A stretch of 34,687 nt of DNA from Phycisphaerae bacterium (lineage in GTDB: Bacteria > Planctomycetota > Phycisphaerae > UBA1845 > PWPN01): positions 1 to 34,687 of the forward strand of contig JAAYDF010000253.1 of the NCBI GenBank assembly GCA_012729395.1, written 5' to 3'. Both the position numbers and the translations under genes were made by a program. How positions within the stretch are numbered: position 1 is the first letter of the stretch; each line of letters begins with the position of its first letter. The notes beneath the pieces are model-generated. The model was not told the DNA's origin, made no database searches, and saw only the letters and a list, made by a program, of their open reading frames with translations. Of this stretch, positions 1 to 34,687 are shown in pieces.

Positions 1-1450
1 CGAACTGGTCGGTGACCCCGTCGCCGTCTTCATCCAGCGTTGAGCAGCCGTTGGCGTCAACAGGAGCTCCGGGCGCGGTGCCGGGGCAGTAGTCCGCCTG
101 GGTGGGTACGCCGTCGCCGTCGTCGTCGGCCAGCGAGCAGCCATCCTCATCGACCGGTTCGCCGGCGGCCGTGCCCAGGCAAAGGTCGAGCTGATCGGTG
201 ACCCCGTCGCCGTCTTCATCCAGCGTTGAGCAGCCGTTGGCGTCGACGGGTGCCCCTGCCGCGGTGTCGGGGCAGTAGTCGGCTTGGTTGGGTACGCCGT
301 CGCCGTCGTCATCCGCCAGCGAGCAGCCATCCGCATCGACCGGTTCGCCCGGAGCGGTGCCCAGGCACAAGTCGAACTGGTCGGTGACCCCGTCGCCGTC
401 TTCATCCAGCGTTGAGCAGCCGTTGGCGTCAACAGGAGCCCCGGGCGCGGTGCCGGGGCAGTGGTCCGCCTGGTTGGGTACGCCGTCGCCGTCGTCATCC
501 GCCAGCGAGCAGCCGTCGGCGTCAGCCGGTTCGCCCGGAGCCGTTTCCGGACACAGGTCGAGCTGGTCGGGTACCCCATCCTCGTCGGCGTCACCTACCG
601 AGCAACCGTTGACATCAACGGGCATCCCCAGGGGCGTCTCAGGGCAGAAGTCCGCCTGATTGGGTACGCCGTCATCGTCTTCGTCCGCTAAGGAACAACC
701 ATCCTCATCGACCGGTTCGCCCGTCGCCGTTCCCGGGCAGAGATCGAACTGGTCCGTGACCCCGTCGCCGTCGGCATCCAGCGTCGAACAGCCCCTCGCA
801 TCTGCGGGGGCGTCTGGCGCTGTGTTGGGGCAATGGTCTTGCTGATCCTTGACACCGTCGCCGTCGGTATCCAGCGTGGAGCACCCCTGACTGTCAACTG
901 ACGCTCCCGGTGCGGTATCCGGGCAGTAATCCTTCTGATCGGTGACGCCGTCCCCGTCAGCGTCCAGCGTGGAGCATCCGCGGGCATCGACCGGTGCGCC
1001 TGGTGCGGTGTTCGGGCAGTAGTCGAACTGGTCCGTCACCCCGTCTCCGTCGGCATCCAGGGTTGAGCAACCGCGGGTGTTCACCGGTGCGCCCGCCGCT
1101 GTGTTGGGGCAATGGTCAAACTGATCCGTCACCCCGTCGTCGTCCGAATCCAACGTCGAGCAGCCATGAGCATCAACCGGAGCACCAGCCGGTGTGTTCG
1201 GGCAGTGGTCGTGTTGGTCAGTGACATCGTCTCCATCGGCATCCAGTGTCGAGCAGCCGTAGGCGTCAACCGGCGCACCAGCCGGTGTGTCCGGGCACCA
1301 GTCGTAGCCGTCCTTGACGCCGTCGCCGTCCGTATCCAGCGTCGAACACCCGTGCAAGTCGATTGGGTCGCCCGGCGGCGTGTTGGGGCACCAGTCGTAT
1401 TGGTCGGGCACCCCGTCGCCGTCGGCGTCGGCATCGGCCGGCGCGGCCAA
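1..1450 (-). repeat. Tandem 93-bp coding repeat (type-3 repeats)
   Basis: The GCS motif recurs on the complementary strand near 42, 137, 227, 321, 413, 506, 600, 693, 787, 880, 973, 1066, 1159, 1252 and 1345, a 93-bp period. From 1 to about 560 alternate units are more alike than neighbours, giving a 186-bp higher-order period that suggests recent amplification of unit pairs. Units nearest the signal peptide are more diverged. Confidence 0.9.
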
Positions 1451-1531
1451 GCCCGGCTGCGGTCCGGCCAACACAACCAGCGCGATCACCCACAGTCCGA
1501 AAATAAACCTGAAAGCTGTCTTCCTCGGCAT
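1..1531 (-). CDS. Secreted thrombospondin type-3 repeat protein (3' end beyond the window)
   Basis: The frame stays open from an ATG at 1531 to the left edge, giving about 510 residues without a stop. It begins with a basic N-region and hydrophobic core (RKTAFRFIFGLWVIALVVLA), a clear Sec signal peptide. About fifteen copies of a 31-residue unit follow, of the form DGDGVxDQxDxCPxTxxGxPVDxxGCSTLD. This is the calcium-binding thrombospondin type-3 pattern, with two Cys per unit. Such arrays normally form rigid Ca-loaded rods or linkers in outer-membrane or surface proteins, sometimes ahead of an OmpA-like domain; any such domain would lie outside the window. Towards the left edge, units of type STLDEDGDG and SLADDDGDG alternate. 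The start is fixed by a strong Shine-Dalgarno and by the signal peptide. The gene is divergent from the rhamnosidase at 1825. Family is confident; exact role unknown. Confidence 0.85.
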   Translation of the reverse strand, partial: MPRKTAFRFIFGLWVIALVVLAGPQPGLAAPADADADGDGVPDQYDWCPNTPPGDPIDLHGCSTLDTDGDGVKDGYDWCPDTPAGAPVDAYGCSTLDADGDDVTDQHDHCPNTPAGAPVDAHGCSTLDSDDDGVTDQFDHCPNTAAGAPVNTRGCSTLDADGDGVTDQFDYCPNTAPGAPVDARGCSTLDADGDGVTDQKDYCPDTAPGASVDSQGCSTLDTDGDGVKDQQDHCPNTAPDAPADARGCSTLDADGDGVTDQFDLCPGTATGEPVDEDGCSLADEDDDGVPNQADFCPETPLGMPVDVNGCSVGDADEDGVPDQLDLCPETAPGEPADADGCSLADDDGDGVPNQADHCPGTAPGAPVDANGCSTLDEDGDGVTDQFDLCLGTAPGEPVDADGCSLADDDGDGVPNQADYCPDTAAGAPVDANGCSTLDEDGDGVTDQLDLCLGTAAGEPVDEDGCSLADDDGDGVPTQADYCPGTAPGAPVDANGCSTLDEDGDGVTDQF

Positions 1532-1536
1532 GGAAA

Positions 1537-1544
1537 CTTCCTCC
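1537..1544 (-). promoter_or_regulatory. Shine-Dalgarno fixing the start at 1531
   Basis: GGAGGAAG on the minus strand lies five bases before the ATG at 1531-1529. It is a near-ideal ribosome-binding site and selects this start for the repeat protein. Confidence 0.75.
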
Positions 1545-1721
1545 GGCAACGCGCCGTGGTTTGAGCGGCAATACACCTGAGACCATTCCGCAGCGACCCC
1601 CTCGTCGCCGTGACCACGAATCCATCGGCAGGAGCGGGTGCTCCATCCACAGCCTTTGTTTGCGGAACGGTCCCTCCGCTTTCGTCACGCCACCATCCCA
1701 AGTATATGCCCGCCCAAGCGA

Positions 1722-1760
1722 CGGGGCGGCATGGGCCTGACCACAAGCCCATGCCACCCG
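1722..1760. repeat. Hairpin-forming inverted repeat in the divergent intergenic region
   Basis: The arms GGCATGGGC (1728-1736) and GCCCATGCC (1747-1755) pair perfectly around a 10-nt loop. Pairing extends outward with one bulge to 1722 and 1760. The element lies in the 293-bp gap (1532-1824) between two divergent genes, so it does not terminate either of them. It resembles a REP-type element. Nothing else recognisable is seen in this gap. Confidence 0.6.
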
Positions 1761-1824
1761 TCGGTACATTGACGAATCACCCCAATGCCGAGTACACAAG
1801 GCATCGGCAATAAGGGAGGTATCC

Positions 1825-4659
1825 ATGGCCAGACACAGTGTGAACCGGTGGAGGTGGGCGGCAGTGGCGATCCTGGGAACGACGACGGCGGTGGCAGGGG
1901 AGCTCCAACCGACTGCCCTGCGATGCGAGTACTCGGAGAACCCACTGGGAATCGATGCGGTCCGGCCACGGTTGAGCTGGGTTCTGCTCTCCGAGGCACG
2001 GGGGCAGAACCAGACGGCATATCAGGTTCTTGCGGCCTCGACGCCGGCGGGCCTGGCCCGGGACGAGGGGGACCTGTGGGACAGCGGGAAGGTCCGCTCG
2101 GCGGAGAGTCTGGGCGTGAGCTACGCCGGGAGTGACCTTCACAGCGGGCAGCGGGTGCATTGGAAGGTCCGTGTATGGGACGGTGAGGGGCGGGTCAGTG
2201 GCTGGAGTGAACCCGCCTGGTGGGAGATGGGTTTGCTCGATCCGGCCGACTGGCAGGGGGGATGGATTGCCTCGCCCGCGGAGTATCCCCAGGAGCCCGA
2301 GGATTTCTACCGCGATGACCCTGTGCCGTTGTTTCGCCGGGAGTTCGATCTGGGCAAACCGATCCGCCGGGCGAGGGTTTACGTCAGCGGGCTGGGATAC
2401 TACGAATTGCGGCTCAACGGGAAACGTGTGGGCGACCACCTGCTGGACCCCGCGTGGACAAGCTACGGCAAGCGGGTGTTCTACTCGACCTACGACGTCA
2501 CCGAGTTACTGCAGACCGGCCGCAATGCCGTGGGGGTCATGCTGGGCAACGGCTGGTACAACCCGCTGCCCATGAAGATGTGGGGGCGGTTCAATCTGCG
2601 GGAGGCGCTTACCGTCGGCCCGCCGCGGGCCGTCGTGCAACTGGAGGTCGAGTACGAGGACGGTACCCGCCAGAGGGTCGCGACGGATACCAACTGGCGT
2701 GTGGGGCGGGGTCCAATCCTGCGCAACAGCGTATATCTAGGCGAGTTGTACGATGCTCGTCGCGAGGTGCCCGGCTGGGACATGCCTGGCTTCGATGACG
2801 GCGACTGGCCTACCGCGGTGAAGGCTGCTGGGCCGATCGGCGTGCTGCGGGCGCAGACGCAACCGCCTATCCGGGTGACCGCCAAGCTCAGGCCGGTGGC
2901 GGTGGCCCAGCCGTCGCCGGGCGTGTGCATCTTCGATATGGGCCAGAACTTCGCTGGCCGGGTCCGTCTTCGCGTCAAGGGGCCGACCGGCACGCGCGTT
3001 GCTTTGCGTTACGGCGAGCTGCTACACGCGGATGGCACGCTCAACCCGATGACCGCCGTTGCCGGCCAGATCAAACAGCCGGGCCTTGGCGGCCCTGGTG
3101 CTCCGGATGTCGCCTGGCAGGAGGACGTTTACATCCTCAAAGGGGGCGACGAGGAGATCTATGAGCCGCGGTTCACCTTTCACGGCTTCCGCTACGTCGA
3201 GGTGACGGGCTACCCCGGTCGGCCAACCATCGACGCCATCGAGGGCCAGCGGATGGGCAGCGACGTGCGGCAGGTCGGGACGTTCGCCTGCTCGCACGAG
3301 CCCTTGAACAGTCTGCAGAAGATGACCGAATGGACGCTGCTCAGCAATCTGTTCGGCGTGCAGTCGGATTGCCCGCATCGCGAGAAGTTCGGGTACGGCG
3401 GTGACATCATTGTGTCATGCGAAATGGCCATGCTCAACTTCGACATGGCGGCCTTTTATGCCAAGACGGTGCGTGACCACGCCGACGCGGCCCGTGAGAA
3501 CGGCGGCCTGACGGAGACGGCGCCGTTCGTGGGCATCGCCGACGAGGGGCTGGCTGAAGGGGTCGGCCCGATCGGCTGGGCTTCGGTTCACCCGGTGCTG
3601 CTTTGGCAGCTTCACCAGTATTACGGCGACCGCGAGCTGATGACCGAGCAGTACGAGGTCGCCAAGCGGTGGGTCGAGTTCCTGGAATCCAAGGCTCAGG
3701 ATCATCTGATCTCGGTTTGCATCGGCGACCATGAAACGCTGGCCCCCAAGACCGTTGCCCTTACCAGTACGGCGCTCTACTACCACAACGTCGATCTCGT
3801 CGCCCGCATTGCCCGCGTGCTGGGCCGAACGGCTGACGCCGAGCATTATACGGCGCTTGCCGGCGCCATCCGCGAGGCGTTCAACGCTCGCTTTCTGGAA
3901 GCCGACACGGGTCGTTATGACCTCGCGACCCAGGCGGCGCAGGCTTTCGCTCTGTACATGGATCTCGTGCCGACCGATGAGCTGCGAGGCAAATCACTGG
4001 AAGTGCTGGTGAAGGACATACTCGACGGCCACAAGGGGCACCTCAGCACGGGCATCTTCGGCACGAAGTACATGCTCGAAACTCTCACGCGGATGGGGCG
4101 TGCGGACGTGGCCTACACGTTGGTCAGCCAGGAGGACTTCCCCGGCTGGATTCACATGCTGCGTAACGGGGCGACCACTTTGTGGGAGCATTGGGAGCTC
4201 AGCGACAACGTCTACTCGCACAACCACCCGATGTTCGGCTCGGTGAGCGAGTGGTTTTACAAGGCTTTGGCGGGTATCCGGCCGGCCGACGACGCGGTGG
4301 GGTTCGATCGCGTTGTGATTCGTCCGAGCATCGTCGGCGATTTGACTTGGGCACGCGGCGCGTACGAATCGATCCGTGGCCGGGTGGCCTGCGAGTGGCG
4401 TTTGGCCGACGGCAAGCTGGAGTTGGATGTGGTCGTGCCGGTCGGGGCTACCGCGACGGTATATGTCCCGGTGCGGCCCGGCAGCCAGGTCAGCGAAAGC
4501 GGCCGACCTGTGGGCGGCGAAGCGGGGACGACTGACGGAGCGTCGGGAATCCCGGGTGTGCTGCGAACCTCGATTAGCGCACCAGGCCGCGAGGTCTATC
4601 GGTTGCTGTCCGGCGAGTACAAGTTCGTGGTCAGCGGCTGGTCCGGCGATCAACCTTGA
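1825..4659 (+). CDS. Secreted alpha-L-rhamnosidase, GH78 type
   Basis: The 944-residue product has a signal peptide (about 1-24) and the domain order of bacterial GH78 rhamnosidases, which are usually 900-1000 aa. These are an N-terminal beta domain (about 28-135), a Rhamnosid_N-like domain (about 165-340), the conserved DMGQNFAGRVR region (about 370-480), an (alpha/alpha)6 barrel (about 485-835) and a C-terminal beta domain. The barrel carries DCPHREKFGYGGD with D515, E520 and D527; this spacing matches the acidic triad of characterised GH78 enzymes. ATTLWEHWE supplies the likely second catalytic Glu (E788). It should release terminal alpha-L-rhamnose from plant or algal glycans outside the cytoplasm. 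The start has GGGAGG five bases upstream of ATG. No co-transcribed gene is evident: a 343-bp palindrome-rich gap follows. Confidence 0.93.
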   Translation: MARHSVNRWRWAAVAILGTTTAVAGELQPTALRCEYSENPLGIDAVRPRLSWVLLSEARGQNQTAYQVLAASTPAGLARDEGDLWDSGKVRSAESLGVSYAGSDLHSGQRVHWKVRVWDGEGRVSGWSEPAWWEMGLLDPADWQGGWIASPAEYPQEPEDFYRDDPVPLFRREFDLGKPIRRARVYVSGLGYYELRLNGKRVGDHLLDPAWTSYGKRVFYSTYDVTELLQTGRNAVGVMLGNGWYNPLPMKMWGRFNLREALTVGPPRAVVQLEVEYEDGTRQRVATDTNWRVGRGPILRNSVYLGELYDARREVPGWDMPGFDDGDWPTAVKAAGPIGVLRAQTQPPIRVTAKLRPVAVAQPSPGVCIFDMGQNFAGRVRLRVKGPTGTRVALRYGELLHADGTLNPMTAVAGQIKQPGLGGPGAPDVAWQEDVYILKGGDEEIYEPRFTFHGFRYVEVTGYPGRPTIDAIEGQRMGSDVRQVGTFACSHEPLNSLQKMTEWTLLSNLFGVQSDCPHREKFGYGGDIIVSCEMAMLNFDMAAFYAKTVRDHADAARENGGLTETAPFVGIADEGLAEGVGPIGWASVHPVLLWQLHQYYGDRELMTEQYEVAKRWVEFLESKAQDHLISVCIGDHETLAPKTVALTSTALYYHNVDLVARIARVLGRTADAEHYTALAGAIREAFNARFLEADTGRYDLATQAAQAFALYMDLVPTDELRGKSLEVLVKDILDGHKGHLSTGIFGTKYMLETLTRMGRADVAYTLVSQEDFPGWIHMLRNGATTLWEHWELSDNVYSHNHPMFGSVSEWFYKALAGIRPADDAVGFDRVVIRPSIVGDLTWARGAYESIRGRVACEWRLADGKLELDVVVPVGATATVYVPVRPGSQVSESGRPVGGEAGTTDGASGIPGVLRTSISAPGREVYRLLSGEYKFVVSGWSGDQP

Positions 4660-4673
4660 CCGTGGACGGATCT

Positions 4674-4776
4674 CAGAAAAATGGTGTCAGGATGATTTTT
4701 CCGGGACGAGCCGCCCGTTGGTTTTCCGCAACCGCTTCCGCGGCCCCGGAAAAATCATCCTGACACCATTTTTCTG
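4674..4776. repeat. Perfect 32-bp-arm palindrome (REP-like / terminator-like)
   Basis: Positions 4674-4705 and 4745-4776 are exact reverse complements over 32 bases, around a 39-nt loop (4706-4744). Each arm contains GGTGTCAGGA (4683-4692 and its complement at 4758-4767), which recurs at 34058-34067. The loop contains CCGCAACCGCTTCC (4726-4739), which recurs in the inverted repeat at 26284-26297. The element starts 14 bases after the rhamnosidase stop and ends in a T-run, so it could act as its terminator. The perfect arms suggest a recent or maintained mobile-type repeat. Confidence 0.9.
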
Positions 4777-4848
4777 CTGGCTTGCTGGTTCGTGGGGCTG
4801 GCGTGTAAGCTGGTGTGGTGAGGCAGAGTTGCCGCATCTTCGCGAGCT

Positions 4849-4908
4849 CCTGTTTAGCGGTGCCGCTTGCGGTGTCGCGTCGTGTCGCAAGCGACACGGC
4901 TAAACAGG
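4849..4908. repeat. Imperfect 23-bp inverted repeat
   Basis: Arms 4849-4871 and 4886-4908 match at 21 of 23 positions when one is reverse-complemented, with a 14-nt loop. The outer ends are CCTGTTTAGC and GCTAAACAGG. It is a second palindrome type in the rhamnosidase-oxidoreductase gap, REP-like in appearance. Confidence 0.75.
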
Positions 4909-4910
4909 CG

Positions 4911-4948
4911 AGGCAGCGTAACTTGCGCAAGGCAGCGTAACTTGCGCA
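4911..4948. repeat. 19-bp tandem duplication
   Basis: The unit AGGCAGCGTAACTTGCGCA occurs twice back to back (4911-4929 and 4930-4948), with a degenerate third start (AGACAACGTG). It lies 54 bp upstream of the oxidoreductase ATG and could be a regulatory direct repeat or slippage product. Confidence 0.8.
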
Positions 4949-5002
4949 AGACAACGTGATTGGTGAGAGGCGACATAACCTGAGAACTATGGAGATCATT
5001 CG

Positions 5003-6361
5003 ATGAGTCGTATCACTCGACGACGGTTCCTGAATCAATCCATCGCATCCGTGGGAGCGGTTGGGGGAGTCGCTGCCGCGGTTCGGGCCGTTTCGCCGAT
5101 CCCGGTGACGGCCGCAGCCCGCAGCTCGATTCTCGGGGCCAATGAGCGTATTCGCTTCGCCGTGGTGGGAACCGGCGGCCAGGGCCGACACGACATGCTC
5201 ACCTTCTTCAAGTACGACAACCAGAACCTCGAATGCCCGCTCATCTGCGACGTGGACGACGGCATGCTGGCCAAGACGGTCGAAGCCCTCGAGAAGGCGG
5301 GCAAGAAGCGGCCCGAGATCGTCAAGGATTTTCGGCAAGCGTGCGAGCACAAGGATATCGACGTGGTGCTGGTGGCTACGCCCGACCATTGGCATCCGCT
5401 GATGACCATTGCGGCTTGCGAGGCGGGCAAGGATGTCTACTGCGAGAAGCCCCTGGCCAACAGTATCGGCGAGGGCAAGGTCATGGTCGATGTCGCCCGC
5501 AGGACCCATCGCGTCGTGCAGATGGGCACGCAGTGGCGCACGAGCCGGCATCACGCGGAGGCGGTCGAGTACGTCCAGTCGGGCAAGCTTGGCAAGGTGC
5601 GGCTGGTGCGTTGCTGGGCGGCCCTGGCCTGGTTCCCCAGTATCGGCAAGGTGGCCGACGCCCCGGTGCCGGCGGGTGTGGATTACGACATGTGGCTGGG
5701 GCCGGCCCCCTTGCGGCCGTTTAATCCCGCACGCTTCCACTTCACCTTCCGCTGGTTCTGGGATTACGCCGGCGGGCTCATGACCGATTGGGGCGTCCAC
5801 CTGCTCAACATCGCCCTGTGGGCCATGAAGGCCCAAACGCCGATCCGCGTCGCTTCCACCGGCGGCAAGTACGTCTTCGACGACAGTGCCGAGACGCCCG
5901 ACACCCAGTGCACGCTGTTCGACTACGGTGATTTCACGCTCATCTGGGAACACCAGGCGGGCACCGGCCACGGGCCCAACGGCCGCGAGCACGGTATGGC
6001 TTTCTATGGTACAAACGGCACGCTGACCGTCGACGCCGACGGCTGGCAGGTTGTGCCCGAGGAGAAGAAGAAGCAGGAGTTCCCCGCCATCCAGAAAAAG
6101 CGCGAGGACGACCCGGAACTGTGCCGTGTTCGCCTGGTGGGCGACTTCATCGAGTGCACGCGGACGCGTAAGCGGCCCGCCCAGGATATCGAGCTTGGCC
6201 AGCACGTCACCGCCGTTGCTCATCTGGGCAACCTGGCTCTGCGTACCGGCCGATCCATCGAGTACGATGCCGCCAACATGCGGGTCATCGGCAACGATGA
6301 GGCCAGCCGCATGGTGACCGCCGCCTACCGCGGCCCGTGGAAGCTGCCGACGACGCCCTGA
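5003..6361 (+). CDS. Tat-exported Gfo/Idh/MocA family oxidoreductase
   Basis: The 452-residue product starts with a twin-arginine signal (TRRRFLNQS, then an Ala/Val-rich stretch to about residue 38), so it is exported folded. A Rossmann domain follows: VVGTGGQGRHD (about 51-61) is the dinucleotide loop and CEKPLANS carries the family EKP motif (E148-K149-P150), whose Lys acts in catalysis. The C-terminal alpha/beta domain includes FRWFWDYAGGLMTDWGVHLLN, typical of planctomycete members. The family oxidises or reduces sugars, inositols and related polyols with a bound nicotinamide cofactor; the substrate cannot be read from sequence. A modest GGAG lies upstream of the ATG. It sits beside the rhamnosidase, but the repeat-rich gap argues against a simple operon. 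Confidence 0.9.
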   Translation: MSRITRRRFLNQSIASVGAVGGVAAAVRAVSPIPVTAAARSSILGANERIRFAVVGTGGQGRHDMLTFFKYDNQNLECPLICDVDDGMLAKTVEALEKAGKKRPEIVKDFRQACEHKDIDVVLVATPDHWHPLMTIAACEAGKDVYCEKPLANSIGEGKVMVDVARRTHRVVQMGTQWRTSRHHAEAVEYVQSGKLGKVRLVRCWAALAWFPSIGKVADAPVPAGVDYDMWLGPAPLRPFNPARFHFTFRWFWDYAGGLMTDWGVHLLNIALWAMKAQTPIRVASTGGKYVFDDSAETPDTQCTLFDYGDFTLIWEHQAGTGHGPNGREHGMAFYGTNGTLTVDADGWQVVPEEKKKQEFPAIQKKREDDPELCRVRLVGDFIECTRTRKRPAQDIELGQHVTAVAHLGNLALRTGRSIEYDAANMRVIGNDEASRMVTAAYRGPWKLPTTP

Positions 6362-6445
6362 TCCGCTCGCCGCTTTCTGCCTTGAGCCGCGTGCGGCCTG
6401 GCTTGGCGGGGTGGCGGCATCACACATGATGGAGCGTTCACCGGC

Positions 6446-7438
6446 ATGGGCCAGGATTGTGCCACGGGTGCCTCGCCGTTCTGTTTCGCCTGCGGCTACA
6501 GCATGGTCGGGCTGGAGTTGCCGCGGCCCTGCCCGGAGTGCGGGGTTCTTGTCGATCCGCCTGCCCAGGTGGAGGCCGCCCGCCGTTGGGCTGTCGGTCG
6601 CGGACCCTGGTGGTGGTTGCTCCGTCGATCGCGTACTGTCCCCCCAGCACTGCTGTACGTCCTCACGGACCCCGTCTCAATCAGGGTGGCCCGCCGACGG
6701 GCTTTCCTCGCCCTCTGGCTGCCAGCCATTCTCACGGCACTCGTGGTGTTTATGGGCTCCGCCATCGTCGTGGATTACGAGGTGACCATCCGTTACCACT
6801 TGGCCGGGCAACTTGATGCTCCCCCTGTGTACACTGAGACGAAAACACGGTCGGAACGCCTTTTTCACTTCAACTTCTACTTGGATGGGCTTTTTATGCC
6901 CGCGAATTGGGTTCCACAGGAAGGTTCCCCGGAGAATCGATCCATCCGCATCGAGCGGCCTGCCGCCCCCGATCCTTTGGCCGCAATCCTGGGAGGTCTA
7001 CCCTTCTTCGCTCTCGGCCTCGCGTATGCTCCGGGCTGGTGTCTCCTTATTCTGCTGGCTCGCAGACGCGGGCGACGGCGAGCATGCTCCGATTCGGGCG
7101 TGGCCGCCAAAACCGCGATCAGAACGCTCAGTCTGCCAGGTGCGTTCGCTGCTTGGCTGTGGCTGATCTTCGTGCTCGCGTTCGGCATGGGGTCGTGTCC
7201 GCCGTTCTCCGAGGCCCCGGCAGGAGGCAGCGTCCTCGCGGTTTTGGCAGGCACGGCCATTACCGTTTACGCGGTCACGATGTGCCTGGGATGGTGGCGA
7301 TTGGTGCACCTGGACAGGGCGGACAAAGTTTTCCCCGCTCGTGCCGTACTGGCGCTGATACTCATGCTCATGAGCCTGGCCGGCTCGATCGCCTCGGTCT
7401 GGCTGCTCGTGACGATGGGTAATGCTCTTGATTGGTGA
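6446..7438 (+). CDS. Zinc-ribbon multi-pass membrane protein of unknown function
   Basis: The 330-residue product has an N-terminal four-cysteine knuckle (C13-x2-C16 ... C29-x2-C32, CFACGYSMVGL then CPECG), a treble-clef or zinc-ribbon pattern. About five hydrophobic segments follow, near residues 88-112, 178-205, 231-252, 262-285 and 298-326. A CxxCGYxLxGLxxxxxCPECG head on a membrane protein is, from general knowledge, common in Planctomycetes but without an assigned role. The start has GGAG about eleven bases upstream. It lies 84 bp after the oxidoreductase and may be read through from it. No enzymatic motif is seen. Confidence 0.8.
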   Translation: MGQDCATGASPFCFACGYSMVGLELPRPCPECGVLVDPPAQVEAARRWAVGRGPWWWLLRRSRTVPPALLYVLTDPVSIRVARRRAFLALWLPAILTALVVFMGSAIVVDYEVTIRYHLAGQLDAPPVYTETKTRSERLFHFNFYLDGLFMPANWVPQEGSPENRSIRIERPAAPDPLAAILGGLPFFALGLAYAPGWCLLILLARRRGRRRACSDSGVAAKTAIRTLSLPGAFAAWLWLIFVLAFGMGSCPPFSEAPAGGSVLAVLAGTAITVYAVTMCLGWWRLVHLDRADKVFPARAVLALILMLMSLAGSIASVWLLVTMGNALDW

Positions 7439-7728
7439 GCCTACCGTGCCAGTGCTCCGTCGCGTCTGCCGTGGCGGTCATCGACCCGCTGAAGCGTGAA
7501 TTCTGGGATAACTGGTCATGACAAGTTGCGGTGTCCCGGCTCGCCGCTGATGGGGCGCCGGTTCCGGGGGCAGGTTGGTTCATGTCGGGATCGGGTTAAC
7601 CTAATCTTATTATTCGCAACTACTTCGAATCGTTTCGTATCATCCGAAATGAAGCAGGGCGTGTTGGCGGGTATCGTGCTCGCTGCGCGGAGGAGGCGTT
7701 GCGTGCCGTCATATCCGCGGCAGGGACA
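7439..7728. other. Intergenic stretch without a recognisable gene
   Basis: No plausible coding frame is seen. An AT-richer island at about 7590-7655 contains TTTCG...CGAAA half-sites but no convincing promoter. The regulatory signals next to the regulator are listed separately. Confidence 0.5.
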
Positions 7729-7771
7729 AATGTAATGACCTATTGCATTGCTTGTTGTGATGTGTTATTGT
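7729..7771 (+). promoter_or_regulatory. Predicted promoter with overlapping operator for the GntR/LacI regulator
   Basis: TTGCAT (7743-7748), a 17-base spacer and TATTGT (7766-7771) form a sigma-70-like promoter. An imperfect palindrome, AATGTAAT-5-ATTGCATT (7729-7749, 7 of 8 pairs), overlaps the -35 box, as expected for an autorepressor site. Initiation about seven bases after the -10 would fall at the ATG at 7779. Prediction from sequence only. Confidence 0.4.
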
Positions 7772-7778
7772 GACGCTT

Positions 7779-8879
7779 ATGCCAACGCTCAGGAAACCGA
7801 CGAAGACGAACAAGTTGAAGGCGATGCTGCTCAAGGAGATCGCCCGCGAGCAGATTCCGCTGGGTGGGCGGTTGCCTTCGGAGAACGAGTTGATTCGTCG
7901 TTTCCAGGTGAGTCGGACGACGGTGCGGCAGGCGTTGGCGGAGTTGAGTCAGGAGGGGCTGATCGAGCGGCGGCAGGGGCAGGGGACCTTTCGGGCGGAT
8001 CCGGATCGACGGCGGGCGGCGACGGAGCGTTCGCTGGTGGTGGGGGTGTGGTTCAACTGGCCGACGGGGCCTCTGTACGGCCCGATGGCGGACGGCATTC
8101 GGGATGAGTTGGCCCTGTGGGATTACCACGCGATCTTCGAAGGCGGCATGGCGACGGGGGCTCAGGGCCGGGGTGTCGCCAGTCTGGTGCGCAAGGGGCT
8201 GGACGGCTTCATCGTCTCGCCCTCGTCAGATCCAGAGGATCCGCACGACCCGATTTTGGAGATGCTCGAACGCCGGATTCCGCTGGTTTTGGTGGACAAG
8301 CGTTTGGCGGGGTGTCAGTCGGATTTGGTTTGCACCAACAGCCAGTTGGGCGCGGAGATTCTGGCGGAACACCTCTACAGTCTGGGCCATCGGCGGATCG
8401 GGTTCATCGGGACGGCGGGTGTGTCGACGGTGGCGGATCGGCGGCACGGCTACGAGCTGGTGATGCAACGTCGGGGGGCGAGGCTTGATCCTCTTTGGTC
8501 GGAGGTGAGCCCGGAAGTCTACCGCGATTACGGTCGGGCGGCGGCCCAGCGGATTCTATCTGAGCCGGCGGAGGATCGCCCGACGGCCCTGTTCGGGGCG
8601 AACGACCCCATCGCTGAGACGATTGCCGAGGTGGCGTTGGGGCTGGGCTTGCGGGTGCCGGAGGATCTATCGGTCGTGGGCTTCGACGACGCGGGGTTCA
8701 ACGGCGAGCGTGAGCTGTGGCTGACGACGTACGCCCAGCCCAAATATCGGATCGGTCAGATGGCGGCCCAGTTGTTGATGCGGCGGCTCGCGGAGCCCGC
8801 CAGGCCGATGGAGACAGTTCTGTTGGAAGGCAAGTTAATCGTCCGGACATCGACGGCTCCGCCGGCTTCGACGGCGTGA
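7779..8879 (+). CDS. GntR-type winged-helix / LacI-type sugar-sensing transcriptional regulator
   Basis: The product (366 aa from ATG 7779; 369 aa if GTG 7770 is used) has an N-terminal GntR winged helix (about 10-72) with [20 protein letters not shown] and [24 protein letters not shown] type-1 periplasmic-binding-protein fold follows, as in LacI/GalR sensors (about 85-360): VVGVWFNW..., [45 protein letters not shown]. This AraR-like chimera usually represses sugar or glycan genes and is released by a sugar. Neither start has a Shine-Dalgarno; ATG 7779 fits a leaderless transcript. The pseudopilin gene begins only 25 bp downstream, so the two are probably co-transcribed. Confidence 0.92.
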
Positions 8880-8904
8880 ACCGTCTCATGATAGGACGGA
8901 TGCG

Positions 8905-9969
8905 ATGGCAACGCAGACGATCAGACGGAGGCGGCGCCTCGATGATGGTCGCATGGCGCCTCACCTGTCGCGGGGCAGGTTCCGAGTGTCCTCGCATGGT
9001 CATGGGGTTGGTTGCTGTTGGAGGCCGGGCTTCACGTTGATTGAAGTTCTGGTTGTCGTGGCGATCATCGCGTTGCTTCTGGCGGTTCTGATTCCATCTC
9101 TGGCTCGGGCTCGGGAGCAGGCCCGGCTGACGACGTGCATGGCGAACTGCAAGCAGATCGCTCTGGCGGTGGCGTCTTATCAGGCGGAGGAGAAGGGCTA
9201 CGTTCCGGTGATGTTCAACTATGCGGCGAGCGTTTTGAACGCGTCGAACCCGCCGGCGAGAGCGTGCTGGGTGTCGGTCGCGTTGCGGCGTTATGACCGG
9301 GGTACGGCTCGCCTGAAGCAGCAGTACGGGGGGCAGTTTGACCCGGAGGCGGTTTGGGACATGGCCAGGAAGAACGCTTACGAGGCGAAGGCCATGCCTC
9401 AGCATTTCGCCTGCCCCTTCGAGCGAGAGAAGGGTGCGGGCTACGAGCGTGTTGGGGATCAGGACGCGTTTCGGATCTACGAGAAGCGTGGGCGGTTCGA
9501 GAGCGTTCAGACGTTCCTGTGGGAGAACATCATTCGGGGCCAGGTGCCGAAACACGGTCGTGCGTGGCCGGACGGGACGGCGGGGCGAGGTGTACCGAAG
9601 TACCCGGCCTTCACATGGAACAGGGTATCAGCGAGCCAATCGAATATGACCAGCACTTTCCCGGACGGCGAACTGGTGCCGGACATGGACGGCTCGCTTT
9701 TTGTGGGAACCTCGGCCATTGCTCCTTCGAAGCGTGCCTATCGGCGTTGGACGGATGGGGATGTGCGTCGTCTACGAGCGGGAGGCTTGAGCGGGGTCAC
9801 AGTGGCGTTCTGCGCGCAGGGGGAGCATGTTTTGGGGGACCAGCCGGCGGGGAAGGTTGGCTGGGCGAACCCGGGCAGTCATCGGACAAGCGCCGGAGGC
9901 GGGACCAGCGCGATCTTCGCGGATACCCATGTCGAGTGGGTGCCGGGCACGCAGATCGGGTGGCCTTGA
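8905..9969 (+). CDS. Prepilin-type (GFTLIE) pseudopilin-like secreted protein
   Basis: The 354-residue product has a type IV prepilin signal: a 42-residue basic leader ending in Gly42, then FTLIE with E47 at mature position +5, and a hydrophobic helix ([20 protein letters not shown]). Prepilin peptidase would cleave after G42 and methylate F43. A large globular domain follows, ending with [11 protein letters not shown], like the C-terminal DG/HVxW pattern of the many planctomycete pseudopilin-like proteins. Their role is poorly known; they may be minor pseudopilins or surface proteins. The start is supported by GGACGG five bases upstream; the leader is long, and ATG 8953 is an alternative. 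Gaps of 25 and 61 bp place it between the regulator and the lamin-tail protein, probably in one operon. Confidence 0.88.
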
Positions 9970-10030
9970 GCAACCGGATGTGGATTGCAGGTCGTGGGTC
10001 TGATCGGAACCTTTCTAGGAGGATACGAAG

Positions 10031-13000
10031 ATGCAGCCGATTACGAGAGCCCTTATCGTGTGTTTGGGTTTGCTTTGGTGTGTCGGGGGTGGGGTCTATG
10101 CCGCGAACCCCGGTGACGTGGTGATCACCGAGATCATGTACAACCCGAACTCCTCCGAGAGTGTGGCCTCGAACGCACCGCTGACCGAGTGGATCGAGGT
10201 CTACAACCGCACGGATCAGGATATCGATATGGCCGGTTGGTACACGGCGGATGAGGATGGGCGTAGCGGCGACTTCCCCGCCTTCACTCTTCCGGCGGGC
10301 GGCGTGGCGGTCATTATCCCGATGGGATACAGCAGCAACATTCTGACCAAGGCGATGTTCACCGCGGCCTGGGGCGTTCCGGAAAGTCAACTCATCCAGC
10401 CGACATCGGCCAACGACATGTCGCGTGGCCGGTCGAGTACCTCGGTTCGAGGCGGGATCGTCGGCGATGGTTTTAGCAACAGCCCCACGCGCGATGATGA
10501 CGACGCGAACGATTTGGTGAATACGCCTTTCGATCCGACGGCGCCGTGCGCGTACGGCCAAGCGTTCTGCGATACTGGCATCCCGGACAATGAGGTGCTC
10601 TTGCTGGTTTCGAGCGATCATCAGGTGATTGACAAGGTCAATCTGGAAGATGACACGCGGGGTTGGCCCTGTGATGACCCGGACGGCCCGAGCATTGTTC
10701 TGGACGAGGCACGACTGAACGTCACGGACAACGACGACGGGCAGAATTGGCGGCGTGCAGTGGTCGGCGAGGCGCGGGCTCGGAATAACGCGCCCGCAGG
10801 GTTCTTCACCGGATTGGATACGGGTTCGCCCGGCAAGATCGAAGGCGTTACCCCGCCGGGCAATGACGCGCCTTTGGTCGCCGACCAGACGCTGTGGGCG
10901 GCGAAGAACATGGCCGTGGATGTGACCCTGAGCGCGTTTGATGATCAGCCCATGCCGGCCGTGTTTAATTTCGCGATTGACACGCTTCCCAGTTACGGCA
11001 CGTTGAGCGATCCGGGCAACAGCGACCACGTTATCGTCGCTGGCGAATTGCCCTATACGCTGGCGGGCCAAGGAAGCGTGGTGCGTTACACCAATGCGGG
11101 GACGTGTGCGGACGACAGTTTCACCTTCCACGCCAATGATGCCGAACTGGACTCGAACATCGGGACGGTCACGCTGACCATGCAATGTGGGGAGGTGATC
11201 ATCACGGAGATCATGTACGATCCGGCCTCGACGGAGACCTCGGCGAAAGTCAACGAATGGATCGAGATTCACAACACCACGGACTCAGCGATTGACGTAT
11301 CGGGTTGGTACTTGCAGGATCGCAACAAGCGAGCGGGCGACTGGCCCGCGGGGACGATCATCCCGCCGGGTGGCGTGGCGGTGGTGGTACCGCCGGGCAA
11401 GAGCAGTCGTATCCTGGATGTGGCCCAGTTTGTGACCGCCTGGGACGGCTACGTCATCCCGCAGATCATTCAATCCACCACGGTGAACGACGCTTCCAGC
11501 GGCGAGATCACGGGCAGCGGCCTGAGCAATAGCATCAGCGATCCGGGAGAGGATGTCAGGCTGATTGACGCTTCGGGGCGGGTGCAGGATCGCGCGAGCT
11601 ACATCGCGGGCTGGCCCTGGCCGGCGGAGGATGACCTGTCGAGCATCTTCCTTGTGGAAGGCAGCTACAACGCCTTGGATAACGACGACGGCATGAAGTG
11701 GCGGCATTCGGTGAACTGCGCCGGCGGCGGCTACGGATGTTTCGTCAGCAGTTGGTGGGATAAGGTTGACTTCGGCTCGCCCGGTTTCTTGAGCGGCGTG
11801 ACCGCGCCGAGCGGCAACATTCCGCCCAGCGCGGTGAGCAAACGTGTGGGCGTTTTCAAGAACACGTCGACGCTTGTGGATATGCCTGGCTGCGACGACG
11901 GCCAGCCGAGCGGCACGTTGACCTATACGATCGTGAGTCTGGACGTGACCAGGGGCGTGCTGAAGGACGCGGCCAATGGTCAGGAGATCACCGCGGCGAA
12001 TTTGCCGTACACGCTGCTGGGCAGTCAGGTCGAGTACATCCCCAACGACGGACACACCAGCGTGTATACCACGGCCGCGAACGAAGACAGCTTCAGCTAC
12101 CAGGTCAGCGATGGGGCGAAGAGCTCGCGGCAGGATGGGACGGTGACGCTGGTTGTGCAGAAGGGCGGATTGGTTCTCAGCGAGATCATGTACAACCCGG
12201 CGAATCGGGCCCGCAACGACTGGCAGTATTACGAGATCTACAACACGACGGAGAACGACATTGAGTTGCAGTCGATCACCGTCGCTTCGGAAGGGACGAT
12301 GTGGTTCAACTACACGATCCCAGCGGGTGCGGTTCGTGTGGTGACCAGCGGGGAATCCAACGCAAGTCGCACCCCGCAGGATTTTCTGGACGAGTGGGCG
12401 CCGTTGGCGATCGAGTCGGTGATGTTCGTGGATGCGACCTTGTGGGGGAAGGCCTCGAACTCCGGCAGCCGCATACAGCTTGTGGACAGCGAGAATGAGT
12501 TGCTGGATGAGGTGTTCTTCGCCAGTGAGGCGCCTTGGCCGGTGTACGACGTGCGGTCCAGCATCGCGGCCCGGTCGGGCAAGATCCATGCGATCGAGAA
12601 CGACGATGGAGCCAGCTGGCTGTTGTCGGCGGTGGGCGTGGAGGAGGCTTATGCCACCCCGGATGCTCCAGGGGGCCTTGCGGATAGCGATGTCGGCAGC
12701 CCAGGGGTGGCCCCGGCGCCCTGTGTGGGCGACGATTGTGTTGGCGCGTGCTGCTTGCCGGAGGACCAGTGCGAGATGACCACGTGGGAGGATTGCCGAG
12801 GTGCGTGGCAGGGCTACGGCACGGTCTGTGGTGCGGTAGATTGTCCGGCGGTCTGTCCGATGCCGTTTGGGGACAAGGATCTCGACGGCGATGTGGACGC
12901 GGTGGACTTTGGCTTCTGGCAGGCGTGTTTCACAGGTGTCGACGGTGATGGCTATGACGAGGCCCGGTGCCACTGCTACGATCGGGATCTCGACGACGAC

Positions 13001-13096
13001 GTTGATACGGCGGACTTTGCAGAATTCGAGGCTTGTTTCACCGGGCCGGCGATCTTGTTCGACCGGCTGAATCCGCCGTTGGGGTGTAACCCCTGA
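10031..13096 (+). CDS. Secreted lamin-tail-domain protein with Cys-rich motif and C-terminal dockerin-like EF-hands
   Basis: The 1021-residue product has a signal peptide (about 1-24) and three lamin-tail-like domains opened by VVITEIMYNPN (about 32), VIITEIMYDPA (about 388) and LVLSEIMYNPA (about 713). Ig/cadherin-like stretches follow the first two (VADQTLWAAKNMAVDVTLSA; SKRVGVFKNTSTLVD). Near the C-terminus come a Cys-rich segment (CVGACCLPEDQC ... GTVCGAVDC, about 900-940) and two calcium loops, DKDLDGDVDAVDFGFWQACF and DRDLDDDVDTADFAEFEACF, a dockerin-like pair. Bacterial lamin-tail domains occur in surface adhesins and nuclease-associated proteins; no nuclease motif is seen here. GGAGG lies eight bases before the ATG. 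It is the last gene of the regulator-pseudopilin unit and is followed by an intrinsic terminator. A role in surface display or attachment is inferred. Confidence 0.87.
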   Translation: MQPITRALIVCLGLLWCVGGGVYAANPGDVVITEIMYNPNSSESVASNAPLTEWIEVYNRTDQDIDMAGWYTADEDGRSGDFPAFTLPAGGVAVIIPMGYSSNILTKAMFTAAWGVPESQLIQPTSANDMSRGRSSTSVRGGIVGDGFSNSPTRDDDDANDLVNTPFDPTAPCAYGQAFCDTGIPDNEVLLLVSSDHQVIDKVNLEDDTRGWPCDDPDGPSIVLDEARLNVTDNDDGQNWRRAVVGEARARNNAPAGFFTGLDTGSPGKIEGVTPPGNDAPLVADQTLWAAKNMAVDVTLSAFDDQPMPAVFNFAIDTLPSYGTLSDPGNSDHVIVAGELPYTLAGQGSVVRYTNAGTCADDSFTFHANDAELDSNIGTVTLTMQCGEVIITEIMYDPASTETSAKVNEWIEIHNTTDSAIDVSGWYLQDRNKRAGDWPAGTIIPPGGVAVVVPPGKSSRILDVAQFVTAWDGYVIPQIIQSTTVNDASSGEITGSGLSNSISDPGEDVRLIDASGRVQDRASYIAGWPWPAEDDLSSIFLVEGSYNALDNDDGMKWRHSVNCAGGGYGCFVSSWWDKVDFGSPGFLSGVTAPSGNIPPSAVSKRVGVFKNTSTLVDMPGCDDGQPSGTLTYTIVSLDVTRGVLKDAANGQEITAANLPYTLLGSQVEYIPNDGHTSVYTTAANEDSFSYQVSDGAKSSRQDGTVTLVVQKGGLVLSEIMYNPANRARNDWQYYEIYNTTENDIELQSITVASEGTMWFNYTIPAGAVRVVTSGESNASRTPQDFLDEWAPLAIESVMFVDATLWGKASNSGSRIQLVDSENELLDEVFFASEAPWPVYDVRSSIAARSGKIHAIENDDGASWLLSAVGVEEAYATPDAPGGLADSDVGSPGVAPAPCVGDDCVGACCLPEDQCEMTTWEDCRGAWQGYGTVCGAVDCPAVCPMPFGDKDLDGDVDAVDFGFWQACFTGVDGDGYDEARCHCYDRDLDDDVDTADFAEFEACFTGPAILFDRLNPPLGCNP

Positions 13097-13177
13097 GCCT
13101 GCCGGCAGTCGACCGATTCGGTCGGGGGGCTTGGTCGGTTGAGCGGCAGGCACTAGACTCCTTCCATCCGCGACCGG

Positions 13178-13225
13178 ACGCGGGAGCGGGGTTGGGCGAC
13201 TGACCCCGCGCCCGCGTCGTTTTTC
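13178..13225 (+). terminator. Intrinsic terminator after the lamin-tail gene
   Basis: A 15-bp stem (13178-13192 with 13203-13217, one mismatch) closes a 10-nt loop and is followed by CGTTTTTC. The GC-rich stem and T-run are typical of Rho-independent termination. It probably ends transcription of the regulator-pseudopilin-lamin-tail unit. Confidence 0.85.
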
Positions 13226-13270
13226 AAGATCGCGGTTGGTTACAGCTAACAACATGCGTGAGGGCCAGGT

Positions 13271-15028
13271 ATGCGACATCCGCGATGGCTGGTATCGGCA
13301 ACGATCTTGCTGCTGTGCGGCAGTTTGGGTTTGGCTGTGCAGGCGGGCGCTCAGGTTCGGGTTCCCTCCCGTCTTGTGGTTCGGACGGCGAGCGATGCAT
13401 CCTCTTCACTCCACTACGCGGCAGAGCGACTCGCGGCGGAGATGCGGGGTTTGTATGGCCTGCGTGTTCGTGTTGTGGCTGGCGATGACGAGCAGGCCGT
13501 CGGCGGGAGTGAAGAGGAAGGTGTTATCACGCTGCGGGAAGACAAGGCGATTACCCTGCTGCCGGTGCCGGCCGGTCTTGCCAATGCACGCGAAGCGTGC
13601 GGGCCATGGCGGCCGGAGGCCTGGCGGATTACCACCACGGCTGAGCCTTTTGAGGTGGTCATCGCCGGGGTGGATGGTGCCTCCGCCTGGTATGGAGCGT
13701 GCGAGTGGCTGGACAGCCTTCGCCCCGGTGCAGGGGGCGTGCCGTTTTCAGCGATAGGCGAGCATACCGGTTCGCCGACGTTGGCGTTGCGTGTCACGCG
13801 GCCGATTCGAGCGAGTGGTCCTTCGAGCTCGGGGCCGGAGTTGGAGGCAGACCTTGATTGGTGGGCTCGCTGGCGGATGAACGTGGCCCGGATCGATTCG
13901 CGGCCCGATGAGGTCATGCGGCAGGTGCTGGCCGAGGCTCATCGTCGCGGCATCCGCCTGCTGCTCGGCTTGGGGGTGCGGACGCTGTGTGCGGCCGACG
14001 ATGCCGCGGTTGCCGAGCGGGTCGGTGAGATGGTCCGGTTCCTGGATCTCGGCGGCGACGGGGTAAGCATGCTGTGGGACGATTTGCCGCATGCCCGGGC
14101 TGAGGGACACTGCGACCGGTGCCGGGAGCGGTTTGGACCGGACAGCATGGCCCAGGAGATGGTTCATGTGCTGGAGGCGTTGTGCCGGGCGGCGGAAGGG
14201 CGTCCGAAACCGCCGATCATTGCCTGGTGTCCCTCGCATTACTCAGCGTCACGGTACCCGGCCTTCACCGATGAGCGGTACTATGCGGTGGTGGGGGCGT
14301 CGGCGTTGGTGCGTGAGCGGACGTGTCTTTTCCATTGCGAGTATCGGCCGGATCGAGTGGATCTGCTTGATCGGTTTGGCTTGTTCGGGCGGATCTGGTG
14401 GTACAACGGTCTGCGCTCAGTGTTTTCGAACTGCCAGCGTTGGCCGACACAACGGGAGATGAAACTCGATCTGCCCAAGGATGTGATGCCCAAGGAACCC
14501 GACTTCCCGCACTTCGACTGGGGCTGGAAGATGGGGCTGGGGATTGCTCCGGACGGGGCGATCATTCCGCCGCCGGAGGAGACTTGGGTGGCCATGCGGG
14601 CACTGCCTGCTCATTTTGCGGGCTTCTACCCGTGCACGCCCACGCATCCGTACCATGCGGCCGTTTCGGGTCTGTTCGCGTTGGCCCCTGAGCGATTCGA
14701 CCAAGCGGAGGCGGACCGTGTGGTTTTTCGAGCGATGTTCGGCCCGGCGGGCGAAGGGCCTGCTCGCCGTTGGAGCGATCTCTACAACCAGCTTCAAATC
14801 TGGCTGGCCCAGGCGTGGGCGGGTTCGCCTCGCCGACAAGATCGTGCCCAGGCCATTGAATGGCTTGAGGGCATGGCGGCGGCGCGGTCGGAGCTGGTGG
14901 CTGTCGCGGCACAGGGGCGTCATGTGTTGGACGCGGGCCTTGTGCGCGAAGTGCTGGAGAGGATGGACGCCGCACGAGAGCAGGTGGAGAAGGTGTATCA
15001 GCAGCTTGCCGCGACGCAGCCGGAATGA
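13271..15028 (+). CDS. Secreted glycoside hydrolase, GH84-like (putative beta-N-acetylglucosaminidase)
   Basis: The 585-residue product has a signal peptide (about 1-28). An alpha/beta N-terminal domain (about 30-150) resembles the non-catalytic domains preceding GH20, GH67 and GH84 barrels (SSLHYAAERLAAEMRGLYGL). A TIM barrel follows (about 190-480). Strand-four-like sequence GVSMLWDDLPH carries an Asp pair (D270-D271) matching the DD dyad used by GH84 enzymes in substrate-assisted hydrolysis of N-acetylglucosaminides. It is followed by HCDRCRERFG. A C-terminal helical tail (about 480-585) is Ala/Glu-rich. GAGG lies about eight bases before the ATG. GH84 membership is inferred from architecture and the DD motif; GH20-like or another NAG-processing family is possible. 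A terminator separates it from the upstream operon. Confidence 0.6.
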   Translation: MRHPRWLVSATILLLCGSLGLAVQAGAQVRVPSRLVVRTASDASSSLHYAAERLAAEMRGLYGLRVRVVAGDDEQAVGGSEEEGVITLREDKAITLLPVPAGLANAREACGPWRPEAWRITTTAEPFEVVIAGVDGASAWYGACEWLDSLRPGAGGVPFSAIGEHTGSPTLALRVTRPIRASGPSSSGPELEADLDWWARWRMNVARIDSRPDEVMRQVLAEAHRRGIRLLLGLGVRTLCAADDAAVAERVGEMVRFLDLGGDGVSMLWDDLPHARAEGHCDRCRERFGPDSMAQEMVHVLEALCRAAEGRPKPPIIAWCPSHYSASRYPAFTDERYYAVVGASALVRERTCLFHCEYRPDRVDLLDRFGLFGRIWWYNGLRSVFSNCQRWPTQREMKLDLPKDVMPKEPDFPHFDWGWKMGLGIAPDGAIIPPPEETWVAMRALPAHFAGFYPCTPTHPYHAAVSGLFALAPERFDQAEADRVVFRAMFGPAGEGPARRWSDLYNQLQIWLAQAWAGSPRRQDRAQAIEWLEGMAAARSELVAVAAQGRHVLDAGLVREVLERMDAAREQVEKVYQQLAATQPE

Positions 15029-15094
15029 GCCTGACGCCGGTGTGCGAAGTGTCGCCGGCTGGCCAAGAGGTTACCAGTGGTGCGACGCATTCGC

Positions 15095-16045
15095 TCACAC
15101 GTCGCAGAGCTGGGCGGCATGGCCCAAAGCGGCGATGGGGTTGGGCCAGGTCGGTATGAACTCTTGGGCGACGTAGCCTTCGTAACCGGTCTCCAGGATC
15201 GCCTTCATGACCGCGGAGTAGTTGATTTCCTGGGTATCGTCGGGCTCAGCGCGTCCGGGGGCGCCGGCGACATGGTAGTGGGCGGTGTAGTCCTTGTATT
15301 GCCGGATGCGGCGGATCAGGTCGCCGTTCATGACCTGGACGTGGTAGACGTCGAACAGCAGTCTCATACGCGGCGAATCGACCCGGCGGATTAACTCCAC
15401 GCAGAAGTCGACATCGTCGCCGAAGTAGTCGGGATGCCCCTTCATCGGATGCGTGGTGTCCCGAGTATTCAACTGTTCCAGGCACAGATTGACGCCTTGC
15501 CGCTCGGCGTGCCCGATCACCCGTTTCCAGCAATCGACGCAGTTCTTGGCCCCTTGTTCGTCACTGATCCCCGGTTCGCGCATTCCGGTGAAAGCGATCA
15601 CGTTGCGGCATTGGACCGCGGCAGCGAGGTCGATGCCCTCGATCAGTTTGGCAGCGCAGTGTTCGTGATGGTCGCGGTTGAAGGGCCCGCGGTCGAACCC
15701 GTGGCTGGCGACGAGGGAGATGTGCAGGCCCAGCTTGCGCACGGCCGGGTAGTGACGGGCGTCGATTCCCTCCATGGCCACCAGGCCGATCGCTTTGACG
15801 TGGCGAGCCAGTTCCTCGGCCGGCATTGGCTCGAAGCACCAGCCCATTACCGACTGACGAATACGCCCTTTGGTGACCACCGGTTTATCCTTGGCCTGGT
15901 CGCTCGCCAGTGCGGATCCATTCCAACCGGCCAACGCAGTAGCGGCAGTTGCGTGGAAAAAAGTCCGGCGGGAGACACCGGCTCCCAAGGCCCTTCGGCA
16001 GGTAGCGGCCGATAGATCGCGGTCGGGCAAGACATGGTTTCGCAT
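15095..16045 (-). CDS. Tat-exported sugar-phosphate isomerase/epimerase-like TIM-barrel protein
   Basis: A start at 16045 gives 316 residues; GGGAG lies ten bases upstream. The frame also allows ATG 16105 (336 aa), but that adds residues before the signal and has a poorer ribosome site. The N-terminus holds a twin-arginine motif (VSRRTFF) and an Ala-rich stretch ending at ALASD. The barrel shows the xylose-isomerase-like (AP endonuclease 2) pattern: CLEQLNTRD, LLFDVYHVQ, HYHVAGAPGR and VAQEFIPTW supply the Glu, Asp/His, His and Glu expected to bind the metal. The hydroxypyruvate-isomerase branch is the closest resemblance. In Planctomycetes many such proteins are exported with oxidoreductases; the substrate is unknown. 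It lies 164 bp downstream of the cytochrome gene on the same strand. Confidence 0.85.
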   Translation of the reverse strand: MRNHVLPDRDLSAATCRRALGAGVSRRTFFHATAATALAGWNGSALASDQAKDKPVVTKGRIRQSVMGWCFEPMPAEELARHVKAIGLVAMEGIDARHYPAVRKLGLHISLVASHGFDRGPFNRDHHEHCAAKLIEGIDLAAAVQCRNVIAFTGMREPGISDEQGAKNCVDCWKRVIGHAERQGVNLCLEQLNTRDTTHPMKGHPDYFGDDVDFCVELIRRVDSPRMRLLFDVYHVQVMNGDLIRRIRQYKDYTAHYHVAGAPGRAEPDDTQEINYSAVMKAILETGYEGYVAQEFIPTWPNPIAALGHAAQLCDV

Positions 16046-16209
16046 GGTATCAAGACTCCCGAGAGGCACGTGCGCGGACGACACCATCAGGTGCATCGCC
16101 CGCACTTGAGTCTAATCGATGCCGCCGGTTGCGAACAGACCGGCTGCGAGACCATTCCGACCTTGCCTGCCCCGGAGAAACAACGGGCGAGATCGGGGCC
16201 GTCAATCAC

Positions 16210-19200
16210 TCATTGACTAACCTTTGCTGCTTGGTCTTTGTCGGCTGGCACGGGCTGCACCTTGCTCAGGCCGCGAGCGCCCGTGTCGTACAGAAACTCG
16301 GTGATCGCGGCGACCTGGCCGGTGGGGTCGTCCACCAGTCGAGGATCATGCAGTCGGGCACGAAGCCGCTCGCGATATTCGGGGGCAAATTCCGCGAAGG
16401 CGCTCGTTGTGCCGGTACCGAAATGGCTGGGCATCTTGGTGCCCGGCTGAATGCGGCCGGGTGCCTCCATCCAGGCTTGGACCCAAGGGCGGCGAAGCCG
16501 TCGGTGGGTGAGATCGAGGTTCTGGGCGGTCGGGTTGGTGATTGCCCCGGCGGCCCGCTCGTCTCCAAATACGTGACACGCGAGGCACTCCAACTCCATG
16601 AAGAGGATCTCGCCGTCGGCGACGCGCTGGGGCGATGACGACAAGGTGGGCGGGTCGTCCGTGAAGGGGTAGGCCACGGCCTGCAGGCGGCTGAGGAACT
16701 TGGCGTCGGCGAGGATCTCCGCATGTGCGGTCAGCAGTTCGTCGCGGTCGGCGTGTGCGGGGTCAATGCCGGCGGCAGGCACCAGACGGTTGCGGACGGC
16801 GTACCGACGAAGGGATTGCGTGGTCGCAGCCAGACGAGGCCGCTCGAACCATGCCGACACAGGTGGTGAGGCGATTGAGGATGAGTCGATTGGGTGGGGC
16901 GTCTCGTTGTGCTTGTGGACGGCGGCCAAGCGATCCGCGAGCCAGAGCGACTCCGCCTGAGCGAGGCCGGCAAAACAGGCGACGAGATCGGCGGTCTGGG
17001 GCGGCGTGAGGTTGAACTGCGGCATTCGGGTGTGCAGCCAGGGGCGGAGCGTGGTGACGTTGCGCAGATAGGCATAGTCCCAGTCGGGCCGCGTCTTGGC
17101 CCCTTGACCGCGGAGCGGCGGCGGGGCGTTTTCCTCATCGAAAACGCGTGTGGGGCCGAATACCACCTGGTAGTACTGATCGATCACCGCTTGGTTGCCG
17201 TCCAGGCGATGGCAGCCGACGCAGTTCAGCTCCCGCGCCAGCCGGCGACCTGCGGCCAGACGACCGGCAGGGGTATTGTCGTAGGCGATCCGGACCGGTG
17301 CGTCGACCAGGCTTTGCCGCCGAGAGAGCAGCCAGGTGGTTAACGCGCGGATCTGCCGGTTGCTCAAGAAGAAGTTGGGCATCTTGAGCTTGTCGTAGGG
17401 TTGTTTGTTCTGGCCGCGGTCCCAGATGCGGGGGTTGAGCAGTTTGTGGCGGGCGAAGGCATCGCGGCGATAGGCGATTTCCACGAGTCTGTTCTCACCG
17501 GCTCGCTCGATAAGTTCTTCACGGTGTCCCGGGTACAGGTGTTGCTGGTCAAGGTTCATTCGGCGACCGAGAGCGGATTGCGGATGGAAGATGCCGAAGT
17601 CGAGCCGATCGAGGGGGTTATCCGCCCAGTGGGTCAGCTCGGGGCCGGGCCGGGAGGCGGTTTCCATCCCGGGAATCCGATGGCAGGAGGCACAACCGTA
17701 ATGACGAATAGCCCGTTCGCCTAGAAGCACCCATCGCCTCTGATCCTCCGTGTGGGTCTCAGGGCGTGCAGGCAAAGCAGGTGATGCGAGCAGAACGCCA
17801 CCGGTGAGCGTGCGGTTCCCGCGATTGCCGGGATCGTGAAGAACCGCTTCCTGACGGGCGCGGCTCTGCTCGGCGCTCTCGGACATGAGCTTGTTCGCGT
17901 TGGTGCCCGGCATCCCATCATCATGTGCCACGGGTGGGAGGTTAAGGAGTTCGTCGCGTGTGGTTGCCAAACGGGCACGCTCAACTTCATCTTCATCGAA
18001 GTGTCGCCAAACGGTGGCGTCCGCGTCGCCCAGGGTCAGCAGGTATGCCGCGATGTCCAAGGCCTCGTCATGCGACGCGGCGGGGGGGCGCTGCCAGCGC
18101 ATGTCGGGCATGATAGTGTCCGGGGCGTAATGCCGAGGCTGGAGCAGCCAGTCATACAGCCATGCGACAGCTTGGGGGGAATCGCCGATCCGGCCGCGAA
18201 GGTTGGACAACTCCGGTGCCTGACGCGTGAAGACCGGTTCGCGAGCGGCCTCGGCGACGAACAGCCCCTCGCCGGCCTGGGGGAGATGCCGCAGGGCGTA
18301 CTCGGCTTGTTCGGTCGAGGTCATCGCCTCGGCCCGCGCGAACGCGTCATCCTCGATGCGGTCGAGGGCCTCATCGGTCAGTGCCTCGCGGCCTTGGGTG
18401 AGGACGAGTCTCGCCTCGGCCTGCGTGGCCAAATGATCGGCGATCCATGCGACCCCGAGTGTATCGGCAGGATTGCCGTCGGCGTCGTCCGGGCGATGGC
18501 TCAATGCGGCATGACAGCCCAGGCAACCCAGCGAGCCGAAGAGCTGGCGTCCTCGTTCGGCGCTGCCCGCAGAAGGATCAGTTGCCGGCAGGGGGGCTGG
18601 CGCATAGGTCGCACTGGCGGCCAGCAGGTACTCTGCGATGGCGACGACCTCTGCTCGCGTGCGTCCCTCGGGATCGGAGTCCCGCGCGGCGGTCACGGCC
18701 AAGGCGTCGTTGTTTTCCTGTCCAAAGGAGTGAGGCATGCGCGTCGCCGGCTGCACATCTCGCGGCCGCCAGAGCCAATGATGCAGGACGCCGCGACCCA
18801 GCTTGGCCGCCACATGCGTCAGATCCGTCCCCACGCGGCGGGCGTCGGCCGACTCTTCGACAAGGTGGCAGTTCACACAGCCGAGCGTGTCAGCCAGAAA
18901 CCGGCCTCTGTTGATGGCAGTGCCGATCGTTCGACCGTCGAAGGTCATGATGTCCGTCACCCGCTCGTGGCATTGGGTGCAGCCGGCTTCGGCGTATTCG
19001 CGAGGCAGCATGGGGCGATCCCAGCCCTCGCGGGCAGTCTCGAAGGTGTGCTCGGGGAATAGGCCGGCCAGTCGCACCTCGTGTCGCCGCGTCCACTCCC
19101 GCTTCTGGCTCCGGCTTGCTGGGGTGTGCCTGGCGAGGATGAAGTCCGTTTCCTCGCCGTGCCCCTCGTGGCAAACGGTGCATCCGGTGGCGGCCATCGG

Positions 19201-19680
19201 ATGTGGCGAATCTTTGCCAACCAAGAGATCGAGGTGCGGATGAGCAAGCAGGGGATGGTCGAGGTCGGGCGGGGAGTCCCCGCGAGCGGCAAGGTGATCG
19301 GTGTCGAAGGCCGGGTCGGCGATGGCCGCATGGCAGGTCATGCAGCGGTCGGTCCGTTGGCTGCGGACGAAGTGCAGGTTGTGGTGGATACCGGGCGGGC
19401 TGACCTGGAGGATCTCCTGGCGGCCGGGCGTACCGCGGGGGGCAAGAAAATCGATGAGGGGCAGGTTAAACCAGGCGGGTGTGGTTTCCGTCTTCTTGTT
19501 CGCGAGCAAGGCTCGTGTTTCATGATACTGCCGTTGCCACTCCCGCCACGGCCGCGCGTGATCGACCCAGACCCACCACAGGAGGCTGGCCAGCAGGGCA
19601 AGGCTCGCCAGGGCGAAGGCGAGACCGACCTTGCGCAGGCTGTAAACTTCATCCGGGCGGGGAGGCATCGCGCGGGGCAT
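16210..19680 (-). CDS. Membrane-anchored octahaem c-type cytochrome (two-part fusion)
   Basis: From ATG 19680 the product is 1156 residues. An N-terminal helix (about 18-40, VGLAFALASLALLASLLWWVWV) anchors it in the membrane with the rest periplasmic. Eight CxxCH haem sites begin at C113, C167, C234, C268, C386, C663, C820 and C1032. Met-Pro motifs at M315, M524, M767, M886 and M1083 are candidate axial ligands, as in class I cytochromes. Haems 1-5 form an N-terminal half and haems 6-8 a C-terminal half, joined by a linker (about 585-650). That linker contains SRARQEAVL, encoded by a dispersed REP-like repeat (17841-17876). The frame continues upstream to 19881, but that would overlap the divergent pyrC start. 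No strong Shine-Dalgarno is seen. The electron-transfer partner is unknown; no oxidase or reductase subunit is nearby. Confidence 0.88.
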   Translation of the reverse strand: MPRAMPPRPDEVYSLRKVGLAFALASLALLASLLWWVWVDHARPWREWQRQYHETRALLANKKTETTPAWFNLPLIDFLAPRGTPGRQEILQVSPPGIHHNLHFVRSQRTDRCMTCHAAIADPAFDTDHLAARGDSPPDLDHPLLAHPHLDLLVGKDSPHPMAATGCTVCHEGHGEETDFILARHTPASRSQKREWTRRHEVRLAGLFPEHTFETAREGWDRPMLPREYAEAGCTQCHERVTDIMTFDGRTIGTAINRGRFLADTLGCVNCHLVEESADARRVGTDLTHVAAKLGRGVLHHWLWRPRDVQPATRMPHSFGQENNDALAVTAARDSDPEGRTRAEVVAIAEYLLAASATYAPAPLPATDPSAGSAERGRQLFGSLGCLGCHAALSHRPDDADGNPADTLGVAWIADHLATQAEARLVLTQGREALTDEALDRIEDDAFARAEAMTSTEQAEYALRHLPQAGEGLFVAEAAREPVFTRQAPELSNLRGRIGDSPQAVAWLYDWLLQPRHYAPDTIMPDMRWQRPPAASHDEALDIAAYLLTLGDADATVWRHFDEDEVERARLATTRDELLNLPPVAHDDGMPGTNANKLMSESAEQSRARQEAVLHDPGNRGNRTLTGGVLLASPALPARPETHTEDQRRWVLLGERAIRHYGCASCHRIPGMETASRPGPELTHWADNPLDRLDFGIFHPQSALGRRMNLDQQHLYPGHREELIERAGENRLVEIAYRRDAFARHKLLNPRIWDRGQNKQPYDKLKMPNFFLSNRQIRALTTWLLSRRQSLVDAPVRIAYDNTPAGRLAAGRRLARELNCVGCHRLDGNQAVIDQYYQVVFGPTRVFDEENAPPPLRGQGAKTRPDWDYAYLRNVTTLRPWLHTRMPQFNLTPPQTADLVACFAGLAQAESLWLADRLAAVHKHNETPHPIDSSSIASPPVSAWFERPRLAATTQSLRRYAVRNRLVPAAGIDPAHADRDELLTAHAEILADAKFLSRLQAVAYPFTDDPPTLSSSPQRVADGEILFMELECLACHVFGDERAAGAITNPTAQNLDLTHRRLRRPWVQAWMEAPGRIQPGTKMPSHFGTGTTSAFAEFAPEYRERLRARLHDPRLVDDPTGQVAAITEFLYDTGARGLSKVQPVPADKDQAAKVSQ
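17841..17876 (+). repeat. REP-like repeat (ACCGCTTCC family) inside the cytochrome gene
   Basis: This 36-base segment matches 19711-19746 at 34 of 36 positions in the same orientation. It shares the ACCGCTTCC core and GCGGCTCTGC end with the inverted repeat at 26249-26315. Read on the minus strand it encodes about twelve cytochrome residues (roughly 602-613) without breaking the frame. Confidence 0.85.
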
Positions 19681-19710
19681 TATACCGCGGCAAGCCACGA
19701 AACCCAGAAG

Positions 19711-19746
19711 GACCGCTTCCTGACGGGCGCGGCTCTGCTTGGCGCC
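19711..19746 (+). repeat. REP-like repeat (ACCGCTTCC family) upstream of the cytochrome gene
   Basis: Second copy of the repeat at 17841-17876, same orientation, 1.87 kb away. It lies in the divergent gap between the cytochrome start (19680) and pyrC (19829). Read on the minus strand it would also encode QSRARQEAVL in the cytochrome frame, but no ATG is available to include it without overlapping pyrC. Confidence 0.85.
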
Positions 19747-19772
19747 CGTGGCGTTTCCCGTGTGTGTTCGGT

Positions 19773-19778
19773 TACAAT
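19773..19778 (+). promoter_or_regulatory. Possible -10 box for pyrC
   Basis: TACAAT lies 50 bases before the pyrC ATG in the divergent gap. No clear -35 hexamer is seen at the expected spacing. Confidence 0.3.
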
Positions 19779-19828
19779 CCTGCCACACTGACGGAGATCC
19801 AGAGACTATCACGAGGGACCAGGCACAG

Positions 19829-21133
19829 ATGTCAATACAGAAGATCCTCATCAAGGGCGGCCGAATCGTGGACCCTGCCAATGGGATGGACGCGGTAGGC
19901 GATCTCCTGCTGACGGGCGGTCACGTCACTCGGGTGGGGGGCGAGATCACGGATTACGACGCCCAGACCATCAACGCCGCGGGCTGTATCGTGAGTCCCG
20001 GCCTGATCGACATCCACGTGCACTTCCGCGAGCCGGGCGAGGAGAACGCGGAGACGATCGCCAGCGGGAGCGAGGCGGCGGTGGTGGGCGGGTTCAGCTC
20101 GGTTGCGTGCATGCCGAACACCCGGCCGGCTCTCGACGACGAGGCGGCTATCGAGTTTGTGCATCGGCAGGCGGCCCGGGCGAACCTGTGCAATGTGTAC
20201 CCCATCGGCGCGATCACCAAGGGCCGGGCGGGCGAGGAACTGGCGGAGATCGGCCAGATGGTGCGGGCGGGGGCGGTGGCTTTCTCGGACGACGGTTCGG
20301 GTGTGGCCAAGACGGGCGGGATGTACCGGGCCCTGCAGTATGTGCTCATGTTTGATCGCCCGATCATGCAGCACTGCGAAGATCCTGACCTTGCTCGCGG
20401 CGGAGTGATGAACGGCGGGGCGACGGCGACCCGGCTCGGTTTGCCTGGTATCAGCTCGATCGCTGAGGAATTGATGCTGCAGCGTGACCTGACCCTGGTC
20501 CGCGAGACGGGTGCCCGCTATCACATGTGCCACGTTTCCACTCGCCGGTCTGTGGAGCTGATCCGCCAGGCCAAAGCGGCGGGGCTGCGGGTGACGGCGG
20601 AAGTCTGCCCGCATCACCTGCTGCTGACCGAGGACGCCTGCGCGACGTACGACACCAACTTCAAGATGAACCCGCCGCTGCGGACTCGCGACGATGTGAA
20701 GGCCTGCCTGCAGGGCGTGGTGGACGGGACGATCGACTGCCTGGTGACCGACCATGCTCCGCACGGCATCCAGCAGAAGGAGCTCGAGTTCCTGGATGCT
20801 CCGTTCGGCATCATTGGGCTGGAGACCGCGTTGCCCTTGTACATCAAGGCTCTCATTCAACCGGGCTTGCTCGATTGGCCGGGGCTGATCGAACGGTTGA
20901 CGGTCAGGCCGGCCCGGGTGCTCTCGCTGAGCAAGGGCACGCTGTCGGTCGGTGCGGATGCTGACGTGACCATCATCGATCCCAAGGCGGAATGGACGAT
21001 CGACGCGGCCGCCTTCCGCTCCAAGAGCCGCAACTGCCCGTTCCACGGTTGGCAGGTTGTTGGCAGGGCTGCCGTGACCATCGTCGGTGGTCAGGTCAAG
21101 CACGAGTGCCGGGCGACGGCCGGTGTCGCGTAG
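19829..21133 (+). CDS. pyrC: Dihydroorotase, class I
   Basis: The 434-residue product catalyses ring closure of N-carbamoyl-aspartate to dihydroorotate, third step of pyrimidine synthesis. DIHVHFREPG gives the zinc ligands H63 and H65. Further family motifs are VAFSDDGSGV, MQHCEDP, CHVSTRRS and VTDHAPH, with D308 as catalytic Asp. FKMNPPLRT is the substrate-binding block. Length fits bacterial class I enzymes (about 420-450). ATG 19829 is chosen because the conserved protein begins at MSIQKILIKGGRIVDP and AGG lies six bases upstream. An upstream ATG at 19739 would add 30 unconserved residues reading through a repeat. No aspartate transcarbamylase gene is adjacent. Confidence 0.96.
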   Translation: MSIQKILIKGGRIVDPANGMDAVGDLLLTGGHVTRVGGEITDYDAQTINAAGCIVSPGLIDIHVHFREPGEENAETIASGSEAAVVGGFSSVACMPNTRPALDDEAAIEFVHRQAARANLCNVYPIGAITKGRAGEELAEIGQMVRAGAVAFSDDGSGVAKTGGMYRALQYVLMFDRPIMQHCEDPDLARGGVMNGGATATRLGLPGISSIAEELMLQRDLTLVRETGARYHMCHVSTRRSVELIRQAKAAGLRVTAEVCPHHLLLTEDACATYDTNFKMNPPLRTRDDVKACLQGVVDGTIDCLVTDHAPHGIQQKELEFLDAPFGIIGLETALPLYIKALIQPGLLDWPGLIERLTVRPARVLSLSKGTLSVGADADVTIIDPKAEWTIDAAAFRSKSRNCPFHGWQVVGRAAVTIVGGQVKHECRATAGVA

Positions 21134-21211
21134 CGGATGTGCTCGGGCGACTTGTGCCGCGCGGGAGAATGCATCGGGGCCGCGCTTTTCCGACCGGTGG
21201 CGTCGTGGTAG

Positions 21212-23257
<2,046 letters not shown>

Positions 23258-23293
23258 GAATCTTGATATCTCAATCTGACCGATGCGGATAAC

Positions 23294-23388
23294 GAGCCGC
23301 GGGCTTTGAGCCCGCGCGGTTCTCTGGCCGAGATCAGAGGTTACCTTACGTGTAAGCACCGCGCGGGCTGAAGCCCGCGGCTCTTTGG
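23294..23388. repeat. Inverted pair of GC-rich palindromic repeats (GCCGCGGGCT family)
   Basis: Copy 1 (23294-23320) and copy 2 (23358-23388, opposite strand) differ by about one base and one indel over 26-27 bases. Each is itself palindromic around GCGGGCT/AGCCCGC. Copy 2 is identical over 31 bases to 34603-34633 in the other orientation. The pair fills most of the ligA to glycosidase gap and could fold into a large stem-loop. Confidence 0.85.
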
Positions 23389-23440
23389 AGTTACGGTCGT
23401 GGCTCTGGATGGTGTACCCCAGACCTTTTGGGACTGAACC

Positions 23441-26209
23441 ATGCGTATGAAGTATTTGGTATCAACGGTCGCGGCGGCATCTCTGGTCACCGTAGCGGCG
23501 TCTTGGTGTGTCGCGGCGGTGGCGACGTTTGACGACGCCGCGGCGTTGGAGGGTTGGACGTTCTATGAAGGCCGGGAGTTCCCCGGGGCCACGGGCCGCA
23601 TCGCGTGGGAAGGCGGAGACGGCAGGGCGGCGCCCGGTTGCCTGGCTCTGCATCACGACTTTGCCGGCGGTGGCAACTACGTTCAGGCGGGGTGGACTCT
23701 GCCGCGCGACAACCAGGCCCGCAGCGTGCGCCTTTGGCTACGCAAGCCGCATCGCCACCGGGTGACCTTCCGCTGCGTCGACAGTCAAGGCCAGACCTTC
23801 CAGAAGGGTGTGGACTACGACTTTGACGAGTGGCAACAGATCGAGATCGAGCTGACCGGTTGGCAGAGTTTCTTCGGTGGTGCCGCGGACGGCCGGGTAC
23901 GCTTTCCGATCCGGCAGTTCGCCATCTTGATCGAGAACAACGCGGAGCCGCGGCAGGGAGTCCTGCTGATCGACGACGTGGAGTTGATCGAGGGGGCGGC
24001 GGATGCGGAGGCTACTGCGGACAGTCTGGCGACCTACACGGCCAGCGATTTCGCGGGCCAGCCGGGCTGGTCCGCCGGCGGCGGCGAGGGCAACCGCTTC
24101 GAAGACCGGGTCTGGACGTATGCTTTCAACGAGGGCCGAGAGCCGGCCCTCACAAGCCATTTCTCCCTGCTGGGCAGGCCCCGGTCGCTACGGCTTGTGG
24201 TGGCGGGCGATACGCTCGGCAGCGCGGTGCATGTTGAGTTGGGCTCGCACTTTCAGACTTTCTATCGCGAAATTGGCCGGCTGACTGGCCAGGGCGAGCA
24301 GGCGATCGAGGTCCCGCTCGGTGACATGAGCACCTGGCAGCATCGGGGCGGGCAGGATGACGGGCAGCTTCGACTGCCTTTGCGTATGCAGCGCATCCGC
24401 CTGACGCGAGCAAACGGTCCGCCGCAAGGCACGCTGCGGCTGGTTCGCCTGGAGGTCGATACCTTGTTGCCGCCGGGTCAGACGGTCCTGATGGTGCCCG
24501 ACGCCCGGCTCGAAGACGGCGAGGCCCGTTTCTCCGTGCGTGTCAGCAACGTCGTGCCGCAGCAGGCCAGCGGGCAACTGGTCTGTGACATGCGCAGCAT
24601 CGGCTCTCTCGTACGCCGCGAGATCGTCGACTTGTCACTCGATCCGGCCGGTGCCCCGGTGGTGCGCACCTTCACCTGCCCGATGGGCGATCACCGGTCG
24701 CTGGATGCCATGTTCTCGTGGATCGCGGCAGGCTCGGCATCGCCACCGGCGTATATCGGCGTGGGCACCTGGCCCGAGGAGCCTGCCGCGCCGACGCTCG
24801 AACCCAACAGCCCCTTCGGCATGGGCATGTACCTCTACCGTTGGCGAGGCAATCCCCACGCCCGCGAACGCATGACCGAGGCGGCTCGCCTCGCCCAGCG
24901 GGCAGGGGTGAAATGGACTCGCGAGGAGTTTCAATGGCACGCCATCGAGCCCGCCCGTGGACAGTTCGAGTGGGCCTTCTATGACGATCTCGTAGCGACC
25001 CATCTGGCCCACGGGATTCAGATCTATGGCCTGCTCTGCTATTGGTCGGGCTGGACGAAACCCAATACCGACGAGGGCATCAGCGATTACTGTGCCTGGG
25101 TTCGCCAGGTCGTGCGGCGGTATAGGGATCGCATTCGGCACTGGCAGATCTGGAACGAGCCCAACATCTTCTTCTGGACCGGGCCGCGGGAGATGTATGC
25201 CGACCTGCTGGCCCAGGCTTACGCGGTCATCAAGGAGGAAGATCCGGATGCCGTTGTGTTGGGCTGCTCATCGTCAGGCATCGATACGGGCTTCATCCGC
25301 ATGGTCATGGAACGCGGCGGGCGTTTCGACGCCTTGGCCGTGCATCCATACCGTGGTGCACTCAACGACCTCGACTACATCCGCGAGCTCAAGGCGGCCC
25401 ATGAGTTGAGCGGCGGCCGGCCGTTGTGGCTGACCGAGATCGGTTTCCCCACGCAGCAGCAAGGGGGCTGGAGCGAGCGGAACCAAGCGTCTATGCTGGC
25501 CCGCATCTACACGACTTCGCTGGCCAGCGGCGTCGTGGCCAATGTCTCCTGGTACAACTTCCGCAACGACGGGCCGGACCCTTTCGAGAGCGAGCAGAAC
25601 TTCGGCGTGGTGCGAACGGACTTCCGGCCCAAGCCGGCCTACGCCGCCCTGGCTGCGGTCGCTCATCAGCTTGCGGGTGTCAAAGTGGCCGGGCAAATCG
25701 CCGTGGGCGAGGGCGCGTATGCGTTCCGGTTCAGCGGCGACGGCGAGGATGTCATCGTTGCCTGTGCGCCGGTCAGCGGACGATTGCTGACCATTGAGGC
25801 CATCGCAAAGCTATCGGCCTGCAACGCGGTGGGCGAGCCGATCGCCTTGGCCCGTGATGGCGATCGTGTCACGGTCACGCTGGATGCCGGTTTCCCGGTG
25901 TATATTCGTGGCCCGGCCGGGTTCGCCTGCACCGTTCGCGAGCCGGCGGTCAGTGTGCGGGCGGACAAACTGCGCGTCCGGCCGGGCGATGCCATCGCTC
26001 TGGATGTGTATCCGCGAGTCGAGGTGGCCGACTGGGAGTTGCCGCCAGGCTGGCCCCGCCCGGAGAAGCAGGCGGCCGGCGGGTATCGCCTCGACGTGCC
26101 CGCGGAAGCGACGGCGGGCGAACACTTGCTGCGCGTGATCGTTCGGCAGGGAGCATTGTTGCGCATCCCCGTGGTCGTGCGCGTGCAGCCGCAGGTGCTT
26201 CGCGTGTAG
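23441..26209 (+). CDS. Secreted clan GH-A glycoside hydrolase (GH39-like) with N-terminal beta domains
   Basis: The 922-residue product has a signal peptide (about 1-26). Two carbohydrate-binding-like beta domains follow (about 28-185 and 205-345). A catalytic TIM barrel covers about 455-745, then C-terminal beta modules. The barrel opens with NSPFGMGMYLYRW and contains HWQIWNEPN, the acid/base Glu E573 after Asn. LWLTEIGFPT supplies the nucleophile E666. This Glu pair on strands 4 and 7 defines clan GH-A retaining enzymes; AVHPYRG and VSWYNFRNDG are supporting motifs. It resembles GH39/GH5-related proteins, but the specificity is not readable. ATG 23441 lacks a good Shine-Dalgarno; ATG 23447 is an alternative. 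It stands alone between repeat-filled gaps. Confidence 0.85.
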   Translation: MRMKYLVSTVAAASLVTVAASWCVAAVATFDDAAALEGWTFYEGREFPGATGRIAWEGGDGRAAPGCLALHHDFAGGGNYVQAGWTLPRDNQARSVRLWLRKPHRHRVTFRCVDSQGQTFQKGVDYDFDEWQQIEIELTGWQSFFGGAADGRVRFPIRQFAILIENNAEPRQGVLLIDDVELIEGAADAEATADSLATYTASDFAGQPGWSAGGGEGNRFEDRVWTYAFNEGREPALTSHFSLLGRPRSLRLVVAGDTLGSAVHVELGSHFQTFYREIGRLTGQGEQAIEVPLGDMSTWQHRGGQDDGQLRLPLRMQRIRLTRANGPPQGTLRLVRLEVDTLLPPGQTVLMVPDARLEDGEARFSVRVSNVVPQQASGQLVCDMRSIGSLVRREIVDLSLDPAGAPVVRTFTCPMGDHRSLDAMFSWIAAGSASPPAYIGVGTWPEEPAAPTLEPNSPFGMGMYLYRWRGNPHARERMTEAARLAQRAGVKWTREEFQWHAIEPARGQFEWAFYDDLVATHLAHGIQIYGLLCYWSGWTKPNTDEGISDYCAWVRQVVRRYRDRIRHWQIWNEPNIFFWTGPREMYADLLAQAYAVIKEEDPDAVVLGCSSSGIDTGFIRMVMERGGRFDALAVHPYRGALNDLDYIRELKAAHELSGGRPLWLTEIGFPTQQQGGWSERNQASMLARIYTTSLASGVVANVSWYNFRNDGPDPFESEQNFGVVRTDFRPKPAYAALAAVAHQLAGVKVAGQIAVGEGAYAFRFSGDGEDVIVACAPVSGRLLTIEAIAKLSACNAVGEPIALARDGDRVTVTLDAGFPVYIRGPAGFACTVREPAVSVRADKLRVRPGDAIALDVYPRVEVADWELPPGWPRPEKQAAGGYRLDVPAEATAGEHLLRVIVRQGALLRIPVVVRVQPQVLRV

Positions 26210-26215
26210 TCGCCG

Positions 26216-26257
26216 CCCCGGCAGAGCCGCCCCGGCAGAGCCGCCCCGGCAGAGCCG
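26216..26257. repeat. Three tandem 14-bp units
   Basis: CCCCGGCAGAGCCG is repeated exactly three times (26216-26229, 26230-26243, 26244-26257), starting just after the glycosidase stop. The last unit runs into the left arm of the inverted repeat that follows, so it looks like slippage at the edge of that element. Confidence 0.9.
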
Positions 26258-26315
26258 CGACCGTAAGGAAGCGGTTCTTGTCGCCGCAACCGCTTCCTTA
26301 CGGTCGCGGCTCTGC
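26249..26315. repeat. Perfect 28-bp-arm inverted repeat (ACCGCTTCC family)
   Basis: Arms 26249-26276 and 26288-26315 are exact reverse complements around an 11-nt spacer. The right arm carries AACCGCTTCC ... GCGGCTCTGC, the same ends as the copies at 17841 and 19711. The paired arrangement is like REP doublets (BIMEs). It could end transcription of the glycosidase, although no T-run follows. Confidence 0.9.
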
Positions 26316-26366
26316 TGACGCGGCTCGGAAGGCGGGATTACGAGGATAGAAAGGGAAACGCGGAAC

Positions 26367-27521
26367 ATGAACTACTCTCCAGATCCTTATCCCTTGCCGC
26401 CAACGCCTCGACAATCGGCGCCGTCACGGCGCTTCTCGTGGTTGGTTGTTCTTCTCGCGCTGCTGGTGGCGTTTTCTGTCTATCGTCAGTTCACCGATTT
26501 CTGGCGAACCGGCTCAGGTGAGCCGCGAGCGATCACGCCGCGCGGCGACCTTGCCGATGCGGAGAAGACCACCATCGAAGTGTTCCAGCAAACGGCTCCA
26601 TCCGTGGTGTACATCACCAGCGTGGCCTTACGCCGCGACCGCTTCGGGCTCGACATCTCCGAGATCCCACAGGGCACCGGCTCGGGCTTCGTGTGGGACG
26701 ACGGCGGGCATGTGGTGACCAACTTCCATGTCGTGCAGGCCGCCCTCGAAAAACGCGACGCCATCCGCGTCACGCTCAATGATCGCTCAACCTACGATGC
26801 CGAGGTGGTGGGGGTCTCGCCGGACCAGGACTTGGCCGTGCTGCGTATCCGTGCGCCTTCGGTTCGGCTTAGACCTATCCCGTTGGGAACCTCGGCCGAT
26901 CTGCAGGTCGGCCAGCAGGTCTACGCTATCGGCAACCCCTTCGGGCTCGACTACACGCTGACCACCGGCATCGTCAGCGCCCTGGGGCGTACCATCCAAT
27001 CCGTCACGCGGCGACGAATCGAGGACGTGATCCAGACCGACGCGGCCATCAACCCCGGAAACTCAGGCGGGCCACTGCTGGATAGTGCCGGCCGGCTGAT
27101 CGGTGTCAACACGGCAATCTACAGCCCGTCGGGTTCCAGTGCTGGCATCGGCTTCGCCGTACCCGTCGATACTGTTGTTCGTGTCGTGCCCCAGGTCATC
27201 ACGCACGGCCGCGTGATTCGCCCCAGGCTCGGCGTGTACCCTGCCCCTGACAGCATCGCACGCCGGATGAACATTCAGGGCGTGCTGGTCCGCGAGGTCG
27301 AGGAGGGCTCAGGCGCAGAGCAAGCCGGCCTGCGAGGAGTACGCCAGATGCCCGACGGCACCATCCTGCTCGGCGACATCATCCTGCAGATCGATGGCCA
27401 ACCTATCCGAGATACAGACGCGCTGCTCAACACCCTCGAGAAGCGCAAGGTCGACGATGTCGTCGAAGTCACGATCCTTCGCGACGACCAGACGCAGACC
27501 GTCAAGATCCGCCTGCGGTAG
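26367..27521 (+). CDS. HtrA/Deg-type serine protease (S1C) with one PDZ domain
   Basis: The 384-residue product has a short cytoplasmic tail, one transmembrane anchor (about 27-44, FSWLVVLLALLVAFSVYRQF), a trypsin-like domain and a C-terminal PDZ domain (about 300-384). The catalytic triad is visible: H121 in TNFHVV, D155 in DQDLAVLRI and S233 in GNSGGPLLD. GIGFAVPVDTV is also characteristic. A single anchor and single PDZ give a DegS-like layout, consistent with envelope quality control or stress sensing. Short loops agree with the DegS/HtrA group. It is convergent with the metzincin-like gene, 52 bp apart. No RseA-like partner is seen. Confidence 0.95.
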   Translation: MNYSPDPYPLPPTPRQSAPSRRFSWLVVLLALLVAFSVYRQFTDFWRTGSGEPRAITPRGDLADAEKTTIEVFQQTAPSVVYITSVALRRDRFGLDISEIPQGTGSGFVWDDGGHVVTNFHVVQAALEKRDAIRVTLNDRSTYDAEVVGVSPDQDLAVLRIRAPSVRLRPIPLGTSADLQVGQQVYAIGNPFGLDYTLTTGIVSALGRTIQSVTRRRIEDVIQTDAAINPGNSGGPLLDSAGRLIGVNTAIYSPSGSSAGIGFAVPVDTVVRVVPQVITHGRVIRPRLGVYPAPDSIARRMNIQGVLVREVEEGSGAEQAGLRGVRQMPDGTILLGDIILQIDGQPIRDTDALLNTLEKRKVDDVVEVTILRDDQTQTVKIRLR

Positions 27522-27573
27522 CATCTCGCGCGATGGCGTCCAGGCTGATCTACTGGACGCCGGCTCCTGGCCG

Positions 27574-30500
27574 TCAACCCTCATGGAACGAGGGGCATGC
27601 CCCCGACGCCGTTTGGTTCAGGCTGTTGCGTATATGCACCAAGTCAAAGATGTTGATGTTGCCATCGGTATTCACGTCTGCCTCAAACGTGCTCGCATCC
27701 ACGCTCTGGTTGAGCCGATTTCTGGTGAGAACCAGATCGAAGATATTGACCGTGCCATCGCGGTTGGCGTCGCCGGCCAGAACCTTGAAGCAGACGAAAT
27801 CTGTCACTACCGCCGCGGGGTTATAGGCGTCCGAGATGCCCGGGAACTGGATGCTGAAGACCTGGGCATTCTGCACTCCTGACAGCTCGATCTCCAAAGC
27901 CTGATTGCCGGGCCGCATGGTCACGTTGGAGACGGTCCCGTTGGAGGTGAGCACGGAATCGACGGACAGTCCCTCGGCGGCCTGAATGGCCTTGTCGAAC
28001 TCGACGATGAGCAGTATGGGGCCATCGGCTCGCGGCTCCACCCCGCTGGGTTCACTCACGTCCAGGTCGAACGAGCCTGCGGTGCTGTGAGTTCGCCGGG
28101 AAATCGCATTGGTCACCACCGGAGGCGCGGTGCCTCGCCAGCCGACGTCTTCAGTACTCCAGCCGCTGGCTCCCAGCCCGGTGTCGTCGGTGGCCGCCTT
28201 GACCCAGTAGTAGTAGTACACGGTCTGCTGGGCGGTTTCGTCGTCGATCTGGAGATCGGTGATCCAGTCGGTGATCGGCTCGCTGCCCGCCACGACGTTG
28301 TAGTTGTAGCGATAGACGCGGTAGTGGGTGGCGTCGGGTACGGCATCCCACCGCACGTTCACGAATCCGAGATAGGTGCCCTTGCTGGCCATGACGTTGG
28401 CCGGTGCGGAGACCACGCGGTAACCGGTGTCCGGGCCCGCGGCGGCGGTGGGATGAGCACCGTCGCCCGCCGCGGAGACCACCCAGTAGTAGTAGGTCGT
28501 CCCCGGCTCGGCAGTGGTGTCGTCAAAGTTGCGAGGCCAGATCCAGTCGCTGATCGGCGAGGCGAGGTTGAAGTCCGAGGTCAACCCGCGCAGCACTCGG
28601 CAAGCGGCGTAGCTTGACGATTGGCTCCAGGTGATTCGGACACGGTTGCTGTAGGTGCCGTCGGTGGCGACGACGTTGGTGGCCGCGGGCAGGGCCCGCC
28701 AGCCGCTGTCCGACGGGCTGAAGGGTGACGCGCAGAAACCGAACTGGTCGCCGGCACCCTTGATCCAGTAGTAGTAGTTCTTGCCCGGATCGGCGTAGAT
28801 GTCATCGTAGCTGGTGGCCGTCGTCCAGGTGCCCTGGGCGGAAGCCGTGTCGGGATCGTCCACCGTGTTGCGGTAGAGCCGGTACTGCGTGGCTCCGGGC
28901 AGGGAACTCCAGGTGACGGTGATCTGGGTCTGCGAGCTGCCGTCGCTGGCGACCGGGGCGGAAGGTGTCCCCAGTGAGCGAAATCCCGCCGCGGGCAGGG
29001 AACTGAGATCCGAGGGGCGCGAGCCTGCCGAGGTGGTTGCGCTCTGCAGCCAGTAGTAATACGAGGTGCAGGTGTTATCCGGCGTGTCCTCGTAGCTGGT
29101 CTCGCTGATCCAGTCGGTCAGCGGGGTGGCGTCAAGTACGTTGCTCGTTTCGGCCCGGTGAACGCGGTAGTAACTGGCCCCGGCCGCCGCGTTCCAACTG
29201 ACCACAATCTTGTCGGGATAGGTGCCACCGGTAGCCATGAGGCCGTCAGGCGGGCTGAGTTTGCGCCAGCCACTGTTGGAGCTACTGAACGCGCTGGCTC
29301 TTTCGCCCTGGTCATTGACGGCGGCCTTGACCCAGTAATACATGGTCAGCCCGGGTGAGACGGTCGTGTCGTTGAAGCTGGTTGCCGAGATCCAGCCGGT
29401 GATGGGGCCGGAAAGCGCGGAGATGTTCGCCTGACTGCGGTAAACGCGGTAATGCGTGGCTTCGCTGACTGCGCTCCAGGCAATCCTCGTGTACCCGGTA
29501 TACGCGCCGTCGCTGGCGCTGACCCCGGTCGGCGCCGATACCGGTGCCGCCGGCCGATAGCCGGTGTCCGGCATACTGTACACGCTGGCGTTGTTACCAG
29601 AGCTGCTCGTGCCGACTTTCACCCAGTAGTAGTAGGGCGCGCCTTGAGCGGCCGTGGTGTCGTCGTAGGTGGTCGCGGTCTGCCAGGTGCCCAGGGCGGT
29701 CGCGGCACCGGGATCAGCAGAAACACCCCTGAACACGCGATAGTACTTGTTGCCGCTGTAATCCGGCCCGGTCCAGGTGACCCGGACATAGCCGGCATAG
29801 GTGCCGTCGGAGGCGTCGACACCGGTCGGTGCGGGCAGAGCCTGCTGGCCGATGCCGCACCACTCCAGCACCAGGCTGGAGGCGTTTGTGCCGGTCGAGC
29901 TGACCGCCGCCTTGACCCAGTAGAAGTACTGAGTCAACGGCTCGGTGACGAACAGGTCGTCGAAGCTTAGTCCCGTCTGCCAGCCGGAGATCGCGGTCGC
30001 CCCGGTCAGGCTGTAGGTGGTGTTGCGGTACACCTGGTAGTGCGACGCGACCCCGCCCGCGGCCGGCCAGGTCACCCGAATGCGATCGTTGAACGTGCGA
30101 TCCGAAGCGGTCACCACAGGCGGCGTCAGTGCGCGATAACCGGCGTTGCTGCTGCTGAAACCGCTTTGCGTCTGGCATTCTCGAATGGCTTTGATCCAGT
30201 AGTAGTAGGTCTTGCCTGCCAACGCCGAATTGTCATAGTACGTGGTCGTGACGATCGGCACGTCGAGGGCCATGGCATTGGCCGAGTTGTTCGTGTCCGC
30301 CCGGTACACCTGGTAGGCCCAGGCTCCCGACACGGCGTTCCAGGTCACCTGCACGTTGGTGGTGCTGGTGCCGTCGCTGGCGGCGACGCCCGTCGGAGCG
30401 GAGATGCTCGGGCAGGTCACCGAGATCGGCAGATACACCGAGGTGGTGTTGTTGGGCAGGTAGTCATCCCACGACGAATTGTCGTTGTCTCCAGTGATCC

Positions 30501-32322
30501 GCAGCGTGATGTAGTAGGTGTCGTACGCGACCGTTGCGGCCGGGATGGTCGTGGTCAAATCAAGTACCGCGTATTGCTCGGCGGGAACGGAAGCAAATTG
30601 CCACACCGTCGGGCATTCCCAGGTTGTGCCGTTGCGCTCGGAGGATAGATACATCCGCACCTTGACGTTCGGCGAAGCATATCGCGACATGTTCTCGATC
30701 GTGACATTCTGGACCGTGATGGTCTCGCCGGGTACATAGCTCCCGCCGGTCTGGGCGTTCCAGTTCCACTTGTTGGTGGTGGCGTGTTTCAGACCATCCT
30801 GGGCGTAGTATGACTCGATGCCCAGGTCGTTGACCGTCTGGATGCTGGTCTGGCCGTCGTAGATCGCACGCAGCTTCTTGACGTCGCTGACGTGCAGGCC
30901 GAAGCCGTCCTCGACGATATCGTGATACGCGCCGTGCATGATGGTGGGCTCGTCGTAGTCGTAGGTCTCGTTGCCGCGTTGCAGGCCCCAGGTGTGCCCC
31001 AACTCATGTATGGCGACGGGCAGGTAAATGTACCTGTCGTAGTGGCCCAGGGTGACGGACAGATCGGGATGCCAGACCAGGCCATACTTATACATTACGT
31101 CGGCTTCCAGGATCTCGCCGCACTGGCTGAAGAAAAAAGAACTGCACATCCCGATGGCCGTGCCCCAGCCGGAGTCATAGGCGCTCTTCCTCTGCTTCTC
31201 GGTGACGAAGCCGCAGATCTCGCTGTACCAGTTGTGCCCGAAGCTGCCGTCGTCGTCGCGCTGACGGAAGATGTCCATGAACGTGTTGGTGGCCTGCATC
31301 GCGTGGATGTCCAGCGGATACATCCAGAAGCTCGGCGACACGCACTCCATCACTTGAAACAGATCGACATAGCCGCATCTGTGCAGACTACCACCTTCGA
31401 CGGCACGGCCCTCCTTGATGGCGGTGGCCAAGTCGGTAATGCCTTTGGCGGCCGCGAGAGCGGCCAAGCTCTGCTCCGTCAGTCCCTCCGGACCGAGCTG
31501 CCAGGCCGCAGATTGTCCCAGCTTGCCCATCGGCTCGTTGGGATCCTGGGCGGCTTCGTTGGCTGCCAGAATCGCCGGCAGTACCGGCCTGGCGGGCGGC
31601 GGGCCCGTCAATGCCTGCTTCACCAGTCCCAGAAAACCGTCCAAGGTCACAATCGGTTGCGAGGAAGCTTCCACCACCTTGCGCACCGCGGGCTGGGGAG
31701 CGTCCGGCGAGGTCCACGGCTCCGGGATGGGATCGCCGGTGTCCATCGCCCGCGGAGCAAACACCGCCTGGCCGGCCTCGATACGCTCGACAACCGGCGT
31801 GCACTTCAGCCGACCCTGGCTTAGCCCGGTAACTCCCTTGCGGCTGGCAGTCAGTACATACTCCTGACTCCCATCAGCATCCGCGACGACGCGAAACAGC
31901 CCCTGGTTCCCCCCGATGAGCGGTGTCGCATGAACTTGGCCGTTCATGAGCGTGAACAGCAGGTACTTCCCGCCTACCTCAAAATCCGGGGCGTCGCTCA
32001 CCATCATGAAGATGTTGCCCAACTGTCCACCTTCGTGGGTCAGGGTGAACGGGGCGGCTAAGTCGCCCTCCACCCCTGCCCGTTTGTGGACCGGCGTCAC
32101 CGGGTCGAAGACGACATCAGTCAAAATGGTGTTGCCATTCGGGCCGGGCCTGCATGCCATCTGCTGAACCGTCCCAACGAAGATAGCGTCCGAAGCCTGG
32201 GCCAGCTCGTCGAACCCCAGGCGAGGCTGCAGAGCGTAGGCTGGTAATGGTCCAAGAAGCGCCGCAAGGCAGGTCATGGCGCACAGAACCCCTATCCCCT
32301 CCGCGCGGTTGTACGTTAACAT
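27574..32322 (-). CDS. Giant secreted metzincin-like protein with CARDB, eight FN3 domains and dockerin
   Basis: From ATG 32322 the product is 1582 residues. The start is set by AGAGGAAG six bases upstream and by the signal peptide (MLTYNRAEGIGVLCAMTCLAALL..., about 1-30). A conserved N-terminal region (about 30-150) and linker precede a protease-like domain with AIHELGHTWGLQRGN (H439, E440, H443) and a Met-turn-like PTIMHG (M462). The third metzincin ligand is R449 instead of His. A CARDB-like domain (about 525-635) comes next, then eight FN3 units of about 94 residues (about 640-1395) with recurring YYYWVKAA and GWR. A beta domain follows, then a dockerin pair: GDANRDGTVNIFDLV (about 1514) and ADVNTDGNINIFDLV. 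Probably surface-exposed; proteolytic activity is uncertain. The frame is also open upstream to 32535, without a ribosome site. Confidence 0.88.
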   Translation of the reverse strand: MLTYNRAEGIGVLCAMTCLAALLGPLPAYALQPRLGFDELAQASDAIFVGTVQQMACRPGPNGNTILTDVVFDPVTPVHKRAGVEGDLAAPFTLTHEGGQLGNIFMMVSDAPDFEVGGKYLLFTLMNGQVHATPLIGGNQGLFRVVADADGSQEYVLTASRKGVTGLSQGRLKCTPVVERIEAGQAVFAPRAMDTGDPIPEPWTSPDAPQPAVRKVVEASSQPIVTLDGFLGLVKQALTGPPPARPVLPAILAANEAAQDPNEPMGKLGQSAAWQLGPEGLTEQSLAALAAAKGITDLATAIKEGRAVEGGSLHRCGYVDLFQVMECVSPSFWMYPLDIHAMQATNTFMDIFRQRDDDGSFGHNWYSEICGFVTEKQRKSAYDSGWGTAIGMCSSFFFSQCGEILEADVMYKYGLVWHPDLSVTLGHYDRYIYLPVAIHELGHTWGLQRGNETYDYDEPTIMHGAYHDIVEDGFGLHVSDVKKLRAIYDGQTSIQTVNDLGIESYYAQDGLKHATTNKWNWNAQTGGSYVPGETITVQNVTIENMSRYASPNVKVRMYLSSERNGTTWECPTVWQFASVPAEQYAVLDLTTTIPAATVAYDTYYITLRITGDNDNSSWDDYLPNNTTSVYLPISVTCPSISAPTGVAASDGTSTTNVQVTWNAVSGAWAYQVYRADTNNSANAMALDVPIVTTTYYDNSALAGKTYYYWIKAIRECQTQSGFSSSNAGYRALTPPVVTASDRTFNDRIRVTWPAAGGVASHYQVYRNTTYSLTGATAISGWQTGLSFDDLFVTEPLTQYFYWVKAAVSSTGTNASSLVLEWCGIGQQALPAPTGVDASDGTYAGYVRVTWTGPDYSGNKYYRVFRGVSADPGAATALGTWQTATTYDDTTAAQGAPYYYWVKVGTSSSGNNASVYSMPDTGYRPAAPVSAPTGVSASDGAYTGYTRIAWSAVSEATHYRVYRSQANISALSGPITGWISATSFNDTTVSPGLTMYYWVKAAVNDQGERASAFSSSNSGWRKLSPPDGLMATGGTYPDKIVVSWNAAAGASYYRVHRAETSNVLDATPLTDWISETSYEDTPDNTCTSYYYWLQSATTSAGSRPSDLSSLPAAGFRSLGTPSAPVASDGSSQTQITVTWSSLPGATQYRLYRNTVDDPDTASAQGTWTTATSYDDIYADPGKNYYYWIKGAGDQFGFCASPFSPSDSGWRALPAATNVVATDGTYSNRVRITWSQSSSYAACRVLRGLTSDFNLASPISDWIWPRNFDDTTAEPGTTYYYWVVSAAGDGAHPTAAAGPDTGYRVVSAPANVMASKGTYLGFVNVRWDAVPDATHYRVYRYNYNVVAGSEPITDWITDLQIDDETAQQTVYYYYWVKAATDDTGLGASGWSTEDVGWRGTAPPVVTNAISRRTHSTAGSFDLDVSEPSGVEPRADGPILLIVEFDKAIQAAEGLSVDSVLTSNGTVSNVTMRPGNQALEIELSGVQNAQVFSIQFPGISDAYNPAAVVTDFVCFKVLAGDANRDGTVNIFDLVLTRNRLNQSVDASTFEADVNTDGNINIFDLVHIRNSLNQTASGACPSFHEG
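28125..30405 (-). repeat. Array of eight FN3-coding repeats
   Basis: Eight units of about 280 bp encode FN3 domains. Each contains a YYYW-type stretch, so CCAGTAGTAGTAG recurs on the plus strand (for example near 28206, 28482, 28768 and 30196). Units are diverged elsewhere, so the array is not recent. Confidence 0.85.
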
Positions 32323-32328
32323 GTTACG

Positions 32329-32336
32329 CTTCCTCT
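32329..32336 (-). promoter_or_regulatory. Shine-Dalgarno fixing the start at 32322
   Basis: AGAGGAAG on the minus strand lies six bases before the ATG. It selects the signal-peptide start over the upstream open frame. Confidence 0.7.
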
Positions 32337-32410
32337 TGCGATGCCCTCCGGCACCGTGTGGTTGGAAATGGCTTCGACCCAGCCGCCACAGACAAGGCCA
32401 CCTTATTCCC

Positions 32411-32416
32411 ATTATA
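32411..32416 (-). promoter_or_regulatory. Possible -10 box for the metzincin-like gene
   Basis: TATAAT on the minus strand, about 90 bases upstream of the ATG. The hexamer 17 bases further up is GGTGCA, a poor -35. Confidence 0.35.
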
Positions 32417-32691
32417 CATCTCCATTTGCGCAATGCACCTGTCTTTATTAAGATTTGGCACGACAGCGAGGAGCCCCCCCGCCCCATCTTGGACCTATAT
32501 TCCGCAACTATGTGAAAAATCAATATGAACTGCAATTGCGGTTCGTTGCGATGCCGGTTGTCGATCCCGACAATCTGAAATGCCGTTGCAGCTTCGTGCG
32601 ACGCAGGGAGTACCGGAGGAAAAATACTGAAAGGCGGTTCCTCGGCTCGCGGTGAATGGGTTCGCCTGGGCCTTGTCGGTACGGCCCCTCA
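32417..32691. other. Intergenic stretch upstream of the metzincin-like gene
   Basis: This is the rest of a 369-bp gap (32323-32691). It is AT-richer than the genes. Near 32527-32544 is an 18-bp near-palindrome, GAACTGCAA/TTGCGGTTC, with one mismatch, that could be an operator. No coding frame is convincing. Confidence 0.4.
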
Positions 32692-32907
32692 CTAATCCGG
32701 GGCGGTGCCGTCACCTGGGGCACTGGCGGGGGTCGAGCCGGCCGATTGGTTGAGACGAATCGCGTGGGCCAACGCGCGGTGCTCGGCGTAGTGCCGGAGC
32801 TCGTCATCATTGCGGCAGGAGAAAGATTCAACGGTGGTCTGGGTCTGCGTGTCGAAGACTTCCCAACAACCGTCATCCACGTTGTATCGGGCACAGTAAC
32901 GGGTCAT
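32692..32907 (-). CDS. Small 71-aa protein of unknown function
   Basis: I do not recognise this family. The product begins MTRYCARYNVDDGCWEVFDT and continues TQTTVESFSCRNDDELRHYAEHRALAHAIRLNQ, then a low-complexity Ser/Pro/Ala tail. It has no signal peptide or membrane segment. The N-terminal part looks like two or three beta strands (R-Y-x-V...W-x-V-F-D), followed by a helix. The start at 32907 is chosen over 32922 because AGAGAGG lies five bases upstream. The composition is protein-like, unlike the Gly-rich antisense frame. It is divergent from the nuclease-domain gene at 33070, sharing a 162-bp promoter region. Confidence 0.65.
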   Translation of the reverse strand: MTRYCARYNVDDGCWEVFDTQTQTTVESFSCRNDDELRHYAEHRALAHAIRLNQSAGSTPASAPGDGTAPD

Positions 32908-32912
32908 GCGAA

Positions 32913-32919
32913 CCTCTCT
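32913..32919 (-). promoter_or_regulatory. Shine-Dalgarno of the small 71-aa gene
   Basis: AGAGAGG on the minus strand, five bases before ATG 32907. It supports this start and the reality of the gene. Confidence 0.55.
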
Positions 32920-33023
32920 CAAGACAACGGCATTCTAGTGCATGTTGCCGGTTGGGGCAATCTCTGCGTGCCTTCGGCTGGCTGGCTTGCTGGGAATTGT
33001 GGCCCGTGACGAGATGCGTCCGC

Positions 33024-33029
33024 TATAAT
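33024..33029 (+). promoter_or_regulatory. Possible -10 box for the nuclease-domain/PDZ gene
   Basis: A perfect TATAAT lies 40 bases before the ATG at 33070. TTGTGG at 32997-33002 is the nearest -35-like hexamer, but its 21-base spacer is too long. Confidence 0.4.
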
Positions 33030-33069
33030 CGATCGTCCATCCTTTCGTCATACCGCGGGAGAATACGCC

Positions 33070-34053
33070 ATGCACAGCGGAATCTTGCGAACTGCCCATC
33101 CGAGAGTTCCCAGCAGGTTGGTCTTGGTCGCCGCCCTCGCCCTCGGGACCGTTGGCAGGGGCTTGCTGTTGGCCATGGGCGAGGAAGGTCGCGAACCGGA
33201 GCAGCCGGCCGCCGAGTCCGCGCCCACCGGTGCCGAAGACTCCTCCGACGATAGGCTGCCCGACACGCTCGATCCCGACTTGGCGACGCACGCGGTGGAA
33301 CTGGTCACCGTCGGCTTCGACATGCTCAGCCAGTCGCCGATCGTGCTCCTGCGGGAGCCGCTTCACGGCAAGGTCGTGCCCATCTGGGTGGGCATCGCCG
33401 AGGCCCAAGCCATCTCGCGGGCGCTGTACGGGGTCGTTCCGCCGCGACCCATGACTCACGACCTGATGGCGTCGCTGCTTCGCGAGCTGGACGCGGACTT
33501 GGTCGAGGTGGTGGTCAACGACATGCGCGAGCACACCTACTTTGGCAAGCTGAAGCTGCGGGTCGGCAAGGACAAGGCCCTGCGGATCGTGGACACCCGG
33601 CCGTCGGACGGCCTGGCCCTGGCGCTGCGTACCGGGGCGACAATTCACATCGCGGATAAGATCCTTGACGCCACACCCGAGTTCGGCTTCGTGCCGCCGG
33701 ATGAGGAGCAGCAGGTGGTGCGGGCCTTGGGGCTCACCGTGGTCAAGCCCACGCCCGAGCATGTTGAAGAGTTCGACCTGCCCCGACGGGCCGGCGTGCT
33801 GGTGCTCGCGGCGCGCGATGAAGCCGTGGACGCAGGGCTGCGCCGCGGCGACCTGATCATCGAGCTCAACGGCCAAGTGCCCGCGACGCCGATCGCCTTT
33901 TTCGAGGCCGTGCGTGCAACCCGCCCCGGCGGCGAAGTCCGCCTCCGCTATCTTCGTGATGGAAACGAGCATACCGCCACCCTCCGCGTCCGTGAACAAC
34001 CCCGTCGCCCCGAACGCCCCGACCCCCTACGTCCCGGCCGCGTGCGACTGTAA
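33070..34053 (+). CDS. Bifunctional nuclease (BFN/DUF151) domain fused to a PDZ domain, exported
   Basis: The 327-residue product has a hydrophobic N-terminal segment (about 16-36, RLVLVAALALGTVGRGLLLAMG), probably a signal or anchor, and an acidic linker (about 38-70). A BFN domain follows (about 73-210): VELVTVGFDM, PIVLLRE, LPIWVGIAEAQAI-type sequence (here VPIWVGIAEAQAI), THDLMASLLRELDADLVEVVVNDM, YFGKL and VDTRPSDGLALALRTG. A PDZ domain (about 235-315, AGVLVLAARDEAVDAGLRRGDLIIELNG) completes it. BFN proteins are small and usually cytoplasmic, with reported RNase/DNase activity in plant homologues. Here a PDZ domain and an export signal suggest envelope localisation. GGGAGA precedes the ATG. 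A GGTGTCAGGA repeat motif starts four bases after the stop. Confidence 0.85.
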   Translation: MHSGILRTAHPRVPSRLVLVAALALGTVGRGLLLAMGEEGREPEQPAAESAPTGAEDSSDDRLPDTLDPDLATHAVELVTVGFDMLSQSPIVLLREPLHGKVVPIWVGIAEAQAISRALYGVVPPRPMTHDLMASLLRELDADLVEVVVNDMREHTYFGKLKLRVGKDKALRIVDTRPSDGLALALRTGATIHIADKILDATPEFGFVPPDEEQQVVRALGLTVVKPTPEHVEEFDLPRRAGVLVLAARDEAVDAGLRRGDLIIELNGQVPATPIAFFEAVRATRPGGEVRLRYLRDGNEHTATLRVREQPRRPERPDPLRPGRVRL

Positions 34054-34057
34054 CAAA

Positions 34058-34067
34058 GGTGTCAGGA
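34058..34067 (+). repeat. GGTGTCAGGA motif, related to the palindrome at 4674
   Basis: The same 10-mer occurs in both arms of the perfect palindrome at 4674-4776. Here it is embedded in the partly symmetric AAAGGTGTCAGGAACCCTTT, just after the nuclease-domain gene and just beyond the 3' end of the kinase fragment. Confidence 0.5.
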
Positions 34068-34103
34068 ACCCTTTCGCCGGCCAAGAGGCGACTGCGAAGA
34101 CGG

Positions 34104-34538
34104 CTAGTCGAACACCTTGCAGACCGCGTTGCTCAGCAGGGCTTCGAGAACCTCGGCGAGGGCCGCTTCCGTTCCCCGGACCCAGCCCGGCTCGGCCTGC
34201 ACATCCAGGACGAACTCGATGCTCTCTCGTCGGGCTTCTTCCTCGTACTGCAGTCCCGCTCGGCGAGCCAGACCTGCCAGGTTCGCCGTCGCCTCACGCA
34301 TGATGTCGGATTCGCTTGCCTGGGCGATGGCCAGCATTCGCTGTACGGACTCCAGTGCTTGGTCGCACGGGGCGATGGCTTTGCACACCAACTCCCGCTG
34401 CGCATGGTTGAGGGGGTCCGCGAACTCGCCCAGCAGCGTCTTGAGCAACATGGCGGCGGTGGCCACCGGCCCCTTGAGTTGGTGGGCGGCGAGCGAGGCG
34501 AACTTGGGACTGTCGGATTCCGGCCCGAGCTCGGTCAT
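34104..34538 (-). pseudogene. Truncated sensor histidine kinase (HisKA region only)
   Basis: The 144-residue product begins near the H-box: FASLAAHQLKGPVATAAML, with phospho-acceptor H19 in the HQLKGP context. It continues through the dimerisation helices and reaches the N-box, EVLEALLSNAV (N137). It stops seven residues later (CKVFD), where kinases normally continue with K-Y-x-P and the G-boxes. No catalytic ATPase remainder is found in any frame before the neighbouring gene ends at 34053. No sensor domain lies upstream either; the start region is repeat DNA and has a weak ribosome site. It is most likely a gene remnant, though a stand-alone HisKA protein is not excluded. Confidence 0.65.
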
Positions 34539-34602
34539 GTGCCCACCATTGTACCCGACGGAGCCGCGAGCGTAGTCGCCGCTGACGCGGAAAGGTCTCT
34601 CG

Positions 34603-34640
34603 CCAAAGAGCCGCGGGCTTCAGCCCGCGCGGTTCTTCGA
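34603..34640 (+). repeat. GC-rich palindromic repeat (GCCGCGGGCT family), third copy
   Basis: Positions 34603-34633 are identical over 31 bases to the reverse complement of 23358-23388. The tail CCGCGCGGTTCTTCGA recurs at 34672-34687. Confidence 0.85.
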
Positions 34641-34670
34641 CCGAGTGCAGCGCTTCTGGCGTAGGGGACA

Positions 34671-34687
34671 ACCGCGCGGTTCTTCGA
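34671..34687 (+). repeat. Partial fourth copy of the GCCGCGGGCT family at the window edge
   Basis: CCGCGCGGTTCTTCGA matches the end of the copy at 34603-34640. The repeat cluster therefore continues to the edge and perhaps beyond it. Confidence 0.6.

Follow-up and report, generated by a model that had tools for sequence, protein, structure and literature searches.

In Rickettsia, palindromic elements (RPE) are repeats that lie within functional genes and are translated in frame. The GTAG and CGTC superfamilies of REPs consist of short palindromes, mostly intergenic and often arranged as head-to-head dimers, and according to PMC3733652 they include Planctomycetes; GTAG-type REPs are linked to RAYT, and REPs flanking RAYT are described there as well. 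The same paper reports intragenic REPs in several phyla, with in-frame dimers that code for 20-30 residues, and the view that protein-coding palindromes are unusual outside Rickettsia is therefore too strong (PMC3733652).

Here, we describe a REP within a cytochrome gene of a Phycisphaerae bacterium, encoded in the whole stretch of DNA that was analysed (34,687 nucleotides, hereafter the window). The cytochrome insert is a clean new example of an already known phenomenon, the in-frame intragenic REP. No account of this particular REP family was found in the open-access literature.

The cytochrome gene and its REP dimer

The start of the cytochrome gene was placed at ~19680 using homologue alignments, which begin at residue 3-4. 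Homologues were detected in 52 of the 101 genomes searched (own genome counted), and no solved structure matches the protein by sequence. The window comes from a fragmented assembly, although the cytochrome ORF keeps in line with its homologues both before and after the REP.

The original prediction placed a 36-bp repeat (17841-17876) inside this ORF, between its five-haem and three-haem parts. Both placements hold, as the repeat is in frame on the minus strand, with EQSRARQEAV corresponding to residues ~604-613, and five of the eight CXXCH motifs precede it while three follow it. The repeat is real, but it is only one arm of a dimer and not the whole element. With the cytochrome copies left out of the weight matrix, we detected a degenerate opposite arm at 17790, so the in-gene unit is a dimer of which the 36-mer is the intact half. 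This arm (PWM -6.6) is the top-scoring position of the window after four intact arms, against a 95th percentile of -31.8 for random 75-mers. The dimer is in frame and free of stops. Read on the minus strand, the decayed arm gives NRTLTGGVLL where the family reading is NRFLTGAALL, and its mismatches number 2/4/6 at codon positions 1/2/3, a pattern that, with its small numbers, is suggestive of translation.

Table 1. Coordinates of the cytochrome gene and of the REP elements in the window
Feature	Position	Strand	Basis
Eight-haem (5+3 CXXCH) cytochrome c, single ORF, 1156 aa, with insertion	16210..19680	-	Pfam Cytochrom_C, Cytochrom_c3_2; start from homologue alignment
Linker part extra to closest homologues: dimer plus ~19 further residues	17785..17943	-	G002 and G011, 59-aa linker vs 107
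Whole head-to-head REP dimer, REPIN-like, ~29 codons	~17786..17873 (~88 bp)	-	Weight matrix, opposite arm
REP arm, intact, 26-bp core without mismatches, reads EQSRARQEAV	17844..17869	-	Within the originally predicted 36-mer, 17841-17876
Opposite REP arm of this dimer, degenerate	17790..17815	+	PWM score -6.6
Single REP arm upstream of cytochrome start, non-coding, without opposite arm	19713..19738	-	Core search, weight matrix
Comparison: ordinary intact REP dimer following the ORF that ends at 26209	26249..26315		Core search, weight matrix

The 26-bp core matches the window four times, far above chance, as shuffled sequences give 0.00. Allowing up to three mismatches to the core, we counted 191 arms (98+93) in the genome and 0 for a reversed-pattern control, and the family is present in 70 of the 101 genomes of the order. 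A strong opposite arm (PWM >20) lies within 75 bp 3' of 96 of the 143 arms and upstream of none, thus the family comprises inverted dimers and single arms. Among 87 sampled elements (129 arms) there were 37 +- pairs and 46 singles. The +- spacing is mostly 38-46 bp, and most dimers cut from this genome are 70-78 bp long, some 89. By inspection, the core is able to pair as AGAGCCGC/GCGGTTCT; single-strand folds of single copies with their flanks were no better than those of shuffles. In four of the six frames hardly any REP arm contains a stop (0.94-1.00 of copies open), and whole dimers are not unusually open, with 3.47 open frames compared with 3.52 in the control.

The window also includes other repeats. 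In positions 5-1420 a 93-bp unit stands in tandem in at least 13 copies (93 bp would equal a protein repeat of 31 residues), and a minus-strand ORF of 1653 aa (27574-32535) contains repeated segments ~280-290 bp apart.

Origin of the linker insert

Two REP copies of the same orientation bracket the N-terminal part of the cytochrome, an arrangement for which fusion of two separate cytochrome genes through recombination between the copies had been put forward. The 34/36 identity of the upstream copy was correctly noted, its register being 19710-19745 and thus one base off the predicted 19711-19746; because the gene starts at ~19680, this copy lies ~33 bp before the start and is non-coding. Two further copies elsewhere in the genome are equally near to the in-gene repeat (34/36), and the flanks of the in-gene and upstream copies (100 bp on each side) share 23% and 21% identity, approximately chance level. 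All 29 homologue loci that were read out, representing several families, encode one ORF with eight CXXCH motifs, and for this reason the fusion idea was removed; we give it next to no credence.

Insertion of a palindromic element into the linker, which had been offered beside fusion, is supported by the closest homologues. An alignment with homologues had been suggested as a check, and in it the linker residues are absent from the most similar cytochromes by identity (54%), those of G002 and G011, whose linkers of 59 aa, against 107 here, are ~48 aa shorter and without the REP; their genomes contain zero copies of it. Linkers of 86-109 aa were found in more distant homologues, G010 among them, so the linker is variable and the clean absence of the REP holds only against the two closest homologues. 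The extra segment measures 48 aa and the dimer 29 aa, which leaves ~19 residues that the dimer does not explain. AlphaFold modelled the linker segment poorly (pLDDT 49), and this model was set aside.

Conservation of the peptide in distant homologues had been named as the observation that would speak for ordinary protein sequence, and here the outcome is mixed, mostly negative. In pairwise BLOSUM comparisons with homologue linkers, the REP peptide exceeds shuffles, of which a fraction of 0.001 reach its score, as well as other stretches of the protein, and this likeness falls on the linkers of one distant family (f8). Such a score is what an ordinary ancestral linker would give, a charged helix like QRSERRSRAIMDD of f8 whose resemblance to the REP arose by convergence. 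This explanation is highly implausible, being contradicted at the DNA level, where all 26 bases agree with a core that has 191 occurrences, a second arm stands at dimer spacing, and the homologue linkers checked contain no REP-like DNA. The closest homologues also lack the peptide, and in a profile built from the 29 homologues the insert gains nothing, with 273.2 bits when it is included and 273.0 when it is left out, and 200 of 200 shuffles score equal or better. On these sequence grounds, we take the REP peptide as foreign to the cytochrome.

The REP could also have replaced an ancestral linker of ~90 residues, by insertion and deletion or by gene conversion, its helix-like peptide then being kept as fitting. 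Linkers of 86-100 aa in G010 and most of the distant homologues, next to the 107 aa here, are consistent with such an exchange, as is the pairwise score of the cytochrome peptide against the linkers (26.5), compared with at most 23.3 for 71 other same-frame REP dimers. The profile does not share this preference, as 64 of the 71 other dimers equal or exceed the cytochrome insert, and replacement appears unlikely.

We consider it very probable that a RAYT-mobilised REP dimer was inserted in frame in the variable linker of an eight-haem cytochrome that already existed as a single protein. Its two parts, with five and three haems, would have been connected by this linker when RAYT moved the dimer, which would have entered in frame and been read as ~30 extra residues. 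These residues may make up a surface loop that the protein tolerates and that has little or no function, and the insertion would date back far enough to allow the decay of one arm, with the frame preserved.

RAYT genes and in-frame copies in other proteins

In the relatives, 12 of 30 loci of one RAYT group, or 13 of 31 with G020 included, carry the REP both before and after the gene; of 29 control loci, 1 has a REP at any position. These flanks mostly carry a + REP at the 5' side and a - REP at the 3' side. A member of the REP-flanked group is encoded in the own genome (contig C199), and the own Y1_Tnp loci, the C199 RAYT included, are not flanked by the cytochrome REP. By linkage, the loci of the relatives support a mobilisation of the REP by RAYT, which would account for how the dimer is moved.

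Further repeats were seen near genes of this type. Of the twelve REP arms counted at the RAYT locus L222 (G015:C4, 1081-2037), six make up a 39-bp tandem array at its 3' side. A second REP family, AGAGCCGCGGGCTTCAGCCCGCGCGGT, occurs twice in the window (23358-23384, minus strand, and 34607-34633, plus strand) and in 57 genome copies; a Y1_Tnp gene on C317 is flanked by it and another on C148 adjoins it, and in its outer stem the family is similar to the cytochrome REP. A third repeat, AAAAATGGTGTCAGGATGATTTTT, forms a perfect inverted pair in the window (4677-4773), has 134 genome copies, and is found once on each side of a Y1_Tnp gene (C260:85667-86011).

A search of the genome for the repeat inside other ORFs, also suggested with the original prediction, detected in-frame REPs in conserved domains of HypF (68 aa compared with 15 in 3vth, positions 629-645) and of NAD(P)H-hydrate dehydratase, where the element is a dimer (81 aa compared with ~12 in 2ax3, positions 361-373). 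In the related MAG Phycisphaerales SJ659, an SSF symporter contains a REP at residue 320, and the stretches on either side of it (28-279 and 456-634) align to solved SGLT1. Across these three proteins the REP is read as PLPDGRGS, AEPRPSGSGS and QSRDRKEAV, three different readings, so no one frame is favoured. The extra segments of HypF and the dehydratase exceed the length of the REP, as does that of the cytochrome. These intragenic calls are based on an open frame together with Pfam and PDB evidence, and many open-frame candidates that represent N-terminal extensions or unsupported ORFs were left out of the count. A screen by codon usage was too strict, missing even the cytochrome, and was replaced. 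That the planctomycete RAYT-linked REP is a repeated source of protein linkers, with the cytochrome peptide under protein-level constraint and possibly serving the linker, strikes us as quite improbable.

Comparison with described systems

The observations provide several clean in-frame insertions of a RAYT-linked REP family in a little-studied lineage, a setting in which to study how frequently mobile palindromes lengthen working proteins and how they decay. They also call for caution in annotation, as what lengthens these proteins is mobile DNA and not conserved sequence.

With the REPINs and their RAYT (Bertels and Rainey 2011, as cited in PMC3733652), the cytochrome element shares a unit of two inverted arms, and in relatives inverted REPs flank RAYT genes; it differs in that the related RAYT of the own genome is unflanked, and we infer the mobility of the cytochrome REP. 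The GTAG and CGTC intragenic REPs are likewise short palindromic repeats that form head-to-head dimers, some in frame in genes, and the cytochrome REP differs from them in its core, for a GTAG or CGTC tag was looked for at both ends of the consensus core and was absent. The likeness to the Rickettsia RPE is one of description, in that a palindrome is translated in frame within functional genes, whereas the cytochrome REP belongs to an unrelated phylum and its family is read in three frames.

Follow-up and report, generated by a model that had tools for sequence, protein, structure and literature searches.

A recurrent fusion of a BFN/DUF151 domain with a PDZ domain, probably exported, in a Phycisphaerae bacterium and several other phyla

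What could a domain of the BFN/DUF151 family do outside the cytoplasm? The question is raised by a gene near the right end of the window, by which we mean the whole analysed stretch of 34,687 nucleotides from a Phycisphaerae bacterium. Published work on BFN/DUF151, in the portions considered here, concerns members that are not described as exported. A conserved branch that is exported and carries a peptide-binding domain of envelope type would narrow the possible functions of the family. The initial annotation had read this gene as such a fusion, with the PDZ domain placed C-terminally in the same protein as BFN, and this reading holds: its coordinates are exact and both Pfam domains score over their cut-offs. 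The gene, which we call bfn-pdz, is an open reading frame of 327 amino acids (protein P0001) that starts with an ATG at 33070 and whose stop codon ends at 34053. The features of the locus discussed below are the following.

26367..27521, forward strand: HtrA protease with its own PDZ, probably an incidental neighbour (Pfam; NCBIfam)
33057..33061, forward strand: GGGAG, resembling a ribosome-binding site upstream of the ATG (by eye)
33070..34053, forward strand: bfn-pdz gene (P0001), open reading frame with Pfam BFN_dom and PDZ_2
33070..33177, forward strand: predicted signal peptide or membrane anchor, residues 1-36 (hydropathy and charge), with a counterpart in 31/31 BFN-PDZ proteins
33178..33297, forward strand: acidic linker, residues 37-76, with 12 D/E versus 2 K/R in 40 residues
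33298..33672, forward strand: BFN/DUF151 domain, residues 77-201 (PF02577, TM0160 matches, model fold)
33454..33459, forward strand: T129-H130, putative active site, equivalent to TM0160 Thr57-His58 by alignment
33607..33609, forward strand: D180 of RPSD, equivalent to TM0160 Asp115 by alignment, in 31/31 BFN-PDZ proteins
33712..34008, forward strand: HtrA-type PDZ domain, residues 215-313 (PDZ part of TIGR02037, PDZ_2, model fold)
33724..33735, forward strand: A219-L-G-L222, which we take to be where the carboxylate-binding loop of the PDZ lies, G221 being present in 31/31
34104..34538, reverse strand: remnant of a histidine-kinase/CoA-disulfide-reductase-type/rhodanese gene (reductase and rhodanese named by eye)

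The BFN assignment is carried by hmmscan against Pfam, in which BFN_dom (PF02577) covers residues 92-201 with an E-value of 4.3e-32 (110.7 bits against a cut-off of 27), and by sequence alignment with TM0160 (1sj5 and 1vjl, E 2e-21 and 6e-21). PDZ_2 covers residues 221-306 with an E-value of 3.6e-7 and 30.8 bits, slightly above its curated cut-off of 27. The HtrA/DegP model of NCBIfam, TIGR02037, aligns by its PDZ part only to residues 215-313 (E 5e-11), below the cut-off of the model as a whole. Pfam gave no match in P0001 to a trypsin-like protease domain, to the T2SSC domain of GspC (PF11356) or to a UVR motif. At the N-terminus, the hydropathy rule finds a peak 13-residue hydropathy of 2.44 and a preceding net charge of +3, which fits the signal or anchor proposed by the annotation, and, judged by eye, AMG/EEG might be cut by a signal peptidase. 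The acidic linker, also proposed there, is borne out by its composition.

The predicted structure agrees with both assignments. An AlphaFold2 monomer model of residues 70-316, built from 27 aligned sequences, reached a mean pLDDT of 92.3 and a pTM of 0.77. Among the Foldseek candidates, TM0160 superposes on model residues 3-135 (Z 20.5, rmsd 1.7, 132 aligned), and model residues 142-241 match the PDZs of MamP (Z 15.3), DegQ (14.4) and DegP (14.2). The PDZs of HtrA, DegP, DegS and AlgW, together with MamP, give Z values of 12-15 against the model PDZ.

The initial annotation called for a survey of BFN domain architectures, and this brought out what it had missed, namely that BFN-PDZ recurs in several phyla. 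A scan of genome contigs seeded with P0001 alone found nothing. A second contig scan, seeded with P0001 and an exported BFN of the window's phylum, found full-length relatives, by which uniqueness of the fusion was ruled out. Seven of the best 80 loci taken from it hold BFN and PDZ in one frame: Natronospira (L102), Thioalkalivibrio (L103), Wenzhouxiangella (L104), Calescibacterium (L105), Syntrophaceae (L107), Nitrospinota (L108) and an uncultured organism (L136). A Thiotrichales locus (L106) is BFN-PDZ-like and cut by the contig end. Pfam PDZ models are below cut-off in the Thioalkalivibrio protein and absent in that of Wenzhouxiangella, whose PDZ was assigned not by Pfam but from its alignment and its similarity to the PDZ of P0001. 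Both Natronospira and Wenzhouxiangella belong to the Gammaproteobacteria; all the named gammaproteobacterial matches (L102, L103, L104 and L106) are MAGs. Their isolate codes presumably denote soda-lake sediment samples, and the family may favour haloalkaliphiles.

In the class of Natronospira, matches at 1e-12 occur in 11 of 369 sampled genomes (8 full-length BFN-PDZ, 1 cut by a contig end and 2 BFN only). Of the 23 genomes in the class to which the 'Syntrophaceae' MAG belongs, 18 have a full-length BFN-PDZ, nearly always beside BFN-only paralogues, and the gene is thus conserved in this class. The phylum search around the Nitrospinota genome comprised that genome alone. For the window's own phylum, the Planctomycetota, searches covered 13, 397, 392 and 114 genomes, the first three amounting to 751 distinct genomes with the window's own included, and those of 397 and 392 genomes scoring the best five or fewer candidates per genome. 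Across the 751 genomes the window's protein is the sole full-length alignment among the matches listed, although fusions of greater divergence may exist, and within its order BFN-PDZ is found in 1 of 114 genomes. Matches in plasmid records, six in all, are confined to the BFN part. In G751, G752, G753 and G755, four gammaproteobacterial genomes that were scanned completely, BFN-PDZ is the only BFN match, and these genomes offer simple systems for study. The 31 BFN-PDZ proteins collected come from Gammaproteobacteria, the class of the 'Syntrophaceae' MAG, Nitrospinota, Calescibacterium and the window's organism. Since the same domain order is kept in 30 further proteins, P0001 is a fusion and not the product of a frameshift or a chance join.

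Is the export segment equally general? Export was called by a rule of hydropathy and charge, with a threshold of our choosing and start codons free to vary in all sets. An export-like N-terminal segment was found in 15/15 BFN-PDZ proteins and then, with a near-identical rule, in 16/16 more. Among the 80 BFN frames of the best-80-loci scan 9 pass the rule, including all seven BFN-PDZ; the two that pass among the other 73 are the cut Thiotrichales frame and a frame that looks spurious (L124). In the window's phylum 3 of 83 BFN frames pass, and only that of G507 (L054/L083) is convincing. This protein (L083:1441-2028) resembles P0001 in having a signal-like segment, an acidic spacer and BFN, but it has a charged tail instead of a PDZ and represents a second type of exported BFN. 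By eye, gammaproteobacterial BFN-PDZ proteins have an A-x-A-like site at the end of the segment, while in the 'Syntrophaceae' class the segment resembles an uncleaved anchor. The view of the annotation that exported BFNs are the exception is thus supported by the sequences, as BFN-only frames almost never pass the rule and 31/31 BFN-PDZ proteins do. These results suggest that the BFN/DUF151 family, thought to be intracellular, has a cell-envelope branch.

The conserved residues bear on what such a branch might do. The putative triad of TM0160 consists of Asp115 and His58 of one subunit and Thr57 of the other, according to the portion of PMC7249048 used here. In our alignment T129, H130 and D180 are identical in 31/31 BFN-PDZ proteins, and G221, the glycine of the PDZ loop, is invariant in the same 31/31, so that, by sequence, both the putative active site and the loop glycine are intact. 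That glycine and the DegP/DegS/AlgW-like predicted fold make it plausible that the PDZ of P0001 binds protein C-termini. As for the BFN domain, DNase and RNase activity has been reported for Arabidopsis BBD1/2, and according to the same paper it is unknown what DUF151 does at the molecular level (PMC7249048); in the passages considered, no bacterial BFN is shown to be a nuclease.

The distribution raises the question of how the gene reached the window's organism. In a 93-row tree of BFN domains, the window protein and ten gammaproteobacterial copies form a clade of 11 (100/100), in which the window protein is nested with L203, L204 and L210 (subclade 96/94). The organism's own small BFN (L001) groups with its phylum in that tree. 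A 31-row tree of full-length proteins recovers the same 11 as a clade (100/100) and places the window protein as sister to the other ten (89/95); a constraint holding it with L203, L204 and L210 changed the likelihood by +4.9 units, with a p-AU of 0.72. According to this placement, the window's bfn-pdz was probably acquired horizontally from the gammaproteobacterial branch, donor and direction being tentative. The contig is assigned to this genome because the DNA ligase it encodes shares 68-76% identity with the ligases of the 11 other genomes of the host's family that have one. The GC fraction is 0.681 in the gene and 0.643 in the window, and its codon usage is like that of its neighbours.

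A possible trace of the acquisition lies on the right. The remnant on the reverse strand, truncated and with an internal deletion, lies about 50 bp downstream of the bfn-pdz stop. Its intact relatives are fusions of about 830 amino acids (open frames of 809-928 in G001, G002, G005, G008 and G009), of which it keeps residues 41-167 and then a short piece equivalent to about 607-614, where it stops. The rest of the window showed no convincing further parts of this kinase-reductase fusion. It is plausible that the remnant is a scar at the right edge of the acquired DNA; the alternative is an assembly join. We observed besides that the intact fusions (L241-L245, from G008, G009, G005, G001 and G002, respectively) join a histidine kinase core, a CoA-disulfide-reductase-like part and a rhodanese in one frame, a combination that looks unusual, the last two parts being named by eye.

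Does the neighbourhood point to a partner? An HtrA with a PDZ does lie nearby, as the initial annotation noted, ending 5.5 kb upstream of bfn-pdz. A meaningful link between the two was not upheld, given that the two are separated by a gene of 5 kb that runs the other way, that HtrA occurs at 0 of 30 other loci and that PDZ_2 has 24 matches genome-wide. In stretches of 3.9 to 16 kb around the bfn-pdz genes, the 354 proteins predicted at 31 loci (L240 and the 30 with BFN-PDZ) include no HtrA protease, and the sole match to the protease queries spans 47 residues (E 0.005) of a 150-aa protein. With 16 other PDZ frames spread over 5.74 Mb, the number expected within 6.3 kb on either side is about 0.035. 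A functional pair with HtrA was therefore rejected as unconserved. Two other reverse-strand genes of the window may be mentioned. The open reading frame at 27574-32535 encodes 1653 amino acids with a C-terminal dockerin, a matrixin-like stretch below cut-off and, by eye, repeats resembling fibronectin-type modules. That at 16210-19881 encodes a 1223-aa multihaem protein with stretches like cytochrome c3/c7, MtrC/F and class I cytochrome c.

Some neighbours do recur within lineages. In two of ten gammaproteobacterial loci (G751 and G1046, Natronospira and one relative) bfn-pdz is preceded by gspC-gspD-gspE-gspF, GspC and GspF being identified by Pfam and gspD and gspE by eye and synteny. A gene resembling phage Mu GemA (PF06252) adjoins bfn-pdz in 11 of the 19 'Syntrophaceae'-class loci examined, 18 of which have full-length BFN-PDZ. 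It lies directly upstream in L107, L136, L225, L231, L233 and L236, and in the last five of these the two genes, as called, share 4 nt; translational coupling is likely. Neither gsp genes nor a GemA-like gene were found at the loci of the other BFN-PDZ lineages. A conserved operon was rejected, as no neighbour is kept across the gammaproteobacterial, 'Syntrophaceae'-class and other loci. This argues for a self-contained BFN-PDZ protein that would recognise tails of wide occurrence and not a single partner from its operon.

We tentatively favour, as a possible reading, an exported BFN dimer with two PDZs, in which BFN catalysis is tethered or gated by envelope proteins through their C-terminal tails. 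The signal peptide or uncleaved anchor would take BFN-PDZ out of the cytoplasm, and the acidic linker would space it from the membrane or the cleavage site. The BFN domain would form a homodimer like that of TM0160, with the Thr-His...Asp pocket spanning the dimer interface, and one HtrA-type PDZ per subunit would make the protein a bivalent binder of C-termini. Envelope-protein tails on the PDZ could then tether or gate a phosphodiesterase or nuclease activity of BFN at the site. BFN dimers are known for TM0160 and Rv1829, and the tails of misfolded outer-membrane proteins act as the switch of the proteases DegS and AlgW. For P0001 we infer the dimerisation, the catalysis, the PDZ ligand and the gating, and the ligand is a guess because no partner gene is conserved across lineages. 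It would be tempting to go further and see here an envelope family, old, mobile and so far undescribed, whose PDZ, by binding exposed C-termini, makes periplasmic processing of nucleic acids or nucleotides by BFN depend on the state of envelope proteins; by analogy this can be argued, and we hold it unlikely.

The main rival to the exported, tail-gated dimer is that BFN serves as a protein-interaction module and BFN-PDZ as an adaptor of envelope proteolysis, delivering clients to periplasmic PDZ proteases or shielding them. By analogy, UVR-DUF151 proteins are enriched in a plastid CLPC1 trap (excerpts of PMC8889267) and a BFN protein belongs to the ClpC1 interactome of M. smegmatis (excerpts of PMC10433963), and the PDZ of P0001 is of the HtrA type. 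However, no HtrA protease is encoded at the 30 other BFN-PDZ loci and the putative catalytic residues are invariant in 31/31 proteins, and we regard the adaptor as somewhat unlikely. BFN-PDZ could instead be an envelope protein for small-molecule, redox or CO stress, with the PDZ merely localising it, in the manner of Rv1829 (Cor), a BFN-only protein said in the portion of PMC7249048 used to confer CO resistance. This is an analogy with a single case, conserved redox neighbours are lacking, and we find it quite improbable.

Where bfn-pdz follows gspC-gspD-gspE-gspF (G751 and G1046), it could also be a type II secretion accessory that, like the PDZ protein GspC, works together with the secretin platform. 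But this arrangement is confined to 2/10 gammaproteobacterial loci, it is seen neither at the other loci nor in the window, and GspC itself is already present at the gsp loci, which makes such a role very improbable. The position of the window's gene, near the right end of the contig and beside a truncated gene, would suit an assembly artefact or a foreign gene in decay. Against this stand its intact 327-codon frame, its conserved residues and neighbour-like codon usage, the contig's ligase with its 68-76% identity in 11 host-family genomes, and the host-family relatives of the flanking kinase remnant as well; we consider artefact or decay highly unlikely. The exported dimer with two PDZs thus remains our preferred, tentative reading.

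How does P0001 compare with known systems? TM0160 of Thermotoga maritima (PDB 1vjl/1sj5) shares the BFN fold and the conserved Thr57/His58/Asp115, but consists of the BFN domain alone, without export segment or PDZ. The plant BBD proteins (OmBBD and AtBBD1/2, with the order HCR-DUF151-UVR) also share the BFN domain, have DNase/RNase activity in vitro according to the portion of PMC7249048 used, and carry HCR and UVR in place of PDZ. The small BFN of the same genome (G000:C78, a 151-aa frame) is about 39% identical to P0001 in this domain, yet lacks export segment and PDZ and clusters in the tree with other BFNs from its phylum. A UVR-like tail in some Planctomycetota BFNs was considered and rejected, as Pfam gives Val_tRNA-synt_C there, above cut-off in 2/3. 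These proteins (L063:1557-2159, forward; L064:1249-1848 and L065:1230-1826, reverse) join BFN to a C-terminal coiled coil that matches the tRNA-binding arm of valyl-tRNA synthetase (PF10458, over cut-off in two of the three), a fusion that possibly binds nucleic acids. In the literature, the portion of PMC7249048 used depicts 48 DUF151 proteins and describes the domain either by itself or joined to UVR/HCR, and in the main text of a survey of 7,852 microbial PDZ proteins (PMC6411480), as far as covered, nuclease, DNase, DUF151 and BFN are absent. Among the papers listed by full-text searches of the open literature we found none that describes BFN-PDZ, and a database listing may exist. The PDZ of P0001, finally, shares its fold with the envelope PDZs of HtrA, DegP, DegS, AlgW and MamP, but P0001 differs from the HtrA/DegP proteases in that only their PDZ parts match and it has no trypsin-like protease domain. 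In summary, BFN and PDZ domains are themselves known, and it is their union in a recurrent, horizontally scattered and predictedly exported architecture that the papers searched do not describe.
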